64,000 bases of DNA from Cordylochernes scorpioides. Taxonomy: Eukaryota > Arthropoda > Arachnida > Pseudoscorpiones > Chernetidae. Below are positions 1 to 64,000 of the stretch, one piece after another. Position 1 is the stretch's first letter. Every line of letters begins with the position of its first letter. A program made the position numbers and the translations under genes. The stretch spans positions 27,096,947 to 27,160,946 of the forward strand of contig CP092865.1 of the NCBI GenBank assembly GCA_030710605.1, written 5' to 3'. The notes beneath the pieces were generated by a model. It was not told the origin of the DNA. It saw only the letters and a program-made list of their open reading frames with translations, and made no database searches.

Positions 1-69
1 TATGTGCCTTAAAAAGCTTACCTGAAAGCTTGTAGAAGGCGGAATAATAGTCCCCCAAAAATGCAATAT
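1..69. repeat. Left copy of a ~70-bp direct repeat flanking the LINE ORF1 block
   Basis: This segment matches 4051-4121 at roughly 80 percent; shared landmarks are 'CTGAAAGC', 'TGTAGAAGGCGGA' and 'CCAAAAATGCAATAT'. The right copy runs straight into a copy of the abundant inverted-repeat family, whose other members also carry 'AAAATGCAATAT' just upstream of 'AACAGCGGTATGG'. The LINE/PLE block therefore sits inside one such repeat, flanked by an unusually long duplication. The left copy may extend beyond the window. Confidence 0.7.
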
Positions 70-134
70 GAGGAGGAGTTCGCAGTTAGCTCTCTACCTG
101 TGCACATCTTTGCCCTCTTGCGCTCGCCCCTGCC

Positions 135-616
135 ATGGCTCCCTCTAGGAAGAAAAAGAAGAATGCCGAGAAGCCCCTCGTGACCCTCGCCCAACTTGAG
201 TTGGAGAATGAGGAGGTGATGGACGACTCCGCGAAGGCATTAATGCAACCTCACCCTACCGCCCAACATCACCTGTCCCAAATCATTGCGGGTCTCATCA
301 ATCTGCGGACCGAGCAGATCAAGGCCCTCATTGCCGAGGTAGAGAACCTCTCTGGCACCCTCGCGTCCTTTAAGGAACTGGACGAAATCAAGCCACAGAC
401 TGCCTGCCAATCCACTCAAACAAGCCCAGCTCCTTCCTGCAAGGAAACCAGCTCCGTGACCGACCCCACCAAGCCCGCCACTCCGGCTCCAACCAAAAGG
501 AAGCAGCCAGAGGCTCCCTACCCGCCCGCAAAAAGGACCAACTTCAAAGGTCCCGCAAAACCTGCGCCCACCCGCGTCCCCAAGCCTGCGGCCGCCCAAG
601 TGGTCCTCCATGGGGA
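135..616 (+). pseudogene. LINE ORF1 (gag-like), N-terminal part, interrupted by a PLE
   Basis: The reading frame opens at the ATG at 135 with a basic start (MAPSRKKKKNAEK). A predicted coiled-coil stretch follows at about residues 15-85 (regular Leu/Ile/Val/Glu pattern). A Pro/Ala/Thr/Lys-rich linker then runs to about residue 160, where LINE-like GC-rich coding stops near 616. The frame runs on to 698, but that part is the 5' end of the inserted PLE. The continuation of the same protein, with three zinc knuckles, resumes at about 3357. Proteins of this layout bind LINE RNA as part of the ribonucleoprotein in I/Jockey/R1-type elements (family knowledge). No ORF2 follows within the flanking direct repeats, so the copy is incomplete. 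GC content is well above that of the surroundings, as for other LINE pieces here. Confidence 0.75.
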
Positions 617-816
617 TAGGAGGCCTTTAACTGATTTTGTAAGGATGCGAATGTGTGAAAAGCAACCTTTAGTGCGGGCTCGTAGTAGCTTAAAATGAGT
701 TTCTGTGATGATTTTGGCAGAGTAGTGATTGCCGATCGGATCTTTCATACGCAAAGATGGAGGAATGAATCCTTGATTTACGCATATTTTGTTAAAGGCA
801 AGATGCTTCTTCAAGA

Positions 817-851
817 TGCATCCTCACAAAATCAGTTAAAAGCCTCCTATT
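817..851. repeat. Inverted-repeat arm in the PLE leader (partner at 617-652)
   Basis: The segment 'GCATCCTCACAAAATCAGTT' with flanking 'AAAAGCCTCCTA' is the reverse complement of the segment at the start of the element. The arms enclose about 165 bp and could fold the 5' end of the PLE RNA. Inverted partial copies at PLE 5' ends are common, so this may be a by-product of integration. Confidence 0.7.
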
Positions 852-861
852 TCACCTGTCC

Positions 862-2907
862 ATGCATTTAACAGATCAAGACATGGCTGATTTTCTTAGA
901 AGAATCACAGAAAACATCAAAAAGCAAGATATTACCATTACAGCTAGACATAATAAGAAACTAACACATTGGTCCAAAAAATATAACTTCAAACTCGCAC
1001 CGAACAATGCCCTACAAACAATAGTGAATCTCTCTAGTTTCCAGCCTACCACAGAGCATATAAACATATTATCTAAAGGACTTAAATATAGACTTCAAGC
1101 CAAAGCTGATGCCATAACAATCATAGCAGGGGTAGAATCGTCCATTTTCCGCTTAAATCATCAAGAGAAGTTTAGAATCAGACAGCACACCGCAGCAGTC
1201 CTTAGCGACCACAACCAAACCCAACATACCTACCAAATCAACAAAAATGTATTGCGCTCACTAACAACGAACAAAGATATAACCATCACCAAATCTGATA
1301 AAGGATCGCTTACAGTCATCATGAACACAGCCGAATACATTTCCAAGATGGACACAATCCTTGTTGATCCGCTCACGTTTACCCCCATATCCATAGATGA
1401 TCAGAATACCGCAACCTCTTCTTTTAAAAAAGAAATCAACAATCTGCTGAGGAAGAAAATCATTAGCTCCGAAGAATGCAAAAATATTTTGTCCAATATA
1501 ATGTCAAAAGCTTATATTTACGGCCTACCTAAATTACACAAAGAAGGTATCCCACTAAGACCCATCATCGCGTACCACCTCTCCCCTGCAGCTCCGTTAG
1601 CAACTTATCTAGCCAAAATACTGGCCCCGATGCTCAGAGATAGTGACTCCCCGACGACCATTTCCTCCATTCCTGTCTTCATAGGTAAGTTACAACAAAC
1701 AGCAGTTACACCTGGTACCATCATGGTCTCATTTGATGTTGTTAATTTATATCCCAGTCTCCCCCACCAGCTTATTTTAGACTGCACCACAGAATTTCTA
1801 ATTGAACAAGGTTGCCCCACAGACACCATTTCCAAACTCATTGCACTTATCAAAATCAGTCTTTGCCATAGTATTTTCAAATTCAACCAATCTTACTTCA
1901 AACAGACCAAAGGCACCCCTATGAGTAGCGCATTATCCTCTCCCCTTTCAGAAATAGTGATGCGCAAGATAGATAAACGTATAGTTAATATCTTCCCTAA
2001 CGACATTTTAATCTGGTCTAGATACATAGATGACGTCTTTGCTATAATCAATATTAACGCCTTTAATGATATACTCAACACATTGAATAATTTCTATCAA
2101 GACATAGACTTTACTTCCGAGACTGAAACATGTGACTCTTTGGCATTTTTGGACATACGCATAACAAAAACACGCAATAGATATAATACTGAAGTCTATT
2201 ATAAACCCACCTTTCACCCAATGTATATAAATTTCTCATCTTTCTGCCCATTAAGCCATAAAATCAATACTGTAAGAACCTTGTCCAAGAGAATATATAC
2301 CCACTGTTACACTGAGGAGTCAAAGCAGAAGGAAACAAATAACATAATTTCAAATTTAATGTCCTCTGGTTATCCTAAAAACTTTATTTTAAGGCATTTC
2401 CATAACCCATCCCGCACCAAGATATATGACAACTATAAATCCATCTGCACAATACCGTATTCCTTGCAAAGCATAAAAATAGCTAGAGAACTAAAGAACT
2501 TCGGCATCCGCACTTACTTTTCCAACACCCCTAGTATAGGCACTATCTTAAGGAACCCTATCACTAAAAACAACACGCCTCGGAACACTGTTCAAAGAAA
2601 CAATGCTGTTTATTCCATAAAATGCAACGATTGCGACGGTGTTTATGTAGGTGAAACTAGCCGTTACATTAAAGACAGAATACAGGAACACGACAGAAAC
2701 ATCAGACATAACGATCCGAAATCACTTATTGTCCAGCACATTTCACAGACAGGACATAGTTTCAACACAACTGATCCAAGATTACATTATTCTAATATAC
2801 CACATAAACACAAAAGATTGGTTGTCGAGGCCTTGCTATCTCTGAGGTATAATAGTATAAACAGACATATTGATGTACCTGAGCCGTATATAAGCTTATT
2901 ACATTAA
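862..2907 (+). CDS. PLE polyprotein: reverse transcriptase + GIY-YIG endonuclease (681 aa)
   Basis: This protein copies PLE RNA and nicks target DNA in the nucleus. An N-terminal region (about 1-210) precedes the reverse transcriptase. RT landmarks are YGLPKLHK with PLRPI near residue 217-235, motif A SFDVVNLYPSLP near 289, motif B GTPMSSALSSPLSE near 350, and catalytic YIDD near 387. FLDI and a YINFSSFCPLSHK stretch follow. After a ~130-residue linker comes a C-terminal GIY-YIG domain (about 582-670): VYSIKCNDC, then GVYVGETSRY, RIQEH and a late Glu in VVEALL, with a CxxC pair typical of endonuclease-plus PLEs. Length is a little under the usual 750-850 aa, so the true start may lie upstream or the N-terminus may be trimmed; 862 is the first ATG of the open frame. 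No stops or frameshifts are seen in the catalytic domains. The subfamily (Penelope, Poseidon or Neptune) cannot be settled by eye. Confidence 0.95.
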   Translation: MHLTDQDMADFLRRITENIKKQDITITARHNKKLTHWSKKYNFKLAPNNALQTIVNLSSFQPTTEHINILSKGLKYRLQAKADAITIIAGVESSIFRLNHQEKFRIRQHTAAVLSDHNQTQHTYQINKNVLRSLTTNKDITITKSDKGSLTVIMNTAEYISKMDTILVDPLTFTPISIDDQNTATSSFKKEINNLLRKKIISSEECKNILSNIMSKAYIYGLPKLHKEGIPLRPIIAYHLSPAAPLATYLAKILAPMLRDSDSPTTISSIPVFIGKLQQTAVTPGTIMVSFDVVNLYPSLPHQLILDCTTEFLIEQGCPTDTISKLIALIKISLCHSIFKFNQSYFKQTKGTPMSSALSSPLSEIVMRKIDKRIVNIFPNDILIWSRYIDDVFAIININAFNDILNTLNNFYQDIDFTSETETCDSLAFLDIRITKTRNRYNTEVYYKPTFHPMYINFSSFCPLSHKINTVRTLSKRIYTHCYTEESKQKETNNIISNLMSSGYPKNFILRHFHNPSRTKIYDNYKSICTIPYSLQSIKIARELKNFGIRTYFSNTPSIGTILRNPITKNNTPRNTVQRNNAVYSIKCNDCDGVYVGETSRYIKDRIQEHDRNIRHNDPKSLIVQHISQTGHSFNTTDPRLHYSNIPHKHKRLVVEALLSLRYNSINRHIDVPEPYISLLH

Positions 2908-3242
2908 TAGCCATTGATGTACCCCATGAATTCCCTGTTTTGTTCATTTATTTTAATATCCTTTTAAACTGTTTTACCTTATAAATACTCATAGTTTTAT
3001 CACAGTTTCCGTCGAACCGTAGGAACGTCCTTTCAGTCTTATTACGCTTTTATCTTAATACCTTGTAATATTCGTATATTATTCTTCTTAACAAATTTTA
3101 TTAATTTGCTTATGTCTCGATGTTCTTTTTAAACAAAAATCCTAAGTATTACCGATTATTTCAAAATTTTACAACTAATTTCTAATAATACATATGCAGA
3201 TTTATTCTTCGTATATATAGTGTATCATTTTTCTTATACAAT

Positions 3243-3286
3243 TGATCCTGTAGAAGGGCCACGCTGTGCCCGAAAGCTTGATGTCC
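3243..3286 (+). ncRNA. Hammerhead-like motif in the PLE 3' region (core mutated)
   Basis: CTGTAGA at 3248-3254 is followed by an extra A, stem II GGGC/GCCC (3256-3259 with 3268-3271), GAAA at 3272-3275 and a possible GTC site at 3283-3285. One core base differs from CUGANGA (A6 is T), so this copy is probably inactive. Related PLE tails at 24.0 and 38.7 kb have the same layout, including the extra A after CUGAAGA. An extra A at that place is known in the chrysanthemum chlorotic mottle viroid hammerhead. Helix III is very weak, as described for PLE hammerheads. Confidence 0.7.
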
Positions 3287-3356
3287 TAATAAATTAATGA
3301 AGAAACTTATCTCCTGAGTATTTTGTCCTTACCACGCATGTAATTGGGAAGATTTT

Positions 3357-3860
3357 TACCGTTTAGAGAAGGTTATCCTGCCTCGCATCTGCCTCTTCAA
3401 AGTGGACGAGGAAACGTCCAACTCCACCATTGAAGAGACGCTGCTGGGGACTCCTGCTGTCAGCCAACTTCCTGGGGACAAGGTGGTGCGCGTGGCGCAC
3501 CGTTCTGCACCCAGAAACGGGACCTGCACCGCCTTCATCGAGGTGGACCTCAACACCTTTAGAGCTCTGGGATCTCGCGGAAGGATCGTGGTGGATGGAG
3601 TGATCCTCAACTTCGAGGAGTCCATCCGCGTACGAATCTGCTTCCGCTGTTGTGGCTTCGGCCACAACTCCGCCCAATGCACCAGAGACCCCAAATGCTT
3701 CCACTGCGGTGAAGGCGGCCATGATGGCTGTTCCTGTCCCTCCGCTGCCGACCGGCGCACTTCCAGGTGCGCCAACTGCTGTGCCAAGGGCCTCTCAGAC
3801 AAGCACGAGGCGAGAGCCTCAAGCTGCCCCACCTTGAAGCTTAGAGCCCTCAAGTTCTAG
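3357..3860 (+). pseudogene. LINE ORF1 (gag-like), C-terminal part with three zinc knuckles
   Basis: This is the other half of the ORF1 that starts at 135. The frame is already open before the GTG at 3402 (KVILPRICLFKVDEETSN...), showing that the coding sequence was entered from upstream rather than started here. An RRM-like ORF1 domain (about 3370-3620) is followed by knuckles CFRCCGFGHNSAQC and CFHCGEGGHDGCSC, both CX2CX4HX4C, and a third, CANC...H...C, with wider spacing. The frame stops at 3858-3860, and no ORF2 follows. The role is nucleic-acid binding in the LINE particle. Confidence 0.8.
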
Positions 3861-4050
3861 GCTTCCAGGAATTCCTGCCTCCTCACCTGACCTCCCTCCG
3901 GGCTTCTCACACCTCATGGCGCTTTTCCTGACCTCTCCAGCTTCCTCCCCCCCTGCGGTGACGCCTCCACTGCCAGATCCTAGGATCCCCTCCTCCTCCT
4001 CGGGGCGCTTCGCGCCCTGTCTGCGCCTTTCCACCCTCTCCTCGACCAAT
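3861..4050 (+). other. GC-rich segment after LINE ORF1, no ORF2
   Basis: A pyrimidine-rich, GC-rich 190-bp stretch (CCTCC-type runs) lies between the ORF1 stop and the right direct repeat. It could be an ORF1/ORF2 spacer or an element's own 3' end. No endonuclease or reverse transcriptase frame is present. Confidence 0.5.
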
Positions 4051-4121
4051 ATGTTTTGCCTTAAAATGCTTCTTTCTGAAAGCATGTAGAAGGCGGATTA
4101 ATTGTTCCAAAAATGCAATAT
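4051..4121. repeat. Right copy of the ~70-bp direct repeat
   Basis: Partner of 1-69. It leads directly into the inverted-repeat element at 4125 without a break, so this side is probably the continuous target. Confidence 0.7.
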
Positions 4122-4262
4122 AACAGCGGTATGGTAGATTAAACTGGCGAAACCGCTGAGAGGGTTCACAATTGATGAGCCAGGCCCTCTCATCAATTTT
4201 TCCATTGCAGTAAGGGCAGTAGAAATTGTTTAATATCAAAAAGAATCTTACGCCTTTAAAAT
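4122..4262 (+). repeat. Inverted-repeat family A2 copy with degenerate reordered hammerhead
   Basis: AGCGGT 4125-4130, A 4131, TGGTAGA 4132-4138, CTGGC 4144-4148, GAA 4149-4151 and ACCGCT 4152-4157 are intact. CUGAUGA has become TTGATGA (4172-4178), followed by GCCAG. Downstream is the family signature 'CCATTGCAGTAAGGGCAGTA' and an end related to 'ATAGTTTCGAATTTTGA'. A second, more damaged partial copy lies at 4381-4460. Confidence 0.8.
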
Positions 4263-4380
4263 AGTTTCGAATTTTGAATGGATTGTTTCTCTATATACCC
4301 TGCATTTACAACGGAAAGTAGTTTAGGCGTATTCAGGAAACCTATGGACATAAGCTTATAGTCCTGTAGAGGTGTATACA

Positions 4381-4460
4381 TTAATTTGGCGAAACCACTG
4401 AGAGGGTTCACCACTGATGAGCTCTTGTTTAATAACTTTAACCATTGCAGTAAGGCTTGT
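4381..4460 (+). repeat. Partial family A copy
   Basis: Contains 'TTTGGCGAAACC', 'GGGTTCACCACTGATGAG' and 'CCATTGCAGTAAGG'. The 5' helix strands are lost. Confidence 0.7.
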
Positions 4461-4689
4461 TAAATATTTATCACAAGAAACATATTGCCTGAAAAAAAAT
4501 ATTATTACCATTTTATAGCTTGTATTTTTATAGTAACCGACATTATTTAGGCCTATTTTTAAAAATGGAAAACTCTTTCTATAGACCTAAATTGTATATG
4601 TCTGTCAAAAAATATCTCGATATCAATCCATTATGGCCTATGACCCATATATAATGCATGTTCCTCTACAAGTACTTGTATTTCGCTTA

Positions 4690-4870
4690 TAACGCCCTTC
4701 TCCCCAATAAACCCTGTTGGTGTTCCTTAATTCTGGTCTCTAAATTACGGTCGGTTTCTCCTACATAAATTTGAGGCATTCTGTGCACTTAACCCCATAA
4801 ATTACATTATCTGGTTTTGATGTGCTTATTCTCAATCTCTTCGATCCATACACCTTTCTACAACCACGCT
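4690..4870 (-). pseudogene. Degraded PLE GIY-YIG endonuclease remnant
   Basis: Read on the minus strand with one frameshift, the segment gives SKPDNVIYGVKCTEC, then QIYVGETDRNLETRIKEHQQG, which is the same pattern as the endonuclease of the PLE at 862 (VYSIKCNDC, YVGETSRY, RIQEH). Upstream minus-strand sequence to about 5500 may be the eroded reverse transcriptase, but I could not confirm motifs there. Confidence 0.75.
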
Positions 4871-4959
4871 CTTTATCTTGATGATAACAAAAAATTGACA
4901 AAGTAACTGAATATTGAAGTATGTCTACTGTCTACGTTTTTAAATGATTTCGAATTGGA

Positions 4960-6070
4960 GAACTATTGGTCACAATATTACCCACCTTGGTGAAACCTGA
5001 ATTCGGATATCGAGGGTCAACAGTCTTGAATCAGAACTGATCAACGTTGATAGAAATGTATTTCCTACCGCTGTCAAAATCTATAATATATACAGCAAAG
5101 CCTCCCCATAAGCGACCAATACGAGACTCAACCTCTTATACGACCAATTTTGTAAATCAATTCCAGCCTCTAATGAACGACAGTTTCGAAATAAGAAAAT
5201 CGATTGTTTCTGGTCTCTCATGAAATGTTCTATCTTGCTACAAAAAGACATCTACCAATTTCATAAAATGCAATAGAACGATGTATTTTGCTTATTTCCT
5301 CTTTGCAAGACGCGCCCACCCAGATCAATGGTTATACCATAATACCAGTTGACCAAGTCAAAATATCCTACATGTTGTAATATAGTTTCTGATGTCCTCT
5401 TCGTTCTGTACAGAGAAGACTATCAGATTGCATTTTTAAAGAGAGAGGTACTACCTGTTTATTTGCATATTAACTCCATACTCTCAATACAGCGTGTGCG
5501 GCATTTTGTGTCTAACAGTTTTACATAGCATGGTTGTTTCGAACATCAAACCTTGACATTTGTTTGAAGCAACAATGTAATCATTGCGCAACTATATATT
5601 GATAGATAAAGGAAACATGGTTACACCTATGCAACTTCATTCCTCTCGTACTCCAGAGGTGTGAGGAAGATAAGAAAAATATCATCGCCATTGTTCACTC
5701 CTTATCCTCAGCTGATGTGATAAGGAATAACATGGGTGATTAAAATGTGTGAAGTTTATTTTTACCTCTCTTTTTTAAATAGTTAAACATTCTGATTTTT
5801 ATAAAGCAAAACTAAACTCTACTGCAAATCGTCTTGTTAAAAAACTATATTCACTCACTCACAAAGCCTTTATTAAGTCACCAGTCTTATACTATATATC
5901 TCATTGCTGACTTGCAATGTTAACCCCATGATGATCAATCACCATCATACAGTGGAGAAGAAAACGATGATTCTAGGTTATTTTTCCTACTTTTTGCTTT
6001 GTAAAAGTTATATAGGGACACAGAAACCATTCGACTCGATATGACCGCTGGTTAAAATAATTAAAAAAAA
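4960..6070. other. Gene-poor AT-rich stretch
   Basis: Short stop-riddled frames only. Part may be residual PLE sequence on the minus strand (see 4690-4870). Nothing else is recognised. Confidence 0.5.
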
Positions 6071-6073
6071 CTA

Positions 6074-6249
6074 CAGTTAAACCTGTCTATAGCTCCCCCT
6101 CTTGGGACTCACCAAAATAGGGTGCTATAGAGAGGGGGTGCTATAGACAAGTCACTTTTAATGCAAATCTCATCGTACTACGTATTTAAAATAGGGTGCT
6201 ATAGAGAGGGAGGCGCTATTTAGAGGGGGCACTATAGACAGGTTTAACT
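6074..6249. mobile_element. pogo/Tigger-type MITE
   Basis: The left end CAGTTAAACCTGTCTATAG and the right end CTATAGACAGGTTTAACT are inverted repeats, preceded by TA. The interior repeats 'TAGGGTGCTATAGAGAGGG' twice. Length is about 176 bp with no coding capacity. The CAGT...ACTG-type ends and TA target fit pogo-like DNA transposons. Confidence 0.75.
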
Positions 6250-6641
6250 TTCTATATTTTAAAACGTAAAGTTTAGAGGTTTCACTGTCGGCCCTAGCCC
6301 TCGATCAATGATTCACCGCAAGAAGGCCGCAAATAACTTCTACCAAAATAATAATTTAAAACTTCCCAATATATCCTTGTTCAATGTTGAGTCTATGATA
6401 TATCAAAATTATATATATTAGACAATAATTCGACATATATCAATATATAACATAAACTTGGTGGAGGATGACTTCATGTTCTATTCTTGCCTGGAAATCT
6501 GCCCTTGGAATTTCCCCAGATTGAAAATCTGTTTTGTAAATTCAACCGATTTCATAACCTTCTCGTAAGATAATTGTATAACGAATCAAAAGTTTTACGA
6601 AGGAGCATCTTCTCGTAAGATGTTATGAAATCGAAGCCTTC

Positions 6642-6684
6642 CTTGTACTGACGAGGGCCAAAGCCCGAAACCATGATATACAGG
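6642..6684 (+). ncRNA. Hammerhead ribozyme motif, CCTGTA family
   Basis: Normal strand order. Stem I 5' strand at 6642-6647 pairs with TACAGG at 6679-6684. CTGACGA lies at 6648-6654, stem II GGGC/GCCC (6655-6658 with 6663-6666) has a CAAA loop, and GAAA is at 6667-6670. Helix III is tiny (A-U, a C-A mismatch, C-G), and the cleavage position would be after A6678. The flanking sequence repeats at 28.9 and 50.0 kb. The helix III mismatch may reduce activity. Confidence 0.8.
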
Positions 6685-6962
6685 TTGTTGGCTTTTATCT
6701 GAATTTTCCAAAACTGGTGTTGTGGCTCATTCTTCATAATCAGTAGTAAAGTATTTACTAGGGTGACGAACAAGTGCATCGTTTTGATGCATAATTAAAG
6801 GGATATATGATTATTTTAGTACATATCTATATCTGCATATGCAAATACTTGTATGTATATGCAATACCGTCCTAAAAGATTATGTCCATAGTCTGATTAA
6901 ATACCATAACTTAGATTCCACTTTCAATGTAGCATTTATTAGCAGAATTGTCCAATACAGTA

Positions 6963-7103
6963 TTAGATTATAGTGACTTTTATTGAAGACACACGAGGTA
7001 ACCAAGTGTGAACAAAATTGCCTAGTCGCCATAAAAAAAAACAGACAACCGACCAAATAAAGACTTTCCACTTCCGTAAGTTTTGTCCATGAGTGTATTT
7101 TCT
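6963..7103. mobile_element. Half of a TIR MITE (TACATTCATGGACAAAAC family)
   Basis: Matches the right half of the complete copies at 31704-31922 and 32450-32653: 'GACTTTTATTGAAGACACAC', 'CAAGTGTGAACAAAATTG', and the end 'TAAGTTTTGTCCATGAGTGTA'. Confidence 0.75.
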
Positions 7104-7144
7104 AAGATGAATGTGTTCGTCAAATGTACTTCTCAATATACAAG

Positions 7145-8375
7145 GTGTGATCAATAATTTCCAGGAATGAGACTGGATCACGTAAAATATTCAAAATAAT
7201 GAAATAAATATATAAGGACCTTATCAACACGTAGAAAAAAAATTATCACACAGACGCACGCACTCACGTTTTTTTTTTTTTCGAATTTATAAGCTCGAGT
7301 ATATCGTAACATTTTCTAACTTCAGTATGGACTGAATTGAAAAACAGCGAGTTTGCATAGAGTTTTGCTTTAAATTAAGGAAAACAGCTACCGAATCATT
7401 TCAAATGTTGAAGCAGGCTTTTAAAGAAGTTGCCCTATCGTAATCGAGGACATTTGAATGGTTTGCACGATTTAAAGCTGGTCGAACAAGCGTCAAGGAT
7501 GATGTACACATTGGCAGACCTTTATCGATAAGAAACCCCGAAAATGCACTCAAAATCAAGTCATCGATCAAAGAAAACCCAAGAATAATTATCAGAGAGC
7601 TATCAGAAGACTTGTATATCTCTTTTGGAACATGCCAAAGCATCATAAAGAATGATCTGCATCTTAAACGATCCTCGACTAAATTTGTTCCACATCTCTT
7701 AACGAATGAGCAGAAGAGCATCGCAAAGAAACGTGCAAAAAAATGGTCGAAATGTTTAATTATGATCCCCATTGGCTCAAAAATGTTATCACGGGAGATG
7801 AAACATGAGTGTACGGATATGATCCCGAGACTAAAAGGCAATCAAGCCAGTGGCTAGAGCCTGGAGAACCAAGATTCAGGAAAGCAAGGATGATCAAATC
7901 GAAGCTTAAGTGTTTTCTTATAGCTTTCTTTGATGTAAAGGGATTGGTACACTATGAATTCGTTCCCGAGGGTCAGACCATTAATCAACATTACTATCTT
8001 GATGTATTGCGACGTTTAAAGGAGGCTGTGCGTCAGAAACGACCCGAAAAATGGCATCAGAAAAATTGGTTCTTGCATCATGACAACGCACGGCCACAAA
8101 CGGCCGTCACTGTACAACTATTCGGCTAAACACGGAATTGCTTTACTACTTCAGCCACCCTATTCTCCTGACCTTGCTCCCAAAGACTTTTTCCTTTACC
8201 CTACAATTAAAAAAGTCTTAAAAGGACGTCGATTCGACTCAATATCTTAAATAAAGGAGAATACGAAGAATATTTTGAAATGCCTGAAAGATGAGGATTT
8301 TCAGAGGTGTTTTGATATCTGGAAAAAAATATGGAACAAGTGTATAGATAGTGACGGTGATTATTTTGAGAAATC
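7145..8375 (+). pseudogene. Dead mariner transposase
   Basis: Mariner transposase (cut-and-paste DNA transposase, DD34D). The helix-turn-helix region is recognisable at about 7400-7700. The catalytic region starts with VITGDET followed by a stop replacing Trp, then VYGYDPETKRQSSQWLEPGE (from 7809). Next come FFDVKGLVHYEFVPEGQTIN and HHDNARPQTA (second Asp), then a frameshift near 8125 into PYSPDLAPKDFF (third Asp). It ends with GDYFEKST near 8372. At least one nonsense codon and two frameshifts make it inactive. The 5' end near 7145 carries a mariner-like 'AGGTGTGATCAATAATTTCC' terminus. The 3' inverted repeat is missing, cut off by the Helitron-like unit at 8377. Confidence 0.9.
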
Positions 8376-8376
8376 T

Positions 8377-8660
8377 ACTTATATATTTGCCTTATTCTGT
8401 CTGTTTGTCTGTCTGAAGCTCACGGATGGGATTTTTCATAACCATCGGTGGTTCAGTGGTAGAATGCTCGCCTGCCACGCGGGCGGCCCGGGTTCGATTC
8501 CCGGCCGATGCATTTTTTTTTTTTTTACAATTTTTAAAACTCATTTATATATTATACAAGAATGACATCCACGGCGCCAATTTATAATTGTAACGAATAG
8601 TATTTGAATAAAAGCATTTAATCGGGTAAAACCCGGGCGTTGCCCGGGTCATTCGTATCT
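8377..8660 (+). mobile_element. Helitron-like 3' segment carrying a tRNA-Gly gene, tandem unit 1
   Basis: A 284-bp unit is duplicated head to tail (unit 2 at 8661-8944). Each contains a tRNA-Gly gene, a poly-T stretch, 'CAATTTATAATTGTAACGAA' and the GC hairpin ACCCGGGCGTTGCCCGGGT. The same 3' sequence ends complete Helitron copies at 46377 in CATTCGGCTAGT. Here the final CTAG is lost. Confidence 0.75.
8442..8512 (+). tRNA. tRNA-Gly (GCC)
   Basis: A 71-nt cloverleaf matches the metazoan tRNA-Gly type: A box GGTTCAGTGGTAGAATG, anticodon loop with GCC, B box GGTTCGATTCC. The acceptor stem is CCATCGG/CCGATGC, where position 1 is C instead of G (C1-C72 mismatch). The following T tract could terminate Pol III. 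It may be a functional gene or a captured copy. Confidence 0.88.
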
Positions 8661-8944
8661 ACTTATATATTTGCCTTATTCTGTCTGTTTGTTTGTTTGA
8701 AGCTCACGGATGGGAATTTTCATAACCATCGGTGGTTCAGTGGTAGAATGCTCGCCTGCCACGCGGGCGGCCCGGGTTCGATTCCCGGTCGATGCATTTT
8801 TTTTTTTTTACAATTTTTAAAACTCATTTATATATTATACAAGAATGACATCCACGGCGCCAATTTATAATTGTAACGAATAGTATTTGAATAAAAGCAT
8901 TTAATCGGGTAAAACCCGGGCGTTGCCCGGGTCATTCGTATATA
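8661..8944 (+). mobile_element. Helitron-like 3' segment with tRNA-Gly, tandem unit 2
   Basis: Nearly identical to unit 1, including the hairpin at its end. The near-identity implies a recent tandem duplication. Confidence 0.75.
8726..8796 (+). tRNA. tRNA-Gly (GCC), second copy
   Basis: Same as the copy at 8442 except for one change in the 3' acceptor strand (CCGATGC to TCGATGC, a G-U pair). The anticodon GCC and the A and B boxes are intact, and T-rich sequence follows. Confidence 0.87.
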
Positions 8945-9274
8945 ATAATTGTATAAACAAATGCAAGACAAAATCACTGCGAATGTTTCTTTTTTTTTAA
9001 GGCAATTTCTTTTTAAGGCAATTATCGTTATTTATCGTTAATTTTTGTTTCGATTTTATTGAAAAAAAAAACGATATGGTGCCTTTAAAAATGATCTTTA
9101 TTACTATGCAGTTTTCTATTTAGTCAATATACCTAAGTTCATGTTGCAAATGTAATTATCTCTATCGATTTAGTAGGTGAAATGCAAAAAAAAAAAAAAA
9201 ATCGACATGATGAAATCTTTATGAAAATTCACATTTTTATTTTTATATTTTCAAGACACACACAGTTTGGGGCG

Positions 9275-9403
9275 GGACGTTTCACAAGAGTGACATCCAT
9301 GGCGCCAATTTATAATTGTAACGAATAGTATTTGAATTAAAACGTTTTTAAAATATATACGCACTCGGGTAAAACCCGGGCGTTGCCCGGGCCATTCGTC
9401 TAG
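9275..9403 (+). mobile_element. Helitron-type 3' end
   Basis: Contains 'GCGGGACGTTTCACAAGAGT', 'CAATTTATAATTGTAACGAA', the hairpin ACCCGGGCGTTGCCCGGG and the terminus CTAG (9400-9403) followed by T, as Helitrons require. The 5' end is not identified. Confidence 0.7.
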
Positions 9404-10116
9404 TTTTAAATGAAAAATTATTATACTTTTGTATTTCTTTAAATATTTAGCATTTTTGGAAATTATTTCTTCATTTTCAAAGTTAGACTATTTCAAATGA
9501 GGACACTACTCTTCCATTGTTGAAGAGGCAACCTTAGTAAACTTTTTTCAAATCTTTGACTACGATTTTCAAAAGGCGATTTTTTATTTAATTAAAAAGA
9601 AATTGATGAAGATATGGATTGGTTGAATTATGATATGCTCAAAAATATATTTAAAATATCAATTATTAAACCTTTATTTACCATGAATTAATGAAAGTAT
9701 ACTTATTTGAGCGAATTTTGGAAGAAATTTTGGATGTCTTACAATTTTCGAAAGAAAAGATTTCTAGTAATTCAAAAAATAAAAGGAGAAGAAAATAATC
9801 TCGAATTCTGGAAACATAAGCTAAGAAAAAATGGCTGGTGTGATTTGAGAAACTAATTAATAAAAAAAACTCTTTGACCAGTGAAGACCTACGCGAAATA
9901 AGAATTGTTTAAAATAGTCAAAGATAAATTTTGGAAATCCTCGTATGAAAGAACTAAAGAAAGAAATTCAATGTCTAATTAGAGACAGATACAAATAGGC
10001 TGAAAAAAAGACCGTTGCTGGTATTGCAGGAAACAAGAATAAATTTGGTCTGGAGTTCTGACGAAATTCTAGATCCGCAATTTTTTGTCGATGATTCATG
10101 AAGTAAAGAAAGAAAG
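9404..10116. other. AT-rich, nothing recognised
   Basis: No open frame of interest, no motif and no repeat match that I can see. Confidence 0.5.
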
Positions 10117-10140
10117 TTGCTGACTACCAGCTGTGATCTG

Positions 10141-10800
10141 GCTGGCTGGGCTACGCTGGCGTGGTCTAACTGGGCTACCCTGTGTGGTTGGGCTACGCTG
10201 ACGTGGTCTAACTGGGCTACCCTGTGTGGTTGGGCTACGCTGGCGTGGTCTAACTGGGCTACCCTGTGTGGTTGGGCTACGCTGGCGTGGTCTAACTGGG
10301 CTACCCAGTGTGGTTGGGCTACGCTGGCGTCGTCTAACTGGGCTACCCTGTGTGGCTGGGCTACGCTGGCGTGGTCTAACTGGGCTACCCTGTATGGTTG
10401 GGCTACGCTGGCGTGGTCTAACTGGGCTGCCCTGTGTGGTTGGGCTACGCTGGCGTTGTCTAACTGGGCTACCCTGTGTGGTTGGGCTACGCTGGCGTGG
10501 TCTAACTGGGCTACCCTGTGTGGCTGGGCTACGCTGGCGTCGTCTAACTGGGCTACCCTGTATGGTTGGGCTACGCTGGCGTGGTCTAACTGGGCTACTC
10601 TATGTGGCCTGGCTGGTTGGGCTACCCTGTGTGGTTGGGCTACGCTGGCGTTGTCTAACTGGGCTACCCTGTGTGGCCTGGCTGGTTGGGCCACCCTGTG
10701 TGGTTGGGCTACGTTGGCGTGGTCTAACTGGGCTACCCTGTGTGGCCTGGCTGGTTGGGCTACCCTGTGTGGTTGGGCTACGTTGGCGTGGTCTAACTGC
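10141..10800. repeat. 42-bp minisatellite
   Basis: About 15 copies of a 42-bp GC-rich unit (GGGCTACGCTGGCGTGGTCT... ending CTGTGTGGTT), with some sub-unit variants 'GGCCTGGCTGGTT'. Because 42 is divisible by 3 and the unit lacks stops, several frames stay open on both strands: plus WATLAWSNWATLCG, minus VAQPHRVAQLDHAS. The open frames follow from unit length and need not mean coding. Confidence 0.95.
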
Positions 10801-10849
10801 CACCACCGCTTGTGCTGATTTATGTGTTAGCAGACTGTTACTGCCTTAC

Positions 10850-10945
10850 TGCAATGATACAAATAAAAGGAGGGCCTGGCTCATCAGTAGTGAACCTTCA
10901 CAAAAGTTTCGCTAGTTTAATCTATCATACTGCACTAATATTGTA
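10850..10945 (-). repeat. Degenerate family A copy
   Basis: 'ACTGCAATGATAC', 'GGGCCTGGCTCATCAGTAGTG' and 'CTAGTTTAATCTATCATACTGC' are the reverse complement of the reordered hammerhead region with several substitutions. Confidence 0.75.
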
Positions 10946-10999
10946 TTGGGCTGTTTTGTTTGTAAATCGATACTGAAGATAAAAGCAAGCTAATTATAA

Positions 11000-11390
11000 T
11001 GCCGTATGTTTCGATTAAAACAATTTTCCTCTACCTTTACTATAATGTAAAAAATAGGTTGTAGAAAATTGTAATAGGTCTGGAGATGTCTAAGAATTCT
11101 CAGGAGCCAAAGAATAGATATACGTTGTGGGCTTACAGTACAAATATTTGCGAACCTCTGCCTCTTTACCATGGATTTTGGATAACGTAAAAAATAACTT
11201 ACAAAGCGATAGCGAAGTATTTAATGTTGTTATAAGGCGACGTACTGGAGAAATACGTTAAAACACTTCTGTTGAAATTAAACAAGTGCTTATTATTATC
11301 GCCAGGAGTTCTTTTGCTAGCTAACTGAGACCAATAACGGTGTTAGCTATAATAAGATTATGGAAATATTTATGCAACATTATGGTTTAA
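11000..11390. other. Unannotated AT-rich sequence
   Basis: No coding or repeat signal recognised. Confidence 0.45.
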
Positions 11391-11395
11391 AAACA

Positions 11396-11612
11396 GGGTT
11401 GGTGGAGGAGTCTGGTATAAACCGTCGGTTTTCGACAGCCACGACACCGGATCGAATCCCGCAATGGGCTTTTTTTTTTTCTGAAGAAATAAAATTTCTT
11501 TAATGGCCCCTGAGTGCAAATGTCCACCAGTAAGTTTAAATAGGTATATTGCACACTTGTAAGTTTAAAAGTCGAATTGCTTTCTACGTGTGGTGCACTT
11601 ACAGTAAAATCA
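11396..11612 (+). mobile_element. tRNA-derived SINE (GTCGGTGGAAGG family), diverged copy
   Basis: The tRNA-like head has a B-box relative 'GGATCGAATCCC'. It is followed by a T tract, 'TTTAATGGCCCCTGA' and the family tail 'GTGGTGCACTTACAGTAAAA'. Better copies are at 35531, 48976 and 56981. Confidence 0.75.
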
Positions 11613-11725
11613 GTCCGGTTCAAAATCACATTAATAGGTACCGCTCAACAAGAGCAACCTAGTTCATGATAATTGAAACAGTGAATAATATGTGAAGGTT
11701 ATTCACATATTAAGCAAAATTTTAA

Positions 11726-11870
11726 CGCGGGATTCAATCCCGGTTCATGACTGTCGGGAATCGAGGGGGTTACCCACTCGTCCACCGACTTGTATTTATA
11801 AAAAAATCAGTCGTTAACTACCAACGATGATTATCGTGGCCTGTACCACGTGTCCTTGGGATAAAAAAAA
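11726..11870. mobile_element. Rearranged SINE fragments
   Basis: The minus-strand head ('GCGGGATTCAATCCCGG', 'CTCGTCCACCGAC') is followed by a plus-strand tail ('TGATTATCGTGGCCTGTACC', 'ACGTGTCCTTGGGATAA'). Same family, two pieces in opposite orientation. Confidence 0.65.
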
Positions 11871-11889
11871 ACTTGTCCTGATCTATCGA

Positions 11890-13250
11890 TGTAATCTTCC
11901 TTCTTGTTACATTAACTATTTTATTCTTTCAATGCCCAGTGTATCGTGGTTGAATTCCATGAGTCTCAATCCCACTAGATGAAGAATAAAGACAAAATTC
12001 AACCTCAAGTCTGAATCATACCGCGATATCTTCAAGCAGGAGAGAGGTGACAGGTTCTGAGATTGATATTCCTTGGTGATGTCAAAAATTCTCCTTGGCT
12101 TAATATTCTCCAATTTTCTTGGTACCTTTTTTCCCTTTTTTTAATGTTACTTCCTTAAAAGATAAAAGGTCTTTAAAATTTTTAGTCAGCACACCACCCC
12201 CCCAGATCGATTTTATATGAAAGCAAACAACCTACTAATGTTGCAATATGACTTCCATGAGCACCGTGTGATGAACGATCACTGGCCTGAATGAGATTAC
12301 CTTTTAAAATTCACAAAAATGACCCTTGACCCGACATAATCCAAAGAGTATCCCTCTTTTAGGTAATTCCATATGATATAGGTTTTACCGTAACTTAACC
12401 TGAGAAGTACAGTGTTTGATTTCACATGTGATAAATAAATGTGTGCTCTCACATGTAATAACAGCACATTTACTACAGGAACCTAAAGTTCTCTAAGGAA
12501 GAATCAATGATCCCAACAAACCGGTAGTAGAATGGGGAGAAAATGATGACCACACAGTAGTCCAGAATGTCAGAGAGAGCATCCTTCGCACATTGTCTGA
12601 ACATGGGATATATTGGGAAAGCCACTTTATGATAAAATATCGAACTAAGTATACATAGAAATAGGGAGTTTAACTACTATAATAAATAAAAATAATGTTG
12701 TTGTAATTCCATATGATAATTTGTTATCTTTTTCTTTTGAGAATATATAAAAAAGTACAGTAAATATGTATAGACTGCACGTGAGAAAAGGAAATATATG
12801 TAAATATAAAAGGATAGATATACGGTGTTGACATGTGCTGATGTGAGAGAGAGGGTTGATTTTGTCAAAGTTAAAAGCTTATCTTTTATAGTGTCTGGGA
12901 TTTGAGGCAAACAATGAGTAGAAAACCCGACAAATGTAAAATGAAAAACATTAAAATACCAATATTGATGGTGTAATAATATTTAGTTTATTGACAAATT
13001 GCATTGGTTTCATGCTATTTTAATGCAAAACACCATGCGCAAAGCTTGTGTTAAACCCATCTCATGGAATATTAACCAATTTGTCAAAAGAGTAAAATAG
13101 CTCAAACATAAATCAATATCAACAACTTAAAATCTATGATATACTCGAGGTGTAAAAATAAATCCAAAATAAAACATTGGAACCTCCAAATTGTATAGTT
13201 GGTTCACTGACATTGGTTCATCCACAATTTACCAACGGGGTTCCCACATT
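11890..13250. other. Gene-poor stretch
   Basis: AT-rich with no recognised gene or repeat. The small frame at 11916-12113 (minus) has no recognisable motif. Confidence 0.5.
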
Positions 13251-13372
13251 GCCACATGTCAACTTTTTATCAGTTTGGCTGGAGGTTTTTTTTTTTACAG
13301 ATAAGTGACAGTAGCGACCTTTTTGTCTTTTGTCGGTTCTTAACCTCCAGATACTCTTCAATGATCTCTCAA

Positions 13373-13591
13373 GGGGGTCGGTGGAAGGATGGTCTAAACC
13401 GTTGTTTTTCGACCACTACGACCCGGGTTCGATTCCCGCATTGGGCGCTTTTTTATATTTAAAAAAAAAATGCTCCAATGGCCTCCGATTCTTACAAAAG
13501 TCCAACCCCACCAGCGAGTGCAAGTAACTAAATGGGGGCTCTGGCACATTTGTAAGTGCAAAGTCGAACTGCTTTTCACATGTGTAGACGA
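13373..13591 (+). mobile_element. tRNA-derived SINE
   Basis: Head 'GGGTCGGTGGAAGGATGG' with B box GGTTCGATTCCCGC, A/T spacer, 'ATGCTCCAATGGCC', 'CACATTTGTAAGTGCAAAGT' and 'GCTTTTCACATGTGTAGAC'. The last ~80 bp of the tail is replaced by a GC-richer segment (13592-13765) that I do not recognise. Confidence 0.85.
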
Positions 13592-13765
13592 AGGGACGTC
13601 TGGATCCTTTCAGGAGCCCAAAGCCGCCTTAAATTTAGACAGGCGCTCACCACTCCAGAAGCTCGAGTCCCCAACATGCTCGGTGATAGGGTTGAGGAAT
13701 TTGGCGGGAATATTCCTGTTTTCAGGCGAGAGTTGAAAAGAGAATTGTGGGAAGGCTTGGCTCAC

Positions 13766-13905
13766 CATTGATATACAGTGACCTTTATTGAATACACACG
13801 AGATAAACAAGTGTGAACAAAATTGCTTCTGTCTCCTTCGAAAAAAACAGACGACGGGCTACATAAAAGACTTTCCACTTCCTTAAATTTTGTCCATAAA
13901 TGTAT
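13766..13905. mobile_element. Half MITE (TACATTCATGGACAAAAC family)
   Basis: Matches 16430-16570 closely ('ACAGTGACCTTTATTGAATA', 'TTGCTTCTGTCTCCTTCGAA'). The left terminal repeat is missing. Confidence 0.75.
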
Positions 13906-14289
13906 TTAAAATATTTTTGGCATTTTTCCACCTACCCACAGTGATTTCACCAATTCAATCCACCAGATCTAAGCTACAACTTTATTGTATGTTGATTCAA
14001 CTTATATAGTATATCTGAACGTGAAGGATTATTCTTTGTGATGGTTTGTAACGAATTGCTTCTCTATATTTAGAAATTTCCGGCATAATATATAATTGTC
14101 GCGTTCAATATTTCAAAAAATCAATGGCGTAGAATGATTCTATTCCCTACATAAAAAAAATGGTTAGCTTTATTATTCTGTGTTAATAATGTTCTGCTGT
14201 AGTTTGTATAGCTATATTTTTGGGTGAATATCAGAGGGAATTTACTGATAATAACAAAAAAAAAACTGATCTTTATTTACTTCAAAGGT

Positions 14290-15110
14290 AGCACCTAGGT
14301 AGATGTGAGGGAGATTTAGACCGAAACTACAAATGTATATAACAGTAAACTATCATAGATTATCATTTTAGATAGGAGAGTAAATGGATACCTTGTTGAA
14401 CTTGGCTATAAGTCTCACGTCTATAGGAATCACCGAAAATACAAATGTATATAACAGTAAACTATCATAGATTATCATTTTAGATAGGAGAGTAAATGGA
14501 TACCTTGTTGAACTTGGCTATAAGTCTCACGTCTATAGGAATCACCGAAAATACAAATGTATATAACAGTAAACTATCATAGATTATAATTTTAGATAGG
14601 AGAGTAAAGGATACCTTGTTGAACTTGGCTATAAGTCTCACGTCTATAGGAATCACCGAAAATACAAATGTATATAACAGTAAACTATCATAGATTATCA
14701 TTTTAGATAGGAGAGTAAAGGATACCTTGTTGAACTTGGCTATAAGTCTCACGTCTATAGGAATCACCGAAAATACAAATGTATATAACAGTAAACTATC
14801 ATAGATTATCATTTTAGATAGGAGAGTAAAGGATACCTTGTTGAACTTGGCTATAAGTCTCACGTCTATAGGAATCACCGAAAATACAAATGTATATAAC
14901 AGTAAACTATCATAGATTATCATTTTAGATAGGAGAGTAAAGGATACCTTGTTGAACTTGGCTATAAGTCTCACGTCTATAGGAATCACCGAAAATACAA
15001 ATGTATATAGCAGGAGGATCATTGATTTTCATTTTAGATAGGAGAGTAAAGGATAGCTTGTTGAACTTGGCTATAAGTCTCATGTTTATAGGAATCACCG
15101 AAAATACAAA
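14290..15110. repeat. Satellite of ~109-112 bp, first array (~7 units)
   Basis: Successive 'CTTGTTGAACTTGGCTATAA' blocks are spaced 112, 111, 111, 111, 111 and about 109 bp. Units are nearly identical internally and drift toward the edge. The minus-strand frame across them (LLLYTFVFSVIPIDVRLIAK) is a by-product of the repeat, not a protein gene. Confidence 0.95.
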
Positions 15111-15111
15111 T

Positions 15112-15530
15112 GTATTAACACAAAGCAATAACGCGCCATCCATACATATAAAATAAAAGGATTTAAAAGCGCGAATGTTTCTTTTATACATAAAACGAAC
15201 TTCTACTGTCCTTACTGCGATGAAAAAATATATTGGGAGGGCTTGGCTCATCAGTGGTGATGAGAAACCATTTCTAGGATTCCATCCTTCTGTGTGACAT
15301 ATAAAAGCAGAATGATCCAATGCAGTATTAGAGCTCTGAGAAGCGGTCTGGTGGATTAAATTGGCGAAACCGCTGGGAGGGTTCACCACTGATGAGCCAA
15401 GCCCTCCCAATATATTTTTTCATCGCAGTAAGGACAGTAGAAGTTCGTTTTATGTATAAAAGAAACATTCGCGCTTTTAAATCCTTTTATTTTATATGTA
15501 TGGATGGCGCGTTATTGCTTTGTGTTAATT
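15112..15530 (+). mobile_element. Family A1 long-inverted-repeat element, complete
   Basis: The arms are about 125-145 bp: left 'TTAACACAAAGCAATAACGC' onward, right ending 'GCGTTATTGCTTTGTGTTAA'. It interrupts the satellite. The right half holds an intact reordered hammerhead (15342-15408). No protein is encoded. The sequence from 'ACCATTTCTAGGATTCCATC' to 'AAATCCTTTTATTTTATAT' is repeated almost identically at 15640-15868. Confidence 0.88.
15342..15408 (+). ncRNA. Reordered hammerhead core, copy A1-1 (intact)
   Basis: Helix III: AGCGGT 15342-15347 with ACCGCT 15369-15374. Site base C 15348, giving GUC. Helix I: TGGTGGA 15349-15355 with TTCACCA 15382-15388, 7 bp including one G-U. Helix II: TTGGC 15361-15365 with GCCAA 15396-15400. 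The core GAA (plus A15.1) precedes ACCGCT's first base, and CTGATGA is at 15389-15395. G10.1-C11.1 and A15.1-U16.1 are both present. The strand order is site, GAAA, CUGAUGA, not the canonical cyclic order. GGGAGGG/CCCTCCC (15375-15381 with 15402-15408) forms a competing outer stem. Confidence 0.8.
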
Positions 15531-15639
15531 TATTCCTAGTTGGCCTTGTCTTTATAGTTTGCTGAAGAGCATTGCTCGAAGCAAATATTTGAATGTAATT
15601 CTACTGTCCTATAAGCTTATGTCCATAGTTTACTGAAAA

Positions 15640-15868
15640 CCATTTCTAGGATTCCATCCTTCAGTGTGACATATAAAAGCAGAATGATCCAATGCAGTAT
15701 TAGAGCTCTGAGAAGCGGTCTGGTGGATTAAATTGGCGAAACCGCTGGGAGGGTTCACCACTGATGAGCCAAGCCCTCCCAATATATTTTTTCATCGCAG
15801 TAAGGACAGTAGAAGTTCGTTTTATGTATAAAAGAAACATTCGCGCTTTTAAATCCTTTTATTTTATA
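15640..15868 (+). mobile_element. Second, partial family A1 copy (right half)
   Basis: Almost identical to 15270-15495. It is preceded at 15528-15640 by unrelated sequence with 'TATAAGCTTATGTCCATAGT', which also borders other family A copies, and is followed directly by the second satellite array. Confidence 0.85.
15714..15780 (+). ncRNA. Reordered hammerhead core, copy A1-2 (intact)
   Basis: Same sequence as the copy at 15342 with all core bases and helices intact: AGCGGT 15714, C 15720, TGGTGGA 15721-15727, TTGGC 15733-15737, GAA 15738-15740, ACCGCT 15741-15746, TTCACCA 15754-15760, CTGATGA 15761-15767, GCCAA 15768-15772. Confidence 0.8.
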
Positions 15869-16193
15869 TACAAATGTATATAGCAGGAGGATCATTGATT
15901 TTCATTTTAGATAGGAGAGTAAAGGATACCTTGTTGAACTTGGCTATAAGTCTCATGTCTATAGGAATCACCGAAAATACAAATGTATATAGCAGGAGGA
16001 TCGTTGATTTTTATTTTAGATAGGAGAGTAAAGGATACCTTGTTGAACTTGGCTATAAGTCTCATGTCTATAGGAATCACCGAAAATACAAATGTATATA
16101 GCAGGAGGATCATTGATTTTCATTTTAGATAGGAGAGTAAAGGATACCTTGTTGAACTTGGCTATAAGTCTCATGTCTATAGGAATCACCTAC
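15869..16193. repeat. Satellite, second array (~3 units of 109 bp)
   Basis: Same unit as the first array in the variant 'GTATATAGCAGGAGGATCAT', which also ends array 1. The two arrays were one before the family A insertions. Confidence 0.93.
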
Positions 16194-16350
16194 GTATCTA
16201 CAATAATCCCTCTACCAAACCCTGTAGAGACGTGATGTACATATTCATTGTACACTGTTGTATATAATTATCAATTTAAAACAATAGTGCATATTGTGCA
16301 ATTTTGCATATATTGACAAAATGTCAATAAAATAATGTTAATTGTCATTG
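16194..16350 (+). repeat. Dispersed repeat with poly(A)-signal end
   Basis: 'TATTCATTGTACA', 'TTTTGCATATATTGACAA' and 'TGTCAATAAAAT' match 35110-35225. Possibly the 3' end of a retroelement. Confidence 0.55.
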
Positions 16351-16352
16351 TC

Positions 16353-16570
16353 TACACTCATATACAAAACTTAAGGAAGTTGTAACTTTTGACATGTATA
16401 TCGGGATTCAGACAATAACTCTAAAAGATATTACAGTGACCTTTATTGAATACATGAGATACACATGAGATAAACAAGTGTGAACAAAATTGCTTCTGTC
16501 TCCTTCGAAAAAACAGACGACGGGCTACATAAAAGACTTTCCACTTCCATAAGTTTTGTCCATAAGTGTA
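16353..16570. mobile_element. TIR MITE, near complete
   Basis: The left end 'TACACTCATATACAAAACTT' and right end 'TAAGTTTTGTCCATAAGTGTA' are inverted. The interior 'CAGACAATAACTCTAAAAGA' and 'CAAGTGTGAACAAAATTG' match the copies at 31.7 and 32.5 kb. Confidence 0.8.
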
Positions 16571-16971
16571 TTTAAAATATTTTTGGCATTTTTTTCCACC
16601 GTAGATTGAATTGATGCGTTCGTATCGAGTTTTTTTAGTAGAATCCTATCTAGCCAAAAGATTTGATTGTAATGTTCTAATCAAAGGCTGAATTAACAAA
16701 GATTTTTATATAATTTCTGGGCCTGAATTACATCATAGTGAGAGTTAGATTCTCGAAGCTAAAGTTTGATTTCTGACTTATATAGGTCCTTAAATAGAGT
16801 TTTCATAGTTGATGTTGTACAATAAATAATATATTTAATATTAATTTACCATCTTGCGAGTTATTTATGTTCATAAATTAAAGAATATAGTATAAATTGT
16901 GTAGAAAAAGAAAGAAAATTACAGAGTTTTATTTAAAATTCTCATTAAATCTATTTCATTATGATGGATAT

Positions 16972-17658
16972 TGCCATTGGAAAATTAGGGAAGGCGCCAA
17001 CTTCGGGATGAGACAGCAATTTATTTAAGGCAAGAACAAACTATGAGTGATAAACAAAAGATAAGCAAAAGAGGGAAGTGTACAGAGTATAGCAAAATAT
17101 AAACATAAAAAATGATACTCTGCTAATAAAATAATAAATACTTTGTCACATAGCTCCTTCCCTATGGGAGCTGTGACCCACAGCTTGCAATTATTGTAGT
17201 TGCTGACATGGATCTGACGTGCTTCTGCCAAGGATTCCGTCGAAATCTTGGAACTTTGACCCTAGTACTTTGCGTCCTTTTTCTTGCGGCGTGAAGAGCG
17301 GCTTTATCGTCGTATCGTCTATAGGGGCATCGTCATCTTGAAGGGAAGTCTTGGCTTTGACACGTCGGTGGAATCCTGGAGCCAGTCTCCGAAAAATTAG
17401 ATCACAACACCCATGGTCTCTAGGTCTTTTCGGCGATCTTCAGTTTGTCTTCCCTAATTTACCCAGCATCTCCACCAAAATGTCATGTAGAAAATTAGGG
17501 AAGACCAACTTCGGGATGACCCAGCAATTTATTTCAGGCAAGAACAAACTATGAGTGATAAACAAAAAAATAGCAAAAGAAGGAAGTGTACAGAGTATAA
17601 CAAAATATAAACATAAAAAATAATACTCTGCTAATAAAATAATAAATACTTTGTTACA
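16972..17658 (-). mobile_element. TRIM-type LTR element (LTR - ~330 bp - LTR)
   Basis: The LTRs (16972-17150 and 17481-17658, ~178 bp) start TGTAACA... and end ...TGACA or ...GGCA on the minus strand. Inside the 5' LTR is TGGTGGAGATGCTGGG (about 17463-17478 on the minus strand), a primer-binding-site motif shared with other LTR elements here. A purine tract AGGGAAGGAG abuts the 3' LTR. A 4-bp ATAT duplication flanks the element. There is no gag or pol, so it depends on another element. Confidence 0.85.
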
Positions 17659-17659
17659 A

Positions 17660-18470
17660 TATTACCTCTCTTGAGAGAAAGAGAAATATTAAAAAACGTC
17701 ATTAATAAATTCTTCAGTTGGAAAGATGGCGCTATAAAGAATTTATTTATTTCACATCTCTCATCATGTTTATTACTAATATATTAGAGAAAATTACGAC
17801 TTATGAAATATTTCAAATTGGTATTCATTGAAGTTTTTGGCTGATTTTCTTTTAACCAGCCAAGATTTAGTGTGATCTGAACTTTATTCTGTCGATTTTA
17901 TTTTGTTCAATAGGTGCGTAGTTTGTGTACAATTTGGTTGATCATAGAAAAAATCGAATAAAAAAGGAGAGGTCTCTCAACCTATAAGGACAAAGGGGTG
18001 CTGGTCAAATCTGACATTTCATCATCCATTGTCTGGTTGGGTATCCTGTTTGTATCCTTTCACTAAATACTGGTTCTGTCTTCATCGGAGGTTTGGATGG
18101 AAATTTGAAGGTCGATTCCAAGTTTCTAGTCATCCCAAGTATACATTGAACAGTACATGGTAACATAGGAATGGAGTTTTCAACTTCTCATTCTGTTGTT
18201 AAGTCCATTTGTTGCTACACAAAGAAATATCAAAAACTTTTTTAAACTAAATTTTATTTTGACAACAAAAAATTAAAAGGCAATGTATTTATAAATTATA
18301 ATTTACATAAGGTTAAACAATTAATTAACTTTAAAGATATATAAAATTGTAGCGTACTTATTGAATAAACGTAATTTCTATGACAAAACAATGTCCAGCT
18401 TTATTTATCCAAGTGTAAACATTCTCAAACTGGTTGAAAACAATTAGATGTATGAAATATAAAAAATAAT
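17660..18470. other. AT-rich, no gene recognised
   Basis: No supported feature. Confidence 0.5.
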
Positions 18471-18473
18471 AAT

Positions 18474-18616
18474 AATAAACTAATATAATGCACTGCGGCC
18501 TGTGATTGTAAAACGACACTTGAAGTTACACCGCATGAGTTTCTTTTTTTGATTTTTCGTTTAAAAGAAACTCATGCGGTGTAACTTCAAGTGTCGTTTT
18601 ACAATAAACTAATATA
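18474..18616. mobile_element. Short palindromic element with 14-bp target duplication
   Basis: AATAAACTAATATA occurs at 18474-18487 and 18603-18616. Between them is a palindrome with ~43-bp arms (ATTGTAAAACGACACTTGAA ... and its complement). It is the tail segment of the tRNA-headed composite elements at 30.9 and 44.5 kb, here without the tRNA part. Confidence 0.85.
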
Positions 18617-18639
18617 CTAAATTAATAAATATAAAAAAC

Positions 18640-19310
18640 CTAAAGATTATATAATTATAAAATTAACTGATTCTAAGTCTGAGCACTCTAAGTTCCCCTC
18701 ATGTATGAACATGTTGAAAGCATTTCAACTTTACATTTACAAGGTGCCAGGGGCTGTTTGGTTATTTCAACTTGTTGGTGGTGTTGAATTTGAGCAAGAA
18801 TCGGGTAGTCATTTAAATAATTTACTATCAAAAGAACAAAGTCGTAATAGAGCCAATAGGTAGAGAGACGCCTAAGTGTTTGACTTTTTAGTTATTGCTG
18901 TTGTTATTTAAAGAAAATGTGATAATTAATATCTGGAATAAAAAAAAAATTCAACATTCATCTGCATCGTCAGGATATGCTATTTCATGAAGATATCATC
19001 AGTTTACCATTTTAAGCCATTTTGCTTTAATGTGATACAAGTCGGTTTCGAAGGGTGGTCCATATTGTCAAACCCGGCACTTTAAGCTAACTGACCATAA
19101 TGGAATGGTTGAATTCATCTCTTCTTCCACTAATCAGATGCTAGGTCCGTATGAAAGTACATTTTGAAAATATTGCTCTTATACCATCCATCCTGTTCTT
19201 GAACAAGTCTAATCCGACTGGCTATTGTCAGTCACCACAACCTTGTAAGTCTAACAGGTTCGACATGGGAAGATACGTGGTGTACTTATAGTATCAACCC
19301 CGACAACAAA
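18640..19310. other. No feature recognised
   Basis: Fragments such as 'TTTACAAGGTGCCAGGGGCT' resemble the SINE tail, but are too diverged to call. Confidence 0.4.
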
Positions 19311-19319
19311 AAGCCTTTT

Positions 19320-19496
19320 TTTATTATCCCTAGTACACGTGATACAGGCCATGAAAATCACGGTGGGTAAGAATTTGGCGGCTGCTTTTATTGTAAGTGC
19401 ACCACATGTCTACACATTGAAAAGCAGTCGACTTTTGCACTTACAAATGTGCCAGAGCCCCATATTGGTTACTTGCACTCGCTGGTGGACAAAAAG
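19320..19496 (-). mobile_element. SINE, head-truncated
   Basis: 'TTATCCCTAGTACACGTGAT', 'GTAAGTGCACCACATGTC', 'CACTTACAAATGTGCCAGAG' and 'TTACTTGCACTCGCTGGTGG' match the family tail on the minus strand. Confidence 0.8.
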
Positions 19497-19712
19497 CCTT
19501 TATTAAGGACACTCGTCCCATACAGGATTCTCTCAGATATGTAAATAGAAATAAACATAACATTTATCGACAGAAAGTGGAGATTAAGATCGACCTTTTT
19601 TTCAAGTTAGATCTATCATCTGTGTTGCGCCTATTGTCTGTGCTGTTATCCAGAATTAGTGAAAAACTAATGCATTGGGTTCGCTTTTGACTACTCTTGC
19701 CATTAGAACATA

Positions 19713-19800
19713 CTAGCCGAATGACCCGGGCAACGCCCGTGTTTTACCCGATTGAATGTTTTTATTCAAATACTATTTGCTACAATTATAAATTGGCGCC
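19713..19800 (-). mobile_element. Helitron-type 3' end
   Basis: On the minus strand the sequence ends ...hairpin ACGGGCGTTGCCCGGGT, CATTCGG, CTAG then T. It is truncated at 'GGCGCC' (19800), where an inverted-repeat segment (TTAAATAAATGCATAT, partner at 19930-19948) begins. Confidence 0.7.
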
Positions 19801-19990
19801 TTAAATAAATGCATATTTTAGTTAATAACTATAGCCTATGTGCTTTATCTGTCTATGTACTGTTGGCTTCCAGAGGCGTCTCTTACTGGGTAAAAGAAAG
19901 AGAGGATTCCATTTTGTTATTTACTAATATATGCATTTATTTAAGGAGCGACCCGCTCCAACACAATAGTTACAAAAACAACAAAGCGAG

Positions 19991-20030
19991 TGGGGGGGGG
20001 GGGGGGGGGCATGATGGGGGGGGGGGGGGG
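19991..20030. repeat. Poly-G tract
   Basis: Two runs of 17 and 14 G separated by 'CATGAT'. The ORF calls across it are artefacts of the homopolymer. Confidence 0.95.
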
Positions 20031-20039
20031 CAAAGGTGG

Positions 20040-20680
20040 CGTGATCGTAGCCAACCAATAGGAGAGCGCCATTCCAAAAAAAAAAAAGCAAACGGTGACA
20101 GAGATGAAAAAGAATTGATGACGCCTGTAACTGTATATAGAATAGAGAATTGTTTTCATAACTAATCTTTTGACGGGGAATTTCTCTCTCCTGCTCCAGC
20201 TTCGGACAATAAAACGTGTAGTGTGGAAAGTCGTGACTGAATGCATTATTACACAGAGTGTACTTTAACTTCTTATATTTCAATAATCAAACGTGATTAT
20301 GTTTTATAGTGAAAAATAAATTCCTACTCGGGCAACGCAACGCTTTACTTACATCATTGATGTAAGACTCCATAGTAGTTAATGTATAAAAATACTTATA
20401 GTGAGAATCAAATACAGAGTTTCTTATTCTTTAATCCAACTGTATAGACTGGTCTATTGCAGTTCTAATAACTAGAGGAATTTTTCTTTGTAAAGTATTG
20501 GAATCCGTACATCCAACACAAGCCACGAGAAACGGTGTTATTTAATATCTCCGTCAAGCATTTTACCAAACAGATATTTTGTTTTACGGGGCTTAATATA
20601 TCCCATAAGTGCGCCAGACAAATTGAAGGTTGCCTGTTGTGGTACACACACACACATAAATTATTAGTATTCTAAACCAG
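20040..20680. other. No gene recognised
   Basis: A decayed Helitron hairpin relative (ACTCGGGCAACGC) lies at 20328 on the minus strand. A (CA)n tract is at 20644-20658. Confidence 0.45.
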
Positions 20681-21881
20681 AATTTTATGGTCCATTTCTA
20701 CACTATAACATCAAGAGAATTTATTCCAGTTTCTGCCCTCAGAATATAACCCGGAGTATAGATTGGAAGGTTTAAATATCGCCTAAGAAAGGCATCATGA
20801 ATTCTATTCAGTATTAAGGCCTTATCTCATGTTCCCAGATTGGAGCCGCATAGAGTAAAACTGTTAGAATCATGGAACCCATCAATTTGAAACTTGCGAT
20901 AAAAAAAAAAGTATTTGGACGTTAAAAGGATATCACCTACTGCACCCATCGCAGCAATGGCCTTACCCTTATATCTCAATGCAATTTGAGTCGAAGAAAT
21001 TGAAGGGGTAAGCAGGTATCCTCAATATGTATATTTTGATGCGACATGCAAAACACACTGACCCCCATACCATTTATCAGAACGCGCCGTCTTTCAACCA
21101 TTTCGAAAAACATTATTTTGGACTCGCTTTCATTCAGAGAGTTAATAGGTTAGATTCTAAATAATTTTTCAAAATATTAATTTTCATTTGTAGTTTAATT
21201 TTATATTCACCGAGTAAAACATATCCACGTATAGGAGAAGGTGAATGCTTCCAAATTTGGGTAAATATATTTTTGGCAAATTCGAATTATCAAAGATTTC
21301 AATCAGATCATTTATCAAGAGCAAGAATAAACATGAAGATAATGGTTTGACCAGAACAAATTTCAATATGTTCGGTGAAAGAATTATTCCAACGAACTGC
21401 CGCTGACATGTTTTCATAGTAACTTTTAATTAGGTTGACAAAGCGGTAAATCAATCCTAAATTATTTAGTTTCGTCCATAGTAGTGAGTGAGGAACTGTG
21501 TACCAAAAGATTTTCTTATATCTACGAAGAATGAATAAAGTTTTCCTCTTTTTTTTAATTCTTAGAGTAAGTTGAATCAGAGAGATATCAGCGTGAAAAT
21601 AGGATCTGGACAGGAGTGGGCAGACCTAAAACCTGCTGATTCTCGGGAATAATATTTCTGTTTCGTTCCATTTAATCAGGCGTGTCTTAAGTATTGATGT
21701 AAATAATTTTGTAAAGTTACTCAGTAGATAAATTCCACGATAATTGGAGGGATTTTCAGTGTCACCGTTTTTAAAAATCGGGTGAATGATGCACATATTA
21801 CAGTATTACAAAACCCTATTATCATTTCATGTACTATCGTACCGTTCTACTGATAAACAAAGCCTTAATCACAAAGATAAT
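20680..21881 (-). pseudogene. LINE reverse transcriptase remnant
   Basis: On the minus strand, with several frameshifts, the order fits a LINE ORF2. From the right: IFKNGDTENPSNYRGIYLLS (about 21790-21730) and PLSSCLFLLLINDLIEIF with LLLYVDM replacing YADD (about 21360-21220). Then come MVERRRVLING, KGKAIAAMGAVGDILL and VLLYAAPIWEHE (about 21150-20820), and LPIYTPGYILRAETG (about 20790-20730). It belongs to the same family as the plus-strand LINE inserted into it at 21896. Confidence 0.8.
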
Positions 21882-21895
21882 GTTTTGAATAGTTT

Positions 21896-22760
21896 GGGCA
21901 ACAGAGTATAAAGATTTATTAGACCATATACAAGATACATTTATTCGTAGGTTCTTGAATTTGCCTAGATATACACCAGGATACATAATAAGACCAGAAA
22001 CAGGCCGCGTCTCATTAATAATAACAGCTCTGAAATTGACCTTGAAATATTGGCTGAGGGTGCTGAGTATGGATACAAATAGATTGCCTCGAATATGTTT
22101 AAATAGAATGAGGCAAATATCCTGTGCTACAGGTGCGCCCATCGGGTTTATAAAACAATTAAGCAATTTACTCAATAATAACGGATCCTCTTGGCTTACT
22201 TATTGTAATGATCCTGATTCACTAAGGAATGCTATCCCAGGAATATTAAGAACTGCGATAGAGCAAACAATACAAAATGACTTAACAAGAATAACCCAAT
22301 CAAAGTTATATTCCCACTATATAGATATATATACAACGTTTACCACCGAAGAATACTTCTTAAGTGAACTCCCTTTTCCTGTCATCAGATTAATCGCACA
22401 ATTTAGAACCCTTTCAATTTTTTTCAGAGAACACCATCTGATTTTATTGAGGCGTGAAGACCTGAAATGCACTTTCTGTGGATCAGGAATAACAACGGAG
22501 ATGTTGCACTACTTATTTGACTGTGCTGCTCTGTCTGAGGAAAGACGAAAACTAAATGATAAAACGGGGCAACTTTGTCCTTCATTTCCGGCACTAATTA
22601 ATGAAATATCAAAAAATAGGTATATAGCGATGGCGATATTTGGATTCCACAAGACTATATCCCGGAAAAAGGCCACACAGTGATCTCTCCATCCATTGTG
22701 AACTGGCGAATCCTGTATAGGGCGAGAGACCCAAAATAAAGGCTTTTTGTTGTTGTTGTT
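21896..22760 (+). mobile_element. 5'-truncated LINE with 14-bp target duplication
   Basis: GTTTTGAATAGTTT flanks the element at 21882-21895 and 22761-22774. The element ends in a TTG-repeat tail typical of this family (compare 38.6 and 62.8 kb). It holds only the ORF2 C-terminus. It inserted into the older minus-strand LINE. Confidence 0.92.
21955..22683 (+). pseudogene. LINE ORF2 C-terminal domain
   Basis: The 242-residue open frame is the end of a LINE polyprotein. It begins within LPRYTPGYIIRPETG, the post-thumb region seen on the opposite strand at 20.75 kb. Near residues 175-205 is CTFCGSGITTEMLHYLFDC, the CCHC zinc motif found at the ORF2 C-terminus of Jockey/R1/CR1-type LINEs (CX2C...HX4C). 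There is no frame damage in this stretch, but endonuclease and RT are absent, so it cannot be functional alone. The 3' UTR is short (~75 bp). It is a fragment from 5' truncation rather than a start at this ATG. Confidence 0.88.
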
Positions 22761-22849
22761 GTTTTGAATAGTTTTCCAGTAGGGAGAGTTATTGTTTATA
22801 TCAATAATCTGTGCAAAATAAATGGAGGTCCTTAGTCAGAACTGACAGG

Positions 22850-23500
22850 AAGTGATTGCCGCTTCCCCGTGAGCTCCCGCGAAATAGCTGAGACCCCTCA
22901 TCTGGCTGGGTTAGACCTCCCCAGCCTACCCACGGTACCCCTACCGCTACCCTGGGAACCTTTTGTCGGCGCCTGGTAGTAAATAATTTTCGAGAAAATG
23001 ATCGGGTTTCTATCCGAATAGAGGCCAGAGTGATGCGTGGAACATGCTCACCCTTCCTACGTCTCACCATCCGCACAGCCCGCTGGACCTGCCGCGCCTT
23101 GCTGCCCTGCCCATTGTCCAACTCCTGGACAGATGGGATACAATCATAAATGTATCCGCTACTGGTATCAAATGGGAAACACTAAGGCGTTGTTGCTTCT
23201 CGGGGCCCGATGCAGACTTGGCGGTCTGCTTGGCCCTTCCACACCTGCATAGCCGTTCTCTTTCCGGGAATCCTGCGTAGCCTGTAGCTCCAGTGGTCTG
23301 TCCCACGGGTCATGCCGCTGTGTCAGACCTATCAACCGGGAGGGCTTCAGCTCCATCCAGCGGCCACTCGACCTGCAGCGCTGGCTCTTCGGACAATGGA
23401 TGGATGATGACATCAACTCCATTCTCGCGTCAAACAAAAAGGTTCATCTACAAGTTTTTCTGAACTTGAGGCGAAGGGAGGTAACGAAGACCTTCTGATT
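22850..23500 (+). other. GC-rich coding-like fragment, probably LINE-derived
   Basis: GC-rich 650 bp in AT-rich surroundings. Three plus-strand frames each look coding in part: PLDLPRLAALPIVQLLDRWD (about 23075-23135) and, after shifts, QRPLDLQRWLFGQWMDDDIN up to a stop near 23500. No known domain is recognised. Composition resembles LINE ORF1 at 135-3860. Confidence 0.45.
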
Positions 23501-23562
23501 ATCTGGAGGACTATTCGGAGTTAGGGAAGTCTTCTGGGATATGAATAATTCTATAAATATAT

Positions 23563-24104
23563 ATAAGCAGCAAACATAAATAAATTCCGAGGATAAGTTT
23601 CTTTTATTTCAAAAATAATAGTACTTCGAGCTTTCGGGCGTAAATAGCCCTTCTTCAAGAATATAGGAAGTAATTTCAAATTAAATTTTGAATTTCAAAT
23701 AGAAAAGTTTGTAAACAATTAGATGGTATTTTTCTTTGGTCCTGCATAGCGTGAGTGAATCTCGTATCCACGTGATTTAGTTCTAATCTAAAAACTTTTA
23801 TAAAGAGAGGTGTTTTGCCCTCAGAAATATTGGCCGATTACATTGAATATATTGAACCTCTCTTTATAAAAGTTTTTAGATTAGAACTAAATCACGTGGA
23901 TACGAGATTCACTCACGCTATGCAGGACCAAAGAAAAATACCATCTAATTGTTTACAAACTTTTCTATTTGAAATTCAAAATTTAATTTGAAATTACTTC
24001 CTATATTCTTGAAGAAGGGCTATTTACGCCCGAAAGCTCGAAGTACTATTATTTTTGAAATAAAAGAAACTTATCCTCGGAATTTATTTATGTTTGCTGC
24101 TTAT
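23563..24104. mobile_element. Palindrome with 248-bp arms built from PLE tails
   Basis: Arms 23563-23810 and 23857-24104 are near-perfect complements around a 46-bp spacer. Each arm contains TTGAAGA, an extra A, GGGC...GCCC and GAAAGCTCG, which is the PLE hammerhead layout with C3 changed to T, and an end 'AGAAACTTATC' like the PLE at 3.3 kb. It is an inverted tail-joined PLE-type insertion. Confidence 0.85.
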
Positions 24105-24360
24105 TATACACCAGAGGATTCCACCTTATGATTGATAAATATATGTATAGTTTTCCTTTAATTATATATCCTTTAGCACAAGTGTGTACGCTTTATCATT
24201 GACAGATATCAATAAAATTGTTTTAAAATCCAAAAAAGCTAGAAAAATAAAAACTTTTACGTCAAACTAAGAGTATATAAATGGAACTCTTCATAGCTTT
24301 GATCAGTCCCTCATCTACAAACTTCCATCACAAACCTGGTTATAGAGGCCCTTATACTAG

Positions 24361-25640
24361 TTACATCAGGGTTTTACTGGCTCCTTTCAGGGATTCAAGT
24401 TTACCGATTCCGATACCGATTTCAAGTTTATCGATTCGGGGTTGGGTGAATTTCTTTTTAGTAACTTTGTTCAATCGTCTGTAACCGACACAGAAACGCC
24501 AGTTACCATCCTTCTTCTTTGCTAGAATAACCGACCACGGACTTTCTGAATGACGTATAATCCCGGAGTCTAGAATTTTGTCCACCTCTTATTGGATTAC
24601 TTGGCGTTCTGTAGGGGAGACTTGGTATTGTCTATGCTTAATGGGCTGATGGTTTCCAGTTTCAATTTTTTGTTTGGTTACTGAAGTTTGCTTTAATGGC
24701 TCATTATTTTTATCAAATATTTTATCGTATCGTTTTAAAATTGATAAGATATGAGATTGCTTATATTCTGATAAATCATTACTAATTAAATTATGTTAGA
24801 ATGAAATGTCACTTTGATCAGCATGACTGGCTTGATTCGCATTCTTCATATCTCTTAAATTCAGAATATTCTGAGATAGCCGTCAAGTGATTTTCTTCAA
24901 CCTCTTTATTTTTTTCCAGGTACATTTCTTTTGGGACTATTTGGGCTGTGGGGCTATAATTAGCGATCCAAAGTTTTCCTTTATTATAGTGGTATCTCAA
25001 AGACTATGCGCTTACTTACACGTTGTTTTTGTGAAATTTCAATTTTTCGGCAACATTTTATAAATGCGTCGATGGTAGCAATGTCCAACGTAATGATTTA
25101 TCAATAAATGTCCTCTGATATTCCTTTTAACAAATGTGCGATCATTTTGTTTTCGCTCATATTTGTTTCCAGTTCTTTGCATAAATTGAGAACATCTTGG
25201 ATGTAAGCATCGCTCGACTCTTTCTTTCCTTGGGCGCAAGTTTTGAGTTATTCCAAAGCCTGCTCCTTTTGGACGATGTTATGTCCAAATGTCTGAGAAA
25301 ACTTTACAAAAATTTACAGAAAGTTATTTGTTCCTCTACGTCTTCAAACCAAACTTATGTTTTTCCCGAAGGAAAAAATAAACATTTGACAGGCATATTG
25401 AGTTGTCCCAGCAGTTGTAGCGAGCAATGAGATTGAAATATTTTTAGCCATTTTTCCGGGTTCCCATTGAGTTCTACCGTAATAAAAGAAGGGCTTCTGA
25501 ATGTTTGAAAGTGATACTCACCCATTAAGGTTGGTGTCTCTTGTTTTACCATAGTAGAATGTTCTTGAGGTTCTATTCCTTGGATTCTTCAGCTTCTAAC
25601 GGCTGGGGGGCGAGGGAATATTCCAGCTTCTCCACCAGTT
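24361..25640 (-). pseudogene. Ty3-type LTR element remnant (gag and RT pieces)
   Basis: Minus strand from the right: primer-binding motif TGGTGGAGAAGCTGG (about 25621-25635), then gag opening TPTLMGEYHFQTFRSPSF and LNGNPEKWLKIFQSHC (about 25530-25430). Poorly preserved gag follows, and then reverse transcriptase [20 protein letters not shown] with [14 protein letters not shown] (about 24590-24470). Protease is missing or eroded, and stops are frequent. The 5' LTR would start at 25641 and run rightwards. Confidence 0.8.
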
Positions 25641-26000
25641 GTCACGGTAGTCATGACGTGGTTTAATAAAGATTTGAAAATATTTATTTATGAATAAGAT
25701 AACACAAGTTATATACAGATATCATATAAAAATCATTTACAACAATAATAATAATAATTATTTTTTTTTTCAACAAGGTACATTAAACAGGAGGGAGAAT
25801 AAAATTCAATTCACGGGAAGCTTAATTTCTTTAATCAGTGATAATTTATTATTTGATTAATTATTCACTGACAATATTTTAAACATGCAATAATAGGGTT
25901 TTTTGAGTAAATAATAAAAGTGTAAAAATATATATGTTTAAAATATTGAAATCGATATGGTACAATTTATGTTATATATTAGAAACACAAGGTAATATTT
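25641..26000 (-). mobile_element. Probable 5' LTR of the Ty3-type remnant
   Basis: 'TGTCACGGTAGTCATGACGT' abuts the primer-binding motif, as in the TRIM and the gag-only element. The far end is not defined. Confidence 0.5.
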
Positions 26001-26034
26001 TGAAAATAGAGCAATCCATAGATAAATCTTTAAT

Positions 26035-26095
26035 TAATAAGGCATATATTGGATCAAAAAAATATTTTTTTTGATCCAATATATGCCTTTTTAAT
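26035..26095. repeat. Palindromic repeat AAGGCATATATTGGATC
   Basis: Short palindrome. The same arms and the same left flank (AATCCATA.ATAAATCTTTAA) occur around the longer palindrome at 43.6-43.8 kb. Confidence 0.75.
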
Positions 26096-26099
26096 TACA

Positions 26100-26870
26100 A
26101 GGTAATATGATATTTATGTATTTGGATTTGGTCTTATTATCTTCTGTTTTTAAAAATATCCAAATTGATAGGGTACAATTTAGATTTTAGATTATAAACA
26201 CAATATAATAAGATATTTATGTATTTGCATTTAGTGTTTTATTACTTTGTGTTTATAAATATTGTAATTGTAAAGTGGGAATGTCTGGTATTTTCATGTG
26301 CATTATAAAACACTTCTTCTCTTTAATAATTATATTAAATGTATTAAAACATAGTTGTTTTACCTTATTTTCTCAGATTGCGCAAATTCAGATCATTGAA
26401 TAAGCCCCAACACCAGCTTTAGTAAAATTCAACATGGGCCAACCCACGAACCTCAGTTTCGGATTGTAGGTCTTCATATATATACTTCAAGGATTGCTTC
26501 CATGTCATGAATCTAACCTTCTTTGAACAACCTTGGTGGCGTGCAGCACCTTGGTTCTTTGCCACAGTACATTGCGGTTTGTCTGCTTGCTACATTCATT
26601 TTTGGACTCAGAAATCATACACTTGGTTAGTAGCCCATAAAACCATATTCTCTCTCTTCATGACATCCTAAGGGAGGAGTTGTGAGATTGGTCGAATCTG
26701 GCAGAAAGAAATGTCTCAGCCGGTGGAGCGGTAGCGAAGATGGAACGACCCTATGCCAAAATACATTGTAAAAATGTGTAGATGGATGCCAACCTCCCTC
26801 AATTCTGCAATGCATTCTGGCATAAGATCAGCCGGCCCTTCAGTAACTCTTTTGGCAGGTTCTCAGCCCA
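26100..26870. other. No gene recognised
   Basis: AT-rich. The minus frame at 26627-26815 has no known motif. Confidence 0.45.
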
Positions 26871-26871
26871 T

Positions 26872-26960
26872 TTCATAACTCCTCCCGTAGGATGTTACAA
26901 AGCCGTCCTTGTATTGATGAGAATCATTGCTATAAATCATGTTATTTAGTTAACGTTTCA
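26872..26960 (+). repeat. Decayed CCTGTA-family hammerhead element
   Basis: 'CTCCCGTAGGATGTTACAAA' and 'CCTTGTATTGATGAG' match the leader of the 6.64 and 49.99 kb copies. Stem II and GAAA are lost. Confidence 0.55.
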
Positions 26961-27239
26961 TTTAAATTTGATAAAACTGAAATTGTGACTTATCCAGTGA
27001 CCTCAATTTGATAGTTCAGCGTTAAGGCTATGAAATAAACCCATTGTTTTGATGATGAGATGTATTTTTTAAAAATAGGTCTTATATTATGCATAAATAG
27101 ACATAAAAAAGTATGCACCCTCTCTTGAGTCTCTCTGTGATTTTGTAGATTCGGGTCATTGATACAAGGAAATATCTAGCAAATACGGAATGCCCATATA
27201 GATGGCCATAGTCTATTTTATGTCTCTTCTTTTTCAAGA

Positions 27240-27560
27240 TAGATTTCCTCCCGGAAAAACTTCTATTCTTCTTAGCCTATAGGTAGGTGGCTGGCAGTAT
27301 TCTTGTCCTCTCAGAGCCTCCTTTCTATGGCTATGTTTTACTGATATTATAGGGTCTTCTCCAGAATTCGTTCATTTAACTCCATTCTAGTCCTTCCTCG
27401 TGTGTCTCGGTCTTCTCTCCAGTTATACCGTTAACCATTCCAAGATGTCCAAACACTCTGGTGCTTCTCCATATGGCTATATATATTCCACACTTGATCA
27501 TTTTAAGGACATATTCAATACTCAGTCTGTCAACTAGCATGTGTATTGCATATTCTAAGA
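27240..27560 (-). pseudogene. Possible LINE 3' coding remnant
   Basis: The minus strand gives FGHLGMVNG, ITGEKTETHEEGLEWS and a few LINE-like C-terminal phrases. The same repeat recurs at 52030-52200. Weak evidence. Confidence 0.35.
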
Positions 27561-28399
27561 TGATGCACGTTACACAGGAAGGTCTGTAGTTGCTACTGCA
27601 TGTACTATAATATTTCGCAGCATTAAGAAATTAATTTGACTTTACATTTAGAAAGTGACAAGACTCCACTTAGGTGAGATTCAGGCACGTCACTATGACA
27701 AATAGTTCTTAAAATACGGTTTCCATTAGTGTTTTAGCCATGTATAGATATAGATTTTAAAAATTTCCAGGAGTATATTGATCTTAAAAATAAAAGGTTA
27801 TCTCTCCTGCCTATTTTAGATGCAAAACTAAACGTCATCTAATGACTGTTTTGGCAATCTACCACACCAGCTTGAAACGTCCACTTGGAAACCATGGTGT
27901 CGGACTATGGCCGTCGTTAGAACATTTTGATTCCATAATATCCACAAGGTTTTTAAAAACTCTCAAAAATGGGCCAAAGAGAAGTAGAATTGCTATGCAA
28001 TTCTATGTGGCCAAAATATAAATTGCAGATACAATCAATTTATAGTTTTAGCGTCGATTTTAAGTGAGAAGTAACTTTTTCTTTTTTTAACCTGTTTAAA
28101 TTATTATGTAAGGCGATATTGGAAAGGGAAGGATGACAGTTCCTTGATTCCCCACAGGTGGAAACAATAAATGGAACACCTGCGTCCTTCATTAGAGCTG
28201 CTAGCAGTCCTGACAGATGGAAGTTGATAAACTTTCTATTCTTACTGTCCCGGTTCTGTTACATTCAAGATATGGGGCTCCATTTGGTCATAAATATAGG
28301 TTTCCATCATTTCCATGTAACTTTTTATCTCGATAGGTGTTTGGCCTTTAAGAAAATTGAGAGGATTTTGTGAATCCCTTGTGGAATCAAGGCTCACCA

Positions 28400-28441
28400 C
28401 TGGACTGACGATGGTCATTAGCCCGAAACCGTGGTCTCCAG
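28400..28441 (+). ncRNA. Hammerhead ribozyme motif, canonical order, GUC site
   Basis: Stem I CTGGA 28400-28404 pairs with TCCAG 28437-28441. CTGACGA is at 28405-28411. Stem II GGT/GCC has a U-C pair at its base and is weak. GAAA is at 28425-28428. Helix III ACC/GGT (28428-28430 with 28433-28435) encloses GT, and cleavage is expected after C28436. All core bases fit. Stem I can extend by 3 bp past a bulged A28442. Only one copy is seen in the window. Confidence 0.82.
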
Positions 28442-28849
28442 ATGGTCTTTCATAAATTATCAGAGCTGGCTTTGTTACTAAACCAAATATTAAAGGTTTC
28501 TGAGACGGTCGTGAGGTGGCGCACAGTTTTTGCGTCTGTTTTGGCGGTAATATGTAAACTCTCTTTTTATTGACCTTTCTCTCTATTAAAATGTTATTTT
28601 CTTCACCAGCAGCATTAGTGCATTTCTCTAATTATATATATTGTAATTGAAAGATTTATAATATTGGATGGGCTTGGCCCATCAATGGTGAATTCTGCCA
28701 TGGATTTACATGTTATTGATACCATGATAATTTCTCATTTTGACAGATAGATGGCACTAAATGTTGTTTTCAAATGAATCGTCTCTCTCTACCTATATTG
28801 TCTGGTATTAACTCACACCTTCTATGGAATACTCTAAGGCTGATTCATA

Positions 28850-28990
28850 ACTCCTACTGTAGGATAGCATGAGCCGCCTCTATACTGAAGTAGACCATAG
28901 TCCAAAGCCATGGTATACAGGTTGGATTTTGTCTGTATTTGACAAAACTGGTATTGTGGCATATGCACTTATCCGAGTTTGTGCATTCTG
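28850..28990 (+). repeat. Decayed CCTGTA-family hammerhead element
   Basis: 'CTCCTACTGTAGGATAGCAT', 'GCCATGGTATACAGGTTGG' and 'CAAAACTGGTATTGTGGC' match the 6.6-kb element. The core reads CTGAAGT and the GAAA is lost. Confidence 0.6.
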
Positions 28991-29084
28991 CGTAGATATG
29001 ATATAGGAAATGCATTGTATTCAGCATAATCGCAAGTTATAGAAGAATCATTATAAGAAATTTATTATACAATTTTAAAAAATA

Positions 29085-29225
29085 AAGAAAGCATATCATG
29101 ACCAGGAACACATGTGCTTTACAGAAGGCAGAGCGCCATCTGGTGGAACAGAAATCAACTAAACATTTATTTAGCCTGTTCCCTGATATTTGGCCAACCC
29201 AATTTTTATACATTTTTATACCCAA
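29085..29225 (-). repeat. Fragment of the CCACG-hammerhead TIR element
   Basis: 'AAATAAAGAAAGCATATC', 'CAGAGCGCCATCTGGTGGAA' and 'CTGATATTTGGCCAACCC' match 61.5-61.7 kb. The ribozyme part is absent. Confidence 0.75.
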
Positions 29226-29568
29226 TGATTATACAATGTGTTTCTTCTACTATAATATACAACTTGTAGATGAGTTACACTTCTCAACCTGCGCCACTTT
29301 CTTGAATTAAATCTTCATTTATATTAATGAAGTGTTGAGAACGGCACTGTGTTTATAAATCTTTCAATTATAAACTACATTCTCTTATCTCCTTTTTAAA
29401 ATATCATCTACGTTATATTTTATAATATATTTAATAAATGCATGATTTACTTTAATTAGATCTATTAAAAACATTGACTAATATTTGTCGGAATTTTGAT
29501 TAAAATAAATACCTTTTCTGTCCTATAATCGTCATTCAACGAGAGAAAAATAGAAGTGTTTTCATTAT

Positions 29569-29690
29569 TATACATTCATGGACAAAATTTAAGGCAGGTT
29601 TCCCTTTTAGCATGTACCATCGGTATATCGGGATTCAGACAAGAACTCTGAAAGATATTACAGTGATCTTTATTGAAGACATACCATATA
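29569..29690. mobile_element. Left half of the TACATTCATGGACAAAA MITE
   Basis: 'TACATTCATGGACAAAATTT' through 'TATTACAGTGATCTTTATTG', then truncated. Confidence 0.75.
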
Positions 29691-30870
29691 TTTATACGTA
29701 TATTTAAATATTTTGAATATATTTTAAAACTTTTTTATTCTGATGTTTTGTAAATTTAGAAATTGTTTGATTATGGTAAATTTGTAAATTTAGAAAATTT
29801 ATATATGAATAAAATTTAAATAAATTAATAAATAATTCCAGTTCCGAAATAAATTAATTAGGCACCGCTCAAAAAGAACAACCTAGCTAATGTTATTTAC
29901 ATATTATTCAATGTAAATAACATATATTTATATTTCAAAGAAAAATCTCTCTATTTTATAAAAAAATTCAATAAAAAGGAGGAAATAAATATCTTAGCTG
30001 CCGTCATTGAACCACTATATTTCTACGAGTCAAAATAAAAGCGACAGAAACATTAATTTAATAAAAAGAGATTCTAATATATTTGTAATTAATTAATCAT
30101 TCATATTGATTTATAAAAAGTTCGAAATCCATGTTGATTGTTCCCCGTCGAGTTCTTTTTACTACTATAAATCTAATGCTCATCTTATTTTATTTATTTA
30201 TTTATTACCAAATACACGCGCTATATCCTATGTGGATATTTGCCTGTAAATGTTTAATCTATTTTATGTACATAGTTTTTAAATATATACAAATTATTTC
30301 TAGTTTTAAAGAGAGAGTGATAGCTCATCAAATGCTTATATTGTGACAGTTTTGTTTTTCAAATATATGTAAATATTAATTGTATAAATATAAAATATAG
30401 TTAATTACTTCTGTTGTTAGCTAGTTTGTTTGCTTTCCTTGAATGTGGAAGAGTTATTTTAATTACTTTGCTAAAAATAATAAATAAATAATTTTTGGAA
30501 TCTTCGTGACAATATAAATCTAATGCTCAATGATGGTAAAGCTGAAATATTTAGTTTCTACTTTTTAGTGAATATCTTTATTTTTTAAATATAGGTAGAT
30601 ATAAGAGGGATATTAAATAACATTTTATTGTTGTTTAAGGCTGAAATAATTCACAGAGTAATTGCTAAACGTCTGGCACCGCTCGGCAACGCTGTACGTC
30701 ATGCTTCCCGCTCGGTCACGTTGATAACTGGCGAGGACACATTCTTGTCACGGCGGGGTTTGTCATGTGTCACTTAGTGACATCTTTCTTTATCGTAAGG
30801 CCATATCTTGGTGGTATTTATTGTGTGGGACTCCATTGCTTTTATCCTACCGGTGAACTAAGCTAAGAAA
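29691..30870. other. AT-rich, no gene recognised
   Basis: Nothing supported. A CpG-richer patch at 30675-30770 has no recognised motif. Confidence 0.45.
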
Positions 30871-30877
30871 TTCTAAT

Positions 30878-31457
30878 ATATAAATAATTGTAAAACGACA
30901 TTTGAAAATTATCCCGCATGTTTCTTTTGATCGAAAAATCGAAATTTATTTTGAAGAGAAAAACGATTATTTCTAACCTTAGGGATGAGGTATGATTTAA
31001 TGAAGTATCCTTTCATACTTCATCCCTAAGGTTAGAAACAATCGTTATTTCTCCTCATAATAAATTTCGATTTTTCGTTCAAAAGAAACACATGCGGGAT
31101 AATTTTCAAATGTCGTTTTGCAATCATAAGCCGCATTATATTGTATTATAAATTAATTTATATAATATTTACGAACGTAAAAATATGTCCAGGGTAGCTT
31201 AGTGGACATGGCATCTGCCCGGTAAGCGGAACACTGTGGTTTCGATTCCCATCCCTGGACACTTTTATTTTCCGTTTATCATTACTCTTCACAATTCATC
31301 CTTCCATACTTCATCCCTAAGGTTAGAAATAGTCGTTATTTCTCCTCATAATAAATTTCGATTTTTCGTTCAAAAGAAACACATGCGGGATAATTTTCAA
31401 ATGTCGTTCTACAATCATAAGCCGTATTATATTGTATTATAAAATATAAATAATTGT
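30878..31457 (+). mobile_element. tRNA-headed palindromic retroelement with 14-bp target duplication
   Basis: ATATAAATAATTGT lies at 30878-30891 and 31444-31457. Inside: inverted tail (30892-30995), spacer, direct tail (31010-31170), tRNA-like unit (31187-31260), second direct tail (31261-31443). The tails share 'AAAAGAAACACATGCGGGAT' and 'CTTCATCCCTAAGGTTAGAA'. It is the same design as 44.5-45.4 kb. Confidence 0.85.
31187..31260 (+). tRNA. tRNA-like sequence, head of composite element (pseudo-tRNA)
   Basis: 74 nt. The acceptor stem GTCCAGG/CCTGGAC is a perfect 7 bp. The D-arm is short, and the anticodon arm TCTGC-CCGGTAA-GCGGA would present GGT (Thr), but position 33 is C rather than the invariant U. 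The T-arm is slightly disrupted, with a B-box-like GTTTCGATTCC. More likely a SINE head than a working tRNA. Confidence 0.65.
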
Positions 31458-31703
31458 CTATACTGCTGTATCATGTTAATGCGCATGTTTTTACTAAATC
31501 TCTAAATGATTAATTTTGATCATTGTAAAAAATTTCCATTGATATATTCAGCCATACAGAGTATGTGTAACACAGGGGAATGATGGAGAGAGACAGTGAA
31601 TCACTGAAACGTTGGGGATTTAAAATAAATAATTGGTTGACATAGCCATGTATTTCTCCAAACAACAAATTATCTTCAAAACAGAGTATATTATTATTGT
31701 TTA

Positions 31704-31922
31704 CCCTCTCATGGACAAAACTTAAGGAAGTTGTACATTTTAGCATGTATATCGAGATTCAGACAATAACTCTGAAAGATATTTGATACACAATGACCGT
31801 TATTGAAGACACACAAGATAACCAAGTGTGAACAAAATTGTTTCTGTCTCCTTGAAAAAAAAAACATACGACTAGAATTATCAAATACTTTCCAGTTTCT
31901 TAAGTTTTGTCCATGAATGTAT
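31704..31922. mobile_element. TIR MITE, complete
   Basis: 'TCATGGACAAAACTTAAGGA' at the left and 'TAAGTTTTGTCCATGAATGTA' at the right are inverted repeats. ~219 bp, non-coding. Confidence 0.85.
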
Positions 31923-32047
31923 ATTCGGCTACCCTCTCACTACGTCACGTCACTTGGAAGGCGGGCGCGAGGGGATAAAGTTTATGGGGACAATCAACGA
32001 AGAGAAAACCTCTTGGCCTCTACATAGACCTTCAAAGTAATAGATAT

Positions 32048-32213
32048 TGCCACGTGGAAAATTAGGGAAGACAAAAAATTCAGGAGGAAACAAAAATCAA
32101 AGGTAAACAAAAGATAAGCCACGAGGAAAATTTACAGAGTCGCAAGATATAAAACATAAAAATGACCATTCTGTTAAATAAAAAATAATAAAATTAAGAA
32201 ATACTATGTTACA
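32048..32213 (-). mobile_element. Solo LTR of the TRIM family
   Basis: 166 bp, TG...CA ends, 'AAAATTAGGGAAGAC' and '...ATGTTACA' as in the 17-kb TRIM LTRs. It is flanked by ATAT on both sides, the same 4-bp target as the TRIM. Confidence 0.85.
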
Positions 32214-32449
32214 ATATATTTATTGTTTTATAGGACAATTGGTTTATTACAATAGAGTTCTCATGATGCACCACCTAAAACTTGGCTAAACTAAGTCTCT
32301 CCTGAAGAAGTTATCAGATATTCTCATTACTTGTGTGTGCCTGAAACTTGACAGAACCTCTGATAAGAGACCCCTTCCAGGATAGATCGGATTCAGCCAT
32401 ATTTGTAGTAGTCTTTCATGGGAGATTCTAATTTTTTTTTTATCTTTGC

Positions 32450-32653
32450 ACATTCATGGACAAAACTTAATGAAGTTGTACCTTTTAGCATGTATATCGA
32501 TATTCAGACAATAACTCTGAAAGATATTACAGTGACCTTTATTGAAAACACATGAGAATACGTGTGAAAAAAAATTGTCTCTGTCTTCTTCAAAAATACA
32601 GACAACCAGTCACACTAAAATATAAAACTTCCTTAAGTTTTGTCCATGAATGT
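32450..32653. mobile_element. TIR MITE, complete
   Basis: 'CATTCATGGACAAAACTTAA' and 'TTAAGTTTTGTCCATGAATG' ends, same interior as 31.7 kb. Confidence 0.87.
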
Positions 32654-32789
32654 ATTTAATGGTGTAAACTCACTCGGGAAATCTGATTAACAAGAGTGAA
32701 AATATAATAAAAAGTGACCAACCCATCCTACAGTAACCTGTTGTAACAAAACCTAAAGTACTATACAGGTTGCAATGCTTCTTTATATA

Positions 32790-33090
32790 TATACACCTAT
32801 CTCCCGATTTACACTGTACTTTTTTTACACGTTTTCGCTTTTACACGGTTTTCCAAATAAGTTTTTTTTTTGTTGTTGTTTTTATCGCACTATACTAAAT
32901 GCTACTGTGATTGAACACATGCGTTGTGTACACATCTCACGAGGAATCCCGAGCTTATGTGCTGACTACATATTTTAACCTGTCAATGCATTTTATTTTT
33001 ATTTCTGTGTACACCTATCCCCCGATTTACACGTTTTTCTCAGGAACGTATCTACCGTGTAAATCGGGGGATAGGTGTATATGTGAAAAA
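32790..33090. repeat. Palindrome-ended repeat CACCTATCCCCCGATTTACAC
   Basis: 'ACACCTATCTCCCGATTTAC' at 32792-32812 and 'ACACCTATCCCCCGATTTAC' at 33011-33030, with the complementary 'GTAAATCGGGGGATAGGTGT' at 33060-33079. Probably MITE ends. Confidence 0.65.
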
Positions 33091-33125
33091 AAACAATAGA
33101 AAAAAAAAATAAATAAGTGGGCCAG

Positions 33126-33334
33126 GTGTTGATATTAAAAATAAAGAAAGTATATCCTGACTAGGAGCACATGTGCTTTTTATATGGCAGAGCACCATCA
33201 TTGGGTTGGCCAAATATCAGGGAACAGGTTAAATCAATGTTTAGTTGATTTCTGTTCCACTAGATGGCGCTCTGCCATCTAAAAAGTTCATGTGCTCCTG
33301 GTCAGGATATGCTTTCTTTATTTTTAATATATAT
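33126..33334 (+). mobile_element. TIR element of the CCACG family, without ribozyme
   Basis: The inverted ends 'TATATCCTGACTAGGAGCAC' and 'GTGCTCCTGGTCAGGATATG' flank the shared body 'TTTAGTTGATTTCTGTTCCA'. The hammerhead segment present in the 61.5-kb copy is absent. Confidence 0.8.
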
Positions 33335-33838
33335 TGTCGCGTATAAGGCCTCAAAACACCTACAACCTCCGCCAATAGATGGCGCTTTCGCCTATTTCCC
33401 GTCTGGAACTAGTGTGGATATCGCCGACTGCTGTGGTCCTGTTTCCTGGAGAAAATAGTTGTAAATAGATGTTCATATTGGCTCTGGAGTGTAAATAATT
33501 GTAAATACCCTTTGAACGTTATTCGAGTTTTATGTAATGTGCAGTAGAAATGACAATAAAAAAAAAAGAGGAGTGTTAGAAGGCTGGTTGCTGTCATGAA
33601 TCTCTCGCCGACATCACTGCTGCTACTCTTCTGGTAAGTCTCTCGTGTTCCCCCACCAGTGGTAAGGCCGAGAGATACTGCCAGAGGAAAGGAGTTCCAC
33701 TCGAGTGATGGTTCTCGGAGGTCTCTGGGTGCTCTGCAGGGTAGAGCTGCAGAGGTAGAGCAACGGGAGCAAAGGGTAGGTGATCCACGAAGGAGGAAGC
33801 GGCGTCGTCGCAAAGAACCGGAGAGTCATCGCGCGACA
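33335..33838. mobile_element. Solo LTR (504 bp)
   Basis: Starts TGTCGCG and ends CGCGACA (inverted 7-mers). It is flanked by ATATAT on both sides, consistent with a target duplication. GC-richer than the surroundings and contains 'AATAAAAAAAAAAGAGGAGT'. Small frames inside are incidental. Orientation is not certain. Confidence 0.8.
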
Positions 33839-33879
33839 ATATATTTGAAAAATAAGAAAAAAAATAAAAACGTTAAGGT

Positions 33880-34080
33880 ACATTCTTCACCACGCCGAAG
33901 AGAACCAACAGCCCTAAACGTGTACGCGGTTGGCTTTTCTTGATTTATCAAGAAATTGGATTGGCAAAATATTATGGAATGAACCAAAATAAACGTTTAG
34001 TCTATTTTTGTTCTACTAGATGGCGCTTTACCATCAGAAATTTTCATGTAAGCGGTTAGGAAATACTCTTTTTTTATATA
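33880..34080 (+). mobile_element. CCACG-family element with decayed hammerhead
   Basis: CCACG, CCGAAGA, GAAC-CAACA-GCCC, TAAA, CGCGG at 33890-33929: the layout is preserved but core bases have changed. Body 'GGCTTTTCTTGATTTATCAA' and 'CTAGATGGCGCTTTACCATC' follow. Confidence 0.75.
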
Positions 34081-34329
34081 ATATATATTTCTACAATTCT
34101 GAATTTGGATGATGTTAAGACACTTATTTTAAATAGAAAAATTGCTCTTTATTACCTCTATTTGAAATCTGATACATCAACAGCATGCTTCTCTTGGTGA
34201 GAAACTGAAATATCTCCTGGATGGAACCTCCCCGTCTTATTTATTTACCATACTTGTTTGTTTGGTTTCAAATGCAATTGTTAAACTGTTTTATGGGATA
34301 TATATGTTTCTGTTGTTTTCATTAAGTAA

Positions 34330-34570
34330 CATGCATTAGCGCGCCATCTGTTATCAGAATTTTGAATTAATTATGATGTGTATGATTATTTTAAAATAAA
34401 ACAATTTTTCTACTGCCCTTACTGTAATGATAAAGATAATTCGAAACTATGGAAAAATTATTTTTTACATTGCAGTAAGGGAAGTAGAAATTGTTTTATT
34501 TTAAAAAGAATCATACGCGTCTATAATAGTTTCGTATTTTGATAACAGATGGCGCGCTAATGCATCATAA
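34330..34570. mobile_element. Family A2 palindromic copy lacking the ribozyme
   Basis: Ends 'ATGCATTAGCGCGCCATCTG' and 'CAGATGGCGCGCTAATGCAT' are inverted, with ~100-bp arms in total. This copy defines the family termini. Confidence 0.85.
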
Positions 34571-34574
34571 TAAA

Positions 34575-34635
34575 AATAATTGTAGGACCTGGCTCATCAG
34601 TGGTGAACCCTTCCAACAGTTTCGCCTGTGTATGT
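34575..34635 (-). repeat. Family A fragment
   Basis: 'GGACCTGGCTCATCAGTGGT' and 'GTTTCGCC' only. Confidence 0.65.
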
Positions 34636-34660
34636 ACTATTCACCTCTATATTTATATAC

Positions 34661-34835
34661 TACACAGAAGAACCTCTTATATGAGTAAATGGGTACTTCT
34701 GGTTTCTCCTGGAGGTGGTCGCTCACTGGAGGTGGAATTATGTCAGTTCTAGTATTTTTTTAATATTTTAGACAAGTGGTCGCTCAAGGAGGTGGTTCCT
34801 CATCAGATGGTTCTCTCATGGGAGGTTTTACTGTA
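34661..34835. mobile_element. pogo-type MITE, diverged
   Basis: The right end 'GGGAGGTTTTACTGTA' is partly complementary to the left 'ACAGAAGAACCTCT'. The interior repeats 'GTGGTCGCTCA'. Confidence 0.55.
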
Positions 34836-34929
34836 TATTAGCACGCCATCTATTGATCAAAAGGAAAACCTTTTAGCTCTGCGCGCTTCTTTTAAATCAT
34901 TAGTGTAAATAGTATTTAAAACAATTTTA

Positions 34930-35230
34930 TACCGCGCTCTAGGAGACCTGTAATCCTGGATATTTCCAGTTGGTCTCGAGGACCATGCCATCACCATCTC
35001 CTCAGCGGCAAAGTACGCGATCTACGTATTCTTCGTAGATCGCGAAATACGTGGTGTCGCTGGAGACCCGCTGGTGATTCTCCACCAAACTCTGCAGCGA
35101 TGGCAGAGACACAATATTCATTGTACATAGTGTTATGTAAATAAATAATTACCTTTTTAAAATATTGAAGAGACTGTGCACTTTTGCATGTATTGACAAG
35201 ATGTCAATAAAATTGTATTAGTTGTCAACT
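34930..35230 (+). repeat. Dispersed repeat with strong hairpin and poly(A) signal
   Basis: The hairpin at 35018-35046 has 11-bp arms (CGCGATCTACG / CGTAGATCGCG). The 3' end 'TGTCAATAAAATTG' matches 16194-16350. Possibly an LTR or LINE 3' end. Confidence 0.55.
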
Positions 35231-35530
35231 GTCTAGGAGTACTCCTAAACTAATGAATCGGGTTTTCCCCCACTATATTTTATAATCGCAAAACATATCT
35301 TATCATTTGATACTTAAACTATTTTAATAGAAATAGATCTCTTCGTATCAGTAATTATATGGAATCCTGTGATGAGAAGGTGTGCATTCTTTCATGAAAT
35401 ATTGTATAGTCATCTGTTGGCATACTGTTTGATTAGTTAACAGCTAGTTATATAGAGATCGGCTGACACGACTTCTGTCATTCTTCGTTGTTGTTTAATA
35501 CTTCGGCCAGTAAAGTGAAATTCTTTATTA

Positions 35531-35828
35531 TTATTATCCCTAGTACACGTGGTACAGTTTCATGATAACCATGATGGGTAGTTAGCGACTGCTTTTCCTG
35601 TAAGTGCACCACATGTCTACACATGTGTAAAGCAGTTCGACTTTGCATTTACCAATGTGCTAGAGCCTCGTTTGATTACTTGCACTCGCTGGTGGGGTTG
35701 AACTTTTGCAAGAATCGGGGGCCATTGGAGCTTTTTTTTAATAGAAAAAAAGTGCCCAATGCGGGATTCGATCCCAGGTCGTAGCGGTCGAAAACCAATG
35801 GTTCAAACCATCCTTCCACCGACCCCCT
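35531..35828 (-). mobile_element. tRNA-derived SINE, full length
   Basis: On the minus strand: head 'GGGGGTCGGTGGAAGGATGG', B-box-like GGATCGAATCCCGC, A/T spacer, body, and end 'CACGTGTACTAGGGATAA'. ~298 bp. Confidence 0.88.
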
Positions 35829-35989
35829 TGTAAAGTGAAAATAAAACCATCTACTAGCCGAAGTGCCTCTTAATTAAGAACAATGGAAGCCGGCCAGGTA
35901 ACATCTATCTGTCATTCTATTAAAATAAAATTCAGGTTTGTTTTTAGAAACTTTTTATTTCCTTTCAAATATAATGCGGCATCTATAAA

Positions 35990-36740
35990 TAAAAATAAAA
36001 ACTATTAAGATCATATTTTTAATTTTCCAAATAAAACAAACTTTTTACTGTCATTACTGCGTTGAAAAAATAGTGAAAGGGCTTGGTTAGTCAGTGGCGA
36101 ATCTTTCTAGCGGTTTTGCCAATTTGATCCACAGGACCGCTTTAAGGATTACAATATTGTATTGGAAGATTCTTTAAAGATCTCTCAAAGGTGATTGGTG
36201 GATTAATTAGGAGAAACCTCTGGGGTCTGATGAGCCAAGTCCATTTCTTTCATCGCAGTAAAGATAGAAGGCAAGATATTTTATTTGGAAAAGAAAAATT
36301 CGTTTTAAGCAGATTTATTTCTCATTATTAACACATAAATTAATACAAATATATAACGCGCCATCTATATATATAACGAATGAAAACATTAAGACGCGAA
36401 TGTTTATTTTCACAAATAAATCAAACTTCTACTGTCCTTACTGCGATGAAAAAATATTGGGAGAGCTTGGCTCATCAGTGGTGAACCCTCCCAGCGGTTT
36501 TGTCTATTTAAACCACCAGACCGCTTCTTTAGAGCTCCAATACTGTATTGGATCATTCTGATTTTATATGCTACACTGAAGGGTAAAACTCTGACGTTAC
36601 TACAATGATAAAATATAGGGAGAATCTATCTCATCATATTTTTGGTTATTACTTTATTTAAAAACTTACGCGCAATAAATAGTTACAAATTTTAATAATA
36701 GATGGCGCGTCAATCCATCAGATTTAATATATTAATATTT
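35990..36740. repeat. Cluster of decayed family A copies
   Basis: Minus-strand copies at about 36055-36150 and 36420-36530 and a plus copy at about 36190-36260 share 'ACTGTCCTTACTGCGATGAA' and 'CTTGGCTCATCAGTGGTGAA'. The core is changed in each (for example CUGACUA, or lost helix II). Termini 'ATGGCGCG' are near 36360 and 36705. Confidence 0.75.
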
Positions 36741-37144
36741 GACACTTCTACGGTGAAATTATGAAATATTGAACAATTAGACACTGAACAATTTAAACAA
36801 TTTCTATTGACTTATGAAAATCAATGGTTACCATAACATTGAAACCATATAGAGTTAGGTCTAGACCTAAAAGGAAGGAGTTTCAAAGTTAATATCTTGA
36901 ATAGGTAAATTTTTTCCCGATAACTGATATTCAAATATTTATCGAAATATGAAAAGTTTTTTTTTCACTCGAATTCAGTTAATAAAACTTGCTGCAGCCG
37001 TCATTATAGATAGTCTTACATCATGAAAATTCCTCTTTAACCAAGGGTCATCCTCCAAAGAAAAAAAATACATTACTTTTCAAGTCAATGATGAAATTTT
37101 AATTCGGATAGAAAAAAAAGCATTTTTGTAGGTTTAATTCAAGT

Positions 37145-37225
37145 ATAACAACAAAAAACTTTTTAAACACCTTTTTGTCTTATACAGATTCTCCGAGTAG
37201 AAGGGAATAACAGTAATAGTAACAA
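37145..37225 (-). repeat. LINE 3' tail
   Basis: 'AACAACAAAAAACTTT', 'CTTATACAGATTCTCCGAGT': reverse of the TTG-repeat tail at 38.6 kb. Confidence 0.7.
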
Positions 37226-37249
37226 TAATCACGTCCTTAGGCCTAAGCA

Positions 37250-37505
37250 CCTGTTTCATGGTTTTTCAAGATGCTCCAAAGACCATCTTTTTTGGTCGTT
37301 GAGGTACAGCTTACACCACGCTGACGAGGGCCAACAGCCCGAAACGCGTACGTGGTTAGCTTTTCTTGAATAATCAAGAATGGGTATTTGGCCAATTCTG
37401 GAATATTTTTTTAATCAACTATTAGTTGATATTTATTCCGATAGATGGCCCAAGCCATCAGCAACTTTTAGTTTCACGATCAGGAAATGTCCTTTTCCTC
37501 AATAC
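37250..37505 (+). mobile_element. CCACG-family hammerhead element
   Basis: Leader 'TTTTTTGGTCGTTGAGGTAC', ribozyme, then 'CTTTTCTTGAATAATCAAGA', 'TTAGTTGATATTTATTCCGA' and 'ATGGCCCAAGCCATCAGCAA'. Matches 42.7 kb closely. Confidence 0.85.
37316..37355 (+). ncRNA. Hammerhead ribozyme motif, CCACG family (intact)
   Basis: Stem I CCACG 37316-37320 with CGTGG 37351-37355 (extendable by A-U). CTGACGA 37321-37327. Stem II GGGC-CAACA-GCCC 37328-37340. GAAA 37341-37344. Minimal helix III AC/GT around GC, then A37350 at the cleavage position. Canonical order, all core bases present. Such minimal hammerheads may act as dimers (family knowledge). Confidence 0.87.
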
Positions 37506-37616
37506 TCAGCAAGGTTATTTGCAATATTAATATATATAGTCACGACCGTCTTTCCTCATCGGCCGGCCGCCTCTGTCACGGATGCGCGCGCACAGGGAGG
37601 TCACGTTCTCGCCGGC

Positions 37617-37674
37617 TCCCTCGAGCCGGATTTGAACCAGCGACCTAAGGATCACCGTTGTAACATCTACAGTC
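37617..37674 (-). tRNA. tRNA-Tyr (GTA) 3' half with intron, truncated
   Basis: On the minus strand GACTGTAG is followed by a short intron-like 'ATGTTACAACGGTG', then ATCCTTAGGTCGCTGG, TTCAAATCC and CTCGAGGGA, which matches the 3' half of an animal tRNA-Tyr. Tyr genes normally have an intron just after the anticodon. The 5' half is missing and is replaced by a Helitron-type 3' end at the truncation point. Confidence 0.8.
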
Positions 37675-37712
37675 GGGTAAAACACGGGCGTTGCCCGGGT
37701 CATTCGGCTAGT
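37675..37712 (+). mobile_element. Helitron-type 3' end
   Basis: Hairpin 'ACACGGGCGTTGCCCGGGT', CATTCGG, CTAG (37709-37712) then T. It directly abuts the tRNA-Tyr fragment. Confidence 0.75.
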
Positions 37713-38039
37713 GTCAAATAAGGGGAAAGAAAGGGTTTGCCATAAACTTATGTACAAGCGATCGAGAACAAGCAGCTCTTTTTTTTTTTTAAGAACAATA
37801 GTTAGTAGTATATTGACAAAATTTTAGATTAGTACAAGTGAAAAAGGGAATACACAACAATGTATGATACATAATTATCAGACATCTATAGTTTTATACA
37901 TGGATGGATCAAGGGTAGAGGATTATATCTTTAAAGTCGGAATATAAAGTGTTATACTCAATTAGTTCATTCACCCAGTTGTTCAGTTGAAGCCACCGGA
38001 CGAATTCTTGTATATTTTGATGAGGCATAATTCAACCTC

Positions 38040-38640
38040 TCTTATCTTCTTCTTTCTTATCTCCACTCAATCATATTAGGATATCAAGTTGTGACCCTTG
38101 ATGGTGTCTGTTTGATAACGATCATGACTGGGTGAAGTAGAATGCGTCTGCCTTTGTCATTAAGACTGGGAGCACTACTCAGTGGCAGGCCGACTTAGCT
38201 CCAAAAGAAATGGCCGCCTCTGACATAAGGAACAGACACCATGTGCAGCCGCTCTTAACATGAAGTACAGACTCATCCTGTATCCCTGGATCAGGAGCCC
38301 TTACAGGGTACTATCAGCCGGGCCAGCTGAACCCAGGTTTTTTAGCAAGCTTGTTACTGCTCTCCCTCCTCCTTTCTCATCCGGGCTTGGGACCGGCAAA
38401 GGCGGAGTTAATCTTTCTTATTATTTATTTCAACATAAAACTAGCTTTCCTTTAGAAAGGCTACAGCGGGGGTAGTCGAAATAAATGATAAGAAATATTG
38501 AAGAGTGTCAATAATAATATTATATTCTGATATTTATTTTAACTGATTTTTACTGTTATTCCTGTATGTACTCTACACTTCTACTCGGAGAATCTGTATA
38601 AGACTGAAAGGTCTTAATAAAGCTTTTTGTTGTTGTTGTA
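38040..38640 (+). mobile_element. LINE 3' region with TTG tail
   Basis: GC-richer 3' UTR-like sequence ('GGGACCGGCAAAGGCGGAGT') with 'TCTGTATAAGACTGAAAGGT', AATAAA and (TTG)n at the end. No coding domain is recognised. The frame at 38260-38475 is not convincing. Confidence 0.65.
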
Positions 38641-38661
38641 TATAGATTAAAAATATTTTAA

Positions 38662-38880
38662 CTGAAATATTAATCAAAGGAAAAACAAGGTAACGTGGTA
38701 AGATTCTTTAATTGAACACGACGAGCTTTCAGGCAGCAACTGCCCTTCTTCAGGTATGAGACCTGAAGAAGGGCAGTTGCTGCCTGAAAGCTCGTCGTGT
38801 TCAATTAAAGAATCTTACCACGTTACCTTGTTTTTCCTTTGAATATTACAGCGTGGCGATATGATGTCTGAAATATTAAT
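38662..38880. mobile_element. Palindromic hammerhead element with 13-bp target duplication
   Basis: CTGAAATATTAAT flanks it at 38662-38674 and 38868-38880. The insert is two head-to-head copies of a PLE-type tail (arms ~82 bp, 38675-38756 and 38761-38842), each with a hammerhead. The right arm has CTGAAGA 38763-38769, extra A, GGCAG-TTG-CTGCC, GAAA 38786-38789 and GTC at 38794-38796. The left arm is its mirror. Confidence 0.88.
38759..38800 (+). ncRNA. PLE-type hammerhead motif
   Basis: The core CUGAAGA/GAAA/GUC is complete, with an extra A after the first core segment. Stem II is GGCAG/CTGCC. Helix III is minimal. The partner arm (38716-38756, minus) has upstream AUAC that pairs with GUGU for stem I (4 bp). 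Confidence 0.72.
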
Positions 38881-39063
38881 ATATCTAATAGTGTGAATTA
38901 CAAGTATTTTTTTAAAAATAATTTACTCGGGCAACAAATTAATGGTCAAATGGGAAATTTGATACAAAATTGAACCAGTTGACAGCCAGAATGTCTGAGA
39001 ACATTACTGTTTATTGGACGATTGGATTTAGCAAGAAGTCTCACCACGTCGTTCAGAGCTGCA

Positions 39064-39103
39064 CCACGCTGACGAGGACCAACAGCTCGAAACGCGTACC
39101 TGG
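39064..39103 (+). ncRNA. CCACG-family hammerhead, slightly decayed
   Basis: CCACG, CTGACGA, GGAC-CAACA-GCTC, GAAA, CGCGTA, CCTGG. One stem II and one stem I mismatch. The element is cut off downstream near 39150 by the LTR element. Confidence 0.75.
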
Positions 39104-39149
39104 GTGACTTAATATAGTTACATAATTGAGAAATTATCTTGTATCATAT

Positions 39150-41111
39150 TGTAGCGTAGAAATCAAGTCTTTGTACGAGTATATCTGAAGGTGTGAAAGT
39201 ATTTATTGATAACGTCACGGCGACCAGTCTACAATTATTAACCCAACAATCTACAGCTAGAGAATATCGAGCAAGCAAGCTAGGCAACTAAATGATGATT
39301 TAGAAAATGTAAAATAATAAATCTGTTTCCAAATATTTTCATTGAATAATTAAATTAAATTAAATAATAAATTATTTCTTCGCCACATAGCCTCCTCCTA
39401 TAGAGAGCATCGACCCGATGCTCAGCAGCAGACTTACGTCGTCAGTCTCAAGAACTAGTAATAGGGCCAGGGATATTTTCAGGTGACTGCGGTGGATGTC
39501 TTCTTTCAGTTGAGATATCTTCTTCATGAGGGCAGGTCTATATTTACGTCAATGTAGTTTTTTCTTATTTCTACTGTGGTCAGCAAGGGAGGATTTTATA
39601 ACTTTGCGACCTTACCTCCAATATGGTCTATCCTCTAGTTTTAATGTCGGGGCGTCAAGCTAGATCTTCTAGCATGTGAGAAATGTTGTCTGTTTCGATC
39701 GGGATATGGAGTAGTGCTTCGGTAGCGACTGAAATTTTCCTCGATGATTCGTCGTTGGGCTCCTGAGATTCAGTTCGAGAGTTGTAGAATATCATTGCGT
39801 CTTGCTTTCTTTGGAAATATTCCTTTCTCCTTTCCTCATTGTGTCTCTTCCTGTCGCGGCAATAGCGGACGACGTGACCTGGGCATCTGTAGTAGAAACA
39901 GATTGGCTTTCCCTCAGTTGTCCGCCATTCATTGGTGTCGCGTCTTCTTCCTTGTTTCTGATACTGAGTTGTAGGATGGGGAGTTCTAGGTTGAGCCTCG
40001 AATCTAGGATTTAATACAGATCTGGGTGCTTGAGGGGGACTTTTTGTAGGTTTTGATCTAGGTGCCAAGGTCTTTACAATCTCTTCCCTTACTAAATCCT
40101 CAATGGCAGCGATTTTAGGCTCCTCTTGAGGAGAGCCCAATGTTTGCTGTATCTCCTCGCGGACAATTTTTCAGATTAGCGATGACAGATCTTCTCCGTC
40201 ATCCTGGTCACAGAGAGAGGCCACATTTGGAAGGCGCTCGTACCTGGTTGGGGTAACTCGTCTACAACGGAGCGCTTCGACACGGCGACATTCTGTAATG
40301 AATTGCTCGGTGCTCTGTACATCCCTCGGTAAGAGGTCTTGATAAAGCTCCTTAGCTATCCCCTTCATGAGGTGGGAGATTTTATCTTCCTCACTCATTT
40401 CATGCACAAGCACAGGGTATCCTGGATGTAAAAATCGGTACTTTCACCTTTTAATTGCGCCCGTGTTTTAAGTTTCTTCTCCGCTTGCAATTTTGAATTT
40501 TCTTTTTATTCGAACAAATTCTCTAATTGAGATGTGAATTCCCTCCAAGTCTGTATGCTTTCTTCGTTGTTCTCAAACCATTTGAGATCAGTTCCAGACA
40601 GATAAAAATAGACTTTAGTAAGACTCGTCTCAATGGTTGTATTTAGCCACACGTTCATACCCTTTTAACCATTTTTGGAGATCTTCACCGCCCTCCCCGG
40701 AGAAAATGGAAGGGTTCCTTGGCAGATGTTGAACAAAATAGTTGCTTACCTGGGTATCCGCCTCCGTCTTTACATTCATAGAAGTTTCTTCTGGTTCAAC
40801 AGAATCAATTTTCCTTTTATTTCTTAATGGGCATCGGCCCAGTCTCTCCACCAGTTGTAGCGTAGAAATCAAGTCTTTGTATATCTGAAGGTGTGAAAGT
40901 ATTTATTGATGACGTCACGGCGACTAGTCGACAATTATTAACAAACCAACCAAACTATCTACAGCTAGAGAATATAGAGCAAGCAAGCTAGGCAACTAAA
41001 TGATGATTTTTCAAATATAAAATATAATAAATCTGTTTCCAAATATTTCATTGAATAATTAAATTAAATTAAACAATAAATTATTTCGTTTTTGAATTCA
41101 ATATTGTTACA
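39150..41111 (-). mobile_element. Gag-only LTR element (Ty3 type)
   Basis: LTR-like direct repeats 39150-39387 and 40856-41111 share 'GTAGCGTAGAAATCAAGTCT' and 'TAGGCAACTAAATGATGATT'. Next to the 5' LTR is TGGTGGAGAGACTGGG (primer binding). A purine tract AGGAGGAGG abuts the 3' LTR. The 1.47-kb interior encodes only gag; no protease, RT or integrase is present. The right LTR has an extra ~20 bp at its end. No clear target duplication. Confidence 0.85.
39655..40850 (-). pseudogene. Ty3-type gag, frameshifted
   Basis: Gag forms the retroelement particle and packages RNA. From the right: matrix/capsid text LPRNPSIFSGEGGEDLQKWL (about 40720-40660), LSGTDLKWFENNEES, KGESTDFYIQDTLCLC, then MSEEDKISHLMKGIAKELYQ and RRVTPTRYERLPNVASL (about 40400-40210), EDLVREEIVKTLAPRSKP (about 40110-40060). 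A zinc knuckle CFYYRCPGHVVRYC near 39880 has Tyr where the second Cys should be. At least two stops or frameshifts split it into three frames (40872-40630, 40413-40171, 40140-39655). Similar gags are common in chelicerates, which is my main lineage clue. Confidence 0.85.
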
Positions 41112-41165
41112 AAATACATAGATATGTGAAAAATAGTTCAAAATTGAATTTGTACTTGAATCAGG

Positions 41166-41400
41166 TGGATAAATTAAGAAAAAGGCATCTCCTGATCGTG
41201 CAAATAAAAGTTGCTGATGGCTTGCGCCATCTATCGGAATATATATCACCTAACCGTTGATTTTTAATTATTCCAGAATTGGCCAAATACCATTTCTTGA
41301 TTAATCAAGAAAAGCTAACCATGTACGCGTTTCGGGCTTTTGGCCCTCGTCAGCGTGGTGCAAGCTGTACCTCAACGACCAAATATTTTCGCCAATTTAA
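41166..41400 (-). mobile_element. CCACG-family hammerhead element, minus strand
   Basis: Body and leader match 37.3 and 42.7 kb. The ribozyme at 41319-41358 (minus) reads CCACG, CTGACGA, GGGC-CAAAA-GCCC, GAAA, CGCGTA, CATGG: core intact, one stem I mismatch. Confidence 0.85.
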
Positions 41401-41584
41401 TCTACCTGGGCGTTCTACTATTGTGTTGGGCTGATAAATATCCAGCGACACTGTTGTGGGATTCTTGGTAGAGGAATTTAAGGAACTCTGTGGACATAAG
41501 ATTTGAGAAGAGGAGAAATGGAAATACAAAGTGCTACTCCTCGCTCAATTATTATACTATCATGAGGGGGGCGGTCTGGAATAT

Positions 41585-41755
41585 TGTAGCAAAGTATTTA
41601 TTATTTTATTAACCGAGTATCAAAATTGTTGTTTATATTTTGCTTCTCTGTAAACTTCCCTCATTTCTTGTATATTATCAAATATAAATTGTTCTTGCCT
41701 TAAATAAATTTCTGTGAAGCTGAAGTTTGTCTTCTCTAATTTTCCACACGTGGCA
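41585..41755 (+). mobile_element. Solo LTR of the TRIM family
   Basis: 171 bp, TGTAGCAAAGTATTTATTAT ... CACACGTGGCA, opposite orientation to the 17-kb TRIM. Contains 'AACTTCCCTC' and 'GTTCTTGCCTTAAATAAATT'. Confidence 0.8.
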
Positions 41756-41759
41756 ATCT

Positions 41760-41890
41760 TATATAAACTGGTAAAACTGCTAGGAGGGTTCGCTACTGAT
41801 GAGCCAGGCCCTCTTAATATTATTCTTCGCAGTGTGCGTGCGTACGTGCGTTCGTGTGTGTGTGTGTGTGCGCGTGTGTGTAAGAAGGCA
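41760..41890 (+). repeat. Family A fragment and (GT)n microsatellite
   Basis: 'GGTAAAACTGCTAGGAGGGT', 'CTACTGATGAGCCAGGCCCT' (41770-41816), then GT/CG-rich microsatellite 41830-41880. Confidence 0.7.
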
Positions 41891-42177
41891 GTAAAAAGGC
41901 GTTATATTTATAAACGAAAATTTTGTTCTACAAAATAGTTTCTCATTTCATTAAATTCCTATTATAAACATTAGTTATGATTTACCTATGATCTAATATG
42001 TAAAATAATTGATTTTCAGAAGATATTGAGGATTTAGAATCAACAGTAGAATTTTAGCAAACCAAACGCTAAATAGGGGTTCACTTTTAATGTATTTTAG
42101 TTGGGACTAATGTGAAAAACTTTCGGTAAAAATCGGAAGTCGTTAAATGAAAGCATCCTGGTATATATTATTTTTTG

Positions 42178-42478
42178 CTTATCCCTAGTGCACGTGATAC
42201 AGGTCATGATAATCATGGTGGGTAGAGGTAGGCGACTGCTTTTGCTGTAAGTACACCACATGTCTACAAAAGTGAAAAGCAATTCGACTTTGCACTTACA
42301 AATGTTCCAGAGCCCCGTTTGGATACTTGCACTAGTTGGTGGGCGGTTGGACTTTTGAGAGAATCAGTGGCCATTGGAGCATTTTTTTTTTTTATTAGAA
42401 AAAAAGTGCCCAATGCTGGAATCGAACACGGGTCGTAGCGGTCCAAAACCAACGGTTTAGACTATCCTTCCACCGACT
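42178..42478 (-). mobile_element. tRNA-derived SINE, full length
   Basis: On the minus strand: 'GTCGGTGGAAGGATAG', B-box-like GTGTTCGATTCC, spacer, body and end 'CACGTGCACTAGGGATAA'. Confidence 0.87.
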
Positions 42479-42654
42479 TTCCATATATTAATTTTAATTA
42501 AATGGAATACACTCTGACTTTCTCGATACTTAAGAATCATACGTGTCTATAATAGTTTCTAATTTTGATAACAGATGGCGCTCTAATGCATCATAATGAA
42601 AGAATAACTATTCTTTTTTAAAAGTATTTTTGGCTATATTACACACATAATACC

Positions 42655-42925
42655 CGTAATATAACTACCCGTTTCATGATTTTTCAGGATGCCTGAATGA
42701 CCCGTTTTTTTGGTCGTTGAGGTACAGCTTGCACCACGCTGATGAGGGCCAACAGCCCGAAACGCGTACGTGGTTAGCTTTTCTTGATTAATCAAGAATG
42801 GGTATTTGGTCAATTCTGGAATAATTAAAAATCAACGGATAGTTGATATTTATTCCGATAGATGGCGCAAGTCATCAGCAACTTTCAATTGCACGATAAG
42901 GAGATGCCTTTTTCTTAATATATAT
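42655..42925 (+). mobile_element. CCACG-family hammerhead element, best copy
   Basis: Same leader and body as 37.3 kb. The ribozyme at 42734-42773 has the classical core. Confidence 0.87.
42734..42773 (+). ncRNA. Hammerhead ribozyme motif, CCACG family (intact, CUGAUGA)
   Basis: Stem I CCACG 42734-42738 with CGTGG 42769-42773. CTGATGA 42739-42745. Stem II GGGC-CAACA-GCCC. GAAA 42759-42762. Helix III AC-GC-GT, then A42768. Confidence 0.88.
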
Positions 42926-42929
42926 ATAT

Positions 42930-43620
42930 ATGCATGCATTATCTATATATAGAATAGTGTCACAGAATAATTATTGTAAATACTCTGTTGTCAGTTTATC
43001 ACCATAAATATTTAGCTACGTCATTACTCCTTATCATGCTTGTAGATTATCACTTGTAAAATTATTATCACGTTTTGAATTCTATAGATTTTTTGTTAAT
43101 AAATTATTTTTATCTTAAACCTTTGGAATATTTGTCTTTTCTACCGTAACAATATTACTTTAATATTTAAAACATAAAAACGTTATTTTTATTATGAAAG
43201 CTGTCGTATATTGTAAGCAGAAGAGAGAAAACGCGGTTGTGCCCCAGTTGTCTTCTGTTTGAGATATCAACCAAACGACATTGTGCCCTGGACAATCTAA
43301 TCAGACGATGGTGACATTCTCTTCCTTATCACTTAGGCCTAGTAGATATGGCGGGAATTTGAGAGAAAAGCGGGAAAGATAAATAGTCAAATACATTTAT
43401 ATATTGGAAATTCTCTGTGTGTGTATACTTAAACACAATAAATGTGAATATAATTATAAAGTACATATATATATTATTAACTATATGTATATTTAAACAA
43501 GGTAATTGTGTAAATATACGAAACACAAATATATAAAATCTGTTATAAAGGCTTTCGAAAAATGAATAAATATACATAAATATACAAATTTATTTTTGAA
43601 AATAGAGAAATCCATAAATA
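42930..43620. other. No gene recognised
   Basis: AT-rich, including an AATAAA-like stretch near 43100. Nothing else. Confidence 0.45.
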
Positions 43621-43635
43621 AATCTTTAATTAAAA

Positions 43636-43820
43636 AGGCATATATTGGATCAAAATATCATTCATTTTACCAATATTTCAGTTAACTGAACGCCAACCTT
43701 TATCAAGGCATTATAACATATTAATATGTTATAATATCTTGATAAAGGTTGGCGTTCAGCCAACTGAAATATAGGTAAAATAAATGATATTTTGATCCAA
43801 TATATGCCTTTTTAATTAAA
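43636..43820. repeat. Palindromic repeat, ~85-bp arms
   Basis: 'AAAAAGGCATATATTGGATC' and its complement at the ends, and 'TTGATAAAGGTTGGCGTTCAG' and its mirror near the centre (ATTATAACATATTAATATGT). Relative of 26.0 kb. Confidence 0.85.
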
Positions 43821-43934
43821 TAAAAATTTATGTATTCAAATTTTAGAGCTCTAATACGTATTTTATTGAACCATTTTGCTTATATACCCGACGCTGTGGA
43901 GGCCTCTAGAATACCAGATATATAAGCAGACGAT

Positions 43935-44060
43935 ACAATATACACTGAATGGTGGATTAAATTGGTCAAATCGCTGCAGGCGTTCACACTACTGATGAGC
44001 CAGGCCCTCCCAATATTTTATTGCAGTAAAGACAGTAGAGAGGCTTTGTTTTAGTCGTGC
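43935..44060 (+). repeat. Decayed family A copy
   Basis: 'GGTGGATTAAATTGG', 'CACTACTGATGAGCCAGGCC' and 'ATTGCAGTAAAGACAGTAGA'. The GAAA changed. Confidence 0.75.
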
Positions 44061-44139
44061 TAAATGATTTCGTTTCTAAAAATAAATATTCAATAATTGT
44101 TTAAGCAAATCGATCTATTATTCATAGAAAATATTATCA

Positions 44140-44235
44140 ACAGCAACAAAAAGCTTTATTAAGACCTTTTAGTGTTATACAGATTCTCCAAGCAGAATTG
44201 TAGGATACACACAGGAAAAAAAGTAATAGTACTTT
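44140..44235 (-). repeat. LINE 3' tail
   Basis: 'CAACAGCAACAAAAAGCTTT' and 'TTATACAGATTCTCCAAGCA': same tail as 38.6 kb, reversed. Confidence 0.75.
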
Positions 44236-44479
44236 AATGGTAATATGATAGAAAATATTATCATAAAAGTTATGAGAGACTTTTTTTTTCTGTTGTTTTG
44301 TCATCTCTGGCTCAAAAGATAGTCAAAATTTGCTTTCTTGTGCAAGCTGCTAGTAAATAAAACTTTTTTTCTTTATTGTGACAACCAGCCAATCCTCTTT
44401 GCAACGCTATAATATATGGATAGAGGACGACCTAAAGGGTAGGTGGTATGGTAAAGAACAAATTTTGAATTCCATTTCA

Positions 44480-44522
44480 ACAACAGCAAAGTTTTTTATT
44501 AAGACATTTCGTATTACATCCA
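44480..44522 (-). repeat. LINE 3' tail, interrupted
   Basis: 'CAACAACAGCAAAGTTTTTT', continued at 45450-45490 after the insertion of the tRNA-headed composite. Confidence 0.7.
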
Positions 44523-44946
44523 CTGGTATAGGAGTATAAAACGACATTTGAAAATTATTAACAATACTTAAAATTATACCGCATAAGTTTCTTTTCTATG
44601 AAAAATCAATATTTATTTTAAAGAGAATTATTTACTATTTCTAACTTTTTTTGAATGAAGTATGAGAGGGTGAAAATATGAAGAGTAATGGCGAACGGGA
44701 AAAATAAAAGTGTCCAGGGGCGGGAATCGAACCCACAACGCCATTACTCTTCATATTTTCACCCTCTCATGCTTCATTCAAAAAAAGTTAGAAATAGTAA
44801 ATATTTCTCTTTAAAATAAATATTGATTTTTCATAGAAAAGAAACTTATGCGGTATAATTTTAAGTATTGTTTATAATCACACGCCGCAGTCCTTTATAA
44901 TGTATTATAAGTTACTTTAAGTATTATTTACGAAAGGAGAAATAAC

Positions 44947-45020
44947 GTCCAGGGTAGCCTAGTGGACATGGCACCTGCCCGGTAAGCAGAAGGTTGTGGG
45001 TTCGATTCCCGCCCCTGGAC
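44947..45020 (+). tRNA. tRNA-like unit 1 of composite (pseudo-tRNA)
   Basis: 74 nt: acceptor GTCCAGG/CCTGGAC, anticodon loop CCGGTAA (GGT, Thr-like, U33 replaced by C), T-arm GTGGG-TTCGATT-CCCGC intact, B box GGTTCGATTCC. The best-preserved copy. A minus-strand partial copy is at 44713-44740. Confidence 0.7.
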
Positions 45021-45281
45021 ACTTTTATTTTTCCCGTTCGCCATTACTCTTCATATTTTCACCCTCTCATACTTTATTCAAAAAAAGTTAGAAATAGTAA
45101 ATATTTCTCTTTAAAATAAATATTGATTTTTCATAGAAAAGAAACTTATGCGGTATAATTTTAAGTATTGTTTATAATCACACGCCGCAGTCCTTTATAA
45201 TTTGAAAATTATTCCGCATGTGTTTATTTTGAACGAAAAATCGAAATTTATTTTAAGGAGAAATAACGAACCGAAAAATAT

Positions 45282-45355
45282 GTCCAGGGTAGTCTAGTGG
45301 ACATGGCATCTGCCCGGTACGCGGAACACTGTGGGTTCGATTTCCATCCCTAGAC
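45282..45355 (+). tRNA. tRNA-like unit 2 of composite (decayed)
   Basis: Same layout, with loop CCGGTAC and changed acceptor and T-stem bases. Not a working tRNA. Confidence 0.65.
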
Positions 45356-45507
45356 ACTTTATTTTTCCGTTTATCATTACTCATCACAATTCATCCTTTC
45401 ATACTTCATCCCTAAGGTTAGAAATAATCGTTATTTCTGGTATAGGAGTCCAAGAGGGAAAAGTAATCAAAAATGGTAGAAAGTATTAAAAGTATAAACA
45501 AGAGCAA

Positions 45508-46377
45508 TCCCTATATATATAAAAGTCAGTGTATGTATGTATGTATGTATGTATGTGGGTATCTATGTCGGCTATACACGTCCACAATACGTAACTAATC
45601 TGACTGAAATTTTAACAGTATATAGAGTAGAATCTGGAAAAACTTATAGTGAAAATTTCAGGTCTCTATCCAGAATATTCTTCGAGTTATTTGCAAATTG
45701 CGTTGCAAATTTGCCTTTTCGCTCGCAAGCAGCGCCTCTAGCGGTGAAGATGGGAGTTAGGTAATATCAGCTGACCTAATGTACATGTAAAACGTGTTTT
45801 AACAGGACATAGAGAAAAATCTGGAAGAGATATTTTTCGCATTTTTAGGCAATAAAAATTGAAATTGACAGGTTCTGGGCATTAAAAGTTGTTTTTTAGT
45901 CAGAAAATGATGATGACAATATTGCTGTATTATGTTTGATTATCAGATACAAAATTATATCGGGAAAAATTCCAAAAAGCAGAGACCACGGGTGAAACAA
46001 GTTCATTTTTTTGTACGCAGGAACAAAATTCTAACAGAAAAACATTCATTCGAGCAGAAAACAAAAGCCAGATCATCTTTCTATAAAAATATCGCTTCTC
46101 AGACACAAAGTTTAGAGCGGGACGTTTCACAAGAGTGACATCCACGGATCCAATTTATAATTGTAACGAATAGTATTTAAAAAAAAAATAATATGATTTT
46201 CAAATATCCTTGTGAAAATTTACATTTTTATTTTTATATTTTAAAAACACAAAGTTTGGAGCGGGACGTTTCACAAAAGTGACATCCACGGTGCCAATTT
46301 ATAATTGTAACGAATAGTATTTGAATGAAAACATTTAATCGGGTAAAACCCGGGCGTTGCCCGGGTCATTCGGCTAG
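45508..46377 (+). mobile_element. Non-autonomous Helitron, complete (870 bp)
   Basis: Starts TC (45508) after A and ends CTAG (46374-46377) before T, i.e. an A^T insertion without target duplication. The 3' GC hairpin (ACCCGGGCGTTGCCCGGGT) stands 8 nt before CTAG. Starts 'TCCCTATATATATAAAAGTC' followed by (ATGT)n. An internal ~145-bp duplication repeats 'GCGGGACGTTTCACAA' and 'TTATAATTGTAACGAATAGT'. No Rep/helicase coding. Confidence 0.85.
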
Positions 46378-46499
46378 TCAACTATATACAATACTGGTGG
46401 ATGGGTATAACAGACAGCGTGTTGTTTCAATCATCTTAGTTTTATTTTCTAACAATATTCTCAGTTTCTGCCGAACTGATAGAACAAGTAAACAACGTT

Positions 46500-46870
46500 C
46501 TAATTGGAAATTAAATCATTTAAGCATGAATGTTTCTTTTAAATATAAAATAAACTTCTACTGTCCTTACTGCGATTAAAAAATATTGGAAGGACTTTTC
46601 TCATCATTTCTAAAATTCCACTCTTCACTGTAGCATATATAAGCAGAATCGTCCAATACAGTATTAGAGCTCAAAGAAGTGCGGTCTGGTAGATTAAATT
46701 GGTGAAACCGCTGGGAGGGTTCACCACTGATGAGTCAAGCCCTCCCAATATTTTTACATCGTAGTAAGGAGAGTAGAAGTTTGTTTTATGTGTAAAATTA
46801 GCATTCGTGCTTTATTGTTTTCATTTCCTAAATACAGATGGCGCGTTATTGCTTTATACTTAGCGTTCCC
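46500..46870 (+). mobile_element. Family A1 element with near-intact reordered hammerhead
   Basis: Left arm 'TACTGTCCTTACTGCGATTA', right arm 'AGTAAGGAGAGTAGAAGTTT', end 'CAGATGGCGCGTTATTGCTT'. Ribozyme region 46681-46748: GCGGT/ACCGC, C, TGGTAGA, TTGGT, GAAA, TTCACCA, CTGATGA, GTCAA. Helix II has two G-U pairs in place of G-C. Confidence 0.82.
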
Positions 46871-46989
46871 ATTGGTCAACGACTCAGAGAGAAGCTTGTA
46901 TGTCTTCTACCTGTTTCAGTGATAGGGATAAATGAGGCATTTTGTCTTTCTTCCCTAAGTCTGGAACAATGAAGAACACTATATATAGG

Positions 46990-47130
46990 ATATACCCTCT
47001 CTTGTTATAAACATGATGCTATACCGCGCCATCTGTTATCGTAAATTTGAACTATTTATGACACACGTATGAGTCTTTTAAATAAAATTATTTATTTATC
47101 ATTGCCGCGTGAGGGAAGTAGAAAATTGTT
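46990..47130. repeat. Family A2 fragment
   Basis: 'GATGCTATACCGCGCCATCT' and 'GTGAGGGAAGTAGAAAATTG'. Confidence 0.65.
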
Positions 47131-47224
47131 TTATTTTCAAAAATCGTACTCTTTCTTGTATTTTATCTCAATATAACTCACTTTTTTATCTCATGGGTAA
47201 GATTACACCAGGTCATTATAAGGT

Positions 47225-47460
47225 TAAAATCAATAATTTTTTCTGCTATAGTTTTGGGATTCTTGTATAGGTCTTAGCTCTAATACAGTCCAGGATATGT
47301 GCTGGAGTTGCAGTGGAGTTGGAGCATTTTGAACAGACAGGAAAAACTTTTTTTTCTCCGTCAATGAACATAATGGGTCTAGTATGTCCTGTATTTAATC
47401 TTGAAATTTTTGTGGCTTCGTTTCTAGAAAGCTGTGATTGAGTCTCCAGGTCTTACATAC
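47225..47460 (-). pseudogene. LINE ORF2 C-terminal fragment
   Basis: The minus strand reads LSRNEATKISRLNTGHTRPI, then CSKCSNSTATPAHILDC, a CX2CX8HX4C zinc motif seen at the end of many LINE ORF2 proteins. One frameshift near 47340. Confidence 0.75.
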
Positions 47461-47784
47461 CAGTGGTGGGCCACACTATTGATCCTTTCTTTGGATATAT
47501 CTCTATTATGTTGTATCCATCTATATTGTCTATGTTTACAGGATAACTGCTGACTTTGACTCGCATTTTAAATTACATTACTTTATTCCAATATTCATAT
47601 TCTGCGAATATAATGATAAACATTGAGATACAATATCATATTGAATTTATACAAAGTTTATATATACAAGCGTTATGATAGAGCGATTGTTATATTTTTA
47701 AATAGAAGGATAAATTTTACAAGCTACACTATATATGGTTACACATTATTTTATTAAAAATAGTACAAAAGTGATTTTTACTTG

Positions 47785-47955
47785 GATCAGGTGGATAAAT
47801 TAAGAAAAAGGACATTTCCTGATCGTACAACTAAAATCTGGAATGATTAAAAATCAACGATTAGTTGATATTTATTCCGATAGATGACGCAAGCCATCAG
47901 CAACTTTTAGTTGCACGATTAGGAGATGTCCTTTTTCTCACATTCATTTATATAA
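47785..47955. mobile_element. Short CCACG-family TIR element without ribozyme
   Basis: 'AAGAAAAAGGACATTTCCTG' and 'AGGAGATGTCCTTTTTCTCA' are inverted ends. The body 'TTAGTTGATATTTATTCCGA' is shared. Confidence 0.8.
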
Positions 47956-47968
47956 TTCTTTATAAATA

Positions 47969-48308
47969 TGTGGCGACCGCACTTTGCTTCAGCGAACTGG
48001 GACAAAGCTTCAAAACACATACAGGCAGAAAAATGGCGGCCCCACTATGCCTCGGCTAGCACGTGTTTGGAGAGCACTTCACTACGCATGCGCGGGCGTC
48101 ATCCGGAACTTTCTAGCGGCTGGCGCTGCCGACACTTGATCTGGCACTCACGCGGTAAACAACAAGGCTAGAGCCGACGGCCGTTACTTCAACCGTTGCT
48201 TCTTTTCTCTTTATAATTTCTTGCTTTAAATAAATTAATTTTAATTATAATTTTATCAGCAGCCTTTCCACAAGCCACACCAACACTTCACGCAACAACC
48301 ATCCTACA
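47969..48308 (+). mobile_element. Probable solo LTR with promoter-like CpG core
   Basis: Starts TGTGG, ends CCTACA, flanked by AATA on both sides. Contains AAATGGCGGC (YY1-like, 48031-48040) and TACGCATGCGCGG (NRF-1-like, 48083-48095). AATAAA-like sequence near 48230 could be the poly(A) signal. A host promoter is the alternative. Confidence 0.65.
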
Positions 48309-48309
48309 A

Positions 48310-48970
48310 ATATATTTATAAAATCTATTACTTTTGTTGGCTTTCGGAGTTTATGCAGGATTTGATAGAGAGCTTAAATAAATTATAATTTTGATGATTG
48401 GATTTTTCATATTTGTCAATTATTTTATTCCCCTTATATCTCTGTAATGTAGTAAGAAAAGTATCCAGAAATATTGGTTAGGAGCCTTATTCTCCAACAT
48501 GGGTAAAAATGCCATCCGTCAGGTTTTGTTGAAGTTTTGAATATTTATTTACATATTATTTCTGTATTTATATTACCTACATATTTGCCTGTAAATGTAT
48601 ATGTTAAAATCTAATAACTTAAAGCGTGTTTTGATTTCATTACGATTTTTGTAAGATTTCCCTGTGTCCACAAATAGCTGCAAAATGTCTAAGTCCAGTT
48701 TGGTTACTTGTACTTATTAATGAAGTTGCACGTGTGTAAGTTGATTTGTTAGAGATGTGTTTTCTGTGGGTGTATGTATTAAACTCTCAGTCAACGCACA
48801 GATCTTTCTCAGTGCTCTTTCTCTATTTTAATCCTGAATTGTGTCTCAAGATAACATCTTAAAATAATATTATAAAGTATTGAATAACAAACATTGCATA
48901 CGACAACCCACACAAGCTCAAATTTCGTCGTGTATATTTACATAAGAGCTATGCACATTACAAAGTTACT
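48310..48970. other. No gene recognised
   Basis: AT-rich and featureless to me. Confidence 0.45.
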
Positions 48971-48975
48971 CACGG

Positions 48976-49290
48976 GGGTAGATGGAAGGATGGTCCGTTG
49001 GATTTCGACCGCTACGACCCGGGTTCGATTCCCGCGTTGTGCACTTTTTTCTGATTTACAAAAAAAAAAAAAAAAAAAAAAAAGAAAATGCTCCAATGGC
49101 CCCCGATTCTTGCAAAAGTTCAACCCAACCAGCAAGTGCAAGTAACAAAACAGGGTTCTGGCACATTTGTAAGTGCAAAGTCGAACTGCTTTTCACATGT
49201 GTAGACATGTGGTGCACTTACAGTAAAAGCAGTCGCCTACCTCTACCCACCATGATTATCATGGCCTGTATCACGTGTACTAGGGATAAG
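48976..49290 (+). mobile_element. tRNA-derived SINE, full length
   Basis: 'GGTAGATGGAAGGATGGTCC', B box GGTTCGATTCCCGC, A26 tract, 'ATGCTCCAATGGCCCCCGA', end 'CACGTGTACTAGGGATAA'. Confidence 0.88.
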
Positions 49291-49609
49291 TAAGAAAGAA
49301 GAAGAAGACATAGATATTCTTTAAAACAATATATGTCATGTCTGTATTTATATTTCAATATTATAACACACAAACATTTTATTTGTTTGCAGGTGAAGGA
49401 ATGAATTTGATTAAAAGAAAAGAACAGAAAAAAGAAAATGGTAAGTATGCGTTTAATTTTATTTTAGATGAATTAATCCAAATACTGAATGCCTCCTCTA
49501 AGGTAATCAATCCATTGTCATAGTCTGGTGGTAGGACATCGCCTTGGTCCACGCACAATATGGTGTGTCTGGTCTTATTTTTAAAAATATTTCTTATTTA
49601 CACCTATTA

Positions 49610-49850
49610 TGATGCATTAGCGAGCCTTCTGTCTAGCATCAATATCATTATAAAAGAAAAACCGAAAAATATAATGTAACAGCAGTATGGTAGATTAAAC
49701 TGGCGAAACCGCTGGGAGGGTTCACCACTGATGAGCCAGGCCCTCCCATTAATTTTCCATTGCAGTAAGGGCAGTAGATATTGTTTAATTTTCTAAAGAA
49801 TCATACGCGTCTATAATAGTTTCGAATTTACACCTATATAATCAAATAAG
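49610..49850 (+). mobile_element. Family A2 element with reordered hammerhead
   Basis: Left end 'GATGCATTAGCGAGCCTTCT'. The ribozyme region 49681-49747 has AGCAGT/ACCGCT (one mismatch), A, TGGTAGA, CTGGC/GCCAG, GAAA, TTCACCA, CTGATGA. The right arm ends 'CTATAATAGTTTCGAATTT'. Confidence 0.83.
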
Positions 49851-49924
49851 GTTTTCTTTATTGATATTTGAAATTTTTTCTCATATATGGTTATTTAGGA
49901 AAAATTGTAACAAAAAATTGAATT

Positions 49925-50095
49925 TTGTAAATTTGATAGATTTGATAACCCCTCTCGTAAAATATTATAAAATCGAAGCCACTCCTGTACTGATGAGGGC
50001 CATAGCCTGAAACAATGGTATATACGAGTATGTGGTTGTTGGTTTTGTTCGAATGGTGTTGTGTGTTTAGTTTTTTATTATTATCATTTTTCATA
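49925..50095 (+). repeat. CCTGTA-family hammerhead element
   Basis: CCTGTA, CTGATGA (49990-49996), GGGC-CATA-GCCT, GAAA (50009-50012), AATGG, TA. The downstream stem I strand is disturbed (TATACGAG instead of TACAGG). Confidence 0.75.
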
Positions 50096-50359
50096 AATTC
50101 TTTCTAACATGTTAGGTGCCTTTTGTACACTTATCTAGTCGTATTTGCATACTCCTTCTCTATAAAGTGACAATATAATAACTAGCTTTATCTTCAATAT
50201 GAATTTCCCTCACAATGGCGTGTACTCCTCCTTCTTCAATATTACAATATGCAAATATAAATCCTGACAAATGCGTCAGCATCAAATATACAACAACAAA
50301 TATTTTATTGGGGACCTATGTTCTACATAGGATTCGTCCTGGTGCATTATTGCTTAGAA

Positions 50360-50520
50360 TATTTGAGTATATACAGCAAATGGAAACGTTAAGATGCGAA
50401 TGTTTCTTATACAAATCAATCAAACCTCTACTGTCCTTACTGCGATGAAAAAACATATTGGGAATAAGTAAAAGAAACATTCACGTCTTAATGACGGCAC
50501 GTGATAGCTTTATAATAATT
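50360..50520. repeat. Family A1 fragment
   Basis: 'TACTGTCCTTACTGCGATGA' and 'AAAGAAACATTCACGTCTTA', ribozyme deleted. Confidence 0.7.
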
Positions 50521-50534
50521 TGAGTATATATATA

Positions 50535-50814
50535 TTGGGTTGTAAAGAAATTCGTTCGGTTTTATTCGACAATCATATTTAGACAAAAAACATTTATTAT
50601 AACAATTAATTAATCAATTATGTATTCTCCGTTATTATTTACGACCTCCTCCCAACGTTCGACTAGTTTGTTGATGTCGTTCCACCAAAAATCGCCCGGT
50701 CTGGTGTTGAAGAAGTTGTTGAAACAAAGGGATACAAAAATCGCCCGGTCTGGTGTCGAAGAAGTTGTTGAAACAAAGGGATACAAAACCGAACGAACTT
50801 TCTTTACAACCCAA
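50535..50814 (-). mobile_element. mariner deletion derivative (280 bp), TA target
   Basis: 'TTGGGTTGTAAAGAAATTCG' and 'CGAACTTTCTTTACAACCCAA' are inverted ends inside TA dinucleotides. The minus strand encodes the transposase C-terminus FWWNDINKLVERWEEVVNNN...D then stop. A 49-bp segment ('AAATCGCCCGGTCTGGTGT') is tandemly duplicated. The catalytic region is deleted. Confidence 0.88.
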
Positions 50815-51490
50815 TACATAAAAGAATTCAGGATTCCAAATAGATAGTTTCCCTTGACAATGGTTACTGAGAATGACCGAAACGTAGAGTTTAATATAAA
50901 ATAATTTAGGTTAAAGTGACAATTCTCTATATTTAGTTCTTAGTTACAGAGGGGGAGAGGTCTACATCTTACTAACGTGCCAGACGACAGTCAAAAACCT
51001 AATTTTACCTTCTCGCGTGTCACACGTCACTACTTGCCATGTTTGCCATCCTGCTGAATACAAATTAAGTAAGTGTTATTCTATGAAAAATGGTTTGATT
51101 TTTCAGAATACAATAATTGGTCAAACTTTGTTTAGAAAGTTTTTTTATGATATTCTTTTTATATGTTTTAATTTATTTTAAATCTTTCTATCATACAGTT
51201 AATTCGCTCCATTTAAAACCTTACCATTGGTCCCAAAATAACGGTTTTAAATTTGATTTTGTTTTAAAATGGTATTTTAATTGCATTCTCACTTCAATCA
51301 TAGCCAATAATATGTTACTACAGTGTTCGATTTGGGACTAAATAGTTTTATAAAAATATATTTGTATATCTTACATTCTAAATCCTTAATTAAATCCCTT
51401 CCCCATTGAATGCTCCCTTAGGCCTTCCTTTGAAATCTCGCTAATTTCTTTTTTTATTTCTTTATCAAGATATGCTATTTGGAGACATTT
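50815..51490. other. No gene recognised
   Basis: AT-rich. The frame at 51117-51341 shows no motif. Confidence 0.45.
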
Positions 51491-51499
51491 TGGTCTTAA

Positions 51500-51640
51500 A
51501 AATGCTGAGCCAGGGGCCCTCCCATTAATTTTTGCATTGCAGTAAGGACAGTATAAATTGTTTATTTTGAAAAAGAATCATACGCGTCTATAATAGTTTC
51601 CAATTTTGATAGCAGATGGCGCGCTAATTCATCATAATTA
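51500..51640 (+). repeat. Family A2 right half
   Basis: 'GCTGAGCCAGGGGCCCTCCC', 'GCATTGCAGTAAGGACAGTA', end 'AGATGGCGCGCTAATTCATC'. The ribozyme 5' part is lost. Confidence 0.75.
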
Positions 51641-52029
51641 AAATTGTGTGTGTTTAATTAGGGATTTTGCATATTTAAATCTGGTTTGATACGTTCTCGA
51701 GTAGTGTACGCACAAAATTGAAGATAGGGCCTCTGTCCTAAATGTGGGGTTAAATCTGATACACCGACTCTGTAATATTTCACATTGCTGTGACAAATGT
51801 ACGTCGCCTTAATAACCTACATACTGTGTCGTTCATTTTATTGCCATATGAATTCACGTCCCTTGCTCCTTCCAAACTTGAACTTGAAATGTTTTTTTTT
51901 TTATAGAGTTATTTGATTTTGAAAAGTTTTAAATTAAATTTCTCTCCAACTGGTTAGGGGCACTTCCTTATCTCATATCTACGTCGCATGTGAGAAGTCG
52001 TCATGTTTTCTATCTCTTTATTTCTCCTC

Positions 52030-52200
52030 AATCAGCCATAGGTTGGTGGCTAGCCTGGCCTCTTAGATCTTCCTTTCTATGGCTAGTCTTTTGGTGGTAT
52101 CATGGTATCTTACACCGAAATTGTCCATGAATATCATTCTCGGCCTTCACGGTATTTATACATCCCTCCAGTAATACCTTTATTCACTCCGAGTGTCGGA
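52030..52200 (-). pseudogene. Possible LINE 3' remnant
   Basis: Same repeat as 27240-27560 ('TTTCTATGGCTA', 'CATAGGTTGGTGGCTA'). Weak. Confidence 0.35.
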
Positions 52201-52214
52201 TTACATAGTAACAA

Positions 52215-52440
52215 GTTGTATCAAAATACGAAACTATTTTAAACGCGTATGATTCTTTTTGAAATTAAACAATTTCTACTGCCCTTACTGCAATGGAAAA
52301 ATTAAAGGGAGGGCCTGGCTCATCAGTGGTGAACCCTCCCAGCGGTTTCGCCAGTTTAATCTACCATACCGCTGTTATATTTCATTTTTGGAACTTTTTC
52401 TTCTATTTGATAACAGATGGCGCGCTAGTGCATCATATTA
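52215..52440 (-). mobile_element. Family A2 element, near complete
   Basis: Ends 'AAACTATTTTAAACGCGTAT' and 'GATAACAGATGGCGCGCTAG'. Contains the best A2 ribozyme at 52307-52373. Confidence 0.85.
52307..52373 (-). ncRNA. Reordered hammerhead core, copy A2 (intact)
   Basis: On the minus strand: AGCGGT, A (GUA site), TGGTAGA, TTAAA, CTGGC, GAA, ACCGCT, GGGAGGG, TTCACCA, CTGATGA, GCCAG, G, CCCTCCC. Helix II is CTGGC/GCCAG, against TTGGC/GCCAA in A1: a compensatory pair change. Helix I has one A-C mismatch. Confidence 0.8.
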
Positions 52441-52489
52441 TAAATAAGTTGTATGTTGAAATGATAACTAATTATAGCGCCATCTATAT

Positions 52490-52800
52490 ATAGGGAAATA
52501 TTTAAGCACGACGGATGTTTCTTTTACACATAAAACAAACTTCCACTGTCCTTACTGCGATGAAAAATATTGGGAGGACTTGGCTAATCGGTTTGGCGTA
52601 TATAAGCAGAATCGTCCAATACAGTATCAGAGCTCTAAAAAAGCGATGTGATAGATTAATTTGGTGAAACCGCTGTGAGGGTTCACCACTGATGAGCCAA
52701 GCCCACTTAATATTTCTTCATTGAAGTAAGGACAGTAGAAGTTTGTTTTATGTGTAAAAGAAACGTTCGTGCTTAAATATTTTCTGTTCTTATAAAAACT
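52490..52800 (+). mobile_element. Family A1 element, ribozyme decayed
   Basis: 'TACTGCGATGAAAAATATTGG', 'GTGATAGATTAATTTGGTGA', 'CACCACTGATGAGCCAAGCC'. Helix III is broken (AGCGAT). Confidence 0.75.
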
Positions 52801-52840
52801 AATGTAATTCATGTGATTGTATGTAAATAGAGGTAGTCAG

Positions 52841-53039
52841 TCCAATGTGTTCGTCACAGTGACTGGGCTCATCTTCAGGCCCCTACCTGACGGGGAGCCA
52901 CCCCCCGTGGAGTCGCCCCAGGCCTCGCCCGTAGAGCGGGCTCCAGCTAGCCGACCCAGCTTCCTACGGCTGGCCAGTGTGAAGGCGGCGGTAGCTGAGG
53001 CGACCAAGACCCCGTCCCCAGTCAACAGCAAGGATCTCA
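52841..53039 (+). CDS. Candidate internal exon of an unrecognised gene
   Basis: A 199-nt GC-rich, third-position GC-rich open segment sits in AT-rich surroundings. It is preceded by CAG (52838-52840) and followed by GTACGT (53040), i.e. plausible splice sites. The product is Ser/Pro-rich with a more structured start and end: SNVFVTVTGLIFRPLPDGE, Pro-rich middle, then FLRLASVKAAVAEATK. Exon phase would be 0 in, 1 out. I do not recognise the family. It could instead be a piece of a GC-rich LINE ORF1. The upstream polypyrimidine tract is poor. Confidence 0.45.
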
Positions 53040-53204
53040 GTACGTACTTCTGTAGTGACGCTATGTCCACATCTCTCGTACCTACACATTCTCAACTAGA
53101 AACACCACTACTCAGATGTAGACACACGATCGTATACATTCCCGTCATCACACCAAAATCTATCTTATTTGGATTATATATAAAAGTAATGCTAATTTTT
53201 TTTT

Positions 53205-53300
53205 TGTTTAGTTGATTTCTGTTCCACTAGATGACGCTCTGCCATCTAAAAGCACATGGTCAGGCTATGCTTTCTTTATTTTTAATATCAACACCTGACC
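53205..53300 (+). repeat. CCACG-family fragment
   Basis: 'TTTAGTTGATTTCTGTTCCA', 'GATGACGCTCTGCCATCTAA', 'GCTATGCTTTCTTTATTTTT'. Confidence 0.75.
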
Positions 53301-53337
53301 CCTTTTTTTAAAATTGTTTTTACATATATGTATATAT

Positions 53338-53494
53338 ACAGTGAAGAGAACTTGGATAATTCGAACATCTTTACTTCGAATATTTATCTTGGTCCCTAGA
53401 ATTTCCTATAAATAGAATTTCCGTTTTTAATTCGAATTTTTGGATAATTCGATTTTTTTTATCCCTTGGGCTTCGAATTATCCAAGGTCGACTG
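53338..53494. mobile_element. pogo/Tigger-type MITE
   Basis: Ends 'CAGTGAAGAGAACTTGGATA' and 'TATCCAAGGTCGACTG', with TA at both sides and 'ATAATTCGAA' motifs repeated. Confidence 0.72.
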
Positions 53495-53507
53495 TAATAT
53501 ATTATGA

Positions 53508-53735
53508 TTATATAAAATTACTACACCCTATCTGGGGAATATATTCAAATATCTGATTGGAGATCTCCAATCCTAGGATTGGATTCATTCTGGGCAGAGG
53601 TCTCTCCCACTCACTCCAGGTTCCAGGAACACAAGAAGTTCTTGGTCTCTCCACATCCAACGGTGATCCTGCTGGATCCACCTGACTAACTGTGGCTGTT
53701 GGAGTTCTGCCCAAACTTCTGAAGATTTGGTACAT
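53508..53735 (-). other. Unrecognised open frame
   Basis: 75 codons (MYQIFRSLGRTPTATVSQVD...). Composition is coding-like, but no motif and no splice context is seen. Possibly old retroelement DNA. Confidence 0.25.
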
Positions 53736-53739
53736 TCAT

Positions 53740-54485
53740 CCTAATGAAACAATTTTGCCTTTTTTGCTGTTGCTTCCATTGACAATGTGATTTCTAAGGC
53801 TCCACATCCGAAGAATATTTCCCTCTGATAGAAGTTTTTCTAGATTTTTGTATTCCCTTCAGGCCACATACAAATTCGTTTCTCAAGAAATCTTTTAGAA
53901 AAAATTCCCAAATTTGAAGGTTGACGCCAACCGCTTAATCTATCAAAGTGATTTGAAATAACTTTTTCTTTTATGTTGTTTCCTTTTATAGAAAATAAAT
54001 GGTTTAGCTATGATTGAATGTCTTGGAGGAAATTTCTTCAATCAAGTCTTCATATTTCTTTGTTCGTACTGGACTTCATAGGCTTTGCAGTAACTTGCAT
54101 GTGTAATAGGTAAGTCTTTCTTTGCTCTTCACATTATCCCAAATAAAACTGTTTCAAATTCTTCACTCCCTTCTTTATTACACTAAAGGTTCAATAATCC
54201 AAATGCATATAACTTTACTAAATAATAATTAATTAATTATGAAGTAATAACGCACCATCTCTATTTATATTCAACTTTGAACTGAGAGCGGCTCAAATTG
54301 ATTCTGTCCATGTCTGGAGGGAGGACTCTCTCAAGATGGAGGAGCCTCCCTTCCTAAGAACAGATTTTTTTTTATATTTAATCACTAAATTGTAAATTCT
54401 CATCAATTTTTGTAATTTTCATTAATTTTTGTATCAATTGATTGATAGTATCAATAAAATATTTTTGAATCTGAATCTAATTAAA
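53740..54485. other. No gene recognised
   Basis: AT-rich, nothing supported. Confidence 0.45.
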
Positions 54486-54489
54486 AGAA

Positions 54490-54800
54490 ATGAAAACATT
54501 AAAACACGCATGTTTCTTTTACACATAAAACAAACTTCTACTGTCCTTACTGCGATGAAAAATATTGGGAGGACTTGGCTCAGTGCTTATGTCCATAGTT
54601 TGATTGAATGCCATTTCTAAAATTCCACCCTTCAGTTTAAGTCTATATACTCAGAATGATCCAATACAGTATTAGAGCTCTAAGAAGCGGTCTGGTAGAT
54701 TACATTGGCGAAACCGGTGGAGGGTTCACCACTGATGAGTCATCGCAGTAATGACTTTAGAGGTTTGTTTTAGATGTAAAAGAAACATTTGTGTTTTGAT
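54490..54800 (+). mobile_element. Family A1 element, ribozyme nearly intact
   Basis: AGCGGT 54686-54691, C, TGGTAGA, TTGGC, GAAA, ACCGGT, TTCACCA, CTGATGA. One helix III mismatch, and helix II is shortened to GTCA. Confidence 0.78.
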
Positions 54801-55129
54801 ATTTTCATTTCTTATAATAAATATATATACAATTTTACCCTAATTCACTTTTATAAAAATCTAACTTAAATTATCCCTTTGTATATACTTCAACATTTGT
54901 GGGTATTTACTGATATCTTTGTCGTCTCAATTTCAATATCTTGAGAGCTATGTAAATTCCACTTATTACATAGACTGGGGTTCCTTGAAGAGTTTTTTAA
55001 GTATCATATGTACATCTGCCCAACTCGAACCCACTGCACGATGTAAACACGAACTTTCTTGTAGAACATTCGCCGCTATGGAATCCTTAAGTGTGTTTGC
55101 ACACATTCACATATTAATATGATGCACTG

Positions 55130-55325
55130 GCGTGCCATCTGTCATAAGAAATTTGAACTATTTTTGATGCGTATGATTCTTTTTAAATTTAAATCAATTT
55201 TCTACTGCATTTACTGCAATGATAAAATAATGGGAGGGCCTGTCTCCTTAGTGGTGAACCCTCCCAGCGGTTTCACCAGTTTAATCTATCATACCGCTGT
55301 AATATCGCATTTTTCGGCCTTCCTT
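55130..55325 (-). repeat. Family A2 copy, ribozyme decayed
   Basis: 'GGGAGGGCCTGTCTCCTTAG' shows the CUGAUGA segment mutated. Helix III is intact. Confidence 0.75.
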
Positions 55326-55329
55326 TTAT

Positions 55330-56330
55330 ACTGATACTGAAGCTAGACTGTTGGAGAAAAGGTATTTTAAATAAACTATGGACATAAGCTTTGAGGGGGG
55401 ACAGTAGAACTACATAACATGATAAATCTATAATATGCTACGAGCATTGCTCTTCCGTAAATTTCAAGTCAAAGTTGTTTAAAACACAATATTAATATGA
55501 TGCATTACATTTACATATAATGAATTAGAAACAACCATTTTGTGTATATAAGTTTTTATTTTATTATTACAGAAGCACAAAGTCTATCAGACAGACTATT
55601 GTGCTATATTAGAATTATTTACATATTTACACGATGAATTAGTAGTGATTTATAAATTTGTGTACAAATAGCTATAAACTTGCCAAAGTTTTCATAAGAT
55701 TGAGTATATTCAGAAGTGTATAGAAGTAGATATACGAATGTATATTAGAAACAATTCTTTGTTTTTACCTCCAAAACGTATTCATTTTTTTCCTCTCAGC
55801 TAGAACTAATTCTACAGCAACAAAAAATAGGCATTAATTCTTTTGTAGCTTATGTGAACATACATTATATTTATCCATTTTAATTTCTAGAACAATGCTT
55901 CTCAAGGTATGTGTCGCGAGATATACGCAGGTATGTTAACAAATATCAATATTTGAGTATATTATGTTTAAATTAATATTAAAAAACATAGAATATATAT
56001 AATTTAGCATGATAGAATCACCCTAGTTTGTTTGTGCGATGTGTGACTGAGAGCTATAATGGATCTATAGAAATTTTAAATATAAAACATTCGATAATAC
56101 GACATTACAACGACGAGTTTTGGAACATAACTGTAATTCTACTGGCATACCTGTGTCGTTTAAACAACAGACTTAGAACGTATCATATTGGTTATAAAAA
56201 AATTATCGCTTTTTGAAAAACAAAAAAAAATCTCATCTTTAAACTAATATAATATACTTTAAATGAAAATACATATATGTCATAATTTGTATATACCAAG
56301 ATGTAACCCCACCACAATATATGCAATGTA
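55330..56330. other. No gene recognised
   Basis: AT-rich. The frame at 56028-56216 has no motif. Confidence 0.45.
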
Positions 56331-56379
56331 TGATCCAAAAAGTTTTAATAAAATTTAGGCCTAGCGAACTGGAGAGAAC

Positions 56380-56900
56380 AGCCATTACCAGGATTTCATT
56401 ATCCAGGAAGTAAAGGTTATTACCCAGGAACTATAAAACTAAGTTCAAAGACCTTCTTCTTCCTGGAGGATGGTAATCATGAAAAAGACATTGGAGGTAC
56501 CAATATCCAATCAGAGTTCAGCATGAATAGCTAACATCCAACCAAAAGTCGCCACGTAGAGGATTTCAACCAATGAGAGCAATAGAGAGTTAACGAGGAA
56601 AATCTCGGACTCAAGTTAGTCAGGAGGGGGCTCGCCACCACAAGGAGCAAGACGTGCTTAAGCCCTTCTCACAAAGGTAAAAAAATCTTCTTTTTCTCCG
56701 AGCATGTGAAAGTCAAGCGCCATTAGTCTCTCAAAACCTTCTCTCCCTTAATCGCATGGTCCTATTTTAATCCCATCCTGTGTTCCTTCTCGTTATTTCC
56801 CCTGTGAAAAACCCTACCATCTCGATCAAACGACTGCGCCATCAACCACCACAAGTCACCAACCCTACAGTAAGTCAACAGGGGCTTACATAGCAATCAA
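56380..56900 (+). promoter_or_regulatory. Promoter- or LTR-like segment with CCAAT boxes
   Basis: GC-richer than its neighbours, with CCAAT at 56507-56511 and 56570-56574, a splice-donor-like 'AAAGGTAAAA' near 56675 and a second GTAAGT at about 56873. Could be a 5' UTR with promoter or an unrecognised LTR. No TG/CA ends with duplication found. Confidence 0.3.
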
Positions 56901-56980
56901 CAAACAAAAAAGGGTCCCAATCCAAACGTCCAAATCCACAATTCGAATAATATTATATATATACAATTTACAGTAGGGGG

Positions 56981-57262
56981 TAGGGGGGTCGGTGGAAGGA
57001 TGGTTTAAACCATTGGTTTTCGACCGCTACGACCCGGGATCAAATCTCACATTGGGCACTTTTTTCTAATTAAAAAAATGCTCCAATGGCCCCCGATTCT
57101 TGTAAAAGTCCAGCCCCACTAGCGAGTGCAAGCAACCAAACGGGACTCTAGCACATTTGTAAGTGCAAAGTCGAACTGCTTTTCACATGTGTAGCAGTAA
57201 AACAGTCGCCAACTTCTACCCACCATGATTATCATGGCCTGTACCACGTGTACTAGGGATAA
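56981..57262 (+). mobile_element. tRNA-derived SINE, full length
   Basis: 'GGGGGTCGGTGGAAGGATGG', weakened B box (GGGATCAAATCTC), body, end 'CACGTGTACTAGGGATAA'. Confidence 0.88.
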
Positions 57263-57289
57263 GTAAAAAAAAAAACAGTAGGGTGTAAT

Positions 57290-58060
57290 ACTCATTTTGC
57301 GGACTGTCGGCGATTGTATTATTCCGCGTTAGGCCTATTGGTGGTAAACAAAAAATAGTTCCATTTTTAAAACAACCTAACTTAATTTCACCTATTTGAA
57401 CCTAGCCTAACCTGACCTAACCTGGCGTATTAATATACTCACGGCGTATTGCCACAGTGATCCGCAGAAATGAGTATATCACCACCCAAATCCCAAAATA
57501 CTCAACGCAAAAACTTACAATTTGAAAATAAGACAAATATTTAATAATTTTCTTGAATTATTTAGAAAATTGCGGAGTAATATGGGTATTTTATAAGAAG
57601 TAATTTTTGTTGCTTTTACTAAAGAATTACAAATGTAAAATGACGTTTTTAAACTAGTTATTACAACATGGCGACATTATTGAGAAATATTCATTAGCCT
57701 ATTACATATGATAACAAGTTTTCCCACACATACGATAATATATAACTATAATATATATATGGTAATTGGAACCAACAACCCCATATTGGTAAATATTACA
57801 AGATTGTTTGATATAAAACGTTTTGTATAATAGAAAGACCCCTGTAACTATAATTATACGCATGTTATACATGAACCATTGCATCACAATACGTAATGTA
57901 CTCTGTACAAACTGAGGATAATAAAATAAAACTGTGTAATAGAATAAGAGTGTTGAGTTGAATAGCAGAGTGTGAGATATAGAAGTCCAAAAACGTTTAA
58001 GAACGAGGCTTAAAAAATGTAGGAAGTTTCCATAAAGTCGTTAAGAGAGTACAACTCTTG
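57290..58060. other. No gene recognised
   Basis: A short CCTAA-rich patch (57400-57423) is noted; otherwise AT-rich. Confidence 0.45.
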
Positions 58061-58066
58061 CTTGAT

Positions 58067-58423
58067 TTAACTCAATATTACGTCAGATAAATGCCCATTA
58101 CTTCCGCATTGAAAGCTATAAAAACCTCTGATTAGCCGGAAATGCATCGCCACTTCAAGTCCGCGGAAGCCCTCGTCAGTTGTCTTCAAGGTTCGATCAT
58201 GCCGCCATAGACCAGTAAGAAACCTCTTCTTAACCCTCTCCATCTCTTGCTTCAAGCTCAACACTTTCTGTTCACGGAACTTTCCTAGTACAACTGTGTA
58301 CCTCCGTTTTTTGTGTGGACAATCCCAAGTCTTCCATTCTGCTTCGACCACGACTGCCTGTATTCTGTGAGAACTGTTAAATGTCTTCCAAGGCGCAGAG
58401 AGGTATTGGAAAACTCTCAACAC
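58067..58423 (-). CDS. Unrecognised open frame, 118 aa
   Basis: A basic, helix-rich reading frame (AVVVEAEWKTWDCPHKKRRY, then FREQKVLSLKQEMERVKKRF) with higher GC than its surroundings. No domain recognised. 'CTCTCGGTTACCAC' occurs twice just to its right (58433 and 58479). It could be an exon, an LTR-resident frame or chance. Confidence 0.3.
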   Translation of the reverse strand: MLRVFQYLSAPWKTFNSSHRIQAVVVEAEWKTWDCPHKKRRYTVVLGKFREQKVLSLKQEMERVKKRFLTGLWRHDRTLKTTDEGFRGLEVAMHFRLIRGFYSFQCGSNGHLSDVILS

Positions 58424-58609
58424 CCTGACTGTCCCTCTCGGTTACCACAGGAGTGAGCGAGAGTCTACAGGTTGACTCTCTCGGTTACCACATATATATA
58501 TATGCATATTACACTTAGTTACACCTTGAAATTACCTGTATGTGCGAGGATGTATGAAAAAGTTTCGCAAGACCACGTTGTCTGACTCAATATCTCTCCT
58601 TCTTACAGT

Positions 58610-58830
58610 AAAGTCGTTAAATTGTTCCCTTAATTCTTGGACTCAAGGTCAATTCGCGGTCCTTTTTCTGAGAAGACTCCTGGATATTCAATTGATAGGG
58701 ACCATATTTCTCCGACGCTGTCATTTGGTCACTCTGAGCTTTGCTGGAGAGAGATTTCGGACTTTCTCTCTTTTTCCTAGCCTTGCAGGTTCCTGTGTTG
58801 TCCTTCGTCACTCCCTTCCTCGACTACGAT
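58610..58830 (-). other. Possible coding fragment
   Basis: The minus frame reads KSLSSKAQSDQMTASEKYGP, QLNIQESSQKKDRELTLSPR, hydrophilic and exon-like, but with no clear splice acceptor. Low confidence. Confidence 0.25.
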
Positions 58831-58869
58831 TCATCTCATATATTGTTTTATGTATTTTTAAGTAAGAAG

Positions 58870-59890
58870 TTATCGTTTTGTATATTATTTTTGTATCTTC
58901 CCTCTAACTACAGTGTATTTCCAATATGCTAATATGTGTACATCCTTATTTAGCGCGTCAAATGAGTGAAAAAATGAGACCAGACGATTATTTCATACAA
59001 TAGCTGTCGTAAAAAAGATTGGTGGCGACATCTCAGTTGTCACAAAATCATTTTTCTTAATTAGTGCACATTTTGAAATAGGTACTATTGCTTGATTTAT
59101 ATTTGCTCTGGTTGGGAATTATGGAATGTATAGAAGGAAAGTAAGTAGTTCTTGCTTTTGATTATTCTGTAGAATAGCTGTGAATATATTATTCATTATA
59201 GCTCAGCTATCAGAAAATATATGGAGAAATTTGTCATGTTCAGAGAGAACGTTTTAAAATCTTGATAATTTGAAGAGAGGCTTGATATAATGAGAACATT
59301 TTAAAATATTTGTAGAATATAATTTTCTAAGCCTTTTATCTTTTCGAGAATTTCCCTAAATATCTTCATCTTGTAGGAAAAGTGTTCAAGTTATATCTTC
59401 ATACAGATTCAATAATTTTGAATTTAATAGAAAAAATCATTCCAACTAATGGTTTAAATTATATACTCTTATATAAATATTATTTCGTAAATTTTTCTTC
59501 AGAAAAAAAACGATAAAATTCAATTGAATAATAAAATCATGGCAATCAAAAAATATTTGTAGGTTGAGGCGTTTTTAACTGCTTTAAGAAGTGGTTATTC
59601 ACAAAATAAGGCTACTATAGCAATTTTACTAAATTAATGATTAGAAGAGAGAGAAGAGAAAAATAATTAAGGGTCCAAAGTTTATAAAAATAAAAAATCC
59701 CATTGTTTGTAAAAGAGTTGCTAAGAAACATTGAGTGAAATATTTGAAATATATTAAATTTTCCAATTTGAAGATTCAAAAGGATGGTATTCGTGTACCA
59801 TTAAAACACATTATTTTAACGGGAGATGTGCCTCTTTTGGTACATTAAATTTTATGTTCATATTTTTGTTGTATGACATATATATATACT
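58870..59890. other. AT-rich, nothing recognised
   Basis: No gene, repeat match or motif. Confidence 0.5.
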
Positions 59891-59894
59891 AGCA

Positions 59895-60175
59895 ATCTTG
59901 GGGCCAAGTAGTCTCAGGCGTCTATGGGTGATACAAAAGACAAGGCAGGTTGGATGGCACCTAAGAGTGGCCAGCAACCGAAGACGCAGCAAGTTCCAGA
60001 AGGGTGTCTGATTTGCAAGCAAGGGAGAAATGATCTGTTTGTCGGTGTCCAGAGCGGCTGGTCGTAAAACTCGCTAACGAATTATGGAAGTTCCTCGGGA
60101 GGAAATGACGTAATCTTGACGAAACTGGACCTCGCCTTGCCTAGGGTGTAGCTGACTCTCAATAAAACTTTATTG
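59895..60175 (+). repeat. GC-richer segment ending in a poly(A) signal
   Basis: Between 'ACTAGCAATCTTGGGGCCAA' and 'AATAAAACTTTATTGTCTTA'. Looks like the end of a retroelement or a solo LTR. The ends do not give a clear duplication. Confidence 0.4.
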
Positions 60176-60589
60176 TCTTATTTGTGATTACATCATGGCC
60201 AATATGAAGCTTTGAAGTCTATCAACATTTTGGTGTCGTTACGCTATTTATAATTATTGCACATATGAAAATGTTGTGTATATTGACATATATTACTACA
60301 TAATATTTACCTCAATCTATACTAAACATTTTGTTTGAGGAAACATAAAAAGCGAACCTTCACAATATATTTCAAATATATATATATAAAGTTATATAAA
60401 AATATTTTTTCATTGTAATATATAAATTTAGCCCAAGCATTAACTCTTCACACATGCGAAAAAATCGATTATATCTAAACCAGAATGCTAAACTTTCTTT
60501 ATTCTTCAATGTAATGCGTTAAGCTTCAATAACGGCGTTTTAACGTTAAAACATTAGCAACTTTGTATGACGCCCTTTAATGGATCCAA

Positions 60590-60780
60590 TTCTGCTTTAA
60601 AACATCTGGTCAATGCGCTAGCGCACGCGTCCTGCCAACCAATCGCAGCAGACGATGCAGTAGTGGTCGTTGACTTAACGAATTCGTGAGAACTCCGCTT
60701 GCAGTGGTGAGAGCAAATAGATGAACTGCGCATGCGTTACCTTAACGGCACTGGAAAGCAGAAGAAAAAAAAATAGTAAG
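60590..60780 (+). promoter_or_regulatory. CpG-rich promoter-like patch
   Basis: CCAAT at 60639-60643 and an NRF-1-like TGCGCATGCG at 60727-60736 in an otherwise AT-rich region. No recognised exon follows within 1 kb. Confidence 0.35.
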
Positions 60781-60784
60781 CGAA

Positions 60785-61475
60785 AGTCTGGCACCATACA
60801 TAAGTAGAAGATATATAGGATTGAGTAAAATCATTAATGTTTGCCCTTTAATTTTAAAAATAGAAAAAATAGCGGAGAAATATGTAAGTACACGGATTCA
60901 AAAGTTGGCGGAAAAATGATTTGCTACACGAAAATTATACAAAACAAAAACAAATAGGTTGAGCCTATAAAATTCGTTGTATAGAGATACTTGTAAAGTT
61001 TTTCATATCACGAAGAGAATATCTATTTATATAAATAAAATAATTTATTTGCGTATGTCTGCGCTTTCTCCGCTTGTTTCCACAATATTTGACCTATCCC
61101 GTTGAAACCTCGACAATATATTGAATTCGCAGAGAAAAGTCTCTGTCATAGTCTTACCCTCAAAATATCCTTTTTACTTCAATGAATACATAATTTGCAT
61201 ATTTTGGAGCCGGAAATGATGATAGCTATAAATATTGAATTTCTATCAACACAATCACTATCACTAGTTTATCTTACACTATTATATATAGTACCATTAT
61301 GAAAACCACTAACTTTTATTTATAAATTTAAAAAAAATGTTCCATTAATTGACTGTTGTTCATGATTGTTCAACATATACTTTCAACCGAGTCACCTATA
61401 TCAAGTTTTTTCTCTGTAGTAATAATATATTAATATATATATGAAAAAAAAATAATAGAAAAAATAAAAAGGTCA
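60785..61475. other. No gene recognised
   Basis: AT-rich. Confidence 0.45.
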
Positions 61476-61477
61476 GG

Positions 61478-61725
61478 TGTTGATATTAAAAATTAAAAAG
61501 ACATATCCTGACCAGGAGCACTCCACGCTGACGAGCGCCAACAGCGCGAAACGCATTCGTGGATGGCTTTTCTTGATTTATCAAGAAATTGGGTTGGCCA
61601 AATATCAGAGAACTGGCTAAATCAATGTTTAGTTGATTTCTGTTCCACTAGATGGCGCTCTGCCATCTAAAACTCACATGTGCTCCTGGTCAGGATATAC
61701 CTTTTTTATTTTTAATATATATACA
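61478..61725 (+). mobile_element. CCACG-family TIR element with hammerhead
   Basis: Ends 'ATATCCTGACCAGGAGCAC' and 'GTGCTCCTGGTCAGGATAT' are inverted; the ribozyme sits just inside the left end. Body 'CTTTTCTTGATTTATCAAGA' and 'TTTAGTTGATTTCTGTTCCA' follow. Confidence 0.87.
61523..61562 (+). ncRNA. Hammerhead ribozyme motif, CCACG family, covariant stem II
   Basis: CCACG/CGTGG stem I, CTGACGA 61528-61534, stem II GCGC-CAACA-GCGC (against GGGC/GCCC elsewhere, a compensatory change), GAAA 61548-61551, then CGCATT with U at the cleavage position. Helix III has a C-A mismatch. Confidence 0.83.
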
Positions 61726-62002
61726 CGAGAGAGAGATAATATATATTTTTGACCAATTTCCATCATGATTACTGGTAGCATGACTGCTCTAATATTAATA
61801 ATAAAAACCTTTGGTAACACAATTCTGATTTTTCAAATATTCACCTCAGAAGAAACCCTGCGAAGTCAGACATTTTTCTAATGTAACTAAAGATAAATGA
61901 TATTTACAAATATAGTTCGGGCACTTACTAAAAGAATGATACTTTGGCAGAGAGGTTATCTTGATATTTCAATCCTCTAGAATATCATAAGGGGGGGGGG
62001 GG

Positions 62003-62182
62003 GGGTCGGTGGAAGGCTGGTTAAACCGTTTGGTTTTCGATCGATCACCACGACCCGGGTTCGATCCCGCATTGGACACTTTTTTTCTGATTCAAAAAAA
62101 AAATGCTCCAATGGCCCCCGATTCTTGAAAAGTTCAACCCCACCATGATTATCATGGCCTGTACCACGTGTACTAGGGATAA
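62003..62182 (+). mobile_element. SINE with internal deletion
   Basis: Head after a G17 run, 'GGTCGGTGGAAGGCTGG', B box GGTTCGATCCCGC, 'ATGCTCCAATGGCCCCCGA', then directly 'ACCATGATTATCATGGCC' and 'CACGTGTACTAGGGATAA'. About 110 bp of the body is missing. Confidence 0.83.
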
Positions 62183-62189
62183 TAAAAAA

Positions 62190-62730
62190 AATATATATAT
62201 CATAGCCAGAAAAACGCGAAAATTTGTTCTTATATGAATTGTTTCTTGTTTTATGTGTTTTAATAATCCTTGGGTACACATTTTTATCACTTCATTTTTC
62301 TGTCAATTTCAACAACTATTTGTAGATTGGAAATCTATTGAGAGAAACTGCTCAAAGGGAATGTAAACTTTCCGCGAATTTCCATGCTGTGTTGTAGACA
62401 AAAATAATTTTAAATCCATAGTTATAGAAGGTCTGTGAAGGGAAGATAAAATTCACTGAAAGGCTAAGGATAGCTTGTTTTGATTTAAGCGAAAAGCGAG
62501 GGCGCGTGTGTGATTGGGCTCAACACATGCAGATGGGAAAAAAAGAAATACAGTGTCTGGTAGTAAAGTTTAGTGTTAAAGTCTGGGAGGGGGTCTGTGA
62601 GAAGAAGGAAGCAAAGATGTAGAAAGGCGCTTCACCCTCCCTTCGTGGGCTATAATTTGTGAAATCGGGAAAATATGCTTAATAGATAAACTTAGCCCTT
62701 CCCTTTTTTTACTCTTATTTGATACACTGT
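62190..62730. other. No gene recognised
   Basis: Nothing supported. Confidence 0.45.
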
Positions 62731-62734
62731 AAAT

Positions 62735-62852
62735 AATATTGCCGATTACTAGTACTGTTACTGTTATTCCTACATGTACCCTGCATTTCTGCTCGAAGAA
62801 TCTGTGTATAACCAAAAGGTCTTAATAAAGCTTTTGTTGTTGATGTTGCTTA
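62735..62852 (+). repeat. LINE 3' tail
   Basis: 'TACTGTTATTCCTACATGTA', 'CCAAAAGGTCTTAATAAAGC' and TTG repeats, as at 38.6 kb. Confidence 0.75.
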
Positions 62853-62859
62853 ATGGATA

Positions 62860-64000
62860 AAACCAATGCCGCTGATGAAGTTCGACATAGCTCTTGTTTG
62901 GTACCTGATGGTATCTGGAGGACTGTCTCTTTTCAACATCGTGTGTTAAATCCAAGTTAATTTTCCTAAGAAGAGTGGGTTATAAAACCACTTTTGACTT
63001 TCTCTAGAATTTTTTCTGATACAAAGTGAGATCCTTTGCTACATATTTTACACCAATCTTTCATTTATATGATTAATAATGGTATTTAAGTTGGAATGCA
63101 TAAAATATCTCAAATATCAGTCATAAATTTACATTAATTGCTACAATGTAGATGAACCTGAATAGATAAAACATATATTATGTTATTCATTTCTATTCTG
63201 TGGCTACACTGTATGAAATAAAGCGGTGAAGCAGTTAAAGTAGCAATGATCTACTGGACACTTTCCCCAAGCGCTGTGTTTCTCTTCTAGCGCGATTTTA
63301 CTTTCATTTTCAGCCAAAGGATGGCAGGCATTGGACTAATCATCCTATTCATCCTTCCCTACAAAAAAGGGTAGCCTTTTTTCTATATACTTTTCTATTT
63401 TTTGTGTGCCTATCCATAATTTATTCCCCTTTCTTTTCTTTTTTCAGTTAACTCTATATAGTTCGGTTGAGCTGAGTCCACACAGTTTACCATAAAATAT
63501 GAATTTCCCATTGAAAGATAAAAAAATATTGTAAAAATTATTTTGTCAAAATATAAATTTCCAATTTAATAAGAGGCAAAAATGTTAATTTTATGAATAT
63601 ATTTGAGGTAGTAAAGTGTAATATTGTTCGTTTTATCCAATAATATCAGCACATCTTGTTTAAATAGAATAATCTCTCTCTATTTTGTTATGATGAATAA
63701 AAAAAGTGAATTTAGAAAGAAAATGTTTTCAGCTTTTGCCTAGCTTCAAGCATCAATAAATAATGTAAATAAAAATGATATTAAATAGTAAAATATGAAA
63801 AAATATAAGAAATAATTTGTGTGCTGTGTGTGTGTGTTAAAAGTAAATACATTATTATAGTTAATGTATATTTTCAAGTAAAATGGTCTAGATTCTCATT
63901 TAATTGTACTTTTAAAACATAAAAATCACGAATTCCAAATGCAATCAAATTATAAAAATTGTAATATTTGATTTAAAGGGTACTAAATCATTTTAAGCTA
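62860..64000. other. AT-rich end of window
   Basis: No gene or repeat recognised. Confidence 0.5.

What the first reader, a model, noticed from the sequence alone, without database searches (positions are those of the whole stretch)
15342..15780. Hammerhead core in a non-canonical strand order in the window's most abundant repeat
Two nearly identical copies carry every hammerhead element. GUC site: AGCGGT then C. Helix I: TGGTGGA with TTCACCA. CTGATGA stands directly between the helix I strand and the helix II strand GCCAA. TTGGC is directly followed by GAA, then helix III strand ACCGCT. The universally conserved G10.1-C11.1 and A15.1-U16.1 pairs are present. The segments come in the order site - GAAA - CUGAUGA. 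Types I, II and III are circular permutations of CUGAUGA - GAAA - site, and this order is not. It would fold as two hairpins whose loops pair twice with each other, or between two molecules. The chance of all junctions matching exactly is very low. Whether it cleaves is unknown, and a 7-bp GGGAGGG/CCCTCCC stem competes.
Basis: partly seen in the sequence, partly recalled or inferred. Interest (0 to 1): 0.96.

Follow-up and report, generated by a model that had tools for sequence, protein, structure and literature searches.

The report
Rearranged hammerhead ribozyme in pseudoscorpion repeats
An abundant mobile repeat in a pseudoscorpion genome carries what looks like a self-cutting RNA (hammerhead ribozyme) whose parts are strung together in an unusual order that was previously known mainly from anonymous environmental RNA, which gives that odd ribozyme form a likely home in an animal genome.

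Summary
Window 15342-15408 and 15714-15780 are identical 67-nt cores with every hammerhead element in the order site - GAAA - CUGAUGA. The order is already published: it is the type-SGC hammerhead of Eckert et al. 2023 (PMC10085705), shown there to cleave. What is new is the setting. The genome is Cordylochernes scorpioides. The core sits in 367-373-nt repeats, tandem, inverted and dispersed, some flanked by target-site duplications; the window's insertion has one of 12 bp. CTGATGAGCC occurs 129,408 times, the exact 67-nt core 10,069 times, a compensated variant core 5,622 times. Between subfamilies, three double changes keep stems I, II and IV paired, three more keep an outer stem, and none of 13 catalytic positions changes; these are few evolutionary events. 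The same genome carries a canonical type-I hammerhead repeat (15,769 copies of its core). Best reading: a retrozyme-like element that uses a type-SGC hammerhead to cut its RNA into unit-length pieces. Cleavage, circles and the reverse transcriptase used are inferred, not shown.

The parts
15104..15115 (+). left target-site duplication ATACAAATGTAT in a 109-nt tandem repeat
   Evidence: the 109/111-nt repeat families
15116..15260 (-). inverted partial unit (unit positions about 42-193), outer arm of the insertion
15265..15867 (+). about 1.6 tandem units (cores 372 nt apart) of subfamily B
15342..15408 (+). type-SGC hammerhead core, copy 1; predicted cut between C15348 and T15349
15342..15347 (+). 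stem III 3' strand AGCGGT (pairs 15369-15374); ends in U16.1
15348..15348 (+). H17, cleavage-site C (A in subfamily A)
15349..15355 (+). stem I 5' strand TGGTGGA (pairs 15382-15388)
15361..15365 (+). stem II 3' strand TTGGC (pairs 15396-15400)
15366..15369 (+). GAAA: G12 A13 A14 and A15.1
15375..15381 (+). stem IV 5' strand GGGAGGG (pairs 15402-15408); directly abuts stem III
15382..15388 (+). stem I 3' strand TTCACCA
15389..15395 (+). CUGAUGA core strand
15396..15400 (+). stem II 5' strand GCCAA
15402..15408 (+). stem IV 3' strand CCCTCCC
15599..15609 (+). outer stem V 5' strand TTCTACTGTCC (pairs 15804-15814)
15613..15628 (+). AAGCTTATGTCCATAG, block conserved in A, B and C; 43,811 exact copies genome-wide
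15672..15679 (+). TATA-like TATAAAAG upstream of copy 2; TATA-like letters at corresponding places in A, B and C (promoter role inferred)
15714..15780 (+). type-SGC hammerhead core, copy 2; predicted cut after 15720
15804..15814 (+). outer stem V 3' strand GGACAGTAGAA
15868..15879 (+). right target-site duplication ATACAAATGTAT
4125..4191 (+). older subfamily-A core with GAGAGGG/CCCTCTC in stem IV
10869..10933 (-). older decayed core
36076..36141 (-). older decayed core
36459..36525 (-). older decayed core
46681..46746 (+). older core
49681..49747 (+). older subfamily-A core
52307..52373 (-). subfamily-A core; passes the SGC motif scan
52642..52706 (+). older decayed core
54686..54764 (+). older core, partly deleted downstream; passes the SGC motif scan (site 54692, GAAA 54710, CUGA 54732)
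55232..55298 (-). older subfamily-A core

Best explanation
The core is a type-SGC (non-circularly permuted) hammerhead ribozyme inside a retrozyme-like, non-autonomous retroelement of a pseudoscorpion. SHOWN: sequence anatomy, abundance, tandem units of 367-373 nt, inverted arms, target-site duplications in a minority of insertions, compensatory changes between subfamilies. INFERRED: the RNA of a tandem array folds each core into two hairpins (stems III and IV) whose loops join through stems I and II, cuts after H17 (C15348 / C15720), and yields unit-length RNA with 5'-OH and cyclic phosphate ends; these are ligated to circles or used directly; a reverse transcriptase, possibly of the Penelope-like elements present in this genome, copies RNA of the element back into DNA, often from both sides of a break, giving inverted, 5'-truncated arms.
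For: Order, core letters and four stems match the published, experimentally tested type SGC (main text of PMC10085705). 0 motif hits in 10.56 Mb shuffled, one strand. Minimum-energy fold contains hairpins III and IV, z -2.46 (stems I and II are pseudoknotted and cannot appear there). Subfamily consensuses from 113 cores: old B to A changes C7A, T20C, A59G; to young B A12G (makes a mismatch a pair); to C G9A, T11 deleted, A19T, G35A, C46T, C66T; so 20-59, 9-46 and 35-66 are compensated and 0 of 13 catalytic positions change; chance of random columns holding that many proposed pairs 0.034 and 0.0059 (computed after the changes were seen). Alignment of 48 cores: 37 cells changed on both sides against 15.4 in shuffles, 0 of 500, at most 12 in slid controls. 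With outer stem V, 33 rows: 45 against 12.1, 0 of 500, slid at most 12. H17 is C 70, A 39, G 2, T 1, gap 1 of 113. Tandem units A 371, B 373, C 367. Exact core counts 10,069 (B) and 5,622 (C), controls 0. TSDs of at least 8 nt in 7 of 58 insertions (3% in shuffled flanks), among them 12 nt in the window and 17 nt in L018. Of 30 distinct 5' breaks near the core, 19 fall at unit positions 47-77 (8.0 expected if even, p 3e-5, interval chosen after seeing the data), as if reverse transcription stalled at the fold. The same genome has a canonical type-I hammerhead repeat with 338-nt spacing and inverted neighbours.
Against: No cleavage or RNA data. The compensations are few evolutionary events (two branches); the number of pairs with a double change (8; 81 and 150 of 500 shuffles as high) and of pair types (208 and 418 of 500) does not exceed shuffles, and two slid structures also reach 8 such pairs. 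In A, C and old B, pair 12-43 is A-C, and C lacks one base of stem I, so stem I is short. N7 of the core, free in hammerheads, varies in only 2 of 66 copies, no more than its neighbours. Within young B the double mutant 35A+66T occurs once in the genome, so no compensation is seen among decaying copies; single mutants were not counted. All 13 catalytic letters and a permitted H17 are kept in 21 of 33 cores from the window and 20 pieces, 17 of 33 anchor-chosen and 40 of 47 others. A derivative without the GAAA block exists (4 copies). Stem III abuts stem IV with no linker, which Eckert et al. call geometrically not obvious. 3' ends of the genomic pieces lie at unit positions 130-200 in 64 of 89 and at the predicted cut (1-20) in 0 of 89, so a linear RNA ending at the cut is not what is inserted; a circle or a longer RNA is needed.
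Confidence: 0.8

Rival explanations
1. Ribozyme-shaped but no longer a cis ribozyme: the fold is kept for another RNA role (reverse-transcriptase recognition, RNA stability), or it cuts only between two molecules or two tandem units.
For: Stem III abuts stem IV with no linker; stem I is 3-4 bp plus mismatch in A and C; other conserved blocks and outer stem V show the RNA has further structure; axolotl retrozyme hammerheads work better as dimers (passages of PMC7229834).
Against: All 13 catalytic letters are kept in every subfamily consensus, which a mere fold would not need; five published type-SGC RNAs cleaved in vitro; a few predicted ones have no linker, though I did not see whether one of those was tested.
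Confidence: 0.12
2. Ordinary SINE-like element: AGCGG and GGTTCACYAC are pol III A and B boxes; the hammerhead likeness is coincidence.
For: Subfamily C reads TAGTAGAGCGG ... GGTTCACTAC about 43 nt apart, close to A- and B-box consensus (consensus recalled, not from a call).
Against: A and B depart from the A box; ARAGORN reports no tRNA here; boxes do not predict the pairing of AGCGGT with ACCGCT, of TTGGC with GCCAA, or the CUGAUGA and GAAA junctions; 0 chance hits in 10.56 Mb shuffled.
Confidence: 0.05
3. DNA-level foldback element or satellite whose inverted repeats, not RNA, explain pairing.
For: 97% complementary 159-nt arms around the core; 20 of 58 insertions hold pieces in both orientations.
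Against: The arms are copies of the same unit in opposite orientation with variable truncation, not fixed termini; 38 of 58 insertions have one orientation only; the four core stems lie inside one unit and cross each other, which DNA hairpins would not do.
Confidence: 0.03

Closest known systems
Type-SGC hammerhead ribozyme (HRIMA-1 motif and variants; Eckert et al. 2023, PMC10085705)
   Same: Block order site-GAAA-CUGANGA, conserved core, stems I-III, short stem I to stem II linker, fourth stem joining the other sides of stems I and II; a zero-nucleotide junction between stem III and the fourth stem occurs in a few published cases.
   Different: The paper says its RNAs were found in no genome of a known organism except one type-GCS candidate, and almost all its motifs only in metatranscriptomes; here the core is in a named animal's chromosomes in very high copy; linker 5 nt against typically 3. 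I could not compare sequences (supplement not available).
Metazoan non-LTR retrozymes (PMC7229834, passages)
   Same: Short tandem units of 150-450 bp, low GC, dispersed, TSDs longer than 4 bp when present, one hammerhead per unit; very high copy is not unique (a section heading there speaks of up to 120,000 in the axolotl genome).
   Different: Theirs carry type-I hammerheads; here type SGC, plus inverted arms in about a third of insertions.
Canonical type-I hammerhead repeat of the same genome (window 37321, 42739)
   Same: Tandem units (338 nt in listed arrays), head-to-head neighbours, thousands of copies.
   Different: Order CGS with a tiny stem III; a different sequence; weak Rfam Hammerhead_HH9 match.
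Penelope-like elements with hammerheads
   Same: A Penelope-like ORF lies in this window; inverted truncated copies and variable TSDs are recalled features of that class.
   Different: The motif scan reported no hammerhead of any order within window 1-3000; only a 65-nt leader similarity to a subfamily-A element.

Membership tests
Type-SGC hammerhead | 5'-3' block order S, G, C | tested here: met
Type-SGC hammerhead | CUGANGA, GAAA, A15.1-U16.1, G10.1-C11.1, NUH site | tested here: met
   all four subfamily consensuses of 113 cores; individual copies decay: 78 of 113 complete (38 of 66 among window, pieces and anchor-chosen loci)
Type-SGC hammerhead | stems I, II, III | tested here: met
   82.8, 89.2 and 90.6% of cells paired in 48 cores; stem I weakest, with no standard pair at 12-43 in 37 of 48
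Type-SGC hammerhead | fourth stem joining the other sides of stems I and II | tested here: met
   GGGAGGG/CCCTCCC, 91.4% of cells paired, compensated in C
Type-SGC hammerhead | covariation | tested here: met
   compensated pairs in I, II and IV (few events; none between consensuses in III); two of five measures do not exceed shuffles
Type-SGC hammerhead | self-cleavage at the predicted site, lost on G5 mutation | not testable with these tools
   bench test needed
Rfam hammerhead families | score at or above gathering cut-off | tested here: not met
   no gathering match; best Hammerhead_II 12.2 bits against 37
Metazoan retrozyme | tandem units of 150-450 bp, low GC | tested here: met
   three example units of 367-373 nt, GC 0.345-0.375
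Metazoan retrozyme | type-I hammerhead in each unit | tested here: not met
   type SGC instead
Metazoan retrozyme | TSDs longer than 4 bp when present | tested here: met
   at least 8 nt in 7 of 58 insertions, (two of the seven look like copies of one insertion, one is AT-simple)
Metazoan retrozyme | expressed as linear and circular RNA | not testable with these tools
   no RNA data
tRNA-derived SINE | tRNA-like head with A and B boxes | tested here: inconclusive
   box-like letters best in C, by eye against recalled consensus; no tRNA call by ARAGORN

The most novel reading that the evidence does not exclude
A whole lineage of animal retroelements runs on a non-circularly permuted hammerhead: the type-SGC ribozyme replaces the type-I ribozyme in an otherwise retrozyme-like cycle, cuts in cis although stems III and IV abut without a linker, and arachnid (or other arthropod) genomes are a natural DNA reservoir of the type-SGC ribozymes seen until now as anonymous RNA.
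Probability: 0.4. Interest if true: 0.88.

Novelty: new variant of a known kind. Interest (0 to 1): 0.76.

Why it matters
Non-circular permutations of hammerheads were known from environmental sequences without a host. A named animal with thousands of exactly intact copies in at least two subfamilies lets one test host, expression, circles and mobility, and supplies natural variants (zero-linker ones) for structure work. Two hammerhead topologies in one genome, in two repeats of similar architecture, suggest that the element needs a self-cleaving ribozyme but not a particular strand order.

Tried and rejected
Pure chance: rejected. Tandem or inverted neighbours restoring a canonical order: rejected by reasoning, since the cyclic order site-GAAA-CUGAUGA stays non-canonical in any head-to-tail array and opposite strands cannot supply it. 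Relatives in prokaryote and viral collections by a 20-mer: 0 in viral contigs, 2 in genome contigs, which I took for chance and did not read. Sequence strings in papers: one hit, by its title unrelated. Position-wise conservation: catalytic positions depart in 5.1% against 8.6% of letters elsewhere in 66 cores, with no excess at N7; too weak to argue from. Within-family compensation: one double mutant in the genome, no support. 5' ends exactly at the predicted cut: a few pieces start at unit positions 7-9, not enough to claim; 3' ends at the cut: 0 of 89. Competing-stem idea: replaced by the fourth stem of the published fold. Exact genome-wide count of the subfamily-A core: never obtained.

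How samples were chosen, and rows dropped. L003 and L007 (overlap other loci) and L029, L030 (bacterial) were left out of the profiles. L001-L008, L031-L070 and L072-L090 were chosen by CTGATGAGCC and are biased for that stretch; L071 was chosen as an array. L091-L118 were chosen because one search's capped list showed no CTGATGAGCC there, a bias against intact cores; L119-L130 only by the upstream 16-mer. The 66 cores are 33 from the window and L009-L028 and 33 from L091-L130. Before A1, a length filter (60-80 nt) dropped 10 of 91 rows, the 4 D copies among them; of the 51 distinct sequences left, 3 truncated ones were left out. In A2, 33 of 34 (L128 left out, its end misplaced). One search used 113 rows with at most 4 gaps of 168 profile hits. 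L131-L190 (60 places, start of contig C1) served the break analysis only; 4 repeats of the same insertion were removed from 34 breaks, and two breaks at 339-340 lie close to the edge of the fetched stretch.

Full report
What is there. The window carries two identical 67-nt cores (15342-15408 and 15714-15780) in one insertion inside a 109-nt tandem repeat. The insertion runs from about 15116 to 15867, consists of an inverted partial unit followed by about 1.6 direct units, and is flanked by ATACAAATGTAT on both sides. The two copies named in the finding are therefore neighbouring tandem units of one insertion, 372 nt apart.

Genome. A search with the window's reverse-transcriptase ORF returned proteins of Cordylochernes scorpioides. 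Of the 20 contig lengths of G000 printed, 16 recur exactly as contig lengths of those proteins (for example 223678689, 208110490, 173459892), 3 do not appear in the listing, and one (C11, 96166042) has a near value of 96169140. The host is thus this pseudoscorpion, in the same or a near-identical assembly (2.62 Gb, 24 contigs).

The repeat. CTGATGAGCC occurs 129,408 times (reversed control 681), a downstream 16-mer 54,984 times (control 2), an upstream 16-mer 43,811 times (control 1). A core profile finds 21 full cores in 20 arbitrary 10-kb pieces, which extrapolates very roughly to 275,000. Three main subfamilies, A, B and C, have example units of 371, 373 and 367 nt; the core is more alike between them (A/B 63 of 69, B/C 61 of 73, A/C 59 of 73 columns) than the rest of the unit (190 of 318, 171 of 320, 167 of 312). 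An array on contig C9 holds eight direct B cores at 373-374-nt spacing, and some listed C cores run at about 368 nt. Of 58 insertions examined, 38 show one orientation and 20 hold pieces in both, mostly head to head with 3' ends outward. Seven of 58 have an exact flank duplication of at least 8 nt, against 3% in shuffled flanks; two of the seven (L002, L008) look like copies of one insertion and one (L004) is AT-simple sequence.

The fold. The order of blocks is site, GAAA, CUGAUGA. Eckert, Friedrich, Weinberg and Weinberg (PMC10085705; I read parts 1-6 of 8, which hold the main text up to the start of the references; supplement not held) name this type SGC, report 583 predicted examples, in vitro cleavage at the predicted site for five, and, for one, disruption and rescue of four stems. 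The fourth joins the other sides of stems I and II, which is where GGGAGGG/CCCTCCC sits here. They note a few cases in which this stem abuts stem III with no nucleotide between, as here, and call the geometry not obvious. [quoted passage not shown]

Tests of the fold. Single-strand folding gives hairpins III and IV, with a few extra pairs in the loops (z -2.46, 5 of 200 shuffles as stable). On 48 distinct cores the proposed pairs form in 88.4% of cells, 37 cells are changed on both sides (shuffled mean 15.4; 0 of 500 as high) and slid structures reach 12 at most; but the number of pairs with a double change (8) and of pair types is not above shuffles. Consensuses of 113 cores (36 A, 37 B, 17 C, 23 old B or other) differ by ten changes: three compensated pairs, one change that turns a mismatch into a pair, C to A at H17, one linker base, one deletion in stem I, and none at 13 catalytic positions. 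An outer stem, TTCTACTGTCC with GGACAGTAGAA, becomes CTCTACAGACC with GGTCTGTAGAG in C, three more compensated pairs. These are few independent events, on two branches of the family, so the covariation is supportive rather than overwhelming. Against it: pair 12-43 is A-C in A, C and old B; N7 does not vary more than its neighbours; and decaying copies show no compensation.

Traces of the RNA stage. Of 60 copies anchored just downstream of the core, 26 run through it and 34 break within the region examined. After removing 4 repeats of the same insertion, 19 of 30 breaks fall at unit positions 47-77 (8.0 expected, p 3e-5) and 10 of 30 at 68-77 (2.6 expected), the 3' edge of the fold (intervals chosen after seeing the data). 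A reverse transcriptase stalling at the folded ribozyme would do this; other causes are not excluded. The 3' ends of genomic pieces tell otherwise about the cut: 64 of 89 lie at 130-200 and none at 1-20, so what is inserted is not a linear RNA that ends at the cut; a circle or a longer transcript is needed.

A control inside the genome. The same scan found canonical type-I hammerheads at window 37321 and 42739 and in L014, L017 and L028. One family's core occurs 15,769 times, with 338-nt spacing in listed arrays and head-to-head neighbours. So the genome hosts retrozyme-like repeats with a canonical hammerhead, and this one with the permuted order. Rfam misses both at its cut-offs, with a weak hit to the canonical one (22.7 bits against 52) and only a chance-level hit to the SGC core (12.2 bits, E 3.8).

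Mechanism. Most likely each unit's transcript, perhaps from the TATA-like site about 30-42 nt upstream of the core, is cut at the cores into unit-length RNA, and these RNAs, as circles, are the mobile form, as proposed for metazoan retrozymes (passages of PMC7229834). A Penelope-like reverse transcriptase is a plausible donor: its ORF lies at 796-2907 (RVT_1), and its leader (5-69) resembles the sequence upstream of an A element (4057-4121, 84%), as a template switch would leave. Cleavage, circles, promoter and enzyme are inferred.

Prior art. Searches of the open PMC library for hammerheads with SINEs or molluscs, topology, retrozymes in arthropods, post-2022 permuted hammerheads, the type-SGC names, and Cordylochernes or pseudoscorpions and for sequence strings showed type SGC only in PMC10085705 (3 papers, the other two by their listings hold only the phrase non-circular permutation). 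The listings are capped (20 of 552,909 and 20 of 1,788); in them one paper names Cordylochernes once and none pairs it with ribozymes. The library is partial and lacks preprints. PMC11300833 was seen in passages only: its pseudoknot hammerhead replaces stem II and is a different thing.

Verdict. Novelty: new variant of a known kind.

Noticed in passing
window 37305-37370 and around 42739 (+); L014, L017, L028: Canonical type-I hammerheads with very short stem III in repeats; one family's core CTGAYGAGGGCCAACAGCCCGAAAC occurs 15,769 times, in some listed arrays at 338-nt spacing; a second family (L017, L028) has CTGACGAGGGCCATTAGCCCGAAACC. The one tested (37305-37370) is below Rfam's gathering score.
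   Followed up: partly
window 90-698 and 796-2907: Penelope-like element: open ORF with RVT_1 and a C-terminal part that looks like GIY-YIG by eye (not a Pfam hit); 92% identical over 86% to a protein from the same genome's largest contig.
   Followed up: partly
window 5-69 and 4057-4121: Leader of the Penelope-like element is 84% like the sequence just upstream of a subfamily-A element, a possible template-switch chimera.
   Followed up: partly
L001, L005, L036, L038: Derivative of the repeat (type D) that has lost the GAAA block and so the ribozyme; four copies seen, all near the start of contig C1.
   Followed up: no
window 14500-15115 and 15868-16206: 109/111-nt tandem satellite into which the element inserted.
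   Followed up: no
units A, B, C (L048, L071, L018): Other conserved blocks in the unit: a GCKGAAGAGC...GCTCGAWGC hairpin and AAGCTTATGTCCATAGTT; roles unknown.
   Followed up: no
window 9975-10826: Tandem repetitive sequence readable as open frames in several frames on both strands.
   Followed up: no
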